A DNA stretch of 64,000 nt from Acidobacteriota bacterium (GCA_026708265.1 JAPOVI010000047.1:21398-85397), one strand, 5' to 3'; shown: positions 1-64,000, counted from the stretch's first letter. The notes: generated from the sequence alone by a model not told the origin. Numbers and translations: made by a program.

Positions 1-20
1 CGGCGCGCGACGCGCGGGCG

Positions 21-746
21 ATGGAAGACGAACTCATCCTGGCCGATCTGTCGGTCGCCGAGCGGCGCATCGAACGGATCGAGAAGGACCGGCGCAAGGG
101 AGTCGCGAAGGACCAGGGAGCCGAGCTCGATCTTCTCCGGCGCGCGGCGGAGGCCCTCGAGGCGGGCACCCCGCTCCGCTCGCTCGAGTTCGACGGCGCC
201 GCCGCCAGGCTGCTCCGCGGCTTTCAGTTCCTCTCCGCCAAGCCGCTGCTGCTGGTGCTGAACGGCGATGAAGCCGATGCCGCCGTCGCCACGGAGACCG
301 CCGTGCGCACCGCGGGGCTCGACGACTTCCTGGAGCGGCCCGGCGTCCGTGCGCTCTCCGTTTGCGCGAAGATCGAGCTCGAGATCGCCGAGCTCGACCC
401 GGCGGACGCGGCGGCCTTCCTGGCCGACCTCGGCCTGCGGGGCACGGGTCTCGACCGGGTCATCCGCGCCACCTACGATCTGCTCGGCTACATCTCCTTC
501 TTCACCGTGGGCGAGGACGAATGCCGGGCCTGGTCCGTCGCGGCGGGGACGCGCGCCCAGGACGCGGCCGGCGAGATCCACACCGACATGGCGCGAGGCT
601 TCATCCGCGCCGAGGTGGTCCCCTGCGACCGACTGCTCGCCCGCGGCTCGCTTGCCGAGTGCCGCAAGCACGCCGAGGTGCGGCTCGAGGGGAAGGACTC
701 CGTCATCCGCGACGGCGACGTCGTCAACGTCCGCTTCGCGATCTGA
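21..746 (+). CDS. ychF: Redox-regulated/ribosome-binding ATPase YchF, C-terminal part (5' end probably outside the window)
   Basis: Translation shows the YchF/OLA1 C-terminal region: 'NGDEADAAV', 'LLGYISFFTVGEDECRAWSV', 'GEIHTDMARGFIRAEVV', 'KDSVIRDGDVVNVRFAI'. N-terminal G domain absent, so partial. Confidence 0.93.
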   Translation: MEDELILADLSVAERRIERIEKDRRKGVAKDQGAELDLLRRAAEALEAGTPLRSLEFDGAAARLLRGFQFLSAKPLLLVLNGDEADAAVATETAVRTAGLDDFLERPGVRALSVCAKIELEIAELDPADAAAFLADLGLRGTGLDRVIRATYDLLGYISFFTVGEDECRAWSVAAGTRAQDAAGEIHTDMARGFIRAEVVPCDRLLARGSLAECRKHAEVRLEGKDSVIRDGDVVNVRFAI

Positions 747-749
747 CGC

Positions 750-2438
750 GTGACCCCCAAGCCGCAGGCGGACCCGCCCGCGACGGAGCCCCCCGACGTT
801 GGCGGCGGATCGCGCACCGCCCGGCTTGCGGCTTCGGCCGGCGTGGTCGGCGCCGCGACCCTCGCCAGCCGCCTCCTCGGCCTGGTCCGCGACCAGGTCC
901 TCGCCTACCGCTTCGGGGCCGGCGACGCGATGGACGCCTTCAACGTGGCGTCCCGCATCCCGAACCTCATGCGCGACCTGTTCGCGGAGGGCGCGATGAG
1001 CGCGGCCTTCGTGCCGACGTTCATGCGGCGCCTGACGAAGGACGGGCGGGGGCCGGCCCTCCGGCTGGGCAACCAGGTGGTCAACGCGCTGATCGCCGCG
1101 ACGGGCGTCGTCGTCGTGGCGGCCATCCTGTTCGCGGAGCCGCTGGTGCGCGTGCTGGCCGGCGACTACGCGGAGGTGCCGGGCAAGCTCGAGCTGGCCG
1201 CGCAGCTCACCCGCATCCTGCTCCCCGTCCTGACCCTGGTCGCGGTGGCCGCCGCGATGATGGGGATGCTCAACTCCCTCGACCGCTTCTTCGTTCCCGC
1301 CCTGTCGCCGGCGATGTACAACGTGGGCATCATCGCCGGCGGCGCGCTGCTCGTCCCGCTGATGCCGGGACTGGGCCTCGCTCCCGTCGTGGCGGTGGCC
1401 GTCGGTGCGCTGCTCGGAGCCATGGGCCAGGTGGCGCTGCAGACGCCGGCGCTGTACCGGGAGGGTTTCCGCTACCGCCCCGCCCTCGACCCCTCCGACC
1501 CGGGGCTGCGGGACATCCTGCGCCTGATGGGGCCGGGCACCCTCGCCGGCGCGGCGGTGCAGATCAACCTGCTCGTCAACATGGTCCTGGCCGCCGGCGA
1601 GGGCACGGGCGCCGTCTCCTGGCTCAGCTATGCGTTCCGCGTGATGTACCTGCCGATCGGCCTGTTCGGGGTCTCGGTCGCCGCCGCCGCCGTCCCCCTT
1701 CTCTCCCGCCACGGGGCGGCGAACGACGTCGGCGGCATGCGCGAGACGGCGTCGCGGGCGCTGCGGATGACGCTGGCGATCAACTTGCCCGCCACGGTCG
1801 GCCTGATGGTGCTCGCCGTGCCGATCGTCGCGCTGATCTTCGAGCGGGGGGCCTTCACGGCGGCCGACACGTCCGCCACCGCCGACGCGCTCCTCCTGTA
1901 CGCCCCCGGGCTCGCCGGCTACGCCGCGGTGCGGATCGCCGTTCCGTGCTTCTATGCCCTCGGGAGCAGCCGCACGCCGGCGGTGCTCAGCGTGGCCGCC
2001 GTCGCGCTCAACATCGGGCTCAATCTCGTCCTGGTCAGGGTGCTCGGCTACCGCGGCCTGGCGCTCGGGACTTCCGTTGCCGCCCTGGCGAACGCTCTGG
2101 CGCTGCTGATCCTGCTACGCCGGCGGCTGGATGGCCTCGACCTGCGGCGCGTGCTGACGCTCGTCGGGAAGGTCGCGGTCGCGTCGGCCGCGATGGGTGC
2201 CGCGGCGTGGATCGTCCACGATCGGCTGCTCGACGTGTGGGAGGGCGCCGGCTTCGCGCTGCGTCTCGGCCGCCTCGCGGCCGCCATCGCGGCCGGCCTC
2301 GTGGTGCTGGTCCTCTCCGCGCGCCTCCTGCGGCTCCGGGAGCTCGACGAGGCGGCGGGACAGATCGCGGCGCGGCTGCGCCGCCGGCGAGCGGCGTCGC
2401 CGCCCAACCCCGAGCCGCCGCACCGCCCGGGCCGGTGA
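750..2438 (+). CDS. murJ: Lipid II flippase MurJ (MviN family)
   Basis: 562 aa, GTG start, multi-TM; 'TLASRLLGLVRDQVLAYRFGAGDAMDAFNVASRIPNLMRDLFAEGAMSAAFVPTF' is characteristic of MviN/MurJ. Confidence 0.97.
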   Translation: MTPKPQADPPATEPPDVGGGSRTARLAASAGVVGAATLASRLLGLVRDQVLAYRFGAGDAMDAFNVASRIPNLMRDLFAEGAMSAAFVPTFMRRLTKDGRGPALRLGNQVVNALIAATGVVVVAAILFAEPLVRVLAGDYAEVPGKLELAAQLTRILLPVLTLVAVAAAMMGMLNSLDRFFVPALSPAMYNVGIIAGGALLVPLMPGLGLAPVVAVAVGALLGAMGQVALQTPALYREGFRYRPALDPSDPGLRDILRLMGPGTLAGAAVQINLLVNMVLAAGEGTGAVSWLSYAFRVMYLPIGLFGVSVAAAAVPLLSRHGAANDVGGMRETASRALRMTLAINLPATVGLMVLAVPIVALIFERGAFTAADTSATADALLLYAPGLAGYAAVRIAVPCFYALGSSRTPAVLSVAAVALNIGLNLVLVRVLGYRGLALGTSVAALANALALLILLRRRLDGLDLRRVLTLVGKVAVASAAMGAAAWIVHDRLLDVWEGAGFALRLGRLAAAIAAGLVVLVLSARLLRLRELDEAAGQIAARLRRRRAASPPNPEPPHRPGR

Positions 2439-2455
2439 TGGTACGATGGACGCCG

Positions 2456-3238
2456 ATGCGAGCCGTATACGGCGGTGGCGGCGGCCACTATGCGTTCGGC
2501 CCGGGACTGATGACTCCGGCGGTCCGCATGCTCCTGTGGGCCAACGTCGGCGTCTTTCTTCTCACGACGCTCGTTCCGTCGGCCTTCTACTGGGCCACGA
2601 GCCTCTTCGGACTGACCCCGCAACTGGTCCTGACGCGGCTGTGGGTGTGGCAGCCGTTCACGTACATGTTCCTGCACGGGGGCATCGGCCACATCCTGCT
2701 GAACATGCTCGTGCTCTGGATGTTCGGCACCCAGCTCGAGCGCATCTGGGGGTCGCGCTTCTTCCTGCGCTACTACTTCATAACCGGGGTCGGGGCGGGC
2801 GTCGCGACGATCGCCGCCGGTCTGCTGCCCGCGGCGTTCGCCGAGCCGACCTACGCCGGGGTGACCATCGGCGCCTCCGGTGCGATCTACGGCCTGCTGG
2901 TGGCGTTCGCGCTGTACTACCCGAACGCGCCGGTCCTGATGTTCTTCCTGTTCCCGGTACCGGCCCGCTACTTCGTGATGATCATCGGGGCGATCGCGTT
3001 CCTCTCCGTCCCCCGCAGCGGGGGCGTCGCCCACATCGCGCACCTCGGCGGGCTGGTCGTCGGCTACCTCTATCTCAGGCACCGTCGCGGCGCGGCGTCC
3101 CGGTTCGGATTCGGCCGCCTCGGGGTGATGGCGGACATCAAGTACCGCTACCTGCGCTGGAGGATGGAGCGGCTGCGGAAGCGGTTCGACGTCTACCCGG
3201 GCCGCGGCGGCCGGGACCACGAGGACCGGATCCACTGA
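2456..3238 (+). CDS. Rhomboid family intramembrane serine protease
   Basis: Multi-TM; catalytic 'GASGAIYG' and a downstream His in 'VAHIAHLGG'. An alternative ATG at 2438 overlaps the murJ stop. Confidence 0.93.
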   Translation: MRAVYGGGGGHYAFGPGLMTPAVRMLLWANVGVFLLTTLVPSAFYWATSLFGLTPQLVLTRLWVWQPFTYMFLHGGIGHILLNMLVLWMFGTQLERIWGSRFFLRYYFITGVGAGVATIAAGLLPAAFAEPTYAGVTIGASGAIYGLLVAFALYYPNAPVLMFFLFPVPARYFVMIIGAIAFLSVPRSGGVAHIAHLGGLVVGYLYLRHRRGAASRFGFGRLGVMADIKYRYLRWRMERLRKRFDVYPGRGGRDHEDRIH

Positions 3239-3296
3239 TCCCCGACCGGCCGGCGCGCCTCGGCGAAGGGGCGGCGGCCCGCCGGGCCTCGCCGGC

Positions 3297-3701
3297 TCAC
3301 TCGCGCCCCGATGGCGGCGCCGGCCGCTCCGCGCCGGGAAGGCCGAGCCAGTCGTCCCGGACGGGGCTGAAGACCTCGATCTCGAAGGTGTCCTCGAGCG
3401 CCTCGGCCTGGTGGGGCCGGCCGGACGGGATGTGCAGTACCTCGCCCGCGCGGACGACGATCTCGTCCGGGCCGACCCGGCACCGCAGCGCGCCCTGCAG
3501 CACGTAGGTCATCTGCTCGCTCGCATGCCGGTGCAGCGGAACGTGGGCGCCGCGCTTCAGGTAGACCTGCGCCAGCATCTGCCGCCCGCCGGCCACTACC
3601 TTGCGCGAGATCATCTCGGTGACCTTCTCGACTGCTATCCCGTCCCAGCGATGGACGGCGGCGCTCGGTGGCACGGGCGGCTGGGCCGTCAGTTCGACCA
3701 T
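3297..3701 (-). CDS. Cupin domain-containing protein
   Basis: 134 aa; cupin motif 'RGAHVPLHRHASEQMTYVLQG...VRAGEVLHIPSGRPHQAEALEDT'. Confidence 0.9.
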   Translation of the reverse strand: MVELTAQPPVPPSAAVHRWDGIAVEKVTEMISRKVVAGGRQMLAQVYLKRGAHVPLHRHASEQMTYVLQGALRCRVGPDEIVVRAGEVLHIPSGRPHQAEALEDTFEIEVFSPVRDDWLGLPGAERPAPPSGRE

Positions 3702-3768
3702 CTACTGTATCTGTTGACAAGCAAGCACTTACGCGCGAGACCGGAAGGTCGGCCGAGGCGTCGCGTCA

Positions 3769-3777
3769 TGATATAGT
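3769..3777 (+). promoter_or_regulatory. Putative extended -10 promoter (TGATATAGT) upstream of the E1 gene
   Basis: TG-N-TATAGT about 72 nt upstream of the ATG at 3849; no correctly spaced -35. Confidence 0.35.
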
Positions 3778-3848
3778 GGTTTTGCTGTGCGTGGCGTGGT
3801 CAGGCGCAGGCCGGCGTTCGGTTCCGCCCACCGCAAGGATCCTGCACC

Positions 3849-5993
3849 ATGAAGGCGTCGACGGTCACGAATGGGCTGCCGACCGGTGCGCCGTCTCCGT
3901 TCGCAGTTCGGACGGCCGGCCTTTCGCGGGAGCAGCTTCGCGCCTTCTACCGCACGATGCTGCTCTCGCGGCGGCTCGACGACAAGGAGATCCAGCTCAA
4001 GAACCAGAGCCAGAGCTACTTCCAGATCAGCGGCGCGGGCCACGAGGCCATCCAGGTCGCGGCCGGCATGGCCCTGCGCCCGGGCCACGACTGGGTCTTT
4101 CCGTACTACCGGGACCGGGCGCTCTGCCTGGCCCTCGGCGTGACGGCGACCGACATGCTGCTGAACGCGGTCGCCGCCCGCGACGATCCGCACTCGGGCG
4201 GTCGGCAGATGCCGACCCACTGGAGCTCCACCCGTCTCCGCATCGTCTCCCCCTCGAGCGCCTGCACCACGCAGTGCCTGCATGCCGTAGGGGCCGCCGA
4301 GGCCGGCCGCCTGCGCGAGCGGATGCCGGAGCTCGCGCCCGACGCCCCGGCCCAGGCCGACGAGGTCGTGCTCGTCACCCTCGGGGACGGCCAGACCAGC
4401 GGCGGGGAGTTCTGGGAGTCGCTCAACACCGCCTGCACGGGGCGGGTCCCCGTCATCTACCTCGTCGAGGACAACGGCTACGCGATATCCGTGCCCGTCG
4501 AGGTGCAGACGCCGGGCGGCGACGTCGCGCGGCTCGTCGAGTCGTTCCCGGGCCTGAAGGTGATCCGCGTCGACGGCACGGACGGCATGGCGAGCTTCCG
4601 GGCCATGACCGAAGCCGTGGCGCATGCGCGCGCGCGCTCCGGCCCGGTGCTGGTCCGGGCGCACGTAACGCGGCCGTACTCGCACTCGATGTCGGACGAC
4701 GAGCGCCACTACAAGAGCGCCGCGGAGCGCAGCATGGAGGCGGCGCGGGATCCCCTGCGGCGGTTCGCGGACTTCCTGACGGGCGGCGGGCTCGCGACGA
4801 CATCCGACCTCGAGGAGGTCGCGGCGAGCGTCGACCGCGAGATTCGGGAGGCGACCGATCTCGCCGTCGATGCGCCGAAGCCGGATGCCGCGAGCGCCAC
4901 CCTCTACGTCTACTCGCCCACCATCGACCCCGCCTCGGCGAAGTTCGAGGCGGAGCCGGCCCCCGAGGGCCGGCCGGACACGATGGTGGCGGCGATCAAC
5001 CGCACGCTGAAGGACGAGATGGCGCGCGACTCGCGCGTCGTCGTGTTCGGCGAGGACGTGGCGGACGCAAGCCGGGCCGAGCTGCTGGGCGAGGTCACCG
5101 GCAAGGGCGGCGTCTTCAAGGCCACGCTGGGCCTGCAGCGCGCCTACGGGCGCGAGCGCTGCTTCAACTCCCCGCTCGCGGAGGCCAACATCGTCGGACG
5201 GGCGATCGGCATGGCGGTGCGCGGCCTGAAGCCGGTGGTCGAGATCCAGTTCTTCGACTACATCTGGCCGGCGATGATGCAGATCCGCGACGAGCTGACG
5301 ATGCTGCGGTACCGGTCGAACAACGCGTTCTCGTGCCCGGTCGTGATTCGGGCGCCGATCGGCGGCTACCTGCGCGGCGGCTCGCTCTACCACAGCCAGT
5401 CGGGCGAGAGCATCTTCGCCCACTGCCCCGGGCTGCGGATCGCGTTCCCGTCCGACGCCGCCGACGCGGCGGGGCTGCTGCGGACCGCGATCCGCTGCGA
5501 CGACCCGGTCCTGTTCCTCGAGCACAAGCACCTCTACCGGCAGACGTACAACAAGGCCCCCTACCCGGGCGCCGACTACACGCTGCCGTTCGCGCGCTCC
5601 GCCGTCCGGCGGCCGGGCCGCGACGTCGTCGTCCTCACCTGGGGAGCCCTGGTGCAGCGCTCGCTCCTGGCGGCCGAGCGGGCGCGGGAGGACGGCATCG
5701 ACGTCATGGTCGTCGACCTGCGCACGATCACGCCCTGCGACTGGGACGGCATCGTGCAGGCCGTGCGGACCACCAACCGCGTGGTCGTCGCCCACGAGGA
5801 CCAGTTGACGTGCGGATTCGGCGCGGAGATCGCGGCCCGGATCGCGGACGAGCTGTTCGAGCACCTCGACGCGCCGGTGAAGCGCGTGGCCGCGCTGGAC
5901 TGTCCGGTCGCCTACAGCCCGGTGCTCGAGGAGGCGATACTCCCCCAGTCGGCCGACATCCTCGAGGTCGTCCGCGAGGTCGCGCGGTACTAG
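3849..5993 (+). CDS. Thiamine-dependent 2-oxoacid dehydrogenase E1 component, fused alpha and beta subunits (2-oxoisovalerate/pyruvate dehydrogenase type)
   Basis: 714 aa. N-half is E1-alpha-like ('[16 protein letters not shown]', '[17 protein letters not shown]'). C-half is E1-beta-like ('[36 protein letters not shown]', '[30 protein letters not shown]'). Confidence 0.94.
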
Positions 5994-6022
5994 TCGCGCC
6001 ACCGGCGCACAGCGAGATTCCA

Positions 6023-7042
6023 GTGCCCCGCATCGCGCTCGCCGCCCTCCTGGTGCTTGCCGTCGCGGCGCCGGGCTCGAGCCAACGGGTCGAGACGCTG
6101 CAGCCGACCCGCAGCCTGCCGCCCCACATCGTCGGCGAGCTTCGGCTTCCGGCCGTGTTTCAGGAGACCCCCGACGGGCGGCGGTTCCTCTTCGACCGGC
6201 GCGGGCACCGAGTGCACCGGCTCGACCCCGGCGCGGACCGGGCCGCGGTCCTCGTGGAGATCGGTCCCGAGCCGGGCCGCCTCCTCGGCGCGGCCGCCTT
6301 CGACCTCGGGCGCACGCCGGAACGGTACTTCGTCGTCGCCGACGCGCCCGAGGGCCGGGAACGGGTGCAGATCTTCAACCTCGACGGCCGTCGCGTGAGC
6401 GGCTTCTCGCTGCCGGGGCGCGCGATGCCGCGGGTGACGCTGGACGACACGGTGCTGAGCGGCATCGGGACGCTCGAGTTCACCGGTCGCGAGATCCTGA
6501 TGAACCAGCCCGAGCTCGGCGGGCTGGTCACCCGCTTCAGCCTTCGAGGACAGCCGTTCCACACCTTCGGGGTGCTGAGAAGCACCGGGCACGAGTCCGA
6601 CCGGGACGTGCACCTGGCGCTGAACAGCGGAATCCCCCGCCTGGCGCCCGACGGCAGTTACTACTTCGTCTTCCAGACCGGGGTGCCGATGTACCGCAAG
6701 TACGACGCGCGCGGCACCCTGCTGTTCGAGCGCCACGTCGAGGGTCCGGCCCTCGATGCGACGATCAATTCGATGCCGACCACGTGGCCGCGCCGCACGC
6801 ACGAGCGGGGCGTCACGCTGCCGTTCATACCCCCGACCGTCCGGACGGCCGCGGTCGATCGGGCCGGCAACCTCTGGATCGCGCTCTCCGTGCCCGTGAT
6901 CTTCGTCTACGACCCCAACGGCGAAAAGATCCGGACCGTGCGGCTGCGGGCGGCGGGCATCCTGCGGCCCTCGAGCCTCTACTTCCCCGACCGCAGGCGG
7001 ATGCTCGTCGCGCCCGGCGGCTTCGAGTTCACGGTGTGGTGA
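6023..7042 (+). CDS. Secreted protein, NHL/6-bladed beta-propeller-like
   Basis: GTG start, signal peptide-like 'MPRIALAALLVLAVAAPGSSQ', repeated beta-strand blocks, 'VDRAGNLWIALSVPVIFVYDPNGEKIRTVRL'. Confidence 0.7.
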   Translation: MPRIALAALLVLAVAAPGSSQRVETLQPTRSLPPHIVGELRLPAVFQETPDGRRFLFDRRGHRVHRLDPGADRAAVLVEIGPEPGRLLGAAAFDLGRTPERYFVVADAPEGRERVQIFNLDGRRVSGFSLPGRAMPRVTLDDTVLSGIGTLEFTGREILMNQPELGGLVTRFSLRGQPFHTFGVLRSTGHESDRDVHLALNSGIPRLAPDGSYYFVFQTGVPMYRKYDARGTLLFERHVEGPALDATINSMPTTWPRRTHERGVTLPFIPPTVRTAAVDRAGNLWIALSVPVIFVYDPNGEKIRTVRLRAAGILRPSSLYFPDRRRMLVAPGGFEFTVW

Positions 7043-7826
7043 GCGTCGTCCGGAACACCGTCACGGCCTGCCCGCCGAGCCGCACGCGCTCCCCGGCGAC
7101 GCGCACCCGCACGACGCCGCCCCGGGCGGAAGCCTGGTAGCCGGTCAGCGGATTCCGCCCCAGCCGGCTCCGCCAGTACGGGCCGAGGCAGCAGTGCGCC
7201 GACCCGGTGACCGGATCCTCGTCGATGCCGGCCGCCGGCGCGAAGAACCGCGAGACGAAGTCGAAGCCGCCGCCCGCCACCCGGCTCGTGACGATGACCC
7301 CGCGGCCCCCGATGCGCCGCAGCGCGGCCATGTCGGGCGCGGCCGCGCGCAGCTCCGCCTCGGAGCCGACCTCCACCAGATAGTCGAACCGGTTGCGGCC
7401 CACGTAGCGCGGCTCCACGCCGAGGGCGCCGATCAGCCCGCCCGGGGGATCGGCGGGCTCGGGCGGCTCGGCTGGGAAGTCGAGCTCGATCCAGGCTTCG
7501 CGGCTCGTCGCGCGCAGCTCCCCGGAGCGCGTCTCGAAGCGCAGGTCGGCGGTGCGCGCCGCGAGCCCCTCCTCCCAGAGGACGTGGGCGCTGGCCAGCG
7601 TGGCGTGCCCGCAGAGGTCGACCTCCACCGCCGGCGTGAACCAGCGCAGACCGTACACACCGGATGACCGCGGCACGAGGAAGGCGGTCTCCGAGAGGTT
7701 CATCTCCCGCGCCACGTTCTGCATCCAGCTCGCGTCGACCGGTTCGGGCGGCAGGCACACGGCGGCGGGGTTTCCCTCGAAGAGCGCGCGCGCGAACGCG
7801 TCCACCTGGACGAGCCTCACGTCCAC
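7029..7826 (-). CDS. PhzF family isomerase
   Basis: 265 aa; 'VDAFARALFEGNPAAVCLP', 'MNLSETAFLVP', 'LRWFTPAVEVDLCGHATLASAHVLW', 'FFAPAAGIDEDPVTGSAHCCLGPYW'. Confidence 0.95.
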   Translation of the reverse strand: MDVRLVQVDAFARALFEGNPAAVCLPPEPVDASWMQNVAREMNLSETAFLVPRSSGVYGLRWFTPAVEVDLCGHATLASAHVLWEEGLAARTADLRFETRSGELRATSREAWIELDFPAEPPEPADPPGGLIGALGVEPRYVGRNRFDYLVEVGSEAELRAAAPDMAALRRIGGRGVIVTSRVAGGGFDFVSRFFAPAAGIDEDPVTGSAHCCLGPYWRSRLGRNPLTGYQASARGGVVRVRVAGERVRLGGQAVTVFRTTLTTP

Positions 7827-8073
7827 GTCCGCGCTCCAGCGCCAGGACCGACCGGCGACGATGCGGCCGGCCGGCGGGCGTCACGAGTCCGATGGTGCGT
7901 CACCCCGAGTGGCGCACCATCACGAGCCCGGCTCGATTGCGCCACCGCGCGGCCCTTTGTTATCATTGGCCGTTTGTTCGGTTCGGGAAGCGGCCGACCG
8001 TGTGAACAGGTCGCGAATGCGCGCCGACGGTCAGGAGTCTGCGCCGCAGCACGTGCCATGGAGAGTTCGTGGC

Positions 8074-8316
8074 ATGCCCGATGAGCGGGACTCGTCTCTG
8101 GCGCGTTCTCTGCAGTCCCTGCACGAGAATATCCGCAGAGCAGGACCGGCAGCAACGGCGAGCTACTCGCTGATCGGCGCCGTCCTTCTGTTGGGCGGCG
8201 CCGGGCTGCTCGTCGATCGCTGGCAGGGGACGGCGCCGTGGGGGGTGCTGGCCGGCCTGATCCTCGGGCTCGTCGTCGGGTTCTATCAGCTTGCGATGGT
8301 GATGTGGAGACGCTGA
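8074..8316 (+). CDS. AtpZ/AtpI family protein (small F0F1 ATPase accessory)
   Basis: 80 aa, two TM segments, immediately upstream of F0 genes; 'SLIGAVLLLGGAGLLVDRWQGTAPWGVLAGLILGLVVGFYQL'. Confidence 0.85.
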   Translation: MPDERDSSLARSLQSLHENIRRAGPAATASYSLIGAVLLLGGAGLLVDRWQGTAPWGVLAGLILGLVVGFYQLAMVMWRR

Positions 8317-8320
8317 GCCG

Positions 8321-8668
8321 ATGACGGTACTCACGCTGGCCGGAGCGACCCTCGCGTCCGGTGCGCTGGTGGCCGTCGCACTGCCCGGCGCGACCCTGGA
8401 GATCTGGCTCGGCCTCGCCGCGCCGCTCGCCGCGGCGATCTGCACGCACGTGGCGATCGCGAGGACCCACCGGCGGGACCCCGCCCGGCTCACCGGGGTC
8501 ATGGTACGACTCTTCGCGGGGAAGTTCGTCCTGTTCGGTGCGTACATCGTCCTTGCGATGACGAGCCTGCCGCTCGACGCCGCCCCGTTCCTGCTGAGCT
8601 TCGTCGCCTACTTCGCGGTGCTGCACGTCGTGGAGGCCGCGCACCTGCGCCGGCTGTCCGCCGCGTGA
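8321..8668 (+). CDS. ATP synthase subunit I-like membrane protein
   Basis: 115 aa, about 4 TM, located between atpZ-like and atpB genes. Confidence 0.65.
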   Translation: MTVLTLAGATLASGALVAVALPGATLEIWLGLAAPLAAAICTHVAIARTHRRDPARLTGVMVRLFAGKFVLFGAYIVLAMTSLPLDAAPFLLSFVAYFAVLHVVEAAHLRRLSAA

Positions 8669-8693
8669 CTGCCTGTCAGGAGCCAACGAGCAG

Positions 8694-9650
8694 ATGACCC
8701 AACCTCACGGCGAGCCTGCGGCCGGTCACGCCGCCGACGCCGGCCACGGCGGCCACGGTGACGGGCCGTTCAATGCCGGGGAGATGATCGTCGAGCACAT
8801 CGCGAACAGTCCCATCGACCACCCGCTGATTCATCTGCCACCGCTGTTCGGGATCGACTTCTCGATTACCAAACACGTGCTCATGCTGTGGCTCGTGGCG
8901 GCCACGGTCTTCGCGCTGGTGACGGTCACCGTGCGGCGCTACCTGCGCCAGGACCGGCTGGTGCCGGGCGGCTTCATGACCGTCCTGGAGTTCATGGTCG
9001 AGTTCATCCGCGATTCGATCGTGGCCCCGAACGTCGGCGAGCGGTACGCCAGGAGATGGGCGCCGCTCATCCTGACCTTCTTCGTCTTTATTCTGTTGGC
9101 CAACCTCGTCGGCCTGATACCGATGTTCGAGGTGCTCGGGCTGATCGACCACTACGTGCTGCACACGGGCGAGGACTCGTTCGTGAAGCAGCTCCTGCAC
9201 GGCGGCGCGACGGCCACCGCCAACTTCAACGTCACGGCCGGCCTCGCGGTCATCACGTTCATCGCGATCATCGTCGCCGGAACGACCGCGCACGGGTTCA
9301 TCCAGCACTGGAAGAACCTGGTGCCGCACGGCCTGGCGTGGCCGATCTACTTCCTGCTGATCCCGATCGAGGTCATCGGCATGATCGTCCGGCCGTTCGC
9401 CCTGACGCTGCGTCTCGCGGCGAACATGACGGCCGGACACATCGCCATTCTCGCGCTCCTGTCGTTCGTGCTGATCTTCGCGGAGCAGTTCCAGAGCGCC
9501 GCGGCCGGGATCGGAATCGGGCTGGTCGTATCGGTTCCCATGGCCGTCGGCATCTACGCGCTCGAGATCATCGTCATCCTGGTGCAGGCGTACGTCTTCA
9601 CGCTGCTCACCACCACCTTCATCGGGATGGCCATCAACGTGCATCACTAG
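8694..9650 (+). CDS. atpB: F0F1 ATP synthase subunit A
   Basis: 318 aa; 'IEVIGMIVRPFALTLRLAANMTAGH' a-subunit signature with the essential Arg. Confidence 0.98.
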   Translation: MTQPHGEPAAGHAADAGHGGHGDGPFNAGEMIVEHIANSPIDHPLIHLPPLFGIDFSITKHVLMLWLVAATVFALVTVTVRRYLRQDRLVPGGFMTVLEFMVEFIRDSIVAPNVGERYARRWAPLILTFFVFILLANLVGLIPMFEVLGLIDHYVLHTGEDSFVKQLLHGGATATANFNVTAGLAVITFIAIIVAGTTAHGFIQHWKNLVPHGLAWPIYFLLIPIEVIGMIVRPFALTLRLAANMTAGHIAILALLSFVLIFAEQFQSAAAGIGIGLVVSVPMAVGIYALEIIVILVQAYVFTLLTTTFIGMAINVHH

Positions 9651-9684
9651 ACACCCGGGACGGAACGGAAACGGAGGCTACGGA

Positions 9685-9912
9685 ATGGAAGGTACGCTGA
9701 ACATCTTCGGTGCGTCGCTCGGACTCGGACTGATCGTCATCGGCGCGGGACTCGGCATCGGCAAGCTGGCCGCGGCCGCCGCGGAAGGGATCGCGCGGCA
9801 ACCGAACGCCACCAGCCAGATCACCGGCGCCGTCAACCTGCCGCTGTTCCTGCTCGAAGGGGTGGCGATCGTCGCCGAGGCGTTCGTGCTGGTCAGCCTC
9901 TTCATCGCGTAG
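9685..9912 (+). CDS. atpE: F0F1 ATP synthase subunit C
   Basis: 75 aa hairpin; 'GAGLGIGKLAAAAAEGIARQPNA' polar loop and carboxylate helix 'LPLFLLEGVAIVAEAFVLVS'. Confidence 0.97.
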   Translation: MEGTLNIFGASLGLGLIVIGAGLGIGKLAAAAAEGIARQPNATSQITGAVNLPLFLLEGVAIVAEAFVLVSLFIA

Positions 9913-9941
9913 GCGCCCGTCCCGCGCCAAGGACACGGCCG

Positions 9942-10448
9942 ATGGACAACCCTCTGGTCCAACTCGATCCTGGGCTCTTCTTCTGGACCATCTTCACGTT
10001 CCTGATCCTGCTGGGGCTCCTGGCCCGGTTCGCCTGGCGGCCCCTGCTCGCCGCGCTCGAGAGCCGGCAGGCGACGATTCGACAGTCTCTCGACGATGCC
10101 GACGCGGCCCGCCAGCAGCTCGAGCAGGCCCAGCAGAACGCGGAGGCCACGATGCGCCAGGCGCGCGTCGAAGCCGACACCATCCTCTCCGACACCCGCT
10201 CCGCCGCGGCCACCCTGCGCGAGCAGATGCGGCAGGAAGCGCAGGCCGAGGCCCAGGCCCTCGTCGCCAACGCCGAGCGGCAGATCCAGCTGGAACGCGA
10301 CCGCGCCCTGGCGGAAGTCCGGCGGGAAGCGGTCGACGTCTCGCTGGCGATCGCGACCAAGCTCATCCAGCGGAACATCACCCGGGAAGACAACGAAGCG
10401 CTGATCGACGACGCCCTCAAGCAGGTCGAGGCGCGGGTGGCGCAGTAA
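9942..10448 (+). CDS. atpF: F0F1 ATP synthase subunit B
   Basis: 168 aa; N-terminal TM 'FFWTIFTFLILLGLLARFAW' then a long coiled coil 'ESRQATIRQSLDDADAARQQLEQAQQ'. Confidence 0.97.
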   Translation: MDNPLVQLDPGLFFWTIFTFLILLGLLARFAWRPLLAALESRQATIRQSLDDADAARQQLEQAQQNAEATMRQARVEADTILSDTRSAAATLREQMRQEAQAEAQALVANAERQIQLERDRALAEVRREAVDVSLAIATKLIQRNITREDNEALIDDALKQVEARVAQ

Positions 10449-10475
10449 GAGCGCCGCCCGCGTCGCGCGGGCGCT
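10449..10475 (+). terminator. GC-rich hairpin directly after atpF (possible terminator)
   Basis: GAGCGCCGCCCGCG-TCG-CGCGGGCGCTC, imperfect inverted repeat; no clear U-tract. Confidence 0.35.
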
Positions 10476-10585
10476 CGCGGCCCGGGGCCGGAGCGGTCCC
10501 TGGAGCGCTCGCGCCGGCCGCCGTCCCAAGGTGCGATGAACGCGAGCGCTGCGAGAGCGCGCAGCGTGGGAGGTATGTCCGGACC

Positions 10586-10834
10586 TCAGTCGGCGGGCGG
10601 CGACGCTGCGGGAAGGATGGCGCGTTCGAGCGTTTCGAGCCGTTGATCGACCTTCCCGAATTCGATTTCGACGGCGCGCAGGCGGTTGTCCATGCTGCGC
10701 ACATCCATCTCGAGGCGGTCGATGCGGGCGTTGACGCCGCCGATCAGGATCGCCATGACCGAGACGACGACACCGGTCATGGCCACGACCGCGCCGACCA
10801 CCGTCCCGATGATCCACTTCGCGTCCGTGCTCAC
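10586..10834 (-). CDS. Small single-TM coiled-coil protein
   Basis: 82 aa; TM 'WIIGTVVGAVVAMTGVVVSVMAILIGG' then heptads 'IDRLEMDVRSMDNRLRAVEIEFGKVDQRLETLERAIL'. A truncated homologue lies at 14094-14212. Confidence 0.75.
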   Translation of the reverse strand: MSTDAKWIIGTVVGAVVAMTGVVVSVMAILIGGVNARIDRLEMDVRSMDNRLRAVEIEFGKVDQRLETLERAILPAASPPAD

Positions 10835-10977
10835 GTTGGACAGCGTACCACCCCGGACTGTGGCGGGCCAGCGGAGCCCGAGCCCTGCAACTCCCGGCTA
10901 CGAGACGCCGGTGCAGCGTTGGCAGCGCGAGCGACCCGCGCGCGGCACCGCCGAAGACCTCCGGAACCGGCACCGAT

Positions 10978-11210
10978 GACCGTCGTCGACACGAGCGAGC
11001 TGCTGCGGCCGACGCAGCGCAAGCTGCACGCCGCGTGGTGCGAGATCGCAGAGCGGCCGGTGCTGGCTCCGCCGAGCGTCGCTCGCGTGCTCGCTCCTCT
11101 CGGCGCGGACCCGACGGCTATCGACGGCCGGAGCGCCGCCGAAGCGCTGGAAGAAGACGTCCTGGCCGAGGGCAACGTGGCCGAAATCCGTCGCGCGAAC
11201 GGTTTGAAGT
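10978..11210 (+). pseudogene. Truncated/frameshifted ORF of unknown function
   Basis: Coding-like translation 'MTVVDTSELLRPTQRKLHAAWCEIAERPVLAPPSVARVLAPLGADPTAIDGRSAAEALEEDVLAEGNVAEIRRANG' loses coding character near 11205, with an overlapping frame continuing 'RERFEVLQIHPKVDDLPG'. Confidence 0.4.
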
Positions 11211-11347
11211 CCTCCAGATCCATCCCAAGGTCGACGATCTGCCGGGTACTTCGTTGTCGCCTCCAAGTGAGAGATCACCAGCGACGGGTCCGCTGGCGCA
11301 GAAGGAGATCGGGCGCCCCCGCATCCTGCGGTTCCTCTGCCCCGGAT

Positions 11348-11613
11348 TCACCTGGAGCTTCGGGCCGCCTTCCGTAGGTGGATCACCTGGAGAATCTCGT
11401 TCTCGTCCGGATGCCGACCGAACCTCTTGACGAAGTTCTCGGCCAAGCCGACATCTGAGACCGCCGCGTTCCCCCTGGGTCCACGATCGCCTCGACGTAC
11501 TGAAACGCGTCAGGGAACGCGTCAAGAACCGGCGGCGGCTGGTAGCGTCTCAGTTTGACTTTGGGTGGAGCTACCCCCTTGCTGGGGCGTGGCGACAGGT
11601 TGCGAGCTGCCAT
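11348..11613 (-). pseudogene. Small gene with an apparent frameshift (unknown function)
   Basis: Start frame 'MAARNLSPRPSKGVAPPKVKLRRYQPPPVLDAFPDAFQYVEAIVDPGG'. A second frame continues 'NAAVSDVGLAENFVKRFGRHPDENEILQVIHLRKAARSSR*' with GC-rich third positions. The switch lies at a GGGGG run. Confidence 0.55.
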
Positions 11614-12148
11614 CTCGGGGTCTGCGAGGGGGCACCGGGTGCGGATCCCGCGCTCTCTCCTCCCGGCGCTCTGACGGCTGTCCTCGCTGCTCGCGCGATG
11701 TGGGGGAAGCGGTGTTGGGGCGTTGCGTGTTACGGCTCTCGTCTCGTGACATGGGACTCCCGTTCAGATTGGTGATCATGAAGAAGCCTGCGAGAACCAC
11801 GCCGGCACCAAAGCAGAGCCCACTGCTCTTGTTGCACCGGCGTGCCCATCGCGCAGGGGGGCCGCCGTCCACGTGTTCCTCGGCGTCGTACTGCCGCGCC
11901 TGAGTCGCGGCGGACCTCGCGCCGAGGTAGAACGATAGGATCACGGAGAGCAGGCTGAGAACCCAGAATCCCCAAGCGCACTGGATGGCGATGAGATACT
12001 GCAAGTCGTCGGCCGCGAAACCGCGGACGAGCGCGAGAGACAGTCCCAAGGCGCCGCCCGAAAGCTTGAGAAGCGCCTGATCGTACGCGTCGTGCGCCGC
12101 CGCCTGGGACTCCGCCAGGTGACGTCGGCACCAATCGTCGTCCGCCAT
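11522..12148 (-). CDS. Membrane protein of unknown function
   Basis: 208 aa; TM-like 'CAWGFWVLSLLSVILSFYLGA' and 'LCFGAGVVLAGFFMITNL', then a disordered polar C-terminus. Confidence 0.65.
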   Translation of the reverse strand: MADDDWCRRHLAESQAAAHDAYDQALLKLSGGALGLSLALVRGFAADDLQYLIAIQCAWGFWVLSLLSVILSFYLGARSAATQARQYDAEEHVDGGPPARWARRCNKSSGLCFGAGVVLAGFFMITNLNGSPMSRDESRNTQRPNTASPTSREQRGQPSERREERARDPHPVPPRRPRDGSSQPVATPQQGGSSTQSQTETLPAAAGS

Positions 12149-12194
12149 CGGGGTGAGCCGCTACTTCCTCGTTCACGGGCGGGGCAGAAGCACG

Positions 12195-12562
12195 TCAGTC
12201 CCCGGCTTCCGCCCAGACCTCGTACACGGCGTCCCGCTCGGCCTCCCAGAACGCGTCCTCACCCTGCGTCCCGTGCAACCGCCCGAGCTCGCGGGCGAGC
12301 CCGAAGAACCCGGTGCCAGCGTACCCTTGGGGGTTCACCGCCACAGCGCTCAGCATGGGGCGCCCTGCGACCGCCTCATCCTCGGAGATCGCGCCCAAGA
12401 CCGAGCGACCTCTCTCGCCATGTTGTTGCCGACCAGCGGCAGGCCGGCGACCCTGGCGAGATCCTCGTAGGTGATCAGGCTCTTGGCCTGGGCAACACGG
12501 ACGAGTTCCGCGCGGGTCTTGGCGTACTCGGACGTCCCGCGGTACTTGTCACGGACGAGCAT
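12195..12562 (-). pseudogene. Hypothetical protein split by an apparent frameshift
   Basis: Two overlapping frames: 12350-12562 'MLVRDKYRGTSEYAKTRAELVRVAQAKSLITYEDLARVAGLPLVGNNMARE' and 12195-12398 '...RSVLGAISEDEAVAGRPMLSAVAVNPQGYAGTGFFGLARELGRLHGTQGEDAFWEAERDAVYEVWAEAGD'. They join logically at a GAGAGAG tract. Confidence 0.6.
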
Positions 12563-12571
12563 CGCGCGGGA

Positions 12572-12781
12572 TCAGAGGCTGCCGAGGTGGTCGTCCGGTT
12601 TCCGCGGCCGGGGCTGGTCACGCTCGGGATCGCTGTAGTCGTACTGCCCCATCCGTCGGACCACCCCGTCGCGCCGGTCCCCGGTCTGCGGCAACTGTTT
12701 GCGGTTGTCCGGGTCGGCGATGGCGAGCGCGAGGCGTCGGGGGAAATCGGCTGCTTCGTGCATTGCTGGGATCGTAACCAC
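12572..12781 (-). CDS. Small hypothetical protein
   Basis: 69 aa, GC-rich third positions, same strand and tight spacing with neighbours; internal ATG at 12763 (MHEAADF) also possible. Confidence 0.45.
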   Translation of the reverse strand: MVTIPAMHEAADFPRRLALAIADPDNRKQLPQTGDRRDGVVRRMGQYDYSDPERDQPRPRKPDDHLGSL

Positions 12782-12834
12782 GATGCGCGCGGTTCACGCC
12801 TTGGGGGCGCGGTAGCCGCTGGTTGGGTTCGCTG

Positions 12835-13547
12835 CTGCCGATAGTCGTACGGGTCAATGCAGGCGTCGTACATCTGGCGGTCGATCCGAAACCACGTCGT
12901 CTTGTTGATCCCGCGGCAAGCTGCGCCCCCCGGGTCGAACGGGAGGCTGAGACCATCTCGATCCGCCGCTTCTGGTCACGTGAGATCCGCCGGAGTTCTG
13001 TTGCGACCTCCGACAGGTCCTGATCTTGGCTGAAAGCGACGGCTACATCGTACGTCCTGCGATATGCCAATGTGATGAGGTCGATCGCAATCCGGACGTC
13101 GATGCCCTTCGCCCTCCCCTGACGGCGCGTGAAGGTCGCTCCGCCGTCCAACACGATGGTCTCATGTCGGTATCGGAGGGGGCGACTGAAGGTCCGGACG
13201 CCCTGACGGCTAATCGCCAGGAGCTTCCTAGACCAGAAGCCGTGCCAGTACGCGTCGTCGGACGCTTCCGGCACCCCGGTGTAGAACCGAGCCTCGCTCA
13301 GGATCAACCCGCTCCCGCTGCAGACGGCGCGACACAATTTTGCGATGTCGTAATTCAGGTGAGAGCAGCCGAACGTATCCTTGACGCAACGGTACGGATT
13401 CTGCCCGTCGACGAACGTGATGGCACGCCTAGATGGAGGTCGCGCGTCGTTGGGTGGCACGGCGGACGCAACACAAAACCCCGCCGGGGGCCTTGCGGCC
13501 ATGTCCAGCGGGGACCAATTGCACGCCAACACTACTACGGGTGTCAA
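12835..13547 (-). pseudogene. NYN domain-containing (LabA/DUF88-like) protein with an apparent frameshift near the C-terminus
   Basis: 'AITFVDGQNPYRCVKDTFGCSHLNYDIAKLCRAVC', 'ARFYTGVPEASDDAYWHGFWSRKLLAISRQGV', 'KGIDVRIAIDLITLAYRRTYDVAVAFSQDQDLSEVATELRRI'. The expected C-terminus 'LPFDPGGAACRGINKTTWFRIDRQMYDACIDPYDYR' is in another frame from about 12946 downward. Confidence 0.75.
13470..13513 (-). terminator. Structured hairpin with GNRA tetraloop and U-rich tail (terminator/attenuator-like)
   Basis: Minus strand CCCCGCTGG-ACAT-GGCC-GCAA-GGCC-C-CCGGCGGGG-TTTTGTGTT: nested stems, one G-U wobble, T-rich tail. Confidence 0.55.
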
Positions 13548-13578
13548 GGCCCCAGCGGGACGTCTCAGGCTCGCCTAG

Positions 13579-13615
13579 CCTCTCCCCGTACGCGCGTACA
13601 GCGTGCGGGGAGAGG
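13579..13615. repeat. 15-bp stem palindrome (REP-like or terminator hairpin)
   Basis: CCTCTCCCCGTACGC-GCGTACA-GCGTGCGGGGAGAGG; all 15 positions pair, one G-U. Confidence 0.7.
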
Positions 13616-13656
13616 GTGTCCGTTGTCAAGGACCCATCACCCGGGGTAGTGTCTCC

Positions 13657-14016
13657 TCAAACTGCGACGCTACCCGGCGGCTCCCCGCCGCGCGGCGAGC
13701 CACGCACCCGGGACGCGCGCCCACTGGGCGGCGGTTCCTCCCTCGGGCGTCGGGCCTCGTGGCGCCAGGTCCATGTGCCCTGATCCCCATCGATGCCGGG
13801 CCGGCTCTTGATCTCGACGAGGTAGAAGCCCTTCGGCGTCAGGACGAGCAGGTCGACCTCGTTGATCGACCCGTCGTCGGCGAGGAACTCGAAGTTCGAC
13901 CAGGCGCGGTAGGGCTCGTGGTCCGGCAGCCGCTCGCGCACGAACGCCAGAGCGTCCCGCTCCCAGGGGAACTCGGAGTCCGCGACCGTCTGCCAGCGGG
14001 GGGACGTGGCGTCCAT
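13657..14016 (-). pseudogene. N-terminal (NERD-like) fragment of a PglW-type BREX/Pgl kinase
   Basis: 'SEFPWERDALAFVRERLPDHEPYRAWSNFEFLADDGSINEVDLLVLTPKGFYLVEIKSRPGIDGDQGTWTWRH' matches my recollection of PglW N-termini; only 119 aa, and the kinase part is absent. Confidence 0.75.
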
Positions 14017-14093
14017 CGCGCGAGTCGGCCGCCGCTCTGCGCGTCGGAAGAGCGTGGCCCCGAAAGAGGCGCCAATCCAGTGCGAGCCCGGTG

Positions 14094-14212
14094 CTATTCG
14101 CCGGGTGGAGGCGCGGGCAGGACTACGCGTTCGATGGTCAGGAGTCGCTGATCAACCTTGCCGAAGCCGACCTCGACATCACGCAGACGAGCATCCAGTC
14201 GGTGGAGGCGGT
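14094..14212 (-). pseudogene. 5'-truncated homologue of the 10586-10834 coiled-coil gene
   Basis: Minus-strand translation 'RLDARLRDVEVGFGKVDQRLLTIERVVLPAPPPGE*' aligns with 'SMDNRLRAVEIEFGKVDQRLETLERAILPAASPPAD*'. Confidence 0.75.
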
Positions 14213-14229
14213 GCCCTCGACCCGCCTCG

Positions 14230-15705
14230 TCAGGGCTGGAGGAGAACCGCGGCCGGGGCCGACGCGCCGAGCATCTCGGTGGCGCTCTGGGCCTGGTCGA
14301 AGAGCGCCTGCGGGTACACGCCGAAGAGCACGGAGCCGACGACGGCGATCACCAGCGCGGTGGCAATGGCGGGGCGGATGACGATCGGCGAGCCGAGGGT
14401 CTCTTCCTTCAGCCACATGAAGACGACCACCCGGACGTAGTAGTAGAGAGAGATCGCGCTGTTGATGACGCCGATCACGGCCAGCCAGATGAACCCGGAA
14501 TCGATCGCCGCGCTGAAGAGCCAGAACTTGCCCATGAAGCCGGCCGTCGGGGGGATGCCGCCCAGCGACAGCATGAAGATCAGCATCGCGAACGCGGCCG
14601 CCGGCTGGCGGAAGTAGAGCCCGCTCAGGTCCTTGAGCTCGTCGCCGACGACGTCCTTCCGGCGCAGCATCGAGAGAATGGCGAAGGCGCCGAGCTGCAT
14701 GAAGAGATAGACCCAGAGATAGACCATCGTCGCCGTCACGCCGCGGTCGGAGGCGGCGACGACGCCGATCAGCACGTAGCCGGCGTGGGCGATGGACGAG
14801 TACGCCAGCATCCGCTTGATGTTGCTCTGCGTGATGGCGGCGATGTTGCCGACGGTCATCGAGACCGCGGCCAGCGCCCAGAAGAAGACCTGCCAGTCGG
14901 CCGCCAGCCCCGGGATGCCGTCGAGCAGTATCCGGAGCAGCATGGCGAACGATGCCGCCTTGGAGCCGACCGAGAGGAACGCGGTCACCGGCGTCGGCGC
15001 ACCTTCGTAGACGTCCGGCGCCCACATGTGGAACGGGACCGCCGCGATCTTGAACCCCATGCCGGCGCCGAGGAGGATGAGCGCCAGCGACAGCAGCAGC
15101 GACCCCTCGGATCCGGCCAGCGCATCCGCGATGCCGGCCAGGCTCGTCGTGCCGGTCACGCCGTAGAAGAGCGACATCCCGTAGAGGAGCAGGCCGAGGG
15201 AGAACGCGCCGAGCAGAAAGTACTTGACCGCCGCCTCGTTGGATCGCCGGCTCGGCTTGAGGAAGCCGGTCAGGATGTAGAACGAGATGGCCATCGTCTC
15301 GAGGCCGATGAAGAGCGTGATCAGGTCGATCCCGCTCGCCATGAACATCATCCCGAGCGTGGCGCACAGAATGAGGAAGCAGAATTCGCCCGGTCGCACG
15401 CCCTCCACCTGCAGGTAGGGCACGGACATCAACAGTGTGATGCCCGCCGACAGCAGGAAGAGCACCTTGAAGAACGCGGCGAACCCGTCCACGGCCAGGA
15501 GGCCCGCCGAGATCGTGGTGTCGAGCCCCGCGAACGCCAGCACGGCCACCCCGGACGCGGCGAGCGTGGCGAGCGCGGTCCCCAGGACGGCGGCGTCACG
15601 GCGCGGCGCGAGCAGGTCGACCACCAGCACCAGCAGGGCGCCGGCCGTCAGCAGGATCTCGGGCAGCAGGTAGTAGAAGTCGGCGGCGGTGAAACCGGCA
15701 GGCAT
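14230..15705 (-). CDS. nuoN: NADH-quinone oxidoreductase subunit N
   Basis: 491 aa, 14-TM antiporter-like subunit; 'SNEAAVKYFLLGAFSLGLLLYGMSLFYG', 'GAGMGFKIAAVPFHMWAPDVYEGAPTPVTAFLSVGSKAA'. Confidence 0.97.
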   Translation of the reverse strand: MPAGFTAADFYYLLPEILLTAGALLVLVVDLLAPRRDAAVLGTALATLAASGVAVLAFAGLDTTISAGLLAVDGFAAFFKVLFLLSAGITLLMSVPYLQVEGVRPGEFCFLILCATLGMMFMASGIDLITLFIGLETMAISFYILTGFLKPSRRSNEAAVKYFLLGAFSLGLLLYGMSLFYGVTGTTSLAGIADALAGSEGSLLLSLALILLGAGMGFKIAAVPFHMWAPDVYEGAPTPVTAFLSVGSKAASFAMLLRILLDGIPGLAADWQVFFWALAAVSMTVGNIAAITQSNIKRMLAYSSIAHAGYVLIGVVAASDRGVTATMVYLWVYLFMQLGAFAILSMLRRKDVVGDELKDLSGLYFRQPAAAFAMLIFMLSLGGIPPTAGFMGKFWLFSAAIDSGFIWLAVIGVINSAISLYYYVRVVVFMWLKEETLGSPIVIRPAIATALVIAVVGSVLFGVYPQALFDQAQSATEMLGASAPAAVLLQP

Positions 15706-15727
15706 CGTCGTGTCCCTGGTGCCGGGC

Positions 15728-17458
15728 TCAGCGCGAGCCGCCCCGGATCGGTGCGCTCAGCCGCCCGGCCGCACCCTGCCCCGGTTGCGGCTCCGCGGCG
15801 TCGGCGACCAGCGCCGGCGGAGCGGAGTTCGCCGGCCGCGGCGCCGTCGCGGTGAGGTTCCCCGATGCATCGGTGCTGCCGGAGGCGTCCGCGTCGATCG
15901 CGCCGCCGGGGGCGGCACCGTGCACCTCGCCGGAGGCGGCGATCGCGAAGCGCGGCGTGTAGTCCGCGTTGACCCGCATCATGACCTTGTCCACGGACGT
16001 CTCGAGACGGTCGAGGAACGGCTTCGGATAGAGCCCGATCCAGACCGCCAGCAGCAGCAGCGGCGCGAAGGTGGCGAACTCCCGCAGGCTGACGTCCGGG
16101 AGGTTCTCGTTCTTCGGGTTGTCGACGGTGCCGAACATCGTGCGCTGGTAGAGCCAGAGCATGTAGGCCGCCCCGAGAACGATCCCGCTCGCCGCGAAGA
16201 AGGCCCACGTCTTGCTGACCACGAAGATCCCCTGCAGGATGAGCACCTCGCCGATGAACCCGTTCAGCGTCGGCAGGCCGATCGACGACATCGTCATGAT
16301 GAGGAAGATCGCGGCGTAGACGGGCATGATCTTCGAAAGACCGCCGTACTCGGCGATGAGCCGCGTGTGCCGCCGCTCGTAGACGACGCCGACGAGCAGG
16401 AAGAGCGCTCCGGTCGAGATGCCGTGGTTGAGCTGCTGCACGATGCTGCCGGTGATGCCCACCGGCGTCAGCGCGAACATGCCGAGCATCACCATGCCCA
16501 TGTGGCTGACGCTCGAGTAGGCGACTAGGCGTTTCCAGTCGCGCTGGGCCATGGCCACGAGCGCCCCGTAGACGATCCCGATGATGGAGAGCAGGACCAC
16601 CGCGGGCACGAAGGCCTGCGTCGCCTCCGGCAGGATGGGCAGGCTGAACCGGATGAACCCGTAGGTGCCCATCTTCAGGAGCACGGCGGCCAGGATGACC
16701 GACCCCGCCGTCGGCGCGTCGGTGTGCGCGTCGGGCAGCCAGGTGTGGAACGGGAACATCGGCACCTTGACCGCGAACCCCAGGAAGAAGGCGAGGAAGA
16801 TCCACCACTGCAGGTCGTAGGGGATGTTCAGCTCGTGGAACTGCGTGATGTCGAACGTGTACACCCCGGTCACGTCCTGGTGGTAGAAGTAGACGGCCAG
16901 GATGCCGAGCAGCATGATGACGCTGCCCACCAGGGTGAACAGGAAGAACTTGATCGCCGAGTAGAGCCGATTGTCGCTGCCCCAGATGCCGATGAGGAAG
17001 TACATCGGCACCAGCATCACTTCCCAGAACAGGAAGAAGAGCAGGAAGTCGAGCGCCACGAAGGCGCCGATCATGCCGGTCTGGAGCATCAGCAGGAAGA
17101 TGTAGTACTCCTTCACCCGCGTCTGGATCGCGTTCCAGGACGAGAGCACGGCGATGACGCCCATCATCGTCGTGAGCAGGATCAGGAGCACGCTGAAGCC
17201 GTCGACGCCGAGGAAGTACTGCGCCCCGATGGAGGGGATCCACTCCATCTGCTCGACGAACTGCCAGTCCGGGTCCGCGGAGTCGTAGAGGAACCAGAGC
17301 GGCAGCGACACGAGGAAGCCGAGGGCCGCCGTCGCGTTGGCGATCCAGCGGATCAGGTCGACCTGCCGGCTGCCGACGAAGAGGAGCACGAGCGCGCCGG
17401 CGAGCGGCGTGAAGAGGATCAGCGACAGCAGCGAGGGGGTATCGGCGGCGTTGCTCAT
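15728..17458 (-). CDS. nuoM: NADH-quinone oxidoreductase subunit M
   Basis: 576 aa; 'FFLFWEVMLVPMYFLIGIWG', 'VKVPMFPFHTWLPDAHTDAPTAGSVILAAVLLKMGTYG'. Confidence 0.97.
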   Translation of the reverse strand: MSNAADTPSLLSLILFTPLAGALVLLFVGSRQVDLIRWIANATAALGFLVSLPLWFLYDSADPDWQFVEQMEWIPSIGAQYFLGVDGFSVLLILLTTMMGVIAVLSSWNAIQTRVKEYYIFLLMLQTGMIGAFVALDFLLFFLFWEVMLVPMYFLIGIWGSDNRLYSAIKFFLFTLVGSVIMLLGILAVYFYHQDVTGVYTFDITQFHELNIPYDLQWWIFLAFFLGFAVKVPMFPFHTWLPDAHTDAPTAGSVILAAVLLKMGTYGFIRFSLPILPEATQAFVPAVVLLSIIGIVYGALVAMAQRDWKRLVAYSSVSHMGMVMLGMFALTPVGITGSIVQQLNHGISTGALFLLVGVVYERRHTRLIAEYGGLSKIMPVYAAIFLIMTMSSIGLPTLNGFIGEVLILQGIFVVSKTWAFFAASGIVLGAAYMLWLYQRTMFGTVDNPKNENLPDVSLREFATFAPLLLLAVWIGLYPKPFLDRLETSVDKVMMRVNADYTPRFAIAASGEVHGAAPGGAIDADASGSTDASGNLTATAPRPANSAPPALVADAAEPQPGQGAAGRLSAPIRGGSR

Positions 17459-17470
17459 GGCATGGTCCGG

Positions 17471-19558
<2,088 letters not shown>

Positions 19559-19568
19559 GGGAACAGCG

Positions 19569-19877
19569 TCACCACCGCATGATCTGAATCTCGTCGATGT
19601 TCACCGTCTCCTTGTTGCGATAGAAGGCGATGATGATGCCGAGACCTACCGCGGCCTCCGCCGCGGCGACCGCAATGACGAAGACGACGAACACCTGTCC
19701 GGCCAGATCCTGAAGCTGGTCCGACAGGGCGACCAGGTTGATGTTGACCGCGTTCAGGATGAGCTCGATCGACATGAAGATGATGATCACGTTGCGGCGC
19801 ACCAGCACGCCGATGACGCCGATCATGAACAGCGCCGCCGAGAGCAGGCTGTAGTGCAGCGGGGTGATCTCGAGCAC
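19569..19877 (-). CDS. nuoK: NADH-quinone oxidoreductase subunit K
   Basis: 102 aa; '[15 protein letters not shown]...[25 protein letters not shown]'. Confidence 0.97.
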
Positions 19878-19880
19878 GCG

Positions 19881-20408
19881 TCAGTCCCCCAGGTGGCGCC
19901 TCGCCAGCACGATGGCGCCGATCATCGCGACGAGCAGCAGCATCGACGCCAGCTCGAACGGGATGAGGTAGCTGGTGTAGAGCACCCACCCGAGCTGCTC
20001 CGTGTTGCCGCTCGTGAACGGCGTTCCGAAACCGGAGAGGGTCCCCTCGGCCGCCATGCCGGCTCGCAACGACGACGAGACGACGACGACGATCAGGGCC
20101 AGCACCACGCCCCCGAGCAGGAGGCCCGAGCGGGCCAGACGGCGCGGATCCGAGAAGCGCTCGGGCTCCTTCTTCAGGTTCACGAGCATGACGACGAACA
20201 GGTACAGGACGACGATGCCGCCCGCGTAGACCAGCACCTGGATGACCGCGACGAACTCCGCGCTCAGCGTGACGTAGAGCACCGCCACGAGCAGGAAGTT
20301 CACCACCAGGAACAGGACGCTGTGCACGGCGCTGCGCGCCGAGACCACCATGACCCCGAGGCCCAGAATCAGCGCCGCCAGCGTGTAGAAGAGGAGAGCT
20401 TCGGCCAT
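19881..20408 (-). CDS. nuoJ: NADH-quinone oxidoreductase subunit J
   Basis: 175 aa; 'SAVHSVLFLVVNFLLVAVLYVTLSAEFVAVIQVLVYAGGIVVLYLFVVML'. Confidence 0.97.
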   Translation of the reverse strand: MAEALLFYTLAALILGLGVMVVSARSAVHSVLFLVVNFLLVAVLYVTLSAEFVAVIQVLVYAGGIVVLYLFVVMLVNLKKEPERFSDPRRLARSGLLLGGVVLALIVVVVSSSLRAGMAAEGTLSGFGTPFTSGNTEQLGWVLYTSYLIPFELASMLLLVAMIGAIVLARRHLGD

Positions 20409-20424
20409 CGGATGCCTGTCCCGG

Positions 20425-21423
20425 CTAGAACACGACCTTGAACACGCCGGTCACGACGAGGTTGCCGATCGCCACCGGGATGAGCACCTTCCACCCGAGG
20501 CCCATCAACTGGTCGTAGCGGTAGCGCGGCAACGTGGCGCGGATCCAGATGAACACGTAGAGGAACAGGAAGACCTTGCCGACGAACCAGATCCAGGCCG
20601 GCAGGAGGTCGAGGAAGCCGAGGAAGGCGATGCTCGGGAACGGCCGCAGCCAGCCGCCGAAGAACATCAGCACGACGATCGCCGAGATGACGATCATGTT
20701 GGCGTACTCGGCCAGGAAGAAAAGCGCGAAGCGCATCCCGCTGTACTCGGTGTGGAACCCGCCCGTCAGCTCGGTCTCGGCTTCCGGCAGGTCGAACGGG
20801 GCGCGGTTCGTCTCGGCGAGCCCGCCGATGAAGATCAGCACCAGCGCCACCGGCTGGATGAACGCGAACCAGATGCCGCTCTCCTGCTGCGCCTCCACGA
20901 TTCCGACGAGGCTGAGGGTGCCGGTGGTCAGGATGACGCTCACGAGCGTCATCGTCACCGCGATCTCGTAGCTGATGAGCTGCGCCGACGCGCGCAGGCT
21001 GGCCAGCAGCGGGTACTTGCTGTTCGAGGCCCAGCCGCCGAGGATGATGCCGTAGACGCCGATCGACGTCACCGAGATGATGAACAGCAGGCCGACGTTG
21101 ATGTCGCCGATGTAGTAGAGCGGATCCGGGCCGAACGGCACGACCGCGAAGACGACCAGCGCCGGCACCAGGCTCATGATCGGCGCCAGCGTGAAGACGT
21201 ACCGGTCCGCCTTCACCGGCGTGATGTCTTCCTTGAGGATCAGCTTGATGGGGTCCGCGATGGCCTGCAGGATGCCGTACGGGCCCACCCGCATCGGGCC
21301 GAGACGCGACTGCGCCCAGGCGATCACCTTCCGCTCCATGAGGACGAGGAACGTCACCGCGACCAGGACGGCATTGACCAGGACGGCGATCTTCAGCAGC
21401 GGGATGACGACGGTGTCGAGCAT
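20425..21423 (-). CDS. nuoH: NADH-quinone oxidoreductase subunit H
   Basis: 332 aa; 'MERKVIAWAQSRLGPMRVGPYGILQAIADPIKLILKED', 'AETNRAPFDLPEAETELTGGFHTEYSGMRFALFFLAEY'. Confidence 0.98.
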   Translation of the reverse strand: MLDTVVIPLLKIAVLVNAVLVAVTFLVLMERKVIAWAQSRLGPMRVGPYGILQAIADPIKLILKEDITPVKADRYVFTLAPIMSLVPALVVFAVVPFGPDPLYYIGDINVGLLFIISVTSIGVYGIILGGWASNSKYPLLASLRASAQLISYEIAVTMTLVSVILTTGTLSLVGIVEAQQESGIWFAFIQPVALVLIFIGGLAETNRAPFDLPEAETELTGGFHTEYSGMRFALFFLAEYANMIVISAIVVLMFFGGWLRPFPSIAFLGFLDLLPAWIWFVGKVFLFLYVFIWIRATLPRYRYDQLMGLGWKVLIPVAIGNLVVTGVFKVVF

Positions 21424-21448
21424 GGTCCCGGGATCACATCCTGCGCGC

Positions 21449-22582
21449 TCAGCGATCGACCTCGCCGAGCACGATGTCGATGGTTCCGATCAGCGCCACG
21501 ACGTCCGCCACGAGGTGCCCGCGGACGAGCCGCTTGAGCCCCTGCAGGTTGCAGAAGGAGGGTGGCCGGACGCGGAACCGGTAGGGATTGGTCGACTTCC
21601 CGTCGCTCACGAGGAAGTACCCGAGCTCGCCCTTCGGCGACTCGATGGCGTGATAGGTCTCTCCGGCCGGCGGCTTGAGGAGGCGCGGCACCTTGCCCAT
21701 GATCGGTCCTTCCGGCAGCCCGTCGAGCGCCTGCCGGACGATCCGGATGGACTGCCGGAACTCCTCCATGCGGATCAGATAGCGGTCGTAGGTGTCGCCG
21801 CGCGTCCCGAGCGGGATGTCGAAGTCGAACTCTTCGTAGGCGGCGTTCGGCTCGTCCTTCCGGAGATCGCGCGAGACGCCCGAGCCGCGCAGCGGCGGGC
21901 CGCAGAGCCCCAGCCCGATTGCCTCCTCCGCCGAGATCACGCCGACGTCGCGCGTCCGCTTGAGCCAGATGCGGTTGTTCGTCAGCAGCGTCTCGTAGTC
22001 GTCCAGCTTCCCCTCCATGAGGTCGCAGAACGCCCGCACCTTGCGGTCCCACCCCGGCGGAACGTCCAGCGGCAGCCCGCCCACGCGCATCGAGTTGTAC
22101 GTCAGGCGCGCCCCGCAGAACTCCTCGAACAGGTCGAGCACGAACTCGCGCTCGCGGAAGGCGTACAGCAGCACCGTCATGGCCCCGATGTCCATGGCGT
22201 GCGTGCCGAGCCAGAGGCAGTGGCTGGCGATGCGCTGCAACTCCGCGAGGACCGTGCGGAGGTACCGCGCCCGGCGCGGCACCTCGATCTGCATCAGCTT
22301 CTCGACCGCCTCGACGTAGCCGAGGTTGTTGGTGGCGGCCGCGACGTAGTCCATGCGGTCGGTCAGCAGCACGATGTGCGTCCAGTCGCGGTTCTCGCAC
22401 AGCTTCTCGACGCCGCGATGGATGTAGCCGATGACGCAGTCCGCGTCGAGGACGCGCTCGCCGTCGAGCCGCAGCACGACCCGCAGCACGCCGTGCGTGC
22501 TCGGATGCTGCGGCCCCATGTTGATCACCAGCTCGTTGGTGTCGAACTGGGTCGTGCTGACGCGGGGAGCGGGAACCGTCAT
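21449..22582 (-). CDS. nuoD: NADH-quinone oxidoreductase subunit D
   Basis: 377 aa; '[22 protein letters not shown]', '[13 protein letters not shown]', '[34 protein letters not shown]'. Confidence 0.98.
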
Positions 22583-22631
22583 GGTGCGTCCGTGTCGTGC
22601 GGGCCGCGGCGGAGCGCCGCGCGCGGCGCGG

Positions 22632-23504
22632 TCACTCGATCTCCGTATCCGGGCCGGGCTCCGCGCCCGTCTCGTCCGGCAGGTTGCGCACGCGCAGCCA
22701 GTCCTGGGGGTTCTCCATCAACAGCTCGCCGGGTCCCTCGAGGGGATAGTCCTTGCGCTGCGGATGCCCCTGCCACTCGTCGGGCATCAGAATGCGCCGC
22801 AGGTCCGGATGGTTCACGATGTTGACGCCGAACTGGTCGAACACCTCGCGCTCCAGCCAGTTCGCGGCCGGCCACAGGCCGGTCACCGACTCCACCGCGT
22901 CGCCCTCGCCGACCCGCACCTTGACGCGGACGCGGTGTCGCAGCCGCGTCGAGTAGAGGCAGTAGATCAGATCGAATCGCCTCTCGCGCGGCGGCCAGTC
23001 CGTCGCCGTCACGTCGGAACAGTAGTCGAACGCGGCCGCCTCGTGGGTCTTGAGGAGCTCGAGGACGTCGAGCAACCGCTCCCGCCGCACGATGAGCGTC
23101 CAGTCCCCGACCCAGTACGACAGGGCCTCGATCGCATCCGGAAGCGCTTGCTGAACCGCCGCGACGGCCGGCGGCAAATCCACTCCCTCCGGAGGCGGTG
23201 GATCGGGCGGACCCTTCGGCGGCTCGGGCGGCGGCTTGGGTTTCGGCTTCGGCCTGGGCTTGGCCGCCGCAGCGGGCTTGGCCGCCGCAGCGGGCTTGGC
23301 CGCCGGCTTCGCCGGGGCATCCGGCTTGGAGGACGCTGCCGCGGCCGGCTTGGCCGGGGAGGCAGGCGCTGACTTCGGTGGCGCGGCCTTCGGCGGCGCG
23401 GCGTCCGATGCCGCAGGGGGGTCGGGCGCAGGGCCGGCTGGCTCGGATGCGGCCCCGCCCGCCTCGCCGGGCGCGTCCGCACCGGGCTTCGTGTCGTCAG
23501 TCAT
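22632..23504 (-). CDS. nuoC: NADH-quinone oxidoreductase subunit C with a long Ala/Pro/Lys-rich N-terminal extension
   Basis: 290 aa; C-terminal 30-kDa subunit motif '[48 protein letters not shown]'; first ~120 aa low complexity. Confidence 0.93.
23256..23303. repeat. 18-bp tandem repeat inside the nuoC N-terminal extension
   Basis: GGGCTTGGCCGCCGCAGC repeated in tandem, followed by a partial third copy; encodes the KPAAAAKP-type tract. Confidence 0.8.
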
Positions 23505-23577
23505 CGGTCAGCGGGAATCGTTGCGTCGGCACGGCGCTCATCGGCACGGGCGGTCTTCCGCCCGGCGTTCCGCACGG

Positions 23578-23934
23578 TCAAGCCCAGTCCAGCGCACCCT
23601 TGCGCCACGCGTACACGTACCCGATGACCAGGATGAACAGGAAGACGAGCATCTCGATGAGGCCGAACAGGGCCAGCTCGTCCATGATGACGGCCCACGG
23701 GAACATGAACACCGTCTCGACGTCGAAGATCACGAACAGCATCGCGACCAGGTAGTAGCGGACGCTGTAGCGGTCCCGGGCATCCGTCAACGGCTCGATG
23801 CCGCACTCGTACGGCTCGAGCTTCACCTTGTTGACCCGGCTCGCGTGCACCAGCCTCGACACCATCAGCGTGAAGATGGCGAAGCCGATCGCGACGAGGA
23901 TGAAGAGGAAGATCGGGATGTAGGCTTCTGGCAT
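23578..23934 (-). CDS. nuoA: NADH-quinone oxidoreductase subunit A
   Basis: 118 aa; 'KLEPYECGIEPLTDARDRYSVRYYLVAMLFVIFDVETVFMFPWAV'. Confidence 0.97.
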   Translation of the reverse strand: MPEAYIPIFLFILVAIGFAIFTLMVSRLVHASRVNKVKLEPYECGIEPLTDARDRYSVRYYLVAMLFVIFDVETVFMFPWAVIMDELALFGLIEMLVFLFILVIGYVYAWRKGALDWA

Positions 23935-24104
23935 CGTCGCTGCGGGAACGTGGTTTACCCGGTGCGACCCGGCTCCCGCGATACGGCGCGACGTGCGGGC
24001 CGAAAAACCGGGCGGATTATTGCACGCGGCACGGGGCCTGTCAAGGAAGCCGTCCCCGCGGCCGGGCGGGCTGATATACTCGCGGCGAAAGGCAGGGCCT
24101 GCAC

Positions 24105-25031
24105 ATGCGACGCATCCCAGCGGCGTCGTTCGTGGCCGGCTTGGCGGCGGCAACGGCCGTCGCGGTCGCCCTCGCGGTCGCCGACGGTGGCGTGCGGGCG
24201 CAGTCGGTCGAACGCCGGATGATCGTCACCGTTCTCGACGGCGACGACAACCCCGTCGGCAACCTCGTGCCGCGCGATCTCGTGGTCCGGGAGGATGGCG
24301 CCGCCCGCGAGGTGCTGCGTGTCGAGCCCGCGGGGGCCGCACGGCAGATCGCCGTGCTCGTCGACACCTCCGAGGCCGCGGCGCGCGCCACGCGCGACTT
24401 TCGGGCCGGCCTCTCGGCGTTCTTCGAGGCGATGCACGAGGGCAACGAGATCTCGCTGATCAGTTTCGGAGGGCCGCCGCGCATCCTGGTCGGCTCCACG
24501 GGCAGCCTCGGCCGGCTGCAGGACGGCCTGGGCGACGTCTTCGGGTTCGCCGGATCCGCCGCGTACCTGCTCGACGCGATGGCGCAGGCCGCCGAGGGCT
24601 TCACGCGCCGGGAGGCGGCCCGCCCGATCCTGATGGCGCTGACCACCGAGGGCGTCGATTACAGCAACGTCCGAGCCCGCGAGGTCTTCGAGCGCGTCCG
24701 CGAGAGCGGCGCCGCCGTCTACACGCTCCTCGTGGCGGGGCGCGGCCGGGCCCGCGTCGATCCCGGCCTCCTCGACGCGAGGCGCCAGCAGGAGGAGATG
24801 GAGCGCAACCTGGTGCTCGAGCGGGGACCGCGCGACAGCGGCGGGCGCAGCGAGATCGTGCTCACGAGCATCGCGGTCGAGAACGCCCTGATGGAGTTCG
24901 CAGCCGAACTCCGCAACCAGTTCGTCGTCACCTACGCCCGACCCGACGCGCTCATCCCGCCGGAGCGGATCGAGGTCGCGGTCAACCGGGCGGGGCTCAC
25001 CGCACGCGGCACCCCGCTGAAGGGCGACTGA
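24105..25031 (+). CDS. Secreted VWA-like domain protein with degenerate MIDAS
   Basis: 308 aa; signal-like N-terminus; 'DLVVREDGAAREVLRVEP', 'IAVLVDTSEAAARATRDFRAGLSAFF'. DTSEA in place of DxSxS. Confidence 0.8.
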   Translation: MRRIPAASFVAGLAAATAVAVALAVADGGVRAQSVERRMIVTVLDGDDNPVGNLVPRDLVVREDGAAREVLRVEPAGAARQIAVLVDTSEAAARATRDFRAGLSAFFEAMHEGNEISLISFGGPPRILVGSTGSLGRLQDGLGDVFGFAGSAAYLLDAMAQAAEGFTRREAARPILMALTTEGVDYSNVRAREVFERVRESGAAVYTLLVAGRGRARVDPGLLDARRQQEEMERNLVLERGPRDSGGRSEIVLTSIAVENALMEFAAELRNQFVVTYARPDALIPPERIEVAVNRAGLTARGTPLKGD

Positions 25032-25033
25032 CC

Positions 25034-25972
25034 ATGCGAGGTCCAGCTTTCGCAGCCCTGGCCGCCGCGGTCGGCGCCGCCGGGTGGGCGGCGGCGACCC
25101 TGCCGGCCGGCGCGCAGCAACCGCCCCAGACGCCGGCGTTCCGCGCCGGGGTCGATGTCGTCTCGCTCAACGTGACGGTCACCGACCTCGAGATGCGCTT
25201 CGTGACCGATCTCGTCCCGCAGGACTTCAGCGTCTACGAGGACGGCGTCCGGCAGGAGATCAATTTCTTCACGCGGACGCAGCTCCCGATCGCGCTGGCG
25301 CTGCTGATGGACACCAGCGCCAGCATGGACGAGGAGATGGCCACCGCGCAGGAGGCCGCGATCGGCTTCTCCCAGCGCCTCGGCCCCGACGACCTCGCGG
25401 AGGTCATCGACTTCGACAGCCGCGTCGACGTCCTGCAGGGCTTCACGAACGACGTCGATCAGCTCGAGGCGGCCATCCGCCGCACGTCGGCGGGCGGCTC
25501 CACCTCGCTGTACAACGCCCTCTACATCTCCCTGAAGGACCTCACCCGGGCGCCGCTCCGGGAGGCCGACGTGCGGCGCGAGGCGATCATCGTCCTGTCC
25601 GACGGCGAGGACACGTCGAGCCTCGTGAGCTTCGAGGAGGTGCTCGAGCTCGCCAAGCGGTCCGAGACGGCGATCTACTCGATCGGCCTGCAGGCCGAGG
25701 ACCGTCGGGCGCGCACCGGCTTCCGCGAAGCCGACTTCGTGCTCCGGCAACTGGCCCAGGAGACCGGCGGGCGGGCGTTCTTCCCCCACGACGTCAGCGA
25801 GCTCCCGGGCATCTACCGGCAGATCTCGGACGAGCTGTCCAGCCAGTACTCGGTCGGCTACATCTCGGCCAACCCGCTGCGCAACGGGCAGTGGCGGCGC
25901 GTCGTCGTGCAGGTCGACCGCGAGGGCGCCACCGCGCGGACGAAGCGCGGTTACTACGGGCCGCGCGGGTAG
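25034..25972 (+). CDS. Secreted VWA domain protein with intact MIDAS
   Basis: 312 aa; 'VPQDFSVYEDGVRQEINFFTRTQLPIALALLMDTSASMDEEMATAQEAA', 'AIIVLSDGEDTSS'. Confidence 0.9.
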   Translation: MRGPAFAALAAAVGAAGWAAATLPAGAQQPPQTPAFRAGVDVVSLNVTVTDLEMRFVTDLVPQDFSVYEDGVRQEINFFTRTQLPIALALLMDTSASMDEEMATAQEAAIGFSQRLGPDDLAEVIDFDSRVDVLQGFTNDVDQLEAAIRRTSAGGSTSLYNALYISLKDLTRAPLREADVRREAIIVLSDGEDTSSLVSFEEVLELAKRSETAIYSIGLQAEDRRARTGFREADFVLRQLAQETGGRAFFPHDVSELPGIYRQISDELSSQYSVGYISANPLRNGQWRRVVVQVDREGATARTKRGYYGPRG

Positions 25973-25993
25973 CGCGCCGCCGCCCGAGCCCTC

Positions 25994-26818
25994 ATGAACG
26001 CGATCCCCCTGGCGCTCTACTTCACGGCCAGCGGCGCATACGCCTGCCACTTCGCACGTCCCGGCAGCGCGTGGGGCCCGACCGCCACCCTCACCCTCGT
26101 TGCCGGCGCGCTTGCCCACACGTTCGTCATCGGGATGCAGACGATGCAGGTGGGCCACATCCCGTTCGTCGGCACGACGGGCGCGATCTCCGCGTTCGTC
26201 TGGCTGCTGGCGCTGGCCTACCTCTACACGGAGATGACGGCCGACGAGCGGTCGATGGGGATCTTCCTGGTGCCGCTCATGGTCGTCCTGCAGACGATCC
26301 CCGCTCTTGGCAACAGCGTCGCCGCGCGGCCGCCGGTGCTCGAGAGCCGCTGGTTCGAGATCCACGTCTTCTCCCTGCTCGTCGCCTACGCGAGCCTGGC
26401 CCTGGCCTGCGTCGTGAGCGTGACCTACGTGCTCCTCTTCAAGGAGCTGAAGGCCAAGCACCCGGGCGTGTTCTACGCGCGACTGCCGTCGCTGCAGGTG
26501 CTGGATGCGATGAACCGCCGCACGGTAGGCGTCGGCTGGGCGTTCCTGACCGTCGGCATCGGCGTCGGCGTCATCTGGCTGGCCGAGCTCCAGCCCGGCG
26601 CGGTCGACCCGCGGGTGCAGGCGATGTCGCCTCTCGATCCGAAGATCTTCATAGTGGTGCTCTGCTGGCTCGTCTACGGGTTCGGGATCTTCGCGCGCTC
26701 GCGGCTTGGCTGGGGCGGCCGCCGCGCGGCGTGGCTGTCGACGGTCGGCTTCGCGATCCTGTTGCTCAACTTCGTGCCCATCGGCTACTTCGGGACCGAG
26801 ACGCACAACTTCTACTAG
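25994..26818 (+). CDS. HemX/CcsA-like cytochrome c assembly membrane protein
   Basis: 274 aa, ~8 TM, directly upstream of hemA; 'ESRWFEIHVFSLLVAYASLALACVVSVTYVLLFKELKAK'. No WGxxWxWD motif seen. Confidence 0.8.
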   Translation: MNAIPLALYFTASGAYACHFARPGSAWGPTATLTLVAGALAHTFVIGMQTMQVGHIPFVGTTGAISAFVWLLALAYLYTEMTADERSMGIFLVPLMVVLQTIPALGNSVAARPPVLESRWFEIHVFSLLVAYASLALACVVSVTYVLLFKELKAKHPGVFYARLPSLQVLDAMNRRTVGVGWAFLTVGIGVGVIWLAELQPGAVDPRVQAMSPLDPKIFIVVLCWLVYGFGIFARSRLGWGGRRAAWLSTVGFAILLLNFVPIGYFGTETHNFY

Positions 26819-26889
26819 AGGAAGGCTCCCGAAGGGTCCGAGAGCACACCCGTCCCGCACGACGCGCCTCGAACCGGCGTTCTCACGAC

Positions 26890-28239
26890 ATGCACCTGTC
26901 TCTGCTCGGCGTGAGCCACCACAGCGCGCCGGTCGATCTTCGCGAGCGGGTCGACTTCTCCCGACGCGGCGTGCCGGCGGCGCTGGCGGTCCTGGCCGAC
27001 ACGCCGGGCACGGCCGAAGTCGTGGTTCTCTCCACGTGCAACCGGGCCGAGATCTACACGATGTGCGAGGATGCCGGCCGGGCGCGCGACGGGCTCGCGC
27101 GCTTCATGAGCGAGTTCCACAACGTGCCCGGGCCGGAGTTGGCCGCGCACCTCTACACGATGACGGGCGCCGCGGTCACCCGGCACCTCTTTCGGGTGGC
27201 GGCGGGGCTCGACTCGCTCGTCGTGGGCGAGCCGCAGATTCTGGGGCAGGTCAAGGAAGCCTACGCCGTCGCCTCCGAGCGCGGCCACACCGGCGCGTCT
27301 CTCAACCGGCTGTTCCACTGGGCGTTCAGCGTCGGCAAGCGGGTGCGGGCCGAGACCGGGCTCGGCGAGGGAGCCGTCTCGGTCAGCTACGCGGCCATCG
27401 CCCTCGCCCGCAAGATCTTCGGGCGCCTCGACCGCCTGCGCGCCCTGGTGGTCGGCGCCGGGGAAATGGCCGAGCTCACCGCGACCCACCTGCGCGCGCA
27501 GGACGTTCGCCACATCGGCGTGACGAACCGGACCGCGTCCCGCGCCGCCGCCCTCGCGGCCCGGGTGCAGGGGATCGCCGTGCCCTGGGAGGCGATGATC
27601 GACGAGCTGGCGTCGACCGACATCGTCGTCACGGCAACCGGCTCCGCGAGCTGCATGGTGACGCGGGCGCACGTGGCCGAGGCCATGAAGCCGCGACGCG
27701 ACCGCCCGCTGTTCATGATCGACATCGGCGTCCCGCGCGACGTGGAGCCCGCCGCGGGCGACATCGAGCAGGTGTTCCTCTACAACATCGACGACCTGCA
27801 GGCCATAGTCCGCGAGAACCAGGCGCGGCGCCAGGCGCAGGTCGATCGGGCCGAGCTCCTCGTCGAGGAGGAGGTCGACGGGTTCATGCGCTGGCTCCGG
27901 TCCCGAGGCTCCGTTCCTACCGTCGTGGCGCTGCGCCGCCGCTTCGAGGAGATTCGCCGGGCGGAGCTGGCGCGGCTGGCGCCGAAGCTGGCGTCGATGT
28001 CGCCGGACGCCCGCGGCCGGGTCGAGGAGGTGACGCGGCTCCTCGTGGAACGGCTGCTGTCGACCCCGACGGAGCGGCTCAAGGCCGCTCCGGACGAGGA
28101 TGCGGCGGCCACGGACGCCGACACGCTCAGCCGTCTCTTCGAGCTCGGCCTCGGGGAGGACGCGGACGACGACACTCCCGCGCTCCGGGAAGCCCGTCTC
28201 GGGCGCATGGCGAGCCCTTCGGGGGCGAGGAATCGTTGA
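26890..28239 (+). CDS. hemA: Glutamyl-tRNA reductase
   Basis: 449 aa; 'LGVSHHSAPVDLRERV', 'LSTCNRAEIY', 'GLDSLVVGEPQILGQVKEAY', 'DIGVPRDVEP'. Confidence 0.98.
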   Translation: MHLSLLGVSHHSAPVDLRERVDFSRRGVPAALAVLADTPGTAEVVVLSTCNRAEIYTMCEDAGRARDGLARFMSEFHNVPGPELAAHLYTMTGAAVTRHLFRVAAGLDSLVVGEPQILGQVKEAYAVASERGHTGASLNRLFHWAFSVGKRVRAETGLGEGAVSVSYAAIALARKIFGRLDRLRALVVGAGEMAELTATHLRAQDVRHIGVTNRTASRAAALAARVQGIAVPWEAMIDELASTDIVVTATGSASCMVTRAHVAEAMKPRRDRPLFMIDIGVPRDVEPAAGDIEQVFLYNIDDLQAIVRENQARRQAQVDRAELLVEEEVDGFMRWLRSRGSVPTVVALRRRFEEIRRAELARLAPKLASMSPDARGRVEEVTRLLVERLLSTPTERLKAAPDEDAAATDADTLSRLFELGLGEDADDDTPALREARLGRMASPSGARNR

Positions 28240-29201
28240 AATCCCTGCGCCTCGGCACCCGCAGGAGCCCCCTGGCGCTCTGGCAGACCCGGCAGGTGGC
28301 GGCCGCGCTCCGGCGGGCCGGCGCGCCCGACCCGGAGCTCGTCACCATCACGACCGACGGCGACCGGCTCTCCGCCGCGCCTCGCGCCGAGGCGGAACCG
28401 CTGCCGGCGGGGGGCGGGAAGCGGCTCTTCGTCAAGGCCATCGAGGACGCGCTGCTCGGGGGCCGGATCGACCTCGCGGTGCACAGCGCGAAGGATCTGC
28501 CGGCGGTTCTCCCGTCGGGCCTGCGGATTGAGGCCGTGCTGCCACGCGCCGATCCGCGCGACGCGCTGGCCGCTCCCGTGACGGCGGCCGTCCCCGCCGG
28601 CGGGGCCGCCGCCCTGCTCGCCCGGGCCGGCCCCGGCGCGCGCGTCGGCACGAGCAGCCTCCGCCGCGCCGCCCAGTTGCGGCGCGCGTTCCCCGACATC
28701 GAGGTGGTGCCGGTGCGCGGCAACGTCGGCACCCGCCTGCGCCGGCTCGACGAGGGCCGTTGCGACCTCCTCGTGCTCGCCGTGGCCGGTCTCGTGCGCC
28801 TCGGGCTGTCGGAGAGGGTCAGCAGCCCGCTCGCGGCCGAGGTCTGCGTCCCCGCGCCCGGCCAGGGGATCGTGGCCGCCGAGTGCCGGATCGGCGACGT
28901 GGAGGCGGAAGAGCTGCTCGAGCGCATCCGGAACCGCGAAGCGGCGCAGGCGCTCGCTGCCGAGCGGGCCCTGGTGACGGCGCTCGGCGCCGACTGCAAC
29001 GTGCCGCTCGGCGCCCTCGCGACCGCCGACGACGACCAGCTCTCGTTGCGTTGCGTCGTGGCTTCACCGGACGGCGGCCGCCTGCTGGGCCACGTCGTTC
29101 GCGGCCGTCTCGACGATGCGGCCGGTATCGGCCGCCGCGCCGCCGATCTGCTGCTGGCCGACGGCGCCGCCGCGCTGCTGGCCGCCGCGGGAGCGACATG
29201 A
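28236..29201 (+). CDS. hemC: Hydroxymethylbilane synthase (porphobilinogen deaminase)
   Basis: TTG start overlapping the hemA stop; 'LRLGTRRSPLALWQTRQV', 'DLAVHSAKDLP', 'VGTSSLRRAAQL', 'VRGNVGTRLRRLDEG', 'LGADCNVPLGALA'. Confidence 0.97.
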   Translation: MKSLRLGTRRSPLALWQTRQVAAALRRAGAPDPELVTITTDGDRLSAAPRAEAEPLPAGGGKRLFVKAIEDALLGGRIDLAVHSAKDLPAVLPSGLRIEAVLPRADPRDALAAPVTAAVPAGGAAALLARAGPGARVGTSSLRRAAQLRRAFPDIEVVPVRGNVGTRLRRLDEGRCDLLVLAVAGLVRLGLSERVSSPLAAEVCVPAPGQGIVAAECRIGDVEAEELLERIRNREAAQALAAERALVTALGADCNVPLGALATADDDQLSLRCVVASPDGGRLLGHVVRGRLDDAAGIGRRAADLLLADGAAALLAAAGAT

Positions 29202-30736
29202 CGGCCGCGGCGTGCGTCCACCTCATCGGCGCGGGTCCCGGCGATCCGGCGCTCATCACGCTCCGGGGCCGGCAGCGGCTGGCCGCCGCCGACGTCGTCG
29301 TCTTCGCCGGCCGGCGCATCCCGGATCGACTGCTGTGCTGGGTGCGGGCCGACGCCGAGCGGATCGACGTCGACGCCGGAGCGCCCGGGCCTCTCGACGC
29401 GGATGCCGTCCACCACCTGCTGGCCGATCGCGCGGGCAAGGGCATGACCGTGGCGCACCTGACCCCCGGCGACCCGCTTGCGTCGGGCACGGCCGCCCAG
29501 GCGGCCCGCTACCTTCACGACCGCGGCGTTCGCGTCGAGGTGGTTCCCGGCCTGCCCCCGCACGTTGCCGCCCCCGGCCTCGCCGGGGTGGCAATCGCCG
29601 GCGAGGGCGGCGCGGAGGCGGTGGTCTACCTGCGTTGCGGACCGGCCGGCACGGACGACGCGCCCTCCGTCGACTGGAGCCGAGCGGCGCCGTCCCCGCT
29701 CACGCTCGTCGCCGAGGGCCACGGCTCGCAACTCGCGAGCATCGGCGAGGAGCTCCTCAGGCACGGGTGGCCGCCGGAGGAACCGGCCACCCTCGTCCTG
29801 CACGGGACGCTGCCGGCGCAGAGGACGATGGAGGGTCCGCTCCGCGAGGTGCCGGCCGCTGCGCGCAGGGTTGCAGATACTGCCAACGCGGTGCTGGTCG
29901 CAGGTCGCAATTCCCGCCGCCGCCCCCCTCTGCGCTGGTTCGACGAGCGCCCGCTCTTCGGGCGCCGCATCCTGGTCACGAGGCCTCGCGCGCAGGCCGC
30001 CGCGCTCGTCGAGCGGCTCGCCGACCTCGGTGCGGATCCGGTCGAGGCCCCGATGATCCGCATCCTGCCGCCCGCAGACGAGGCGCCCCTCGAGGCGGCG
30101 TGCGCGGCGGCATCCACGTTCGACTGGATCGTGTTCACGTCGGCGAACGGGGTCGAGGCGTTCATGGAGCGCCTGCTTGCCGGCCCCCGCGACGTCCGGA
30201 CGCTGGGCCCCACCCGCCTCTGCGCGGTCGGGCCGGCCACCGAGGCTCGCCTGCGGCGCTACGGGCTCGCGGTGGACCTCGTGCCCGAGGAGCACCGGGC
30301 CGAGGCGGTGAGCGACGCCCTGCTCTGCGACCGCGACGTCTCGGGTGCCCGCATCCTGCTGCCGCGGGCCGACATCGCGCGGGCCGCACTGCCGGACCAG
30401 CTTCGCCACGCGGGGGCCGAGGTGGTCGACGTAGCGGCGTACCGCACGGTGCCCGTCAGCGACGCGGACGGGATCGACGTCTCCCGGATGCTGCGCGAGC
30501 GCCGCATCGACGTCGTCACGTTCACGAGCGCGTCGACGGTCCGCAGCTTCGTCGCCCGCGTCGGCGCGGAGTCCCTGGCGGACCTGCTCGGGAACGTGGC
30601 CGTGGCGTCCATCGGTCCGGTCACGGCCGACGCCGCGCGACGGCTCGGCATCGACACGGCCATCATGCCCTCCACCTACACCGTGCCCGCGCTGGCGGAG
30701 GCGATCGCCGCGCACTTCGACTCCCGGAGGCCCTGA
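29198..30736 (+). CDS. Fused uroporphyrinogen-III C-methyltransferase-like domain and uroporphyrinogen-III synthase
   Basis: 512 aa; N-half 'VHLIGAGPGDPALITLRGRQRLAAADVVVF'; C-half HemD-like 'RRILVTRPRAQAAALVERLADLGADPVEAPMI', 'FDWIVFTSANGVEAF', 'VVTFTSASTVRSF'. Confidence 0.9.
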   Translation: MTAAACVHLIGAGPGDPALITLRGRQRLAAADVVVFAGRRIPDRLLCWVRADAERIDVDAGAPGPLDADAVHHLLADRAGKGMTVAHLTPGDPLASGTAAQAARYLHDRGVRVEVVPGLPPHVAAPGLAGVAIAGEGGAEAVVYLRCGPAGTDDAPSVDWSRAAPSPLTLVAEGHGSQLASIGEELLRHGWPPEEPATLVLHGTLPAQRTMEGPLREVPAAARRVADTANAVLVAGRNSRRRPPLRWFDERPLFGRRILVTRPRAQAAALVERLADLGADPVEAPMIRILPPADEAPLEAACAAASTFDWIVFTSANGVEAFMERLLAGPRDVRTLGPTRLCAVGPATEARLRRYGLAVDLVPEEHRAEAVSDALLCDRDVSGARILLPRADIARAALPDQLRHAGAEVVDVAAYRTVPVSDADGIDVSRMLRERRIDVVTFTSASTVRSFVARVGAESLADLLGNVAVASIGPVTADAARRLGIDTAIMPSTYTVPALAEAIAAHFDSRRP

Positions 30737-30824
30737 TTCCAATCGACGCGTCGCCGAAGCGGCACGGACCGTGCATGGCGACCGAATCGCGAACGCCGCC
30801 GCGACCCGGGAACGGCGGTTCCAC

Positions 30825-31859
30825 ATGACCACACAAGGACGGACAGTGCACTGGTATCCACGCTATCTCTCGATCGGCGCCCGCCGCGCCACGACCCTGC
30901 CGGAGATGCGCCGGCTGCGTGAGCGCGGAGTGCGCGTGCAGCCTGTCGAGGGCGTGGGGCAGGCGATGGCCAGGGACTTCTGGGGCCGGCGCTGGTGCGA
31001 ACGCCTCGATACGTTCGCCCGCGACGAGGCGCGCCTGCCCCTGGGCCGCACCCTGGTGCGGAACGGCTCGGTCTGCCACCTGGAGATTCGGCCCGGCGTC
31101 GTCGAGGCGATGGTCGCCGGCTCGGCCCTCTTCCGCACCGTCGTCCGCATCCCGGCGATGGACCCCGCCGCCTGGCAGGAAGTGGCGAGGGCGTGCGCGG
31201 GTCGCGTCGCCTCCATTCCGGAGCTGTTGCGGGGCGCGTTGCCGGAGGACGTCATCGAGGCGGTCGTCGGTTCCAACCGCGGCGTGCTGCCGCGGCGCGA
31301 AGAGATCGATTCCGAGTGCGGCTGCCCGGACGGCAAGGCCCTGTGCCGGCACGCGGCGGCGGCCCTCTACGGCGTCGGCCGCCGCCTGGACGCGGAGCCG
31401 GGGCTCCTGTTCCGGCTGCGTGGCGTGGACGAGGCCGAGCTGATCGGCTCCGCCACGGCCCCGAAGCGTGCTTCTTCGCACCACGAAGCCGAGAACGCCC
31501 CCGGGCCGGAATCGGCGCCCGCGGAGGTCTCCCCGCCCGCGCCCTTGCCGGACGACCCGATCCCCGCGAGCCAGGCCCGCTCGGTCCCGGCCGGCGCGGA
31601 CGCCGCTCCCGCGAGCCCCGACGCGGACCCGGCCGCGCCCGCCGACGAGGACGGCGACGAGTTCCGCCCCACGGGCGCGTTCATCCGCGGCCTGCGCCGC
31701 AGCAGCGGGTTCTCGGTAGCGGAGTTCGCCGCGCTCCTGCAGGTGTCGGCCGCGACCGTGCGTCGCTGGGAGGCGGAGTCTGGAGCCCTCACTCTGCGGT
31801 CCCGCCCCCGCGACGCCCTCGAGACGCTGCTCGAAGCGATCGAGGGGAGCGGGACGTAG
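30825..31859 (+). CDS. SWIM zinc finger protein with C-terminal XRE-like helix-turn-helix
   Basis: SWIM motif 'ECGCPDGKALCRHAAAALYGVG' (CxCx(n)CxH); C-terminal 'FIRGLRRSSGFSVAEFAALLQVSAATVRRWEAESG'; Pro/Ala/Glu-rich linker. Confidence 0.85.
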   Translation: MTTQGRTVHWYPRYLSIGARRATTLPEMRRLRERGVRVQPVEGVGQAMARDFWGRRWCERLDTFARDEARLPLGRTLVRNGSVCHLEIRPGVVEAMVAGSALFRTVVRIPAMDPAAWQEVARACAGRVASIPELLRGALPEDVIEAVVGSNRGVLPRREEIDSECGCPDGKALCRHAAAALYGVGRRLDAEPGLLFRLRGVDEAELIGSATAPKRASSHHEAENAPGPESAPAEVSPPAPLPDDPIPASQARSVPAGADAAPASPDADPAAPADEDGDEFRPTGAFIRGLRRSSGFSVAEFAALLQVSAATVRRWEAESGALTLRSRPRDALETLLEAIEGSGT

Positions 31860-31962
31860 CGGCGGGGCGCCCGGAATCGCCGTCGAGACTCGGCGCCGCG
31901 GAGTGCCCGCAGGGGCGGGCGACGTGCGGTCGGCGGGCGCGCCGCCGCCACGATCCGTCGGC

Positions 31963-33042
31963 TCAGGGGTCGCGCACGCTGACGGTGACGTCGGCCGCCG
32001 CGATGCGCATTCCGTCGCTTCCGTGCGCTCGCAGCACGTAGGTGCCGGGCCGCACGAACGTGACCGTGGTCTCGAACGTCGCCGTCACCCACCCGTCCCC
32101 GTCCGTGGCGGTGGAGACGGAGCTCCGCGGGCCGGCCGAAGGATAGCGCCGCGCCTGCGTACCGGCCGGCTCCGCCTCCTCCTCGGATACGGAACGCTGG
32201 TAGTCGGGGGGCGAGATCGAGGCGCCCGTCGGACCCCGGTAGACGACCCAGTGCACGGAGAGGCCGTTTCGGGGCGGCCTCGGTCGGACGTACCACGGGA
32301 CGTTGTCCGGAACCTCCGGCGACCCGTCCGGCGGCGTCAACGCCGGCACGCCCGAACGCGAGGCGGCGCGGGACGGAGGACGGGGCGCGAGCGGGCTCGG
32401 AAGCGGATCGTCGTCCAGGACGGCGGTCAGCGTGAGCGGCGCGCCCACCGCGAGCACCGCTTGCGAAGCGGAGACCGCGATCCGCGGCGGGCGGTTGGCG
32501 TACCACTCCGCCTTCGGCCGGCCGAAGCCGAGCCCGGAGTTGCGGATGATGGTGTCCTCGTCGATCTCCCATTCCGGCTGCAGCCAGCCGACCGCCTGCT
32601 GCTCGCGGCCGTTGTGGCGGACCGTCCAGACGAGCCCGTCCTCGAACGACGTCCCCATGTCGCCGGGCACGTCGACCGAGAACTCGAAGCGGTGCGTGCG
32701 CGGGTAGAAGTACGCCGGCTGCCCCCGGTCCGGGTCGCCGGGCGCGAAGAAGTTGTCCGGCCCCACCGGCACGCTCGGCCGTTCGCGGTAGTTCCGGTTG
32801 AGGTAGCCGAAATTGAGGGTGAAGCCGCCGTCCGGGCGCCGCTGCCACCCCTCGTAGATAGGCTGGACGTCCTGACCGATGTCGAAGCGCTGCTGCGGCT
32901 GCGACGCGACCGGCACGTCGCGCCGATCCACCTGCGCGCGGGCGGGATGAGCACCCACGGCGGCCAGCGCCACCGCCGCGGCGACCGCCGCCCGGCGCAC
33001 GTCCGTTCGCCGCGCCTTCACCCGCGCGCCCTCAGTTGGCAC
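31963..33042 (-). CDS. Secreted protein of unknown function, translationally overlapped with the upstream monooxygenase-like gene
   Basis: 359 aa; signal-like 'AAVAAAVALAAVGAHPARAQ'; C-terminal Ig/PKD-like 'WVTATFETTVTFVRPGTYVLRAHGSDGM'. Confidence 0.75.
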   Translation of the reverse strand: MPTEGARVKARRTDVRRAAVAAAVALAAVGAHPARAQVDRRDVPVASQPQQRFDIGQDVQPIYEGWQRRPDGGFTLNFGYLNRNYRERPSVPVGPDNFFAPGDPDRGQPAYFYPRTHRFEFSVDVPGDMGTSFEDGLVWTVRHNGREQQAVGWLQPEWEIDEDTIIRNSGLGFGRPKAEWYANRPPRIAVSASQAVLAVGAPLTLTAVLDDDPLPSPLAPRPPSRAASRSGVPALTPPDGSPEVPDNVPWYVRPRPPRNGLSVHWVVYRGPTGASISPPDYQRSVSEEEAEPAGTQARRYPSAGPRSSVSTATDGDGWVTATFETTVTFVRPGTYVLRAHGSDGMRIAAADVTVSVRDP

Positions 33043-34309
33043 CGCCCCGCGCCTCCCGCCGGGCAGCGAGCTCCGCCGCGTACTCCTCGTCGGTCAGGTC
33101 GTACCAGCTGATCCAGCCGAACGCCATCTCGTCGATCGTCCGATTGCCGCTCCCCGCCCAGTTCCGGGGGTCGTGGTTGCCGCGGTTCGCCGCCGTGTTG
33201 TCGTGGTAGCTGATCACGTGCAGCGTGGTTCCGGCCGGGTAGATCGGCTGCGCGTCGTCGGCGTAGTTGTAGACGATGTGCCAGTTGAAGTCGAAGTTGG
33301 CGCAGCTCACCATCTCGGTGGTGGCGTCGGGATAGATGAGCTCGAGGCACTGCCGCGTCCCCAGGAAGTGCATGTGCGGCTGGAAGGCCGTCAGCTTCCC
33401 GGGCAGGTACATCTTCTGGTAGCCGTCGTGGCGGGTGATCTGGCCCGCAGGGATATCGAGCTCGCCGGCCAGGCCGAGCTGCCGGGACCAGAGGACGTGC
33501 TCCGGCTCCTCCCCGCGCGGGTAGAACTTGAGGCCCAGGTCGGTCCGATCGACCACCTCCTCCCCCACGGAGTGGTAGTGGAAGCTGAAGCGCACCTGCG
33601 CGTCGGCCGGGAAGAGCTTCCCCGTGCCGTCCGGATACGCGTCGGCGTTCTTGCCCACCGCGTACTCGTTGAGGAAGAAGTCGTTGGACGCATCGTCCGG
33701 CGCCGGATCGGGGTCCGTGACCGCGTAGGTCAGGGCGTGGTGCACCACGCGCAGATCGCCGGCGCGGGTCTGAATCGCCTGGATGTAGCGGTCTTCGCCG
33801 ACTCCCGAGGGCACGATGTAGTCGCCCCACCAGTCCCCCGCCTCGGCCGGCACCGTGTGCGGCGGCGACGTAACGATGACGTCCGGCTCGATGGTCCAGG
33901 CGCCGAAGTCCTGGAACGCCATCGGCGGGGGCAGATCGGCCGGGTTCCCGCGCGGCGCGCCGCCGTCGACCCAGCGGACGATGGTGTCGATCTCGGCCTC
34001 GCTCAGCGAGCGGTCGTCCTTGAAGCGCTGCACGCCGACCTTGGGATCGATGTGCCACGGCGGCATCTCGCGGGCGACCACCTTGTTCCGGATCGAGCGG
34101 GCCCAGGGGCGGGACTCCTCGTAGGTCAGCAGCGACATCGGCGCCATGTTGTTCGGCCGGTGGCACACCTGACACGACCGCTGCAGTATGGGCGCCACGT
34201 CCCGCGTGAACACAACGTCCGCCTCCTGCCCCGACCCGGCGCCGAGCGCCGTCCCGGCGGACCCCAGAATGAGCAGCGCGGCGGCCGCCGCACCCGTGTA
34301 TGCGCGCAT
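33032..34309 (-). CDS. Secreted c-type cytochrome fused to a Cu type II ascorbate-dependent monooxygenase-like domain
   Basis: 425 aa; signal peptide; '[28 protein letters not shown]' CxxCH; '[17 protein letters not shown]' and other His motifs of a PHM/DBH-like fold. Confidence 0.85.
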
Positions 34310-34355
34310 CCCTCAAGCTCCTCCCGCAGGATCGCAGACTGTTTTCGGGACTCTA

Positions 34356-36011
34356 TCAGGAGTCGCCGTCCTCGCGGATCGCACCGCGGGCGGCCAGCAC
34401 GTCGTCCACGAGGTGACGGACGTTCCGCTCGTCGATGAACGGCGACAGGATGAAGCTCTTCAGGCCGACCATCGGCTCCCCGTAGTCGGTCTCCCGGTAG
34501 CAGTCGGTCATCGAGACGTGCACTCCCTTGCCCTGCATCGCCCGATCGTACAAGTAGCGGAAGAGCCGGCGGTTGTAGTCGTTGTGGCGCAGGAGCTCCT
34601 CCCGGGCGGCGGGGTCGGTGCGCTCGCGTTCCTTGATGCGCCAGGTATCGACGCCGTCCGGGTAGACCCGGAACACGGTCACCGTCCCGACGCCGTCGTC
34701 GTTGAGCACCACCGTCGACTCGTGCCCCTCGAGGTGCTCGCGCAGCGATTCGGCCTTCTCCACCAGGTGTCCGAGCACCACCTGCAGCCCGACCCGCCCG
34801 AGGAGGAGCAGGCTGCCGTACGCGGCGAGCACACCGCCTCCGCTCCGCGACGTCTCCAGCGTGTACACGCCCGGGTGGCGCTCCCCGCTCTGGAACAGGT
34901 ACGGCATCTCGTCCCGGCCGCGGACCAGGAGACCGAGGTCGGCGCGCTCGCGGACCAGGAACAGGCTCGACACGTAGGGGGCGAAGCCGGTCTTGTGGAA
35001 GTCGATCCCGATCGAGTCGGCGCGGTGCAGGCTGGCGATGCGCCGGCGTGCGGCCGCCAGGGCGCGCACGGTGCGCGGGCGGAACCCGAGCGGGTTGTCC
35101 TCGAAGTCGTACCCGTTGAAGACGGACCACGCCCATCCGATGACCGCGTCGGCGTGGACGTGGGGCCGGTAGTCGAGCCCGTGCTCCTCGACCAGGCGGT
35201 CGCGGAGGTCCACCACCGCGTCGAGGTCGTCGACGCCGAACGCATCGGTCGTGCCCATCGTCGCCACGAGACCCACGATGCGCCGGCCCTCCTCGATCGC
35301 GGCGCGCGCGGCGGCCTCGAGCCGGTCGATGCGGATGTCGTTCTGCAGGTGGGTCGGCACCTGCACGACGTTCTGCTCGCCGAGACCGAGCCAGCCCGCC
35401 ACGTTCAGGCGGCAGTAGTGGCTCTGCGCCGAGGCCAGGATGACCCCGCCTCCCCGCAGGCCGGTGTCCATCGCGTCCGGGAACGCCTTCTCGATGCCCA
35501 GCTTGGCCCCGTAGAGCGTCGTGCCGGTGCCGCCGAACGTGAACACGCCGGCCGACCGCGCCGGGTCGTAGCCGACGAGGCGTGCCGTCATCGCGGAGAC
35601 CGCGGCCTCCTTCAGCGCGACGCCGTACGACGTGTCGTCGGAGACGAGGTTCGGGTTGTAGATGGCCGGCAGCAGCGAGCCGATGATGCTGGGGATGGAC
35701 GACGGCGGGACGACGTTGATCTGCGTCCGCGGATGCCCCCAGATCGGCATTCCCTCGAGCGCGCCGACCAGCAGGCGGGCAACGTCCTCCGCGGTCCGCC
35801 CCTCCTCGGGCAGCGTCGCCTGCTCCGCGGCCGCATAGTCGAGCGCCTGCGGCTGACCGAGCAGCGGCACTTCCGACTTCAAGTCGTCCACCAGATCGAG
35901 GGCCCGCAGGATGGAGAAGACGAAGTACGCGTCGTGCATCCGGTCCGAGACCGGGGCCGGGAAGGCCTCCCGAATCCGGGCCAGGCGGGCGTAGTAGGCG
36001 GGTTCGCTCAC
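34356..36011 (-). CDS. Pyridoxal 5'-phosphate-dependent (group II type) decarboxylase
   Basis: 551 aa; PLP-Lys motif '[21 protein letters not shown]', '[22 protein letters not shown]', '[15 protein letters not shown]'. Confidence 0.88.
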
Positions 36012-36182
36012 GCGGGCGTCCGGGCCGGCGGCGTCACTGGAAGTCCCGACGGCCTGTCTCGATTCTACTCCCCGGATCCGGCGGATCGCCTGGATTCCCG
36101 TGCGCCCGCGCCCGCGCAGACCGTAGACTGGAAGCGCACCGGTTCACTCCACCGGCCGGTCGCGCAAGGGGAGGCTCGAATC

Positions 36183-37223
36183 GTGACGACGACAGCGACC
36201 GAGGACCGCGGTTTCCGCCCCGGACCGGGACCGGACGGTGCAGCGCCCGGCCTCGGCCTCTCCCGCCGCCTGCGCCGCCTGCGCCGCTCACCGGCCCTCC
36301 GCGCGCTCGTCCGCGAGACGCGCCTCTCGACCGACTCGCTCGTCCTGCCGCTGTTCGTGCTGGCCGGGGAAGGAGTGCGCCACGAGGTGCCGTCGATGCC
36401 CGGCGTCTGCCAGCTCTCGGTGGACGAGGCCGTGCGCGAGGCAGCCGCGGCGCGCGACGACGGCGTGCGCGCCGTCCTTCTCTTCGGCCTGCCCGAGGCG
36501 AAGGACGCCGAGGGCAGCGCGGCCGCGGACCCCGAGGCGCCCGTGCAGCGGGCGATCCGGGCCCTGAAGAGGGCGGCACCGGACGTCCTGGTCATCACGG
36601 ACGTCTGCCTCTGCGAGTACACGTCCCACGGCCACTGCGGCATCGTGCGCGGGAACGACATCCTGAACGACGCCACCGTGGAGCACCTGGCGCGGGCCGC
36701 CGTATCGCACGCGGAGGCGGGGGCGGACGTCGTCGCGCCGTCGGACATGATGGACGGGCGGGTCGGCGCCATCCGCGAAGCCCTCGACGAGGGAGGGTTC
36801 GAGGACGTGGCGATCATGGCGTACGCCGCGAAGTACTGCTCCGCGTACTACGGTCCGTTCCGCGACGCGGCGGACTCGACGCCCGCGTTCGGAGACCGCC
36901 GGACGCACCAGATGGACCCCGCCAACGTGGAGGAGGCGCTGCGCGAGGTGGCGCTCGACCTCGAGGAGGGCGCCGACGTCGTGATGGTCAAGCCGGCCCT
37001 GCACTACCTCGACGTGATCTCGCGCGTGAAGCAGGAGTTCGGCTACCCGACCGCCGCCTACCACGTCAGCGGGGAGTACGCGATGCTCAAGGCGGCGGCG
37101 CGGAACGGCTGGATCGACGAGGAGCGCGCGATGATGGAGGCGCTGACGGCCATCGCGCGCGCGGGCGCCGACATCCTGATCACCTACTACGCCCGCGATG
37201 CGGCGCGGGTCCTGGCGCGCTGA
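36183..37223 (+). CDS. hemB: Delta-aminolevulinic acid dehydratase (porphobilinogen synthase)
   Basis: GTG start, 346 aa; '[19 protein letters not shown]', '[17 protein letters not shown]', '[19 protein letters not shown]', '[12 protein letters not shown]'. Confidence 0.98.
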
Positions 37224-37374
37224 CCGCGATCGCACGCCGGACCGCGGCATCCGCGCGGGAGGGCTTGCGCGGCGCCGCCCCCCCAAGCCCCGCAACCACC
37301 GGCGGGGCCCGGGCGCCCGGCTCCGCCGCACCTCGAGCACCGCTCGGGGTCGCGGCCGCGACCCGGCTCCGCCG

Positions 37375-37842
37375 TCAGTCGATGGTGATCGGGTCGGCGT
37401 CGGCGGCAGGGTCGAGCGCGAGCTCCTCCTCGCCGGGGTCGTAGCCGTTCTCGCGCAGGACGTACGCCAGGATGGCGTTCATCGCCTCCGGGCTCGTGCT
37501 CCCCGGATTGTCCTGCGGCATCGTCGCCAGGCTGAAATCGAACAGCTCCCAGAGAGTGGCGCCCGACCAGCCGCCGAGGAACGCGTCGCCGACGAGCCCG
37601 GGGGCCATCTCGCCGCCTCGAAGGTTGGTCGAGTGGCAGGTCGCGCAGTGCTGGATGTACTCCCGGCGCCCGCGGCCCGCCTGCTGGGCGGTGTAGACGC
37701 CGTCGGATACCGAGCGGCCCTCCTGGCGTTCCCCGCCCCGAGCCGCGGCAGCCGGGAACAGCAGCACCCCGGCGACGGCCGCCGCGGCGAAACGCCCTCC
37801 CACCGACCGCCGACCGCTCGCGTCTCGCTTCGACCTGACCAT
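37375..37842 (-). CDS. Small secreted c-type cytochrome
   Basis: 155 aa; signal-like N-terminus and 'YIQHCATCHSTNLRGGEMAPGLVGDAF'. Confidence 0.9.
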   Translation of the reverse strand: MVRSKRDASGRRSVGGRFAAAAVAGVLLFPAAAARGGERQEGRSVSDGVYTAQQAGRGRREYIQHCATCHSTNLRGGEMAPGLVGDAFLGGWSGATLWELFDFSLATMPQDNPGSTSPEAMNAILAYVLRENGYDPGEEELALDPAADADPITID

Positions 37843-37932
37843 GGGATCGCGCCTCCCCTCCGCCGGACCACTCGACGGCCGCCTCTCTTCCGACCACCGG
37901 GCGGTGCCCCGCGACCGCTCGGACCCCGCGCA

Positions 37933-38994
37933 TCATACCTTCTCGAGCACGACGTCGAAGTCGCGACCGGCCGTCAGCGATGCTGCGACGGCATCGATGC
38001 CCTTCATCCAGCGCCGGTAGTGATAGTAGGGGGTCCAGGCGCGCAGGCGGCGGTGCCGCCGCGCCGTCTCCCGGTCGATCACCTCCGCCAGCGTCCGGTA
38101 GGCTTCGCCCGCTGGCACGCCGTCGCCCCCCTCCCGCTTCCGAACCGTCGCCGCCAGCTCGCGGCGCGTCAGCACCGGCGCCCGGGCGCCGCCCGGGAGG
38201 TAGCCCAGCGCCCGCAACCCGCGGCGCACGCCGATGGCGCGCAGTCGCACGCACCGGAATCCGCTGTCGGCCGCCAGGCGCAGCAACTGCGGGCGCGTGA
38301 AGAAGGACAGGTGGCCCTGGTCGAGAACGGGCAGGGCATCGGCGTCCAGCGCGGCCGCCGCGTTGGCGAGCGGGCGGACGTCCGCCTCGCCGTTCGGCGT
38401 GATCAGCCACAGCAGCGCGCCCGGGCGCATCACGCGCCGGGTCTCCTCGAGATGCCGTCGGGGATTGCGGACGTGCTCGAGCAGGTCCTTCTGGATCACG
38501 AAGTGGAAGCGGTCCGCCGGGTAGCGCACCGCCTCGAGGGTCCCGCGGTGCACCGTCACCCCGAAACGCTCCCGCGCGTAACGGGCGCCGAACGCCGACA
38601 GCTCGACTCCTTCGACCTCCCAATCGGTGGCGCGAGCCAGCGCGTTGAGCAGGAAGCCGAGGCCGCACCCCACCTCGAGCAGCCGGCCGCGCCGCGCCAG
38701 CCGCCGCAGGGTGCGCGCGAGGAAGTACCCCTCGCGATCGTAGCGCTGCCGCTGCGCGGCGTACGCGCGGAACCCCGCGGACGCGGCGGGGTCGAAGTAG
38801 TCCTCGCCGTAGAGCGACGCCAGGTCGTCCGGCCGGGGTCGAGGCCGGACCTGGCGGAACCCGCAGCCGCCGCAACGGTGGATCCATGCCGGACCGAGGC
38901 CGACCACGCCGATTTCGAACCGCGGGGTCATCCGATCCGCCGCGCCGCAGACATCGCAAGGGTCGTGCACTGGGCCGCCGGCTCCCGTGCGCAT
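37933..38994 (-). CDS. Class I SAM-dependent methyltransferase with N-terminal Cys4 zinc-binding motif
   Basis: 353 aa; 'CDVCGAA...HRCGGCGFRQV' then 'RGRLLEVGCGLGFLLNALARATDWEVEGVELS', 'DLLEHVRNPRRHLEETRRVMRPGALL'. Confidence 0.9.
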   Translation of the reverse strand: MRTGAGGPVHDPCDVCGAADRMTPRFEIGVVGLGPAWIHRCGGCGFRQVRPRPRPDDLASLYGEDYFDPAASAGFRAYAAQRQRYDREGYFLARTLRRLARRGRLLEVGCGLGFLLNALARATDWEVEGVELSAFGARYARERFGVTVHRGTLEAVRYPADRFHFVIQKDLLEHVRNPRRHLEETRRVMRPGALLWLITPNGEADVRPLANAAAALDADALPVLDQGHLSFFTRPQLLRLAADSGFRCVRLRAIGVRRGLRALGYLPGGARAPVLTRRELAATVRKREGGDGVPAGEAYRTLAEVIDRETARRHRRLRAWTPYYHYRRWMKGIDAVAASLTAGRDFDVVLEKV

Positions 38995-39054
38995 TATCGC
39001 AACCGTCGCCTCGCTCGCGGCTCCCGCCTCCGTGGTAAGGTGCAGCGGCCGATC

Positions 39055-40413
39055 ATGGCACCACCCGCGAAATCCACCCGGCTGTTCGCCCGCGCCCGCC
39101 AGGTGCTTCCCGGCGGCGTCGACAGCCCCGTCCGCGCGTTCGGGGCGGTCGGCGGCAGGCCGCCCTTCATCGACCGCGCCCGGGGGGCCCGGCTGTACGA
39201 CGCCGACGGGCGAAGCTACATCGACTACGTCATGTCGTGGGGTCCGCTGATCCACGGGCACGCCCCGCGGGAGCTGGGCGCCGCCCTCGCGCGGGCCGCC
39301 CGGCGCGGGACGAGCTTCGGCGCCCCGACGGCCCTGGAGGTGGAGCTCGGCTCCCTCGTCCGCCGGCTGGTGCCCTCGATCGAGCGGATCCGTTTCGTCA
39401 ACTCGGGCACGGAGGCGACGATGAGCGCGGTCCGGCTGGCGCGGGCCGCGACCGGCCGGGACCGCATCATCAAGTTCGCGGGCTGCTACCACGGCCACGG
39501 CGACTCGTTCCTCGTCCAGGCCGGGTCGGGAGCGACCACGCTGGGGGTGCCCACCAGCCCCGGAGTGCCCAAGGGAACCGCGGCGGACACCCTGATCGCC
39601 AGGTACAACGACGTCGGCTCGGTAACTCGATTGCTGCGCGCGCACCGCGGGCGCGTCGCCGCGGTCATCGTCGAGCCGGTGGCCGGCAACATGGGCGTCG
39701 TGCCCCCCGCCGACGGGTTCCTGCCCGGGTTGCGCGCCGCGTGCGACGAGCACGAGGCGCTGCTGATCTTCGACGAGGTCATCTCCGGCTTCCGGGCGGC
39801 GAAAGGGGGAGCGCAGGCGGTGCACGGGGTGCGGCCCGACCTGACGTGCCTCGGCAAGATCATCGGCGGCGGACTACCCGTCGGGGCGTATGGCGGGCGG
39901 GCCGACCTGATGGACCGGATGGCGCCCGAGGGGCCCGTCTACCAGGCGGGGACGCTGTCGGGGAACCCGCTGGCGATGACGGCCGGCATCTGGGCGCTCT
40001 CGAACCTGTCGGCCTCGCTCTACCGCCGCCTGGCGGCGCTCGGCGCCCGCCTCGCGGACGGCCTGCGGGCCTCCGCCGCGGCCGCCGGCGTGCCGCTCAC
40101 CGTGAACGTGGCCGGCTCGGTCCTGACGCCCTTCTTCCATTCCGGGCCGGTGACGGACTATGCGTCGGCAACGGCGGCCGACACGGCCGCCTACGGCGCG
40201 TTCTTCCACGGCCTGCTGGCGCGCGGCGTCTATCCGCCCCCCTCGCAGTTCGAGGGGTGGTTCCTGTCGGCGGCCCACACCGAGCGCGACGTGGACGGCA
40301 CGCTCCGCGCCGCCGACCAGGCGCTCCGGGGCCTCGCGCACCCGGACGGGCGCGCCGGGAGTGCCGGCCGGCGCGAGCGCCCCCGGCGCGCGCCCCGCGG
40401 AGCACATTCGTAG
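39055..40413 (+). CDS. hemL: Glutamate-1-semialdehyde 2,1-aminomutase
   Basis: 452 aa; 'ARQVLPGGVDSPVRAFGAVGG', 'VNSGTEATMSAVRLARAATGRDRIIKFAGCYHGHGDSFLV', 'LGKIIGGGLPVGAYGGR'. Confidence 0.98.
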   Translation: MAPPAKSTRLFARARQVLPGGVDSPVRAFGAVGGRPPFIDRARGARLYDADGRSYIDYVMSWGPLIHGHAPRELGAALARAARRGTSFGAPTALEVELGSLVRRLVPSIERIRFVNSGTEATMSAVRLARAATGRDRIIKFAGCYHGHGDSFLVQAGSGATTLGVPTSPGVPKGTAADTLIARYNDVGSVTRLLRAHRGRVAAVIVEPVAGNMGVVPPADGFLPGLRAACDEHEALLIFDEVISGFRAAKGGAQAVHGVRPDLTCLGKIIGGGLPVGAYGGRADLMDRMAPEGPVYQAGTLSGNPLAMTAGIWALSNLSASLYRRLAALGARLADGLRASAAAAGVPLTVNVAGSVLTPFFHSGPVTDYASATAADTAAYGAFFHGLLARGVYPPPSQFEGWFLSAAHTERDVDGTLRAADQALRGLAHPDGRAGSAGRRERPRRAPRGAHS

Positions 40414-40417
40414 CCCG

Positions 40418-41671
40418 ATGCAGGTCACGCGCGCGCGCCGCACGACCGCCGTCCCGGTGGGGAACGTGCAGATCGGGGGCGGGGCCCCGGTAGCGGTCCA
40501 GTCGATGACCCTGACCGACACGGCCGACGCCGGGGCGACGGCGGCGCAGTGCGTCGAGCTCGCGGAGGCCGGATCCGAGCTCGTCCGCGTCACCGTCAAC
40601 CTGGACGACGCCGCGCGCGCCGTGCCCGAGATCAAGCGGCGCATGCTCGACGCGGGCTGCACGGCCCCGCTGATCGGCGACTTCCACTACAACGGGCACC
40701 TGCTGCTCACGCGCCACCCCGCTTGCGCGGCGGCGCTCGACAAGTACCGCATCAACCCGGGGAACGTCGGAACGGGCCGGCGGCGGGACGAGCGGTTCCA
40801 GACCATCTGCCGCGTCGCCCGCGACCACGGCAAGCCGGTCCGCATCGGCGTCAACGGGGGCTCCCTGAACCAGGATCTCGTCATGGCCAAGATGCAGGCC
40901 AACACGGACCGCGACCTCGGGAGGACGTCGGCGGAGATCATCAACGAATGCATGGTGATCTCGGCCGTCGAGTCGACGGCGCTCGCCCTCGAGAGCGGCC
41001 TCGGCGAGCACCAGGTCATCATCTCGGCCAAGGTGTCGAAGCCGGGGGACCTGGTGGCGATCTATCGGGCCCTCGCCCGCCAGACCGCGCAGCCGCTGCA
41101 TCTCGGGCTCACCGAGGCGGGGATGGGCGTCAAGGGCCTCGTCTGGTCTGCGGCGGCGATGGGCGTCCTGCTGCACGACGGCATCGGCGACACCGTCCGC
41201 GTCTCGCTGACGCCGCGGCCCGGCGGCGACCGTCGGGAGGAGGTCCATGCCGCGTGCGAGCTGCTGCAGGCGCTCGGCCTGCGGTCGTTCGCGCCGAGCG
41301 TGACCGCCTGCCCCGGCTGCGGCCGGACGACGAGCAGCACGTTCCAGGAGCTCGCGGAGCGGGTCCAGGGCTACGTGCGCGGCATGATGCCGCAGTGGAA
41401 GGCGGCCTACGACGGGGTCGAGGAGATGACGGTCGCCGTGATGGGCTGCGTGGTGAACGGCCCCGGGGAGTCGAAGGCTGCGAACATCGGCATCAGCCTG
41501 CCGGGAACGGGCGAGGAGCCGACGTGTCCGGTCTATGTCGACGGGCGCCACACGACCACCCTGCGCGGCTCGTACGACGATCTCTCGGAGGCGTTCCGGC
41601 GTCTGATCGACGACTACGTCGAGGAGAAGTACGCCCGGAAGCCGGAAGCGACGAGGCCGGCCGCGCGGTGA
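40418..41671 (+). CDS. ispG: 4-hydroxy-3-methylbut-2-en-1-yl diphosphate synthase
   Basis: 417 aa; 'VQSMTLTDTADAGATAAQ', 'LIGDFHYNGH', 'YRINPGNVG', 'VSVTACPGCGRT'-type motif and 'VAVMGCVVNGPGES'. Confidence 0.98.
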   Translation: MQVTRARRTTAVPVGNVQIGGGAPVAVQSMTLTDTADAGATAAQCVELAEAGSELVRVTVNLDDAARAVPEIKRRMLDAGCTAPLIGDFHYNGHLLLTRHPACAAALDKYRINPGNVGTGRRRDERFQTICRVARDHGKPVRIGVNGGSLNQDLVMAKMQANTDRDLGRTSAEIINECMVISAVESTALALESGLGEHQVIISAKVSKPGDLVAIYRALARQTAQPLHLGLTEAGMGVKGLVWSAAAMGVLLHDGIGDTVRVSLTPRPGGDRREEVHAACELLQALGLRSFAPSVTACPGCGRTTSSTFQELAERVQGYVRGMMPQWKAAYDGVEEMTVAVMGCVVNGPGESKAANIGISLPGTGEEPTCPVYVDGRHTTTLRGSYDDLSEAFRRLIDDYVEEKYARKPEATRPAAR

Positions 41672-41702
41672 CGGCCCCGCCGGCCCGCCGACGCCGCAAC
41701 CG

Positions 41703-42740
41703 ATGACCGAGATGCGCCGCGGCCCGGCCGCCGCCCCGCCCGTCGCCTCCGTCCGGTTGATCGGCATCGACATCGACGGCACCCTCCTCGACAGCCGCGG
41801 CCGGCTGCCCGAGCGCAACCGGAGCGCGGTGCGCGTCGCCGTCGACCGCGGCATCCACGTCGTGCTGGTGACGGGCCGGGCCTACCACCACGCGATGCCG
41901 ATCGCCCGCAAGCTGCACGGGCTGCCGGCGCCGGATACGGCCGCGGGAGGTCACGACGGCGCCGGAGTCGTGCGACCGACGACCGACGGGGACGGTTCCC
42001 GCGGGGCCCCCGCGCCCGCCCGCGGCGACGCGACCGCGCCGGCCGGCGACGCGACGTCCTGCGACGGCATGCTGATCGTCAGCAACGGGGCCCTGACGAA
42101 GGGAACCGACGGCGCCACCCGCGCCTGCCGCCTGCTGCCGCGCGCGACCGCGCGCGGCGTCGTGACGGCAATGCGGCCGCGTCATCGGGGGGTCGCCGCG
42201 ATCTTCGACCGGCCCGGGGCGCGACAGTACGTCTACGAGGGAATCGACTGGAGCAACCCGAACCGGGCGTGGTACTACGAGCGGAACCGGGCCTACATGA
42301 CCCGGGCGGAGCGGATCGAGGAGGCGTTGACCGACGACCCCGTCCAGGTCGGATTCACCGGCAGCGTAGCCGAGATGCGGGCGCTGCACGCGGCGATCCG
42401 CGACCTCCCGGAAGCAGGCCAGGTCACGCCGATGCTCACCGAGTACCCCGCACGCGACTTCTCGCTCCTCGACATCATCGCCAGAGGCTGCTCCAAGGGT
42501 TCGGGCCTCGCCGCGTGGGCCCGCCGCCTGGGCCTCGACCCGGCCGAGGTGATGGCGGTCGGCGACAACCTCAACGACCTCGAGATGCTGGAGTTCGCAG
42601 GCCGCCCGGTGGTCATGGGAAACGCCGTGGCGGAGCTCAAGGAACGCGGCTGGCCGGTCGCGGCGACCCACGACGAGTGCGGACTCGCGGACGCCGTCGA
42701 GGCGGCGGCCCGACAGGAGTCTGCGCCGCAGACGGCGTAG
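41703..42740 (+). CDS. HAD superfamily Cof-like hydrolase
   Basis: 345 aa; 'LIGIDIDGTLLDSRGRLPERN' and 'EVMAVGDNLNDLEMLEFAG'; low-complexity internal insert. Confidence 0.93.
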   Translation: MTEMRRGPAAAPPVASVRLIGIDIDGTLLDSRGRLPERNRSAVRVAVDRGIHVVLVTGRAYHHAMPIARKLHGLPAPDTAAGGHDGAGVVRPTTDGDGSRGAPAPARGDATAPAGDATSCDGMLIVSNGALTKGTDGATRACRLLPRATARGVVTAMRPRHRGVAAIFDRPGARQYVYEGIDWSNPNRAWYYERNRAYMTRAERIEEALTDDPVQVGFTGSVAEMRALHAAIRDLPEAGQVTPMLTEYPARDFSLLDIIARGCSKGSGLAAWARRLGLDPAEVMAVGDNLNDLEMLEFAGRPVVMGNAVAELKERGWPVAATHDECGLADAVEAAARQESAPQTA

Positions 42741-42756
42741 ACTCCCAGGTGAGCGA

Positions 42757-43287
42757 ATGACCAGGGAGCGCAAGGGGCTCGTCGTCGTCAACACCGGGAA
42801 CGGCAAGGGGAAGACCACGGCGGCCCTCGGGGTGCTGTTCCGTGCCTGGGGGCGCGGGATGCGCGTGCGGGTGTTCCAGTTTCTCAAGCACACCGGGTCC
42901 CGGTTCGGCGAGAGCCGCGCGGCCGAGAAGCTCGACATCCCCTGGTCGGCCCTCGGCGACGGCTTCACGTGGCTGTCGAAGGACATGGACCGAACGCGGG
43001 CCCTGGCGCGCGAGCAGTGGGAGCGCTGCCGGGAGGCGCTTCTCGCGGACGATCACGACGTCATCGTCCTCGACGAGTTCACCTATCCGCTGCACTACGG
43101 CTGGATTCCGGTGGACGAGGTGCTCGACACCCTGCGCGCCAGACCGCACATGCTGCACGTGATCATCACCGGCCGCAACGCCCCGGAAGGACTGATCGCG
43201 TTCGCCGACCTCGTGACGGAGATGCGCGAGGTGAAGCACCCGTTTCGGGAGCAGGGCATCAAGGCCCAGCCGGGCCTGGAGTACTGA
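42757..43287 (+). CDS. cobO: Cob(I)yrinic acid a,c-diamide adenosyltransferase
   Basis: 176 aa; 'GLVVVNTGNGKGKTTAALGVLFRAWGRGMRVRVFQFLKHTG', 'HDVIVLDEFTYPLHYGWI', 'HVIITGRNAPEGLIAFADLVTEM'. Confidence 0.97.
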   Translation: MTRERKGLVVVNTGNGKGKTTAALGVLFRAWGRGMRVRVFQFLKHTGSRFGESRAAEKLDIPWSALGDGFTWLSKDMDRTRALAREQWERCREALLADDHDVIVLDEFTYPLHYGWIPVDEVLDTLRARPHMLHVIITGRNAPEGLIAFADLVTEMREVKHPFREQGIKAQPGLEY

Positions 43288-43314
43288 CGCGTACTGACGC
43301 GCGCCCCCCGGGCG

Positions 43315-44808
43315 TCAGAGCCCGGCGTCCGCGAGCAGGGCGTCGACGTCGAGCGCCGCCTCGAGGCCGTCGGCCAGCTCGTCGATGGCGCTCTCGAGCA
43401 CCGGCTCCCAGGCCAGGCTCGACGACGACGCGGCGCGCACCCGCTCGAGCCAGGCGGCGCGGAACCGGTCGTCGGCGAACAGCCCGTGCACGTAGGTGCC
43501 CTCGATCCTCCCGTCGGCACTGAGGGCGCCGTCCGGGCCGCGATCCAGTCGGGCGAAGGGGCGCTCGGCTGCATCCGGGCCGCGGGTCCGTCCGGTGTGG
43601 ATCTCGTATCCGGACAGCGGGGCCCCGCTCCGGGCGCAGGCACCGGCGACCCGGCGCACCGCCTTGGCCGGCTCCATCTCCGTCTCCACGTCCAGCAGCC
43701 CGAGCCCCTGCGCCTCGCCGGCGGAGCCGTCGACGCCTGCGGCGTCGCGCACGCGGCGGCCGAGCATCTGGTAGCCGCCGCACAGTCCCAGGACCCGCCC
43801 TTCCGCGCGTGCGTGAGCCAGGATGTCGTGGTCCCAGCCGTGGGCCCGGAGGCAGGCCAGGTCGTCGAGCGTCGATTTCGAGCCCGGCAGCACCACCACG
43901 TCCGCGTCCCGCGGCAGGGGGCGGGCGAGGGGCGCCATCACGAGGTCGACGGCGGGCTCCATCCGCAAGGGATCGAAGTCGTCGGCGTTCGCGATGCGCG
44001 GCAGCAGCGGCGCCACGACCTTGATGCGGCCGCGGCGGGAGCGGCCGGGCCCGGCGTCGTCGACTCTCCCGGCTTCCTTGTCGAGGCCCACCGAGTCCTC
44101 GGCCGGCAGTTGCCGCGCCGCATCGAGCCACGGCACCACGCCGCGGCAGGGCCAGCCCGTACGCTGCTCGACCTCGCGCACGCCGTCGGCGAAGCGGGTG
44201 GGGTCGCCCCGGAAGCGGTTGATAGCGAAGCTCGTGATCTGCGCCGCGTCAGCCGGCTCGAGCACGACGCGCGTCCCGACGAGCGCCGCGATGGCGCCGC
44301 CCCGGTCGATGTCCGCGAGCAGGCAGACCGGTGCGTCGACACGGCGCGCGAAGCCCATGTTGGCGATGTCGTTGCGGCGCAGATTGGTCTCGGCGGGGCT
44401 GCCGGCGCCCTCCACCACGACGAGGTCGCTGGCGTCGGCGAGCCGTTCGAAGCTCTCGAGCACGGGAGCGAGCAGACGACCGCGACGGTCGAGGAACGCC
44501 GCCGCCGGCCACGTCGCGGCCACCCTTCCCTGCACCACCACCTGCGCGGCGCCGTCCGATTCGGGCTTCAGCAGCACCGGGTTCATGTCGACGGTGGGCG
44601 CGAGGCCCGCGGCGCGCGCCTGCAGCGCCTGCGCGCGTCCGATCTCCCCGCCGTCGGCGCAGGCGGCCGCGTTGTTCGACATGTTCTGCGGCTTGAACGG
44701 CGCGACCGCGAGGCCCCGCCGCCGCGCCAGCCGGCAGAGCCCCGTCACCACGGTGGACTTGCCGGCGTGCGAGCCGGTGGCCTGGACCATCAGCACGCCC
44801 CGCCTCAC
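43315..44808 (-). CDS. cobQ: Cobyric acid synthase
   Basis: 497 aa; 'VQATGSHAGKSTVVTGLCRLARRRGLAVAPFKPQNMSNNAA', 'GAGSPAETNLRRNDIANMGFA', 'RVLGLCGGYQMLG', 'GTYVHGLF'. GTG start overlaps the preceding stop. Confidence 0.97.
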   Translation of the reverse strand: MRRGVLMVQATGSHAGKSTVVTGLCRLARRRGLAVAPFKPQNMSNNAAACADGGEIGRAQALQARAAGLAPTVDMNPVLLKPESDGAAQVVVQGRVAATWPAAAFLDRRGRLLAPVLESFERLADASDLVVVEGAGSPAETNLRRNDIANMGFARRVDAPVCLLADIDRGGAIAALVGTRVVLEPADAAQITSFAINRFRGDPTRFADGVREVEQRTGWPCRGVVPWLDAARQLPAEDSVGLDKEAGRVDDAGPGRSRRGRIKVVAPLLPRIANADDFDPLRMEPAVDLVMAPLARPLPRDADVVVLPGSKSTLDDLACLRAHGWDHDILAHARAEGRVLGLCGGYQMLGRRVRDAAGVDGSAGEAQGLGLLDVETEMEPAKAVRRVAGACARSGAPLSGYEIHTGRTRGPDAAERPFARLDRGPDGALSADGRIEGTYVHGLFADDRFRAAWLERVRAASSSSLAWEPVLESAIDELADGLEAALDVDALLADAGL

Positions 44809-45578
44809 GCGGCCCCCTCGACCGTCACCAGCCAGGCCTCCGCGAAGCGTCGGACGGACGCGCGGACGCCATAGACCTCGGCCAGGCGCTCCGTGGTGAG
44901 CGTCGCCTCGGGCGATCCATCCGCCACCAGGCGGCCTCCGGCCATCCAGACCAGCCGGTCCGCGGCCCGCGCGGCCAGCGCCGCGTCGTGCATCACGACC
45001 AGCACCCCCCGGCCGGCGTCGGCGTAGCCGCGGACGAGTCGCATCACCTGGTGCTGGTGCAGCGGGTCGAGTGCCGCCGTCGGCTCGTCGGCCAGCAGGA
45101 ACGATGCCTCCGCCGCCATGGCCCGCGCCACGTGCGTGCGGGCCAGCTCGCCCCCGGAGAGCGTCGTGCAGGGGCGATCCGCGAACCGTTCCAGATCGCA
45201 CGCGGCCAGCGCCCGCGAGACCGCGGCCGCGTCCGCCGTCCCCAGCCGACCGGGCGCCGCGCCGTAGGCAAACCGTCCGAGCGCCACGAGGTCGCGTACC
45301 CGCAGGGGCCACGCCACGGGCCGGCTCTGCGGCAGGTAGGTGATCCGCCGCGCCCGCTCGGCCGGGGCGAGCCGCACGGGGTCACGCCCTCCGGCGCTCA
45401 CCGTCCCCCCGGCGCGGGGCGCGAGGCCGAGCGCCCCCCGCAGCAGGGTCGTCTTGCCGGCCCCGTTGGCCCCCAGCAGCGCCACCAGCTCGCCGCGGGC
45501 GAGGGTGAGCGACGCCTCGCGCACCACGGCGCGCCCCCCCAGCGTCACGCTCAACCGATCGAGGGTGAGATCAGTCAT
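44805..45578 (-). CDS. btuD: ABC transporter ATP-binding protein (cobalamin/Fe-siderophore type)
   Basis: 257 aa; Walker A 'LLGANGAGKTTLL', signature 'TTLSGGELARTHVARAMA', Walker B 'FLLADEPTAALD'. btu assignment from operon context. Confidence 0.88.
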   Translation of the reverse strand: MTDLTLDRLSVTLGGRAVVREASLTLARGELVALLGANGAGKTTLLRGALGLAPRAGGTVSAGGRDPVRLAPAERARRITYLPQSRPVAWPLRVRDLVALGRFAYGAAPGRLGTADAAAVSRALAACDLERFADRPCTTLSGGELARTHVARAMAAEASFLLADEPTAALDPLHQHQVMRLVRGYADAGRGVLVVMHDAALAARAADRLVWMAGGRLVADGSPEATLTTERLAEVYGVRASVRRFAEAWLVTVEGAA

Positions 45579-46560
45579 GCGACCTCCGCCGGCGCGCCGC
45601 GATCCAGACGAAGACCGGCGCCCCGAGCAGGGCCGCGACCACCCCCAGCCGCAGCTCCGTGTCCGTAGGCGCCAGCCGCACCCCGATGTCCGCGACGACG
45701 AGCACGACGCCCGCCAGCAGGGCCGCCGGCGCGAGGGTCCGCGCCGGATCGTGCGCGACCAGCGGTCGCACCACGTGCGGCGCGACGATGCCGACGAAGC
45801 CGATCGCCCCCGCAATCGACACCGAGGCGCCGGTGGCCAGCCCCGTACCGACCACGACGAGTCGGCGCGCACGCGCCAGATCGACGCCGACGCCGGCCGC
45901 GGCCTCCTCGCCCAGCGTCAGCGCCGAGAGGCTGCGCCGCCCCGCCGCCAGCAGCACTACGCCGCCCGCCAGGAAGGGTGCGGCCAGGATCAGGTCGTCG
46001 AAGCTCCGGTTGGCGACCGTTCCGAGGGTCCAGTTGAGCATGTCGGCGAGCGAGAACGGGTTGGGGGCCAGGTTCAACAGCAGCGCCATCAGCGCGCCGG
46101 CGAGGCTCGACAGCCCCACGCCGACCAGGATGAGCGTCACCACCGAGCCGACCCGCGCCGCGGCCACCGTCAGCAGCGCGGTGGCGGTGAGGGCGCCGGC
46201 GATCGCCGCGATCGGCATGAGAAACGCACTCGCGGCAACGAGACCGTAGTAGATGACCCCGGTGGCCGCCAGTGACGCGGTGGCGGAAACCCCGAGCACG
46301 CCGGGCTCGGCCAGCGGGTTCCGCAGCAGCCCCTGCAGCGCGGCGCCGGACGCGCCGAGCGCGGCGCCGGCGGTGAACGCGGCCGCGGCGCGCGGCAGGC
46401 GGATCTCCCAGACGACGATGCGGTCGCCCGGCGACGCACCGCCGAGGAGCGCGGCCAGCACGCGGTCGACGCCGAGCGGCGTCGATCCGAGCAGGCACGC
46501 GGCGGCAATCGCGATCAGCCCTGCCGCGGCCAGCGCCGCGAGGAGCACGCGGTCACTCAT
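45571..46560 (-). CDS. btuC: FecCD/BtuC family ABC transporter permease
   Basis: 329 aa, ~10 TM; 'IRLPRAAAAFTAGAALGASGAALQGLLRNPLAEPGVLG', 'IGFVGIVAPHVVRPLVAHDPARTLAPAALLAGVVLVVADIGVR'. Confidence 0.9.
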   Translation of the reverse strand: MSDRVLLAALAAAGLIAIAAACLLGSTPLGVDRVLAALLGGASPGDRIVVWEIRLPRAAAAFTAGAALGASGAALQGLLRNPLAEPGVLGVSATASLAATGVIYYGLVAASAFLMPIAAIAGALTATALLTVAAARVGSVVTLILVGVGLSSLAGALMALLLNLAPNPFSLADMLNWTLGTVANRSFDDLILAAPFLAGGVVLLAAGRRSLSALTLGEEAAAGVGVDLARARRLVVVGTGLATGASVSIAGAIGFVGIVAPHVVRPLVAHDPARTLAPAALLAGVVLVVADIGVRLAPTDTELRLGVVAALLGAPVFVWIAARRRRSHD

Positions 46561-46659
46561 CCCGCTGGCCGCGTCAGCGCGAAGGAGCGTGTCGGACGGA
46601 AAGGGATCCGGTGCGCCGGGTGAGAGCCACGATTCCTCCTCGCCTCCCCATCGGAGGCA

Positions 46660-46815
46660 GCGTGAGGCGTGGCGGGATCGGTCTCCTGGCTCGCAGGATT
46701 CGCCTACTCTCCGCGCCTTCCCGCCCTCACCGGGCAGTGGCCGTCGTGCGGATTTCGTACCTGCTCACAGTTGCGAGGGCAGCGTCGGTTTCGCACCGAA
46801 CTTCCCGTGCATCCA
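46660..46815 (-). ncRNA. Cobalamin riboswitch
   Basis: Minus strand GGGAAGTTCGGTGCGAAACCGACGCTGCCCTCGCAACTGTGAGC...GGCCACTG...GCGGGAAGGCG...GCGAGCCAGGAGACCGATCCCGCC: conserved core plus the B12 box (GCCAGGAGACC). Confidence 0.95.
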
Positions 46816-46860
46816 GCCACGACTGTGTGGACGGGAGCCTACGCGACGCCGCACGAGCCG

Positions 46861-47733
46861 TCAAGATGCGTCGGCCCCGGCGGCGAGCGCCTCCACCGCG
46901 TCGGCGAGGAACCAGCCGCCGCAGGCCGTCGTCGAGCCGTCGATGGGAAGCGTCGGTCCGGCCTCGACCCGCCCGGTGGCCACCGGGTGCCGGAACGGCG
47001 TCCAGCCGTTCCGGTGGTTGGTGGCGCCGAACGAGGGGACGGCGTAGACGTCGGGCGCCTCGTACGCGAGGCGCTCGAGGGGAATCGAGCGCCAGCCGCT
47101 CCGGTCGTCGAAGTTGCCGAGCCCGGCCGCCGCGATCAGGTCGTCCACGAAGGTGCCCGCACCGGCCGACACGCCCGCCGGCGTCAGGTAGAGGGCGCGC
47201 GTTCGCGCTCCTCGCGCCCGCGCCCTCTCGACCCGGGCGTCCATCTCGGCAATCAGCGCCTCGCCGCGAGCGCCGGCATCGAAGCGCGCCGCGGCGCGGC
47301 GGATCCCCGCGCGCACGCTGGCGACGTCGGGCGCGTAGTCGATTTCGAGGACCGCGACGCCGGCCTGCTCGAAGAACGTGCCGGCCCGCGGACCGCCCCC
47401 ATAGGTGCGGACGACGAGGTCGGGCCGCAGGACCAGCACGTCCTCGGCGCGCGGACGGACCGTGGGCAGGCCCTCCGCTTGCGCCCGCTGGTAGGAGAAG
47501 GCCTCGCCGGCATCCGGCGACAGGGCCAGGATGCGACCGCGCTCGACCAGGCCCAGCACGTACTGGTCGGCGCAGTAGTCGAGGCTCACGATCCGCCGGG
47601 CGGGGCCGTCCGGCCCTGCTGGCGGCGCCGCCGGTCCGCAGGCGGCGGCGAGACCCGCCGTGAGGCCGGCCACGACGGCCGGAACGAACCTCGCACCCGG
47701 CGTCCGTTCATCAAGCGCGCGGCGAAGGAACAC
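46861..47733 (-). CDS. btuF: Cobalamin-type ABC transporter substrate-binding protein
   Basis: GTG start with AAAGGAG upstream; signal/lipoprotein-like 'VVAGLTAGLAAACGPAAPP', 'RIVSLDYCADQYVLGLVERGRILALSPDA', 'VLVLRPDLVVRTYGGGPR'. Confidence 0.85.
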   Translation of the reverse strand: MFLRRALDERTPGARFVPAVVAGLTAGLAAACGPAAPPAGPDGPARRIVSLDYCADQYVLGLVERGRILALSPDAGEAFSYQRAQAEGLPTVRPRAEDVLVLRPDLVVRTYGGGPRAGTFFEQAGVAVLEIDYAPDVASVRAGIRRAAARFDAGARGEALIAEMDARVERARARGARTRALYLTPAGVSAGAGTFVDDLIAAAGLGNFDDRSGWRSIPLERLAYEAPDVYAVPSFGATNHRNGWTPFRHPVATGRVEAGPTLPIDGSTTACGGWFLADAVEALAAGADAS

Positions 47734-47864
47734 GAGGGTCTCTCCTTTCAACCAGCCAATCTCATCCGGCCGGAATGTGCGGACGGCAACGTCGGCGGCA
47801 GGATACAGGATGGGGCAGGGCAGAAGAGAGGCAGATGGTGCGGCCCATGGTCCGAATTCGGTGC

Positions 47865-48836
47865 CTACCGGGCCGCCAGCAGCGCGCCCGTCGCCATCGC
47901 GGCGGCCAGGCCGGCCGCCGCCAGGGTCGTCCGTCTTGCCCGGCGGTAGTCGTCGGCCGAGCCGCCGGGAGGGTCGTTCGCACCGCCGATCCAGACCTCC
48001 GTCACGAGTCGGCCGCCCAGCCAGATGGGACCCGCCAGCCGGCGGCGGATGGCGCCGGCGAGGGCCGCCTCGCTCCAGCCGGCGTTCGGCCCGGGGACGA
48101 CGGCGTGCTGCCGCCAGCCGCAGCGCAGCGCCTCGCGGCCCGATGCGCCGGGCACCACCACGGCCGCCGCCGCGACCAGCAGCCACGAGACCCGCGCCGG
48201 AATCAGGTTCAGCAGATCGTCGAGGCGCGCCCCGCACCAGCCGAAATCGCGGTACCGCTCGGTCCGGTAGCCGACCATCGAGTCCATGGTGCTGACCACC
48301 TTGAAGATCACGATCCCCGGAAGGCCCGCCACGCAGTACCAGAAGATGGGCGAGACCACCCCGTCGACGAGGCTCTCCCCGAGGCTCTCCATGGCGCTGC
48401 GCCGGCAGGCCGCGAGGTCCATGCGGTCGGTGTCGCGGCCCACGAGCCGGGCCGCCGCGGTGCGGGCGGCGTCCGGATCGCCGGCCGTGGCGGCGGCGTC
48501 GACGGCCCCGGCGTGCGCCAGCAGATCGCCGAGCGCAATCAGGCTGAAGAGCAGGAACAGGTGGACCGCCTGCGCGCCCCCCGGGTGGACTGCCCACGCG
48601 CCGCCGACGACGCCCGCCGCACCTCCCCCGAAGACGACGGCGAGGACGGCGAACAGCACGCACCCGCCGCCGCGGCCGTTCGCCCCGGCGGCCCGCAACG
48701 CGCGCTCGATCCGGACCAGCTGGCCTCCGACGAGGCGCACCGGGTGCCAGCGGTAGTTCGGGTCCCCGACGGCGAGGTCGAGCGCCAGCGCGAGGACCAG
48801 CAGATCGGCCCGCGGCGCGAGGCCGCTCAGGTCCAC
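47865..48836 (-). CDS. cbiB: Adenosylcobinamide-phosphate synthase (CobD/CbiB)
   Basis: 'LALALDLAVGDPNYRWHPVRLVGGQLVRIERALR', 'ARLVGRDTDRMDLAACRRSAMESLGESLVDGVVSPIFWYCVAGLPGIVIFKVVSTMDSMVGYRTERYRDFGW'. Confidence 0.95.
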   Translation of the reverse strand: MDLSGLAPRADLLVLALALDLAVGDPNYRWHPVRLVGGQLVRIERALRAAGANGRGGGCVLFAVLAVVFGGGAAGVVGGAWAVHPGGAQAVHLFLLFSLIALGDLLAHAGAVDAAATAGDPDAARTAAARLVGRDTDRMDLAACRRSAMESLGESLVDGVVSPIFWYCVAGLPGIVIFKVVSTMDSMVGYRTERYRDFGWCGARLDDLLNLIPARVSWLLVAAAAVVVPGASGREALRCGWRQHAVVPGPNAGWSEAALAGAIRRRLAGPIWLGGRLVTEVWIGGANDPPGGSADDYRRARRTTLAAAGLAAAMATGALLAAR

Positions 48837-49975
48837 TTCGCGTTCCAGCCGAGGGCGACCGCGCGGAGCACGAGCTCGATCGGATCGTCGACCGCTCCGG
48901 CGAGCTCGGCGTGGAATGCCGGCCACTGCTCCGGCCGCGCCGCGAGCGCGGCGGCGAGCGACGCGGCCTGCTGGCGCAGCGCCTCGTTCGCGGCCCCGGG
49001 CGGGAGCGTCCCGAAGGCCCTGCGGTCCAGCACCGCGGCCAGGGCGTGGGCGGCCGCCGAGACCCCCGGTTCGTAGAAGACGGCCCGCCGGTTCTTGTCG
49101 AGCAGCTCGTGGCTCGGAGGGGGCAGGAGGTCCGCGAGCCTCTCGACGGCCCGGGTCTCCGTGAGACCGAAGCGGCCCAGGGCGTGGAACAGGCCACGCG
49201 TGTAGGAGGCCTCGAGGCCGTTCTGCCAGCGGAGGGCTTCCTTGACGGCGTCCCGCACCGCGACCCCGATGATCTCTCCGAGCTTCGCGTGCGGCCCGGT
49301 CGACGTCTTCGGCGGGCGCCCCGGGTCGAGCGGAGCGGCGACGCAGAACTGGTCGGTGCCGGTGCCGGTGGCGATGGTCGGCGAGTAGCGGCTGGGCACG
49401 GCCAGCTCCGAGAGCGCGGCCGACTTGGCCTCCGTCATCGTCACCACGGCGCGGGCAAGGGCGGCCGCGGTGACCGGACACGCCAGCAGCAGCATCGTGT
49501 TGATTGTGCCGGCGCGGGCCGCGGCCCGCTGCCAGCCGTCGTCGGTCTCCGTCCAGGCGGCGGGGTCCCCGGCCCGCGCCGCGTTGCCCGCCACCCCCGC
49601 CGTCGCGAACACGTCCACGCGCAGGTCGTCGAACGTCGCCTCGCGGTGGACGGCGTAGGCCATGTTCGCCGCGGTCCCCATCAGGGCCGTCGCGTCGGGA
49701 TCCACGCCCATCTCGCGGCAGACCGCCTCGTGGTAGGCGGCGGGGCCGAGGCTCGTGATGCGCTGGTGCCGCTCCCGGTCGTCCGTCGCCTCGCAGCTCT
49801 GGTGGTTCGCCAGGAAGCGGATGTCCTCGCGCTGCCCTCCGCCGCAGGCGGACGTGCTCAGGACCCGGTGCGGCACGCGCAACTCCGCCACCAGGTAGCG
49901 GCCGAAGCGATGCGCCGCGAACGAGCGCGCGTCGACGAGCACTTCTCCGAACGGCGGGGCGAACGACCCGGTCAT
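48827..49975 (-). CDS. cbiZ: Adenosylcobinamide amidohydrolase
   Basis: 382 aa; 'STSACGGGQREDIRFLANHQSCE', 'MGTAANMAYAVHREATFDDLRVDVFATAGVAGNAARAGD', 'GTGTDQFCVAAPLD'. Confidence 0.93.
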   Translation of the reverse strand: MTGSFAPPFGEVLVDARSFAAHRFGRYLVAELRVPHRVLSTSACGGGQREDIRFLANHQSCEATDDRERHQRITSLGPAAYHEAVCREMGVDPDATALMGTAANMAYAVHREATFDDLRVDVFATAGVAGNAARAGDPAAWTETDDGWQRAAARAGTINTMLLLACPVTAAALARAVVTMTEAKSAALSELAVPSRYSPTIATGTGTDQFCVAAPLDPGRPPKTSTGPHAKLGEIIGVAVRDAVKEALRWQNGLEASYTRGLFHALGRFGLTETRAVERLADLLPPPSHELLDKNRRAVFYEPGVSAAAHALAAVLDRRAFGTLPPGAANEALRQQAASLAAALAARPEQWPAFHAELAGAVDDPIELVLRAVALGWNAKWT

Positions 49976-50092
49976 GGGTGGCGGGAGGGCCCTCGCGCGG
50001 CCCGGGCCTGGCGACGGGCTTCAGCACCGGGGCAGGAGCGCCTCGCGTCGGCGTTCTGCCCATACTGGACTGCCGGGCAGCGGCGGCGGGCC

Positions 50093-51412
50093 TCAGCGCC
50101 AGGGAAGGAGCGCCTCGATCCACTGGATGCGGGTCAGATCGTTGTAGATGACGGTGACCATCAGCATCATCAGGACGACGAGGCCGGCCATCAGCATCCG
50201 CTCCTTGACCCGCATGCTGAAATCGCGCCGGGTCACCCCTTCCATCGCCATGATGAAGATGTGACCGCCGTCGAGGACCGGGATCGGCAGCAGGTTGAGG
50301 ATGCCGAGATTGAGCGAGATCATCGCCATGAGGCTGAACAGGGCGACCCACCCCACCTGCGCCGCACCGCCCGACAGTTGCGCGATGCCGACCGGTCCGA
50401 CGAGCTGCCGCGGCGAGGTCTCGGCCGTGAGCAGCCCCCAGAGCGTCTGGAAGATGAGGCCCGACCACTCGTAGTTCCGTTCCAGGCTCATGCCGAACGC
50501 CTCGAGGAGGCCCGGCTCCACGATGCGGAACTCGAACTCCGAGAAGCCGACGCCGATCACCGCCCGGTCGCCGCGCGCCGCCGGGGTGACCGTCACCTGC
50601 TCGCGGTCCTCGCCCCGCCGCAGGGTCATGGCCAGCGGCGTGCCGCCGCTCCCGCTGATCCGCTCGACGAGGTCGTTCCCGGCTACCGGCTCGCCGTCGA
50701 TCTCCAGGATGACGTCGCCGACCGCGATGCCCGCCCGGTCGGCCGGATCGCCCGGCGTGACGCTGACGATCTGGGCCCGCATCTCGGGCCCCACCCCGAG
50801 GTCGCCCATCGCGAACTGGGTCCGGGCGTCGGGCACGATCTGGAGGGTTCGCTCGCGGCTCTCGGCGTCCCGGACGACGATGGGAATCTCCCGCTCCGCC
50901 CGCGGCAGCACCGCGACGAACAGCGCCTCCCAGGTATCGACCGCCCGCCCCGCCACGCTCACGATCCGCTCGCCGATGGCGATGCCGGCCCGGTCCGCGG
51001 GGGAGTCCTCGACGACCCGGCCGACCACCGGCGGCTGCTGCTCGTAGGCCGGGACCTCGGCCCCCTGGTAGAGCACGATCCACATCACCAGCACGGCGAG
51101 GACGACGTTCATGGCCGGTCCCATGACGAGGACCAGGAAGCGCTCCCACTTCGACTTCGACATGAACTCGTCGCCGGCCCCGGTGTGGCGGTCCTCGGGG
51201 CTCTCGCCCGCCATCTTCACGTAGCCGCCGAGCGGGATGGCGCTGATGCAGTACTCCGTGTCGCCGCGGCGCACCTTGAGCACCTTCGGCCCGAATCCGA
51301 GCGAGAACGTCAGGACCCGGATGCCGAGTCGGCGCGCCATGGCGAAGTGGCCGAGCTCGTGCACGAAGACGAGCACGCCAAGCACGAACAGGAACGCGAG
51401 CAGGCTGGTCAC
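50093..51412 (-). CDS. rseP: RIP metalloprotease RseP (site-2 protease), two PDZ domains
   Basis: 439 aa, GTG start; 'VFVHELGHFAMARRLGIRV', 'IPLGGYVKMAGE', 'NLLPIPVLDGGHIFIMAMEGV'. Confidence 0.97.
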   Translation of the reverse strand: MTSLLAFLFVLGVLVFVHELGHFAMARRLGIRVLTFSLGFGPKVLKVRRGDTEYCISAIPLGGYVKMAGESPEDRHTGAGDEFMSKSKWERFLVLVMGPAMNVVLAVLVMWIVLYQGAEVPAYEQQPPVVGRVVEDSPADRAGIAIGERIVSVAGRAVDTWEALFVAVLPRAEREIPIVVRDAESRERTLQIVPDARTQFAMGDLGVGPEMRAQIVSVTPGDPADRAGIAVGDVILEIDGEPVAGNDLVERISGSGGTPLAMTLRRGEDREQVTVTPAARGDRAVIGVGFSEFEFRIVEPGLLEAFGMSLERNYEWSGLIFQTLWGLLTAETSPRQLVGPVGIAQLSGGAAQVGWVALFSLMAMISLNLGILNLLPIPVLDGGHIFIMAMEGVTRRDFSMRVKERMLMAGLVVLMMLMVTVIYNDLTRIQWIEALLPWR

Positions 51413-52605
51413 AGAATCCCCCGCCGAATCGATCCGCTCGATTGTATCCCGGCCACCTCCGCCGCGCCGCGCTCGCGCGCCCAGCGGTCGAGCTCGCGCA
51501 CCCCGGCGAGCGAGTCGGGCGCCGCGGCCGGGCCGGCCGCTCCGGCGTCGAGAACCTCCTCGATGACTGCCGCGATGCCCGGGAAGGGCAGGCGCCCATC
51601 GAGGAACGCGGCCACCGCCACCTCGTTGGCGGCGTTGAGCACGACCGGCAGCCCGGGACCGCCGCGCAGGGCGCGGTACGCCAGCCCGAGACAGGGGAAG
51701 CGGCCGTGGTCCGGCTCCCCGAACGTCAGGGCGCCGCAGCGCGCGAGGTCGAGGCCGGGCCGCGGCGCCCCCCAGCGCTCGGGGTAGGAGAACGCGTACT
51801 GGATCGGCAGCCGCATGTCGGTCGCGCCGAGTTGCGCCAGCACGGACCCGTCCCGCAGCTCCACGAGCGAATGCACGATCGACTGCGGGTGGATCACCAC
51901 GTCGATGCGGTCCGGCGGCACGTCGAACAGCCAGCGCGCCTCGATCACCTCGAGCCCCTTGTTCATCAGGGTCGCGGAATCGACCGTGATCTTGGGCCCC
52001 ATGGACCAGGTGGGATGGCAGAGCGCCTGCTCCGGGGTCACTTCGCGGAGCCGCTCCGCCGGCCAGTCGCGAAAGGGACCGCCCGACGCCGTGAGCAGGA
52101 GGCGCGCGACCTCGGCGGGCGGTCGCCGGTCGAGGCACTGGTGAATCGCGTTGTGCTCGCTGTCGACGGGCAGGATGGACACCCCCCGGCGGCGGGCGGC
52201 GTCCATCATCAGCCCGCCCGCCATGACGAGGACCTCCTTGTTGGCGAGCGCGATGGTCTTCCCGGCGTCGATGGCGGCCAGCGCCGCCTCGAGCGCGGCG
52301 GTCCCCGAGGAGGCGCAGAGAACGATGTCGGCCGCGGGATGCGTCGCCACCGCCGTCAGCCCCGCCGGGCCGCAACCGGCTGCCGTCGACTCGGGCAGGC
52401 CGTGCCGCTCCAGGTCCGCCAGCGCCTCGGGCGAGGCCAGGGAGACGACCGCGGGGCGATAGCGCGCCGCCTGCTCCGCCAGTCGCGCGGCGCCGGCGCC
52501 CGCGGCGAGCCCGGCGACGGCGAGCCGGTCCGGATGCGCATCCACGACCGCGAGGGCGCTCCGTCCGATGGAGCCGGTCGAGCCGAGAACGGCGATTCGC
52601 TTCAT
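51409..52605 (-). CDS. dxr: 1-deoxy-D-xylulose-5-phosphate reductoisomerase
   Basis: 398 aa; 'IAVLGSTGSIGRSALAVVDAHPDRL', 'ALANKEVLVMAGGLM', 'LPVDSEHNAIHQCL', 'TASGGPFR', 'HPTWSMGPKITVDSATLMNKGLEVIEA'. Confidence 0.98.
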   Translation of the reverse strand: MKRIAVLGSTGSIGRSALAVVDAHPDRLAVAGLAAGAGAARLAEQAARYRPAVVSLASPEALADLERHGLPESTAAGCGPAGLTAVATHPAADIVLCASSGTAALEAALAAIDAGKTIALANKEVLVMAGGLMMDAARRRGVSILPVDSEHNAIHQCLDRRPPAEVARLLLTASGGPFRDWPAERLREVTPEQALCHPTWSMGPKITVDSATLMNKGLEVIEARWLFDVPPDRIDVVIHPQSIVHSLVELRDGSVLAQLGATDMRLPIQYAFSYPERWGAPRPGLDLARCGALTFGEPDHGRFPCLGLAYRALRGGPGLPVVLNAANEVAVAAFLDGRLPFPGIAAVIEEVLDAGAAGPAAAPDSLAGVRELDRWARERGAAEVAGIQSSGSIRRGIL

Positions 52606-53489
52606 GTCGCCACTCTCACGACCAGCCAGTACGCGGGGGCGGCGAACAGCAGCCCGTCGACGCGGTCCAGAAGACCTCCGTGCCCCGGTATGAGGGCCGA
52701 CGAGTCCTTCACCCCGGAGGCCCGCTTCAGCCGCGACTCGAACAGATCGCCGGCGATGCCCGCGACCGCGACCCCCGCGCCCAGAAGCACGCGCCCGGCC
52801 GGCCCCAACTCCGGTAGCCAGCCGCCGGGATCGAGACCCAGGACCAGCATCCCTCCCGCGATGCCGAAGGCCGCCCCCTCGACGGTCTTCTTCGGGCTGA
52901 CCTTCGGGGCCAGCAGCCGGCGGCCGAGCGTGCGGCCCCCGTAGTACTGGGCCGTATCGCTGGCAATGACCGTGACGAGAAGCAGCGACAGCGCCTCCGG
53001 CCCGCCGCTCAGACGGAGGTCGGCGAGGACGCCGAAGGGCAGGGCGAGGTAGACGGCCGCGAACGCGCCGACGGCCGCCCGACTCAGCGCGCCGTCGCCG
53101 GACGCGCCGGCCAGCTCGGCAACGCCGATCAGGACGAGGGAGGCAAGGAGCACCGGCGCGAGAGCGGCCGGCTCGAAGGCCACGGCGGCGGCGGCGGCGA
53201 GCGCCGCGAGGGTGGCCGGTACGCGCGCCACGTCGACCCCACCTGCCTTCGCCAGCCCCGCGTACTCGACGACCGCGATCACGAGCGCAGCCGCGACCAC
53301 CACGACGGTGGCCGCGGGCGGCAGCAGCCAGATCGTGACGACGACGACGGCCAGCAGCGCCGCGGCGCTCAGAACGCGGGTCACCGGTGCCTGCCGCCCC
53401 GCCTCGCCCGCCGTGCGCCGCCGGACGCTCCAGGAGCTTGCGCCGCAGAACGCGCGATGCAGCATGCTGCCGCCCGCGCAGGCTCCCAA
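52602..53489 (-). CDS. cdsA: Phosphatidate cytidylyltransferase
   Basis: Multi-TM; CdsA signature 'SRLKRASGVKDSSALIPGHGGLLDRVDGLLFAAPAYW', 'VIASDTAQYYGGRTLGRR'. Alternative GTG start near 53384. Confidence 0.95.
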   Translation of the reverse strand: MGACAGGSMLHRAFCGASSWSVRRRTAGEAGRQAPVTRVLSAAALLAVVVVTIWLLPPAATVVVVAAALVIAVVEYAGLAKAGGVDVARVPATLAALAAAAAVAFEPAALAPVLLASLVLIGVAELAGASGDGALSRAAVGAFAAVYLALPFGVLADLRLSGGPEALSLLLVTVIASDTAQYYGGRTLGRRLLAPKVSPKKTVEGAAFGIAGGMLVLGLDPGGWLPELGPAGRVLLGAGVAVAGIAGDLFESRLKRASGVKDSSALIPGHGGLLDRVDGLLFAAPAYWLVVRVAT

Positions 53490-53507
53490 CGCAACGCCAA
53501 GGTCGCG

Positions 53508-54296
53508 CTACCGCCCCGCACCGACCGCCTCCTCCTTGATGCCGCCGTAGCGGCGTTCGCGCTTCTGGTAGGCCACCACCGCCTCGAGGAAGTGGCGGGA
53601 CCGGAAGTCCGGCCACAGGGTGTCGGTGACCCATATCTCCGCGTACGCGATCTGCCACAGGAGGAAGTTGCTGACCCGCATCTCGCCGCTCGTCCGAATC
53701 AGCAGGTCGGGGTCCGGCTGCCCGCCGGTATAGAGCAGCTCGCCGAACTGCCGTTCGTCGAGGGCCTGCGGATCGATGCCGGCCGCGATCGCCCTGCGCG
53801 CGGCAGCGACGATCTCGGCCCGCCCGCCGTAGTTGAGCGCGATGTTGAAGCGCATGCCGCCGTTCGCACCGGTCCGCCGCTCGGCCGCCGCCAGCTCGAA
53901 GCGGACATCGGGCGAAAGCCCGTCCTCGCTGCCGATGACGCGGAAGCGGATGTCGTTCTCCATCAGGGTGTCGAGCTCGAGGCGGAGGTAGCGCTTGAGC
54001 AGTCCCATCAGGACGGAGACCTCGGCGGGCGGCCGCTTCCAGTTCTCGACGGAGAACGCGTAGAGCGTCAGCACGTCGATGCCGAGCCGGGCCGACACCT
54101 CGACGACATCCCGGACGGAGTCGATGCCCGCGCGGTGACCCTCGACGCGCGGCAGGCGTCGCTGGGCGGCCCAGCGCCCGTTGCCATCCATGATCACGGC
54201 GACGTGGGAGGGGAGGCGCGCGTAGTCGACCTGGTGGGCGAGGCTGGCCTGCGGGGAACCGTCCGGCACCGTGGCCAACACGTCGGCGAGCCCCAT
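53508..54296 (-). CDS. uppS: Isoprenyl transferase (undecaprenyl diphosphate synthase)
   Basis: 262 aa; 'HVAVIMDGNGRWAAQRRLPRVEGHRAG', 'LTLYAFSVENWKRP', 'LLIRTSGEMRVSNFLLWQIAYAEIWVTDTLWPDF'. Confidence 0.98.
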   Translation of the reverse strand: MGLADVLATVPDGSPQASLAHQVDYARLPSHVAVIMDGNGRWAAQRRLPRVEGHRAGIDSVRDVVEVSARLGIDVLTLYAFSVENWKRPPAEVSVLMGLLKRYLRLELDTLMENDIRFRVIGSEDGLSPDVRFELAAAERRTGANGGMRFNIALNYGGRAEIVAAARRAIAAGIDPQALDERQFGELLYTGGQPDPDLLIRTSGEMRVSNFLLWQIAYAEIWVTDTLWPDFRSRHFLEAVVAYQKRERRYGGIKEEAVGAGR

Positions 54297-54330
54297 TAAC
54301 CCTCGATGATACAGTGCGTTAGGGACACGT

Positions 54331-55113
54331 TCAAGGGTCGGCGCAGGTGACGCGCACGAGAAACAGGCCGTGCGCCGGCGCCGTCGGGCCCGCGCGATCG
54401 CGCCGCTTCGACCCGAGGAGCGGCGCCATGTCGCCGGCCGCGCGCCGCCCGCGGCCCACCTCGACCAGCGTCCCGACGAGGGCTCGCACCATGTGCCGCA
54501 GAAAGCCGTCGCCCTCGACCTCGACCGTGAGCAGGGCCGCCCCGGTTCCGCCGGTCATTCCCTCCACTCCGCACGCCGGCCGGCGCTCGATGGTCAGCGA
54601 GGAGAGCGTTCGCACGGACGAGCGGACCTCGGAGCCGGTCGACTGAAACGCGGCGAAATCGTGGCGCCCGCAGAGCTGGGCCCCCGCGGCGCGCATCGCG
54701 TCGAGATGCAGCGGAGCCGCGACGTGCCAGGCGTACCGCGCCGCGAACGGAGTCGCCACGCCCCCGTTGCTCACGCAGTAGCGGTACGTCTTGGAGCGGG
54801 CGGAGTACCGGGCGTGGAAGCCGGCGTCGACGGCATCGGCGCGGAGGACGCGAATGTCGGCCGGGAGCTTGGCGTTGAGGGCCCTCGCCAGCACCCGCGG
54901 CTCGATCTCGTGGGCCATGCGGACGCTCGCCACCTGCGCCAGCGCATGCACGCCGGCGTCGGTGCGGCCCGCCCCGACCACGGTCACCGGCGCGCCCTCG
55001 ATCTCCGCCAGCGCGGTCTCGAGGATGCCCTGGATCGAACGCCCCGCGGCCTGCCGCTGCCAGCCGACGTAGTCGGTCCCGTCGTAGGCGAGCGTGAGCT
55101 TCAGGTTGCGCAT
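54331..55113 (-). CDS. truA: tRNA pseudouridine synthase A
   Basis: 260 aa; 'LAYDGTDYVGWQRQAAGRSIQGILE', 'GAGRTDAGVHALAQVASV', 'FLRHMVRALVGTLVEVGRG'. Confidence 0.98.
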   Translation of the reverse strand: MRNLKLTLAYDGTDYVGWQRQAAGRSIQGILETALAEIEGAPVTVVGAGRTDAGVHALAQVASVRMAHEIEPRVLARALNAKLPADIRVLRADAVDAGFHARYSARSKTYRYCVSNGGVATPFAARYAWHVAAPLHLDAMRAAGAQLCGRHDFAAFQSTGSEVRSSVRTLSSLTIERRPACGVEGMTGGTGAALLTVEVEGDGFLRHMVRALVGTLVEVGRGRRAAGDMAPLLGSKRRDRAGPTAPAHGLFLVRVTCADP

Positions 55114-55209
55114 CGCCGGCCGGCGGGCGGCGGAAGGCGCCAGTATACAATCGGCCGCCGAACCGCGGCCCACCCCCGTCCGTCTATCCGTCAGAGCAGA
55201 GAACGCACC

Positions 55210-56832
55210 ATGAATCCTTCCATCTGCCGTGCCGCCGCGCTTGCCGCCTGCCTCCTCGTTCACGTTGCGACTCCGCCCCCCGGACGCGGCCAGGGGCTCG
55301 TTCCCGCGTCGGCTGGACGGACGCCGACCGCGGGCGTAATCCTGCCCGCGGGCACGGTCCAGCCGGCGTCGGCGCGGATCCGGCGCCTGTCGGTGGACGA
55401 AGCGGTCGCCCTGGCCCTCGAGAACAACCTCGGCATCCGGTCCGAGCGCTACGGCCCGCAGATCCAGGACATGGTCGTGGCGGACGCGCGCTCGGTCTGG
55501 CTTCCCAACCTGTCCCTCGACATGCTGCGGGACAACGCCGTGACGCCGTCGGCCACCTTTCTCGACGGTGTCGACACGCAGGTCGTCAACAAGCTCTTCA
55601 GCAACGTCTTCACGGTGAACCAGCAGATGCCGTGGGCCGGCGGCTCGTACACGGCCGCCTGGGACGGGACCCGGCGCACCACCACGAGCTTCTTCAGCTC
55701 CTTCAACCCGGCCCTGGGCTCCAACCTGCGCCTCTCCTACACGCAGCCCCTGCTGCGGAACTTCGCCATCGACGCCGGCCGCCAGCAGGTCGCGGTGGCC
55801 ACCACGAACCGGGAGATCGCCGACCTCGGCCTGCATCAGGCGATCGCCTCGACCGAGCGCAGCGTACGGAACGCGTACTGGGACCTGGTCTACGCCATCG
55901 CGTTCCTCGACGTGCAGCGGCAGTCGCTGGAGCTCGCCGAGGAGTCGCTGCGCAACAACCGGCGGCGGGTCGAGGTCGGCACGATGGCGCCGATCGAGAT
56001 CGTCGAGGCCGAGGCGGAGGTCGCGCGCAACCAGGAAGCCGTGATCCTCGCCGAGGCGCAGCTCGCGCGCGCGGAGGACCTGCTGCGCACACTCATCCTG
56101 GATCCGGCGGCGTCCGACTTCTGGGTCGTGCGCCTCCAGCCGACGGACCCGCCGCTCCTCGGCCCGCGCCCGATCGACGTCGACGAGGCGATCCGCACCG
56201 CGATCGCGCGGCGCACCGACATCGACCAGCTCCGCAAGCAGATCGAGAACACCGACACGAACACCCGGTTCTTCGCGAACCAGCGCCTGCCCGACCTCAA
56301 CCTGTTCGTCGACTACTCGGTCGCCGGCCTCGGCGGCCGGCGCTTCCTCCGCGGACCCGGGTTCCCGGGGCCGGTCATCGGCGAGCAGAACTACGCGTTC
56401 GGCGACGTCCTCGGCGATCTCCTCGGCAACGACTTCCCGTCCTGGCAGCTCGGACTGACGGTCGGTTATCCGCTCGGCCGCAGCACCGCGGACGCCAACC
56501 TCGCCCGGGCACGGCTGGAGCGCTCGCAGGGCGAGGCGCGGCTCCTGGAGATCGAGATCCGCGTCGCCACCGAGGTGCGCGACGTCGCCCGCCGCGTGAA
56601 CACGAACCTGCAGCGCGTCGAGGCGACCCGCGTCGCGCGTGAGCTCGCGGAGCGGCGACTGGAGGCGGAGCAGCGCCGCTTCGACGTCGCCCTGTCGACG
56701 AGCTTCTTCGTCTTCCGGGCGCAGCGCGACCTCTCCGTGGCCCGCAACAACGAGCTGCTCGCGACGCTCGACTACCTGAAGTCGCTCGTCGACTTCGAGG
56801 CCGTGCAGGAGGTCCCGCTCCTCGGCGGGTAG
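55210..56832 (+). CDS. TolC family outer membrane protein
   Basis: 540 aa; signal peptide; 'LSVDEAVALALENNLGIRSERY', long helical 'ELAEESLRNNRRRVEVGTMAPIEIVEAEAEVARNQEAVILAEAQLARAEDLLRTLI', duplicated organisation. Confidence 0.92.
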   Translation: MNPSICRAAALAACLLVHVATPPPGRGQGLVPASAGRTPTAGVILPAGTVQPASARIRRLSVDEAVALALENNLGIRSERYGPQIQDMVVADARSVWLPNLSLDMLRDNAVTPSATFLDGVDTQVVNKLFSNVFTVNQQMPWAGGSYTAAWDGTRRTTTSFFSSFNPALGSNLRLSYTQPLLRNFAIDAGRQQVAVATTNREIADLGLHQAIASTERSVRNAYWDLVYAIAFLDVQRQSLELAEESLRNNRRRVEVGTMAPIEIVEAEAEVARNQEAVILAEAQLARAEDLLRTLILDPAASDFWVVRLQPTDPPLLGPRPIDVDEAIRTAIARRTDIDQLRKQIENTDTNTRFFANQRLPDLNLFVDYSVAGLGGRRFLRGPGFPGPVIGEQNYAFGDVLGDLLGNDFPSWQLGLTVGYPLGRSTADANLARARLERSQGEARLLEIEIRVATEVRDVARRVNTNLQRVEATRVARELAERRLEAEQRRFDVALSTSFFVFRAQRDLSVARNNELLATLDYLKSLVDFEAVQEVPLLGG

Positions 56833-56888
56833 GCTCGTCGCGCCCGCGCGCCTGACAGGGCGCGACCGCCGCCCGGTGCCCACATCGG

Positions 56889-59456
56889 CTACTCGCCGGC
56901 ATGCGAGGCGGGCAGACCCGGCGCATCCGGCGAAGCCGACGCCGGACTCGGTGATCGCGGCGCCGCGATGGCCGCCTCGATCCGCTCGCGGACATGAGCA
57001 GCGACTTCGAGCACCTCGGCGGGTGCACGGACCGACTGGCCGGCCACTTGGCGAAGGGCGATGATCAGCGGTGCTACCGCGTCGGCGGTCTCCCCATCCT
57101 CAGCCAGGATGTCGGCAAGGTCTCGCGCAGCCGCCCCGGCGTCGAGCAGGACGGGCACACGCGCCAGCATTTCTCGCAGCATCCGCGCGTCATCGACGAA
57201 CGCGGCGCAGATTGACCGCCATGTATTCAGCGCGGCGTCGCGTTCTCCTTGAACGAGTAGTGCGTGAGCCCTTACGCAATGTGCCCGCCACAACTCGAAC
57301 GCGACCCGGGCGTCGTCCGTCAACGTGCCACACCGACGTTGGAGGTCATCGATGGTCTGCAGGGATTCTTTCGGACGGCCCATCCTGACCTGTCGATCTC
57401 CCGTCGCAACCAGCGCTACGGCCACCGTCCGTTGCAGGTCCACTCTGTCACTCGCGCCGAATCGGCCAACCACCGCGGCATAGGCCGACAACTCCGCCTC
57501 CACCTCGCCCCGTTGACCGTGCGTGATCCCCTTGTTGACCAGCGCTTTGGCAACCACGACCTGGAGATCCGGTGCAACGCTGTCGCCGAAGCGCTTGACC
57601 ACGGCGTCGTAGACTGACAACTCCGCCTCCGCCTCGCCGCGTTGACCGTGCCCTGTGCCCTTGTTAAGCAACGCCCTGGCAACCACGACCCGCACGTCCG
57701 GCACGCCGCTATCGCCGAAACGCTCGACCACCGCACCGTAGGCGGCAAGCGCCGCGTCCATCTCGCCGCGTTGGCCGTGCGTAATGCCCTTATTGAACAG
57801 CGCCTTGGCTACCCGAACCTGCAGGTCCGGCGCCCCACTGTCGCCGAAACGCTCGACCACAGCGTCATAGGCTGACAACTCCGCCTCCACCTCGCCCCGT
57901 TGGCCGTGCGTAATCCCCTTGTTGACCAGCGCCTTGGCTACCTGAACCTGCAGGTCCGGCGCCCCACTGTCGCCGAAACGCTCGACCACAGCGTCATAGG
58001 CTGACAACTCCGCCTCCACCTCGCCCCGTTGGCCGTGCGTGATTCCCTTGTTGACCAGCGCCCGGGCAACCACGACCTGAAGGTCCGGCGCAGAGCTATC
58101 GCCGAAACGCTCGACGACCGCTTCGTAGGCCGACAGCTCCGCCTCCGTTTCGCCGCGCTTGCCGTGGGCGATTCCCTTGTTCACTAGCGCCTTAGTGACC
58201 TCCAGCTGTAGGTCTGACGCCGCGCTGGTCCCCAAGCGCGCCTTCCCCCGATCGCTCACCGCCAGTGCTGCCAGCTCATCGCCGCTATAGAACACCGTCA
58301 TGAACTGGATCAGGTGGCGGACGATCGCGGCCTCGCCGCGTTCCCGTCGTAGTTTGTAGTAAATGCTGTACAGCCGCTCCGCGGCAGCGTACCGCCGCTT
58401 CCTGCCTGTCCCTTCCACGAGCACGGCGCCCCGGTCGACCAGCCTTCCGAGCAGCGCGGAAACGGCACGTACGTCCGTGCGCGCCCGCGCCGCAATTTCA
58501 GCGGTGCTCGACGGTTGCCAGAGGTCGATCACCGCGAGATAGACGCGACGCTCCGTCTTGGCAAGCACATCCAGATGGCCTCGGAAGTACTCGGTGTGGT
58601 TATCGATCAGCGTCACCAGGTCTTCCAGAAGCTGTCGCAGCGACGCGTGGCGCGCCAACTCGGCGACGATTGCCAGCAGGCGTGGGCTGCCGCCGGTCAG
58701 GATCCGAAGCGGTTCGATCTCGCGCCCTTGTCCGACGTCGCCACTGACCATGTGCCAGAGATACCGGCATTCGTCGGTATCCAGCGGTTCCAAATCGACG
58801 ATGCGGAACTGCTCGAAGAACGGCTGCGCGGCGTCGTCGAGCCCCTTGAACCGACTGGTCGCGGTGGCAAGCAGAACGACCTGGGGTTCCGCCTGCAGCG
58901 TCTTGCGGAGCTTCCAGCCGAAATCGTCGTCGACGGCGTTGGACAGGGCCTGCAGATTCTCGACCATGAGCACGAGCCGCCTGCCCAACCGCTCCGCCGC
59001 TTCCAGGACGGCAGCATGTGCGCGATCCTCCGTGGCCCCGTCGTTCCATCGTGCGTTCAGATCGCCGTGCGTCGCGAGTAGCTCCCGGGAGTGCTCCGCA
59101 TCGCCGGCCTGCGCGCATGCCTGGGCCAGGTAGAACAACGCTTCGATCCAGAAGTCAGCCATCGTGAAGACTTCCTGGCTCTCTTCCATGAATCGGACCG
59201 GAAACAGACGCCCGGTGAGATCGGCGTTGGTTCGTAGCTCGACGCCGACGCGGGCCAACAGCATGGTCTTGCCCCGACCGCGCGGTGCGACGATGAGCAC
59301 GTGCTGACAAGACGATGAATCGAGATTCCCGCGCAGGACGTCGAGCACGAGGTCAAGCTCCCGGTGCCGGACCACGAACTGTCGGACCACCTCGTCATCC
59401 GACTGCAACGTCCCGGGGTTGAACTTACGGATCGGTCGGTCGTGCGCTCCGTTCAT
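56889..59456 (-). CDS. STAND-like NTPase: N-terminal P-loop ATPase, winged-helix region, C-terminal tandem TPR-like repeats
   Basis: 855 aa; Walker A 'IVAPRGRGKTMLLARV', Walker B-like 'LVLMVENLQAL', 'VVLLATATSRF', wHTH 'AEIAARARTDVRAVSALLGRLVDRGAVLVEGTGRKRRYAAAERLYSIYYKLRRERGE', then repeats 'KALVNKGITHGQRGEVEAELSAYDAVVERFGDSGAPDLQVQVA'. ATG overlaps the upstream gene's stop (ATGA). Confidence 0.88.
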   Translation of the reverse strand: MNGAHDRPIRKFNPGTLQSDDEVVRQFVVRHRELDLVLDVLRGNLDSSSCQHVLIVAPRGRGKTMLLARVGVELRTNADLTGRLFPVRFMEESQEVFTMADFWIEALFYLAQACAQAGDAEHSRELLATHGDLNARWNDGATEDRAHAAVLEAAERLGRRLVLMVENLQALSNAVDDDFGWKLRKTLQAEPQVVLLATATSRFKGLDDAAQPFFEQFRIVDLEPLDTDECRYLWHMVSGDVGQGREIEPLRILTGGSPRLLAIVAELARHASLRQLLEDLVTLIDNHTEYFRGHLDVLAKTERRVYLAVIDLWQPSSTAEIAARARTDVRAVSALLGRLVDRGAVLVEGTGRKRRYAAAERLYSIYYKLRRERGEAAIVRHLIQFMTVFYSGDELAALAVSDRGKARLGTSAASDLQLEVTKALVNKGIAHGKRGETEAELSAYEAVVERFGDSSAPDLQVVVARALVNKGITHGQRGEVEAELSAYDAVVERFGDSGAPDLQVQVAKALVNKGITHGQRGEVEAELSAYDAVVERFGDSGAPDLQVRVAKALFNKGITHGQRGEMDAALAAYGAVVERFGDSGVPDVRVVVARALLNKGTGHGQRGEAEAELSVYDAVVKRFGDSVAPDLQVVVAKALVNKGITHGQRGEVEAELSAYAAVVGRFGASDRVDLQRTVAVALVATGDRQVRMGRPKESLQTIDDLQRRCGTLTDDARVAFELWRAHCVRAHALLVQGERDAALNTWRSICAAFVDDARMLREMLARVPVLLDAGAAARDLADILAEDGETADAVAPLIIALRQVAGQSVRAPAEVLEVAAHVRERIEAAIAAPRSPSPASASPDAPGLPASHAGE
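57440..58235 (-). repeat. 129-bp (43-aa) tandem repeats, about 6 units, encoding TPR-like modules
   Basis: Unit KALVNKGITHGQRGEVEAELSAYDAVVERFGDSGAPDLQVQVA. DNA from 57815 recurs at 57944 with a ~97-bp perfectly identical stretch. Confidence 0.9.
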
Positions 59457-60688
59457 CGGTCCGCCCCGGGCATGTTTGCTGTGCGCGCCCGCTGCTCCAG
59501 CGGGACATGGTGACCGCGAAAGCGCGCAGACCACCAGTCTCTCAGCAGCCTCGACGGGAAGCGAAATCCGTCGTCGGCGTCCTCGAGATAGCCGTCGTGC
59601 GCCAGGACGTCCAGCACGTCGGTGATGCGACTGGGCACGTCGGCAGCGACCGGCGCGTAGCACTGTTCAAGGCCGCGCCTCGCAGTTGGCGTGAACGCTC
59701 CTTGGATGGCGGCTTCGGCCAGGATCTCCATCGCGATTGTGTGAAGGTCGTCTTCCAGCGCCTCCTTGAGACGCGTCTGGTAGTGCACGAGGTCGTTCTG
59801 CCCCGCCGGCCCGAGCAGCACCGTGCGGTAGACGGTGTCTACGTCCGCCACCGTCACTCGCTCGCGGTTGTTCATGACAGCGAACTCCCGCAACCGGGCG
59901 AAGAAGGACTGCACGTGGTGCGGAATGCCGAGCCCGATCGTGTCGTACACGGCGTCCGCCACGCCTTCCTCGACCCGCAACCCGTGGTTCGCGGCCAGAA
60001 AGTCGAAACACGTCGTGCTGGTGCGACGGTCCCACGGTCCCAAGCGCAGGGGATCGAGATAGTTGATGCGGTCGGGGATGCCGAGGCGCTGCACCAGGGG
60101 TGCGAGCCCGATGCTGCCGGATACGATGAGGACCGGAGAACCGGCGTCGATGCCTTGCATGGCGCCGCGCAGCCAGCTCAGGAACTCGTCGACCCGCCGA
60201 GAGCCGTCGCCATCCCTGTCGAGGATTCGCTTGAGGAGTATCGGCAGCTCATCAATGACCAGGAGAACCTGTTGTTCGCGCAGTGCGCATTCGCGGATCA
60301 GTTGTTCGCCGCGGCGGCGCCAGTTGCCGGCGTTCAGGCCGGCGCGGATCTTCAAGCGAAACTCGAGTGCGCTCACTTCGTCCACGTTCTCGGTGAACCA
60401 GCGCAACCCCGTGGTGACACGCGAGGCGACCGGATGCAGAGCCTGCGCGATGTCGGCGATCACGTCCTCCGCACAGGTCGCGCCTTCGACGTCGGTGAAG
60501 AGGACGACCCATGCCTCGAGTTGAAGCCGTCGTCCCAGCTCTCGCACGATGCTGGTCTTCCCCATGCGCCGCTGGCCGGTCAGCAACGTGTGGTTGCCGG
60601 CGCGGACCCGCGCGTCCAGGACCTGCAACTCGGATTCGCGATTGAAGAAGTCGTCTCCGCTCACCCAGCGGCCCGTTGCCAATCTCAT
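59453..60688 (-). CDS. P-loop ATP-binding protein (archaeal-type ATPase/AAA-like) with C-terminal wHTH-like region
   Basis: 411 aa; Walker A 'LLTGQRRMGKTSIVREL', Walker B 'VLLVIDELPILL', 'VLIVSGSIGLAPL', C-terminal 'VLDVLAHDGYLEDADDGFRFPSRLLRDWWSARF'. GGAGG 5 nt upstream of ATG. Confidence 0.88.
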   Translation of the reverse strand: MRLATGRWVSGDDFFNRESELQVLDARVRAGNHTLLTGQRRMGKTSIVRELGRRLQLEAWVVLFTDVEGATCAEDVIADIAQALHPVASRVTTGLRWFTENVDEVSALEFRLKIRAGLNAGNWRRRGEQLIRECALREQQVLLVIDELPILLKRILDRDGDGSRRVDEFLSWLRGAMQGIDAGSPVLIVSGSIGLAPLVQRLGIPDRINYLDPLRLGPWDRRTSTTCFDFLAANHGLRVEEGVADAVYDTIGLGIPHHVQSFFARLREFAVMNNRERVTVADVDTVYRTVLLGPAGQNDLVHYQTRLKEALEDDLHTIAMEILAEAAIQGAFTPTARRGLEQCYAPVAADVPSRITDVLDVLAHDGYLEDADDGFRFPSRLLRDWWSARFRGHHVPLEQRARTANMPGADR

Positions 60689-60700
60689 GCGGACCCTCCA

Positions 60701-60760
60701 GTCAACCGATCTGTTGACACTCTATCCGTCAACAAATTCGTTGTCAACGAGATCGTTGAC
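60701..60760 (-). promoter_or_regulatory. Promoter with three palindromic operator-like sites for the NTPase operon
   Basis: Minus strand TTGACA (60742-60747), 17-nt spacer, TAGAGT (60719-60724). Palindromes GTCAAC-CGATCT-GTTGAC (60701-60718), CAAC-N6-GTTG (60730-60743), GTCAACGA-GA-TCGTTGAC (60743-60760). Confidence 0.75.
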
Positions 60761-60880
60761 TCCGGCTTTCTGGTCACACCACGTCACAGACCGACCGGCA
60801 GGGAGCGGCCTCGTCAGGGCAGGTTCCCTTGCGGCGTGCACTCGGTCGACCGTGGAACTTGCGGTGATAGACTCCCGCGG

Positions 60881-61657
60881 GTGACGCGCGTCTCGGTCAT
60901 CGTCATCACGAAGGACGAGGCGCGCAACGTCGGCGGGGCGCTCGAGTCGGTCCGCTGGGCCGACGACATCGTCGTGGTCGACTCCGGCAGCAGGGACGAC
61001 ACCGTCGCCGTCGCCCGCCGCCATACCGACCGGGTGGTCACGCACGACTGGCCGGGGTACGGCGCGCAGAAGAACTTCGCCGCGGGGCTCGCGGCGCACG
61101 ACTGGGTGCTGTCGCTCGACGCCGACGAGCGCGTCACGCCGGCCCTGGCGCGGGAGATTCGCGCACTGCTCGCGGCGGGCCCCGAGAAGCGGGGCTACCG
61201 CATCCCGCGGGTGACGCGCTATCTCGGACGGTGGATCCGCTCCACCGACTGGTATCCGGACCGGCAGTTGCGGCTGTACGACCGGCGGACGGGACGCTGG
61301 AACGACCGGCGCGTGCACGAGTCGGTCGCCGTCGACGGCGCCGTGGGCCGACTGGAGGGCGAGCTCGAGCACCATGCGTACAGGGACATCGCGCACCACC
61401 TGTGGACGATCGATCGCTACTCGACGCTCGCGGCCGACCAGATGGGCGCCGAGGGACGGCGCGTGCGGTGGTTGGACCTCGTCGCTCGCCCACCGCTGGC
61501 TTTCCTGCGCAACTACGTCGCGCGCCTCGGCGTGCGCGACGGAGCGCCCGGACTGATCGTCTCGATCCTCAACTCCTACTACGTGTTCCTCAAGCACGCG
61601 AAGCGCTGGGAGCAGCAGAGGGCGACCGGTACCGACCCCGGTTTGCCGAAGTCATGA
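60881..61657 (+). CDS. Glycosyltransferase family 2 protein (WaaE/KdtX-like)
   Basis: GTG start; 'VSVIVITKDEARNVGGALESVRWADDIVVVDSGSRDDTVAVARRHTDRVVTHDWPGYGAQKNFAAGLAAHDWVLSLDADERVT'. Confidence 0.95.
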   Translation: MTRVSVIVITKDEARNVGGALESVRWADDIVVVDSGSRDDTVAVARRHTDRVVTHDWPGYGAQKNFAAGLAAHDWVLSLDADERVTPALAREIRALLAAGPEKRGYRIPRVTRYLGRWIRSTDWYPDRQLRLYDRRTGRWNDRRVHESVAVDGAVGRLEGELEHHAYRDIAHHLWTIDRYSTLAADQMGAEGRRVRWLDLVARPPLAFLRNYVARLGVRDGAPGLIVSILNSYYVFLKHAKRWEQQRATGTDPGLPKS

Positions 61658-61707
61658 ACCCTTAGGAGGACGTGGCCGCGGCAACGGGCGTTCGGTACCG
61701 ACCCCGG
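61627..61707. repeat. Two direct copies of CGGTACCGACCCCGG, 66 bp apart
   Basis: 15-bp exact repeats at 61627-61641 (inside the GT2 3' end) and 61693-61707 (intergenic). Confidence 0.7.
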
Positions 61708-61763
61708 CGCCGGTAGGTCGCGATAGGCGCAACGCGAGCCGGCATCGCGCTCCTCGCTCACCG

Positions 61764-62876
61764 ATGTTCTCCCTCCATGTCGACACGGCGCGCACGTGGC
61801 GCGGGGGCCAGCAGCAGGTCCGGCTGACCGTCGACGGCCTGCGCGCGGCGGGTCAGCGGGCCGCGCTGGTGGCTCACCCGCGGGGCGAGCTGCACCGCCG
61901 CGCGGACGGCGAGGCGGACCTCTTCCCGCTGGCCGCCGGCGGCGAGCTGGCCCCGCGCGCCGCGTGGCGAATGCGCCGGCTGCTCGACCGCCTCCGACCC
62001 GACGTCGTCCACGCCCACGATGCGCACGCCCTGGCCGTGGCCGCCGTCGCCGTCGCGCTGGCCGGCCGGGAGCGCCCGCACCTCGTTGCGTCGCGCCGGG
62101 TCGACTTCCACGTCGGCCGCAATCCGCTGTCGCGCTGGAAGTACCGCCGCGTCGACCGCTTCCTCTGCGCGTCCGACGCGATCCGCCGCATGCTGATCGA
62201 GGACGGGGTGCCGGCCGGACGAGTTGCCGTGGTCCACGAGGGAGTCGACGTCGACCGCATCGCCGGGCTCCCGGCGCTCGACCCGCATCGGGAACTCGGG
62301 CTGCCGGCCGGCGCGCCGGTCGTCGGCAACATCGCGGCGCTCGTGCCGCACAAGGGCCAGCAGCACCTGCTCGACGCCGCGGCGCGCGTCGTCGCCGAGG
62401 TGCCGGAAGCGCGCTTCGTGATCGTGGGGGCGGGCGAGCTCGAGGGCGCCCTGGTCGCGCAGGTCGCCCGGCTGGGCCTCGGGGGGCACGTCTTCCTGAC
62501 GGGGTTCCGGACCGACGCCCTCTCGCTGCTCAAGGCGTTCGACCTGTTCGTGATGAGCTCGGTGACGGAGGGCCTCGGGACGTCCGTTCTCGATGCGATG
62601 GCCTGCGGCCGGGCGGTCGTCGCCACCCGCGCGGGCGGGATTCCCGAGAGCGTCGTCGACGGCGAGACCGGGCTCCTCGTCCCGACCCGGGACCCGGACG
62701 CGCTCGCCTCGGCCGTCGTGCGCCTGCTCCGCGACGCGAATCTCCGAAGGGCGCTGGGCAGAGCCGGCCGGGCCCGGGCTCGCGCGCGCTTCAGCGCCGC
62801 CCGCATGGTCGCCGAGACCATTGCCGCGTACGACGCCCTGGCGGGCGGCGGCAGCCGCGGCCGCGGGCCCCGCTGA
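61764..62876 (+). CDS. Glycosyltransferase family 4 protein
   Basis: 370 aa; 'GGQQQVRLTVDGLRAAGQRAALVAHPRGEL', 'GNIAALVPHKGQQHLLDAAARVVAEVPEARFVIVGAGELEGAL', 'TEGLGTSVLDAMACGRAVVATRAGGIPESVVDGETGLLV'. Confidence 0.96.
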   Translation: MFSLHVDTARTWRGGQQQVRLTVDGLRAAGQRAALVAHPRGELHRRADGEADLFPLAAGGELAPRAAWRMRRLLDRLRPDVVHAHDAHALAVAAVAVALAGRERPHLVASRRVDFHVGRNPLSRWKYRRVDRFLCASDAIRRMLIEDGVPAGRVAVVHEGVDVDRIAGLPALDPHRELGLPAGAPVVGNIAALVPHKGQQHLLDAAARVVAEVPEARFVIVGAGELEGALVAQVARLGLGGHVFLTGFRTDALSLLKAFDLFVMSSVTEGLGTSVLDAMACGRAVVATRAGGIPESVVDGETGLLVPTRDPDALASAVVRLLRDANLRRALGRAGRARARARFSAARMVAETIAAYDALAGGGSRGRGPR

Positions 62877-62986
62877 AGCACGGCCGAGCGCCGGAAGCCC
62901 GGCGGCGCCGATCCCCGCGCCGTCGCCGCCTCAGTGCCCGTCGTTCGGCCCCGGCGCGGCAGGCGCATCGTCACGACGCCGGACGG

Positions 62987-64000
62987 TCAGGACGCCCCGA
63001 GCACCTCCGCGCCCGCTACCGCATCGTTCACGTAGACCGGACGCCCGGCGATGACGGTTCCGGCCACGGCGCCGCGCAGCCGCCATCCGTCGAAGGGCGT
63101 GTTGCGTCCCTTCGACCGGAAGCGGGACGCGGTGACCTCCGTGGGCGCATCGGGCGCGAGGATGGTGAGATCGGCGGCCGAGCCGGGCGCCAGCGTGCCG
63201 CCCTCGACCCGCAGGATGCGGGCCGGGTTCCGGGCCAGGAGCTCCACGAGCCGGGGCAGCCCCACCACGCCCCGGTGCACGAGGCGATCGAGCGCGAGCG
63301 GCACCGCCGTCTCGAGGCCGATCACACCGAACGGCGCCCGGTCGAACTCCAGCGCCTTCTCGTCCGCGTGGTGCGGCGCGTGGTCCGTGGCGATGGCGTC
63401 GATGCTGCCGTCGGCGAGCCCCTCGAGCATGGCGGTGCGGTCCTCGCCGGCCCTGAGCGGCGGGTTCATCTTGAAGTTGGTGTCGTACTCCAGCTCGTCG
63501 TCGGTCAGGATGAAATGGTGCGGCGTCACCTCGCAGGTCACGGCGATGTCGCGCTCCTTGCCCGATCGGACGGCCCGCAGCGAGCCGCGCGCGCTCATGT
63601 GGGCGACGTGCACCGCGCCGCCCGCGAGCTCGCTCAGGGTGACGTCGCGCTCCACCATCACCACCTCCGCGGCGCCCGGAATCCCGCGCAGGCCGAGGGC
63701 GGCGGCGCGGTAGCCCTCGTGCACGACGCCGTCGCCCTTGAGAGACGGATCCTCGCAGTGGTTGATGACCGGCATATCGAACATCGACACGTACTCGAGC
63801 GCGCGACGCATCACGAGCGCGTCCGCGATGGGGTGACCGTCGTCGGACACCGCCACGCATCCGGCCGCGCGCAGCTCGCGGATCTCCGTCAGGCGCTGCC
63901 CCTCGGACCCGACGGTCGCCGCCCCGATCGGGTAGACGCGGGCCAGGCCGGCCGCCGCCGCCTTGCGCACGATCTCCTCCGTCACGCCCGCGTGGTCGTT
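62987..64000 (-). CDS. pyrC: Dihydroorotase, partial (5' end beyond the window edge)
   Basis: 'VINHCEDPSLKGDGVVHEGYRAAALGLRGIPGAAEVVMVERDVTLSELAGGAVHVAHMSARGSL', 'MNPPLRAGEDRTAMLEGLADGSIDAIATDHAPHHADEKALEFDRAPFGVIGLETAVPLALDRLV'. N-terminal metal-binding HxH not in window. Confidence 0.95.
   Translation of the reverse strand, partial: NDHAGVTEEIVRKAAAAGLARVYPIGAATVGSEGQRLTEIRELRAAGCVAVSDDGHPIADALVMRRALEYVSMFDMPVINHCEDPSLKGDGVVHEGYRAAALGLRGIPGAAEVVMVERDVTLSELAGGAVHVAHMSARGSLRAVRSGKERDIAVTCEVTPHHFILTDDELEYDTNFKMNPPLRAGEDRTAMLEGLADGSIDAIATDHAPHHADEKALEFDRAPFGVIGLETAVPLALDRLVHRGVVGLPRLVELLARNPARILRVEGGTLAPGSAADLTILAPDAPTEVTASRFRSKGRNTPFDGWRLRGAVAGTVIAGRPVYVNDAVAGAEVLGAS

What the first reader, a model, noticed from the sequence alone, without database searches (positions are those of the whole stretch)
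56889..60760. Two-gene STAND-like NTPase operon with dedicated operators: candidate undescribed conflict/defence or signalling system
Seen: gene 1 (411 aa, classical Walker A/B ATPase, wHTH-like C-terminus) and gene 2 (855 aa, NTPase, winged helix, TPR-like repeats) are translationally coupled (ATGA) behind one operator-rich promoter, flanked by unrelated housekeeping genes. Known: NTPase-wHTH-superhelical repeat is the architecture of STAND sensors, including NLR-like antiphage proteins. Inference: gene 2 senses a ligand through its repeats and gene 1 is a second NTPase or effector. No classical nuclease, TIR or protease domain is visible, so the output mechanism is unknown.
Basis: partly seen in the sequence, partly recalled or inferred. 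Interest (0 to 1): 0.8.

Follow-up and report, generated by a model that had tools for sequence, protein, structure and literature searches.

The report
Self-controlled two-NTPase STAND sensor pair
Two adjacent ATPase genes form a mobile two-gene unit that has spread across at least 11 bacterial phyla, mostly in sponge symbionts, and nearly always carries its own highly conserved DNA switch, which suggests that one protein both senses a signal and represses the pair until it is needed.

Summary
g1 (411 aa) and g2 (855 aa) overlap by ATGA behind an operator array. Both are paralogous STAND-type ATPases; g2 adds a winged helix and a 43-aa TPR array. Downstream g2 was present in all 77 GTDB homologue loci whose contig reached that far, across 11 phyla with cross-phylum mixing, at least 51 of 80 from sponge symbionts.

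The new point is the operator. CAAC-N6-GTTG arrays lie on the -35 and spacer of g1's promoter (134 sites in 80 upstream regions; 5.4/kb against 0.04/kb elsewhere). The arrays persist in 25%-identity homologues; one keeps the geometry with another half-site. g2 copies without intact g1 keep the operator, and carrier genomes rarely hold it elsewhere, so self-repression by g2's winged helix is the best reading.

g1 is broken in 12 of 80 loci; g2 in none (p=0.0003). The TPR array usually diverges fastest. I infer g2 = sensor-repressor, g1 = costly effector. Defence is plausible (distant g2 homologues lie beside Pycsar and Qat genes), but close homologues showed no clear defence-gene enrichment next door. 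Ligand, g1 activity and phage phenotype are untested. Closest known: STAND MNS-clade/ATPase_2 and PH0952. Verdict: new variant of a known kind.

The parts
59453..60688 (-). gene 1: 411-aa STAND-type P-loop ATPase; Walker A GQRRMGKTS, Walker B VLLVIDELP (D146/E147), GxP motif GIPHHVQ, C-terminal winged-helix-like domain ending LLRDWWSARFR; probable effector/partner
   Evidence: AF2 pLDDT 90; Foldseek best 2fna, 2qen
56889..59456 (-). gene 2: 855-aa STAND-type ATPase + winged helix + TPR array + conserved C-terminal cap; probable sensor and repressor. Start ATG overlaps the gene 1 stop (ATGA)
   Evidence: AF2 pLDDT 88; Foldseek best 6mfv, STAND-TPR protein
58347..58595 (-). winged helix of gene 2 (about residues 288-370), recognition helix about residues 328-341 (DVRAVSALLGRLVD); S333, R338, L339 98% conserved
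57455..58193 (-). 129-bp tandem repeat coding the 43-aa TPR-like helical repeats of gene 2 (5.7 copies, 81% matches)
60743..60760 (-). operator site 1: GTCAACGATCTCGTTGAC
60728..60745 (-). operator site 2: GACAACGAATTTGTTGAC, 15 bp from site 1
60701..60718 (-). operator site 3: GTCAACAGATCGGTTGAC, 27 bp from site 2, between -10 and the start codon
60742..60747 (-). -35 box TTGACA inside the central GTTGaCAAC shared by sites 1 and 2
   Evidence: 63 of 81 upstream regions have this central GTTGnCAAC
60719..60724 (-). -10 box TAGAGT, 17 nt after the -35 box; followed by a GGAGG ribosome site before the gene 1 ATG

Best explanation
This is a horizontally acquired, self-contained and autoregulated two-protein STAND NTPase module. 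Gene 2 is the sensor-repressor: its winged helix binds the CAAC-N6-GTTG array that covers the -35 box and spacer of its own promoter, and so keeps the operon off. Its fast-evolving TPR superhelix recognises a ligand, perhaps a component of an invader. Ligand binding would drive the usual NTP-dependent STAND switch, release the operator and license gene 1. Gene 1 is a paralogous ATPase with an intact Walker B and acts as the costly effector or partner. Shown by sequence: the pair's conservation, the operator and its promoter overlap, its near-exclusive linkage to this gene pair, the domain make-up, cross-phylum mixing, faster divergence of the TPR array, and preferential loss of gene 1. Inferred: that gene 2 is the DNA binder and a repressor, that the ligand enters through the TPRs, that gene 1 executes the output, and that the role is in conflict or defence.
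For: g2 follows g1 in 77 of 80 loci, the other three being cut by contig ends; the two protein distance matrices agree (Mantel r 0.93); g1 and g2 are paralogues. CAAC-N6-GTTG: 134 sites in 80 upstream regions, 5.4/kb against 0.038/kb elsewhere; other spacers of 0-15 give at most 6; 58 site pairs lie 15 bp apart. The array overlaps TTGACA with TAnnnT 17 nt on. The core CAAC-N6-GTTG survives in the 25%-identity homologue L010; Moraxella (24% g2 identity) has three CTAT-N6-ATAG sites 27 bp apart, and L120 has CTAC-N6-GTAG. Carrier genomes hold only a few such sites and most mark g1/g2 loci. g2 copies without intact g1 keep operators: L051, L072, L130, Agrobacterium, L177. The recognition helix is conserved in g2 and the matching stretch of g1 is not. 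g1 is broken in 12 of 80 and g2 N-termini in 0 of 77 (p = 0.0003). TPR arrays diverge faster than g1 and the g2 N-terminus in most close pairs. Folds: 2fna, 2qen; 6mfv.
Against: No experiment. Gene 1 could be the DNA binder or a co-repressor, since most operator-bearing genomes have both genes. Direct neighbours of close homologues show no clear enrichment for PADLOC models over more distant genes. No homologue was found in phage records or viral contigs, and no effector chemistry is visible in gene 1. Some operators stand alone, which I read as scars but which could be regulon members. In two close pairs the TPR array is not the faster part (L051/L072, L070/L074).
Confidence: 0.6

Rival explanations
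1. Gene 1 (alone or in a g1-g2 hetero-complex) is the operator-binding protein and gene 2 is only the sensor.
For: Gene 1 also ends in a winged-helix-like domain and sits directly behind the operator.
Against: g2-only units keep operators (Agrobacterium; L130; L177; also L051 and L072, where a g1 is nearby); g1 is often broken while the operator stays; g1's candidate recognition helix is poorly conserved although the half-site is not.
Confidence: 0.15
2. Toxin-antitoxin-like or selfish module: gene 1 is a toxin, gene 2 its neutralising autorepressor, kept by addiction rather than by defence.
For: Two-gene overlapping operon, autoregulatory operator, cross-phylum mixing, gene 1 decays while gene 2 stays, operator scar after loss.
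Against: g2 is far larger than any classical antitoxin and carries an NTPase plus a diversifying TPR sensor; loss of both genes is tolerated in a same-genus genome. The two readings overlap.
Confidence: 0.25
3. Host-interaction factor: the TPR protein is one of the eukaryotic-like repeat proteins enriched in sponge symbionts.
For: At least 51 of 80 loci come from sponge MAG projects (with PMC9531527 and PMC8163846, which report TPR enrichment).
Against: No signal or export domain in the family scans; fused to a cytoplasmic-type ATPase and winged helix with a conserved promoter operator; also in free-living Chromatiaceae and on Agrobacterium and Moraxella plasmids.
Confidence: 0.07
4. Ordinary transcription regulator (MalT-like STAND activator) of a wider regulon.
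For: STAND-winged helix-TPR proteins such as MalT are regulators; a few operators lie away from the pair, one upstream of an LRR/dockerin gene.
Against: Only a few operators per 4-6 Mb genome, most at g1/g2 loci; the layout over -35 and spacer fits repression, not activation.
Confidence: 0.1

Closest known systems
STAND NTPases of the MNS clade / archaeal ATPase_2 (PF01637, COG1672; structures SSO1545 2fna and PABY2304 2qen)
   Same: P-loop ATPase with GxP motif and C-terminal winged helix; best fold matches for gene 1
   Different: Those I know are single genes of unknown role; here two paralogues form a conserved pair with a conserved operator
PH0952 (PDB 6mfv), STAND protein with TPR sensor
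   Same: NTPase-winged helix-TPR order; best PDB match of gene 2
   Different: Archaeal (name from my own knowledge); I know of no partner ATPase or cognate operator; gene 2's repeats are 43 aa, near-identical in some members and expanding
NLR-like antiphage STAND proteins (Avs, bNACHT)
   Same: NTPase plus superhelical sensor; works-like resemblance
   Different: No effector domain, not NACHT; no Avs/NACHT-type profile match
Regulators of defence operons (CapW/BrxR WYL, CapH-CapP, CapK-CapS)
   Same: Winged-helix or HTH repressor encoded beside and controlling an immune operon (PMC9122601, PMC13373217, abstracts)
   Different: Those are separate regulator genes; here the repressor is probably the NTPase sensor itself
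MADS system protein MAD8 (PADLOC mads_8)
   Same: Weak profile match of gene 1 over the P-loop region (E 7e-5)
   Different: Match covers only residues 17-105; no other mads gene adjoins the window pair

Membership tests
STAND NTPase (MNS clade / ATPase_2) | Walker A and Walker B of a P-loop ATPase | tested here: met
   g1 GQRRMGKTS and VIDELP invariant or nearly so; g2 APRGRGKT invariant core, Walker B reads VEN/VDN (N167 invariant), so hydrolysis may be weak
STAND NTPase (MNS clade / ATPase_2) | GxP motif after the ATPase core | tested here: met
   g1 G254-I-P256, g2 G256-S-P258
STAND NTPase (MNS clade / ATPase_2) | C-terminal winged helix and superhelical sensor | tested here: met
   g2 winged helix and TPR by Pfam and AF2; g1 has the winged-helix-like domain but no superhelix
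STAND NTPase (MNS clade / ATPase_2) | curated ATPase_2 (PF01637) score reached | tested here: not met
   window g1 22.0 bits against cut-off 33.2; homologue g2 27.6 bits; AAA_22 (g1) and AAA_16 (g2) are reached. So placed by motif and fold, not by this profile
STAND NTPase (MNS clade / ATPase_2) | ligand- and NTP-driven oligomeric switch | not testable with these tools
   needs biochemistry
Avs / NACHT antiphage proteins | NACHT/Avs ATPase profile and N-terminal effector | tested here: not met
   no such Pfam, NCBIfam or PADLOC match
MADS | multi-gene mad operon with full-length MAD8 | tested here: not met
   partial match over residues 17-105 only; no third operon gene in close homologues
Pycsar | cyclase plus effector in the operon | tested here: not met
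   window pair stands alone; only distant plasmid g2 homologues adjoin Pycsar genes
Toxin-antitoxin system | toxin growth arrest reversed by partner | not testable with these tools
   asymmetric decay of gene 1 is suggestive only

The most novel reading that the evidence does not exclude
A class of conflict system in which an NLR-like STAND protein with a rapidly diversifying TPR sensor is at once the invader sensor and the DNA-bound repressor of its own operon, so that recognition is turned directly into transcription of, and activation of, a paralogous effector ATPase; it has moved between phyla among sponge symbionts.
Probability: 0.3. Interest if true: 0.85.

Novelty: new variant of a known kind. 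Interest (0 to 1): 0.7.

Why it matters
Apart from regulators such as MalT, I know of no STAND sensor with a cognate operator; an operator conserved from Acidobacteria to Gammaproteobacteria gives a ready in vitro read-out (DNA release) for finding ligands of an NLR-like protein. It may explain part of the TPR enrichment in sponge symbionts, usually ascribed to host mimicry, as intracellular conflict machinery instead.

Tried and rejected
Third operon gene: clustering of flanking ORFs found none recurrent; the next gene is co-directional within 60 bp in only 1 of 62 loci. Defence-island enrichment: PADLOC scan of 119 adjacent against 62 distal genes, no clear excess; the output lists only the top 25 families, so this is a rough test. 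Pfam scan of adjacent genes: mostly unrelated housekeeping functions. Viral contigs and phage records: no homologue. Wider regulon: few extra operators, some at decayed copies. TIR, nuclease, protease or membrane effector: none found. Literature search for a described STAND autorepressor with TPR: nothing matching in the open-access library. MADS papers: primary papers not held.

Full report
What is there. The two genes are as described: g1 59453-60688 (-) and g2 56889-59456 (-), overlapping by ATGA. Pfam gives g1 a generic P-loop ATPase and g2 an ATPase, a TrmB/MarR-like winged helix and TPRs; no effector domain is found in Pfam, NCBIfam or PADLOC, and PDB sequence search finds nothing close. 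AlphaFold models are confident (g1 pLDDT 90, pTM 0.87; g2 pLDDT 88, pTM 0.79). g1 is closest to the archaeal ATPases SSO1545 and PABY2304 and then Orc1/Cdc6 and RuvB; g2 is closest to the STAND-TPR protein 6mfv. The two proteins are paralogues over ATPase and winged helix. Both carry a GxP motif. g1 keeps a standard Walker B (DE); g2 reads VEN or VDN with an invariant Asn, so g2 may bind more than hydrolyse nucleotide (inference).

Conservation as a unit. A GTDB scan gave 80 kept loci of 189 relatives. g2 lies directly downstream of g1 in 77; the other three are cut by contig ends. Protein distance matrices agree (Mantel r 0.93). Eleven phyla are represented, and the g2 tree needs 28 phylum changes where 10 is the least, with starred cross-phylum pairs such as Pseudomonadota/Binatota; the tool warns that mislabelled bins and paralogues can add changes, so this is strong but not final evidence for transfer. 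g2 occurs in 9 of 297 sampled genomes of the own phylum, so it is accessory.

The operator. Upstream of g1 most homologues carry CAAC-N6-GTTG-a-CAAC-N6-GTTG. Counts: 134 sites in 24.6 kb upstream against 51 in 1,335 kb elsewhere, and some of the 51 are g1 promoters whose start was misplaced. Only the 6-base spacer is enriched (134 against at most 6 for other spacers), and 15 bp is the commonest distance between sites. TTGACA of the central GTTGaCAAC is the -35 box, and TAnnnT follows 17 nt later, the layout of a repressor site. Divergent clades vary it: GTTGgCAAC or GTTGcCAAC (41-44% identity, L124-L130), CTAC-N6-GTAG (L120, with a similar but imperfect site in L121), and in Moraxella (24% g2 identity) three CTAT-N6-ATAG sites 27 bp apart. 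The core is unchanged in the 25%-identity locus L010. Genome-wide, carriers hold only a few such sites, most at g1/g2 loci.

Which protein binds. g2-only units keep the operator: second g2 copies in L051 and L072, the L130 copy and the Agrobacterium homologue, whose promoter faces two Pycsar cyclases. g1-truncated units keep it too (L177). g2's recognition helix is among the most conserved stretches; g1's equivalent is not. So g2 is the likely binder; this is inference.

Asymmetric decay. g1 has internal stops or frameshifts in 12 of 80 loci, at ten distinct positions (L116, L118 and L119 share one); g2 N-termini in 0 of 77 (Fisher p 0.0003), and the g2 C-terminal ends printed all keep the conserved cap region except the remote L048. 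The loci were found with g1, so this sampling does not favour broken g1. The own genome has a second, degenerate pair in which g1 lacks its Walker A region. This fits g1 as a costly effector and g2 as the controller.

Sensor. The repeat unit is 43 aa (129 bp). Arrays reach 25.7 copies at 92% in L062 while its close relative L063 has 9.6. Between pairs with g1 identity of 94-97% the TPR part is 31-85% identical (one 99% pair shows little difference); over all pairs listed the TPR part is usually the most divergent, with exceptions (L051/L072, L070/L074).

History at this site. tolC and the glycosyltransferase are adjacent without the pair in seven other genera of the same order (L198-L201, L203-L206) and in same-genus genome G331, but in G331 the intergenic region still holds CAACGGTTTCGTTGTCAACTGGCGCGTTG, an operator scar; the other genomes checked have none. 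So the pair was most simply gained in this genus and lost again in G331.

Ecology. At least 51 of 80 loci come from sponge MAG projects: 20 jk18/p16 bins (the jk18 names appear in the Ircinia paper PMC9531527; p16 is assigned to it by accession series), 24 with prefixes matching the sponge species of PMC8163846, and 7 Aplysina bins by accession (my own knowledge plus that paper). Free-living Chromatiaceae carry it too. PMC8163846 reports enrichment of defence systems and of TPR proteins in sponge symbionts.

Defence? Distant g2 homologues lie beside Pycsar genes (Sphingobium, Agrobacterium) and in a Moraxella plasmid island with Qat, CARF and methylase genes. Close homologues show a few restriction-modification, TIR and reverse-transcriptase neighbours but no clear excess over distal genes. 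I rate conflict or defence as the likeliest role at about one half; autoregulation is better supported than the role.

Limits. The window genome is a draft (446 contigs, 9.4% contamination), though the synteny places this contig correctly. Gene calls for neighbours were heuristic. No binding, expression or phage data exist.

Noticed in passing
L220 (G331:C26), tolC-glycosyltransferase intergenic region: Same-genus genome lacks g1/g2 but keeps the operator array CAACGGTTTCGTTGTCAACTGGCGCGTTG at the orthologous place: a scar of loss.
   Followed up: yes
L046 and L047 (own genome C244, C444): Second, degenerate g1/g2 copy in the own genome: g1 lacks the Walker A region by an in-frame deletion; operator of the GTTGgCAAC class remains.
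   Followed up: partly
L183 7084-13195 (Agrobacterium plasmid NZ_CP074400): g2 homologue without g1, divergent from two Pycsar cyclases and a ThiF gene, with CAACAATTTTGTTG and GTTGCCAAC in the shared promoter: may control a Pycsar operon.
   Followed up: partly
L182 and L186 (Sphingobium plasmid NZ_CP128177): g2 homologue lies between an E2/E1-JAB-TIR-ATPase gene set and a cyclase plus Pycsar effector pair.
   Followed up: partly
L184 8752-17656 (Moraxella osloensis plasmid): g1/g2-like pair heads a seven-gene run with dUTPase, phosphoribosyltransferase-like, ATPase, CARF and methylase genes; three CTAT-N6-ATAG operators upstream.
   Followed up: partly
L181 3223-5842: Full operator array upstream of a secreted-looking LRR/dockerin protein in a Gemmatimonadota genome: scar or a true second target.
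   Followed up: partly
L062 11249-16486: g2 of 1745 aa with 25.7 copies of the 129-bp repeat at 92% match; close relative L063 has 9.6 copies.
   Followed up: partly
L116, L118, L119 gene 1: The same single-base frameshift at the GxP motif in three separate assemblies, both halves still conserved: inherited inactivation or programmed frameshift.
   Followed up: no
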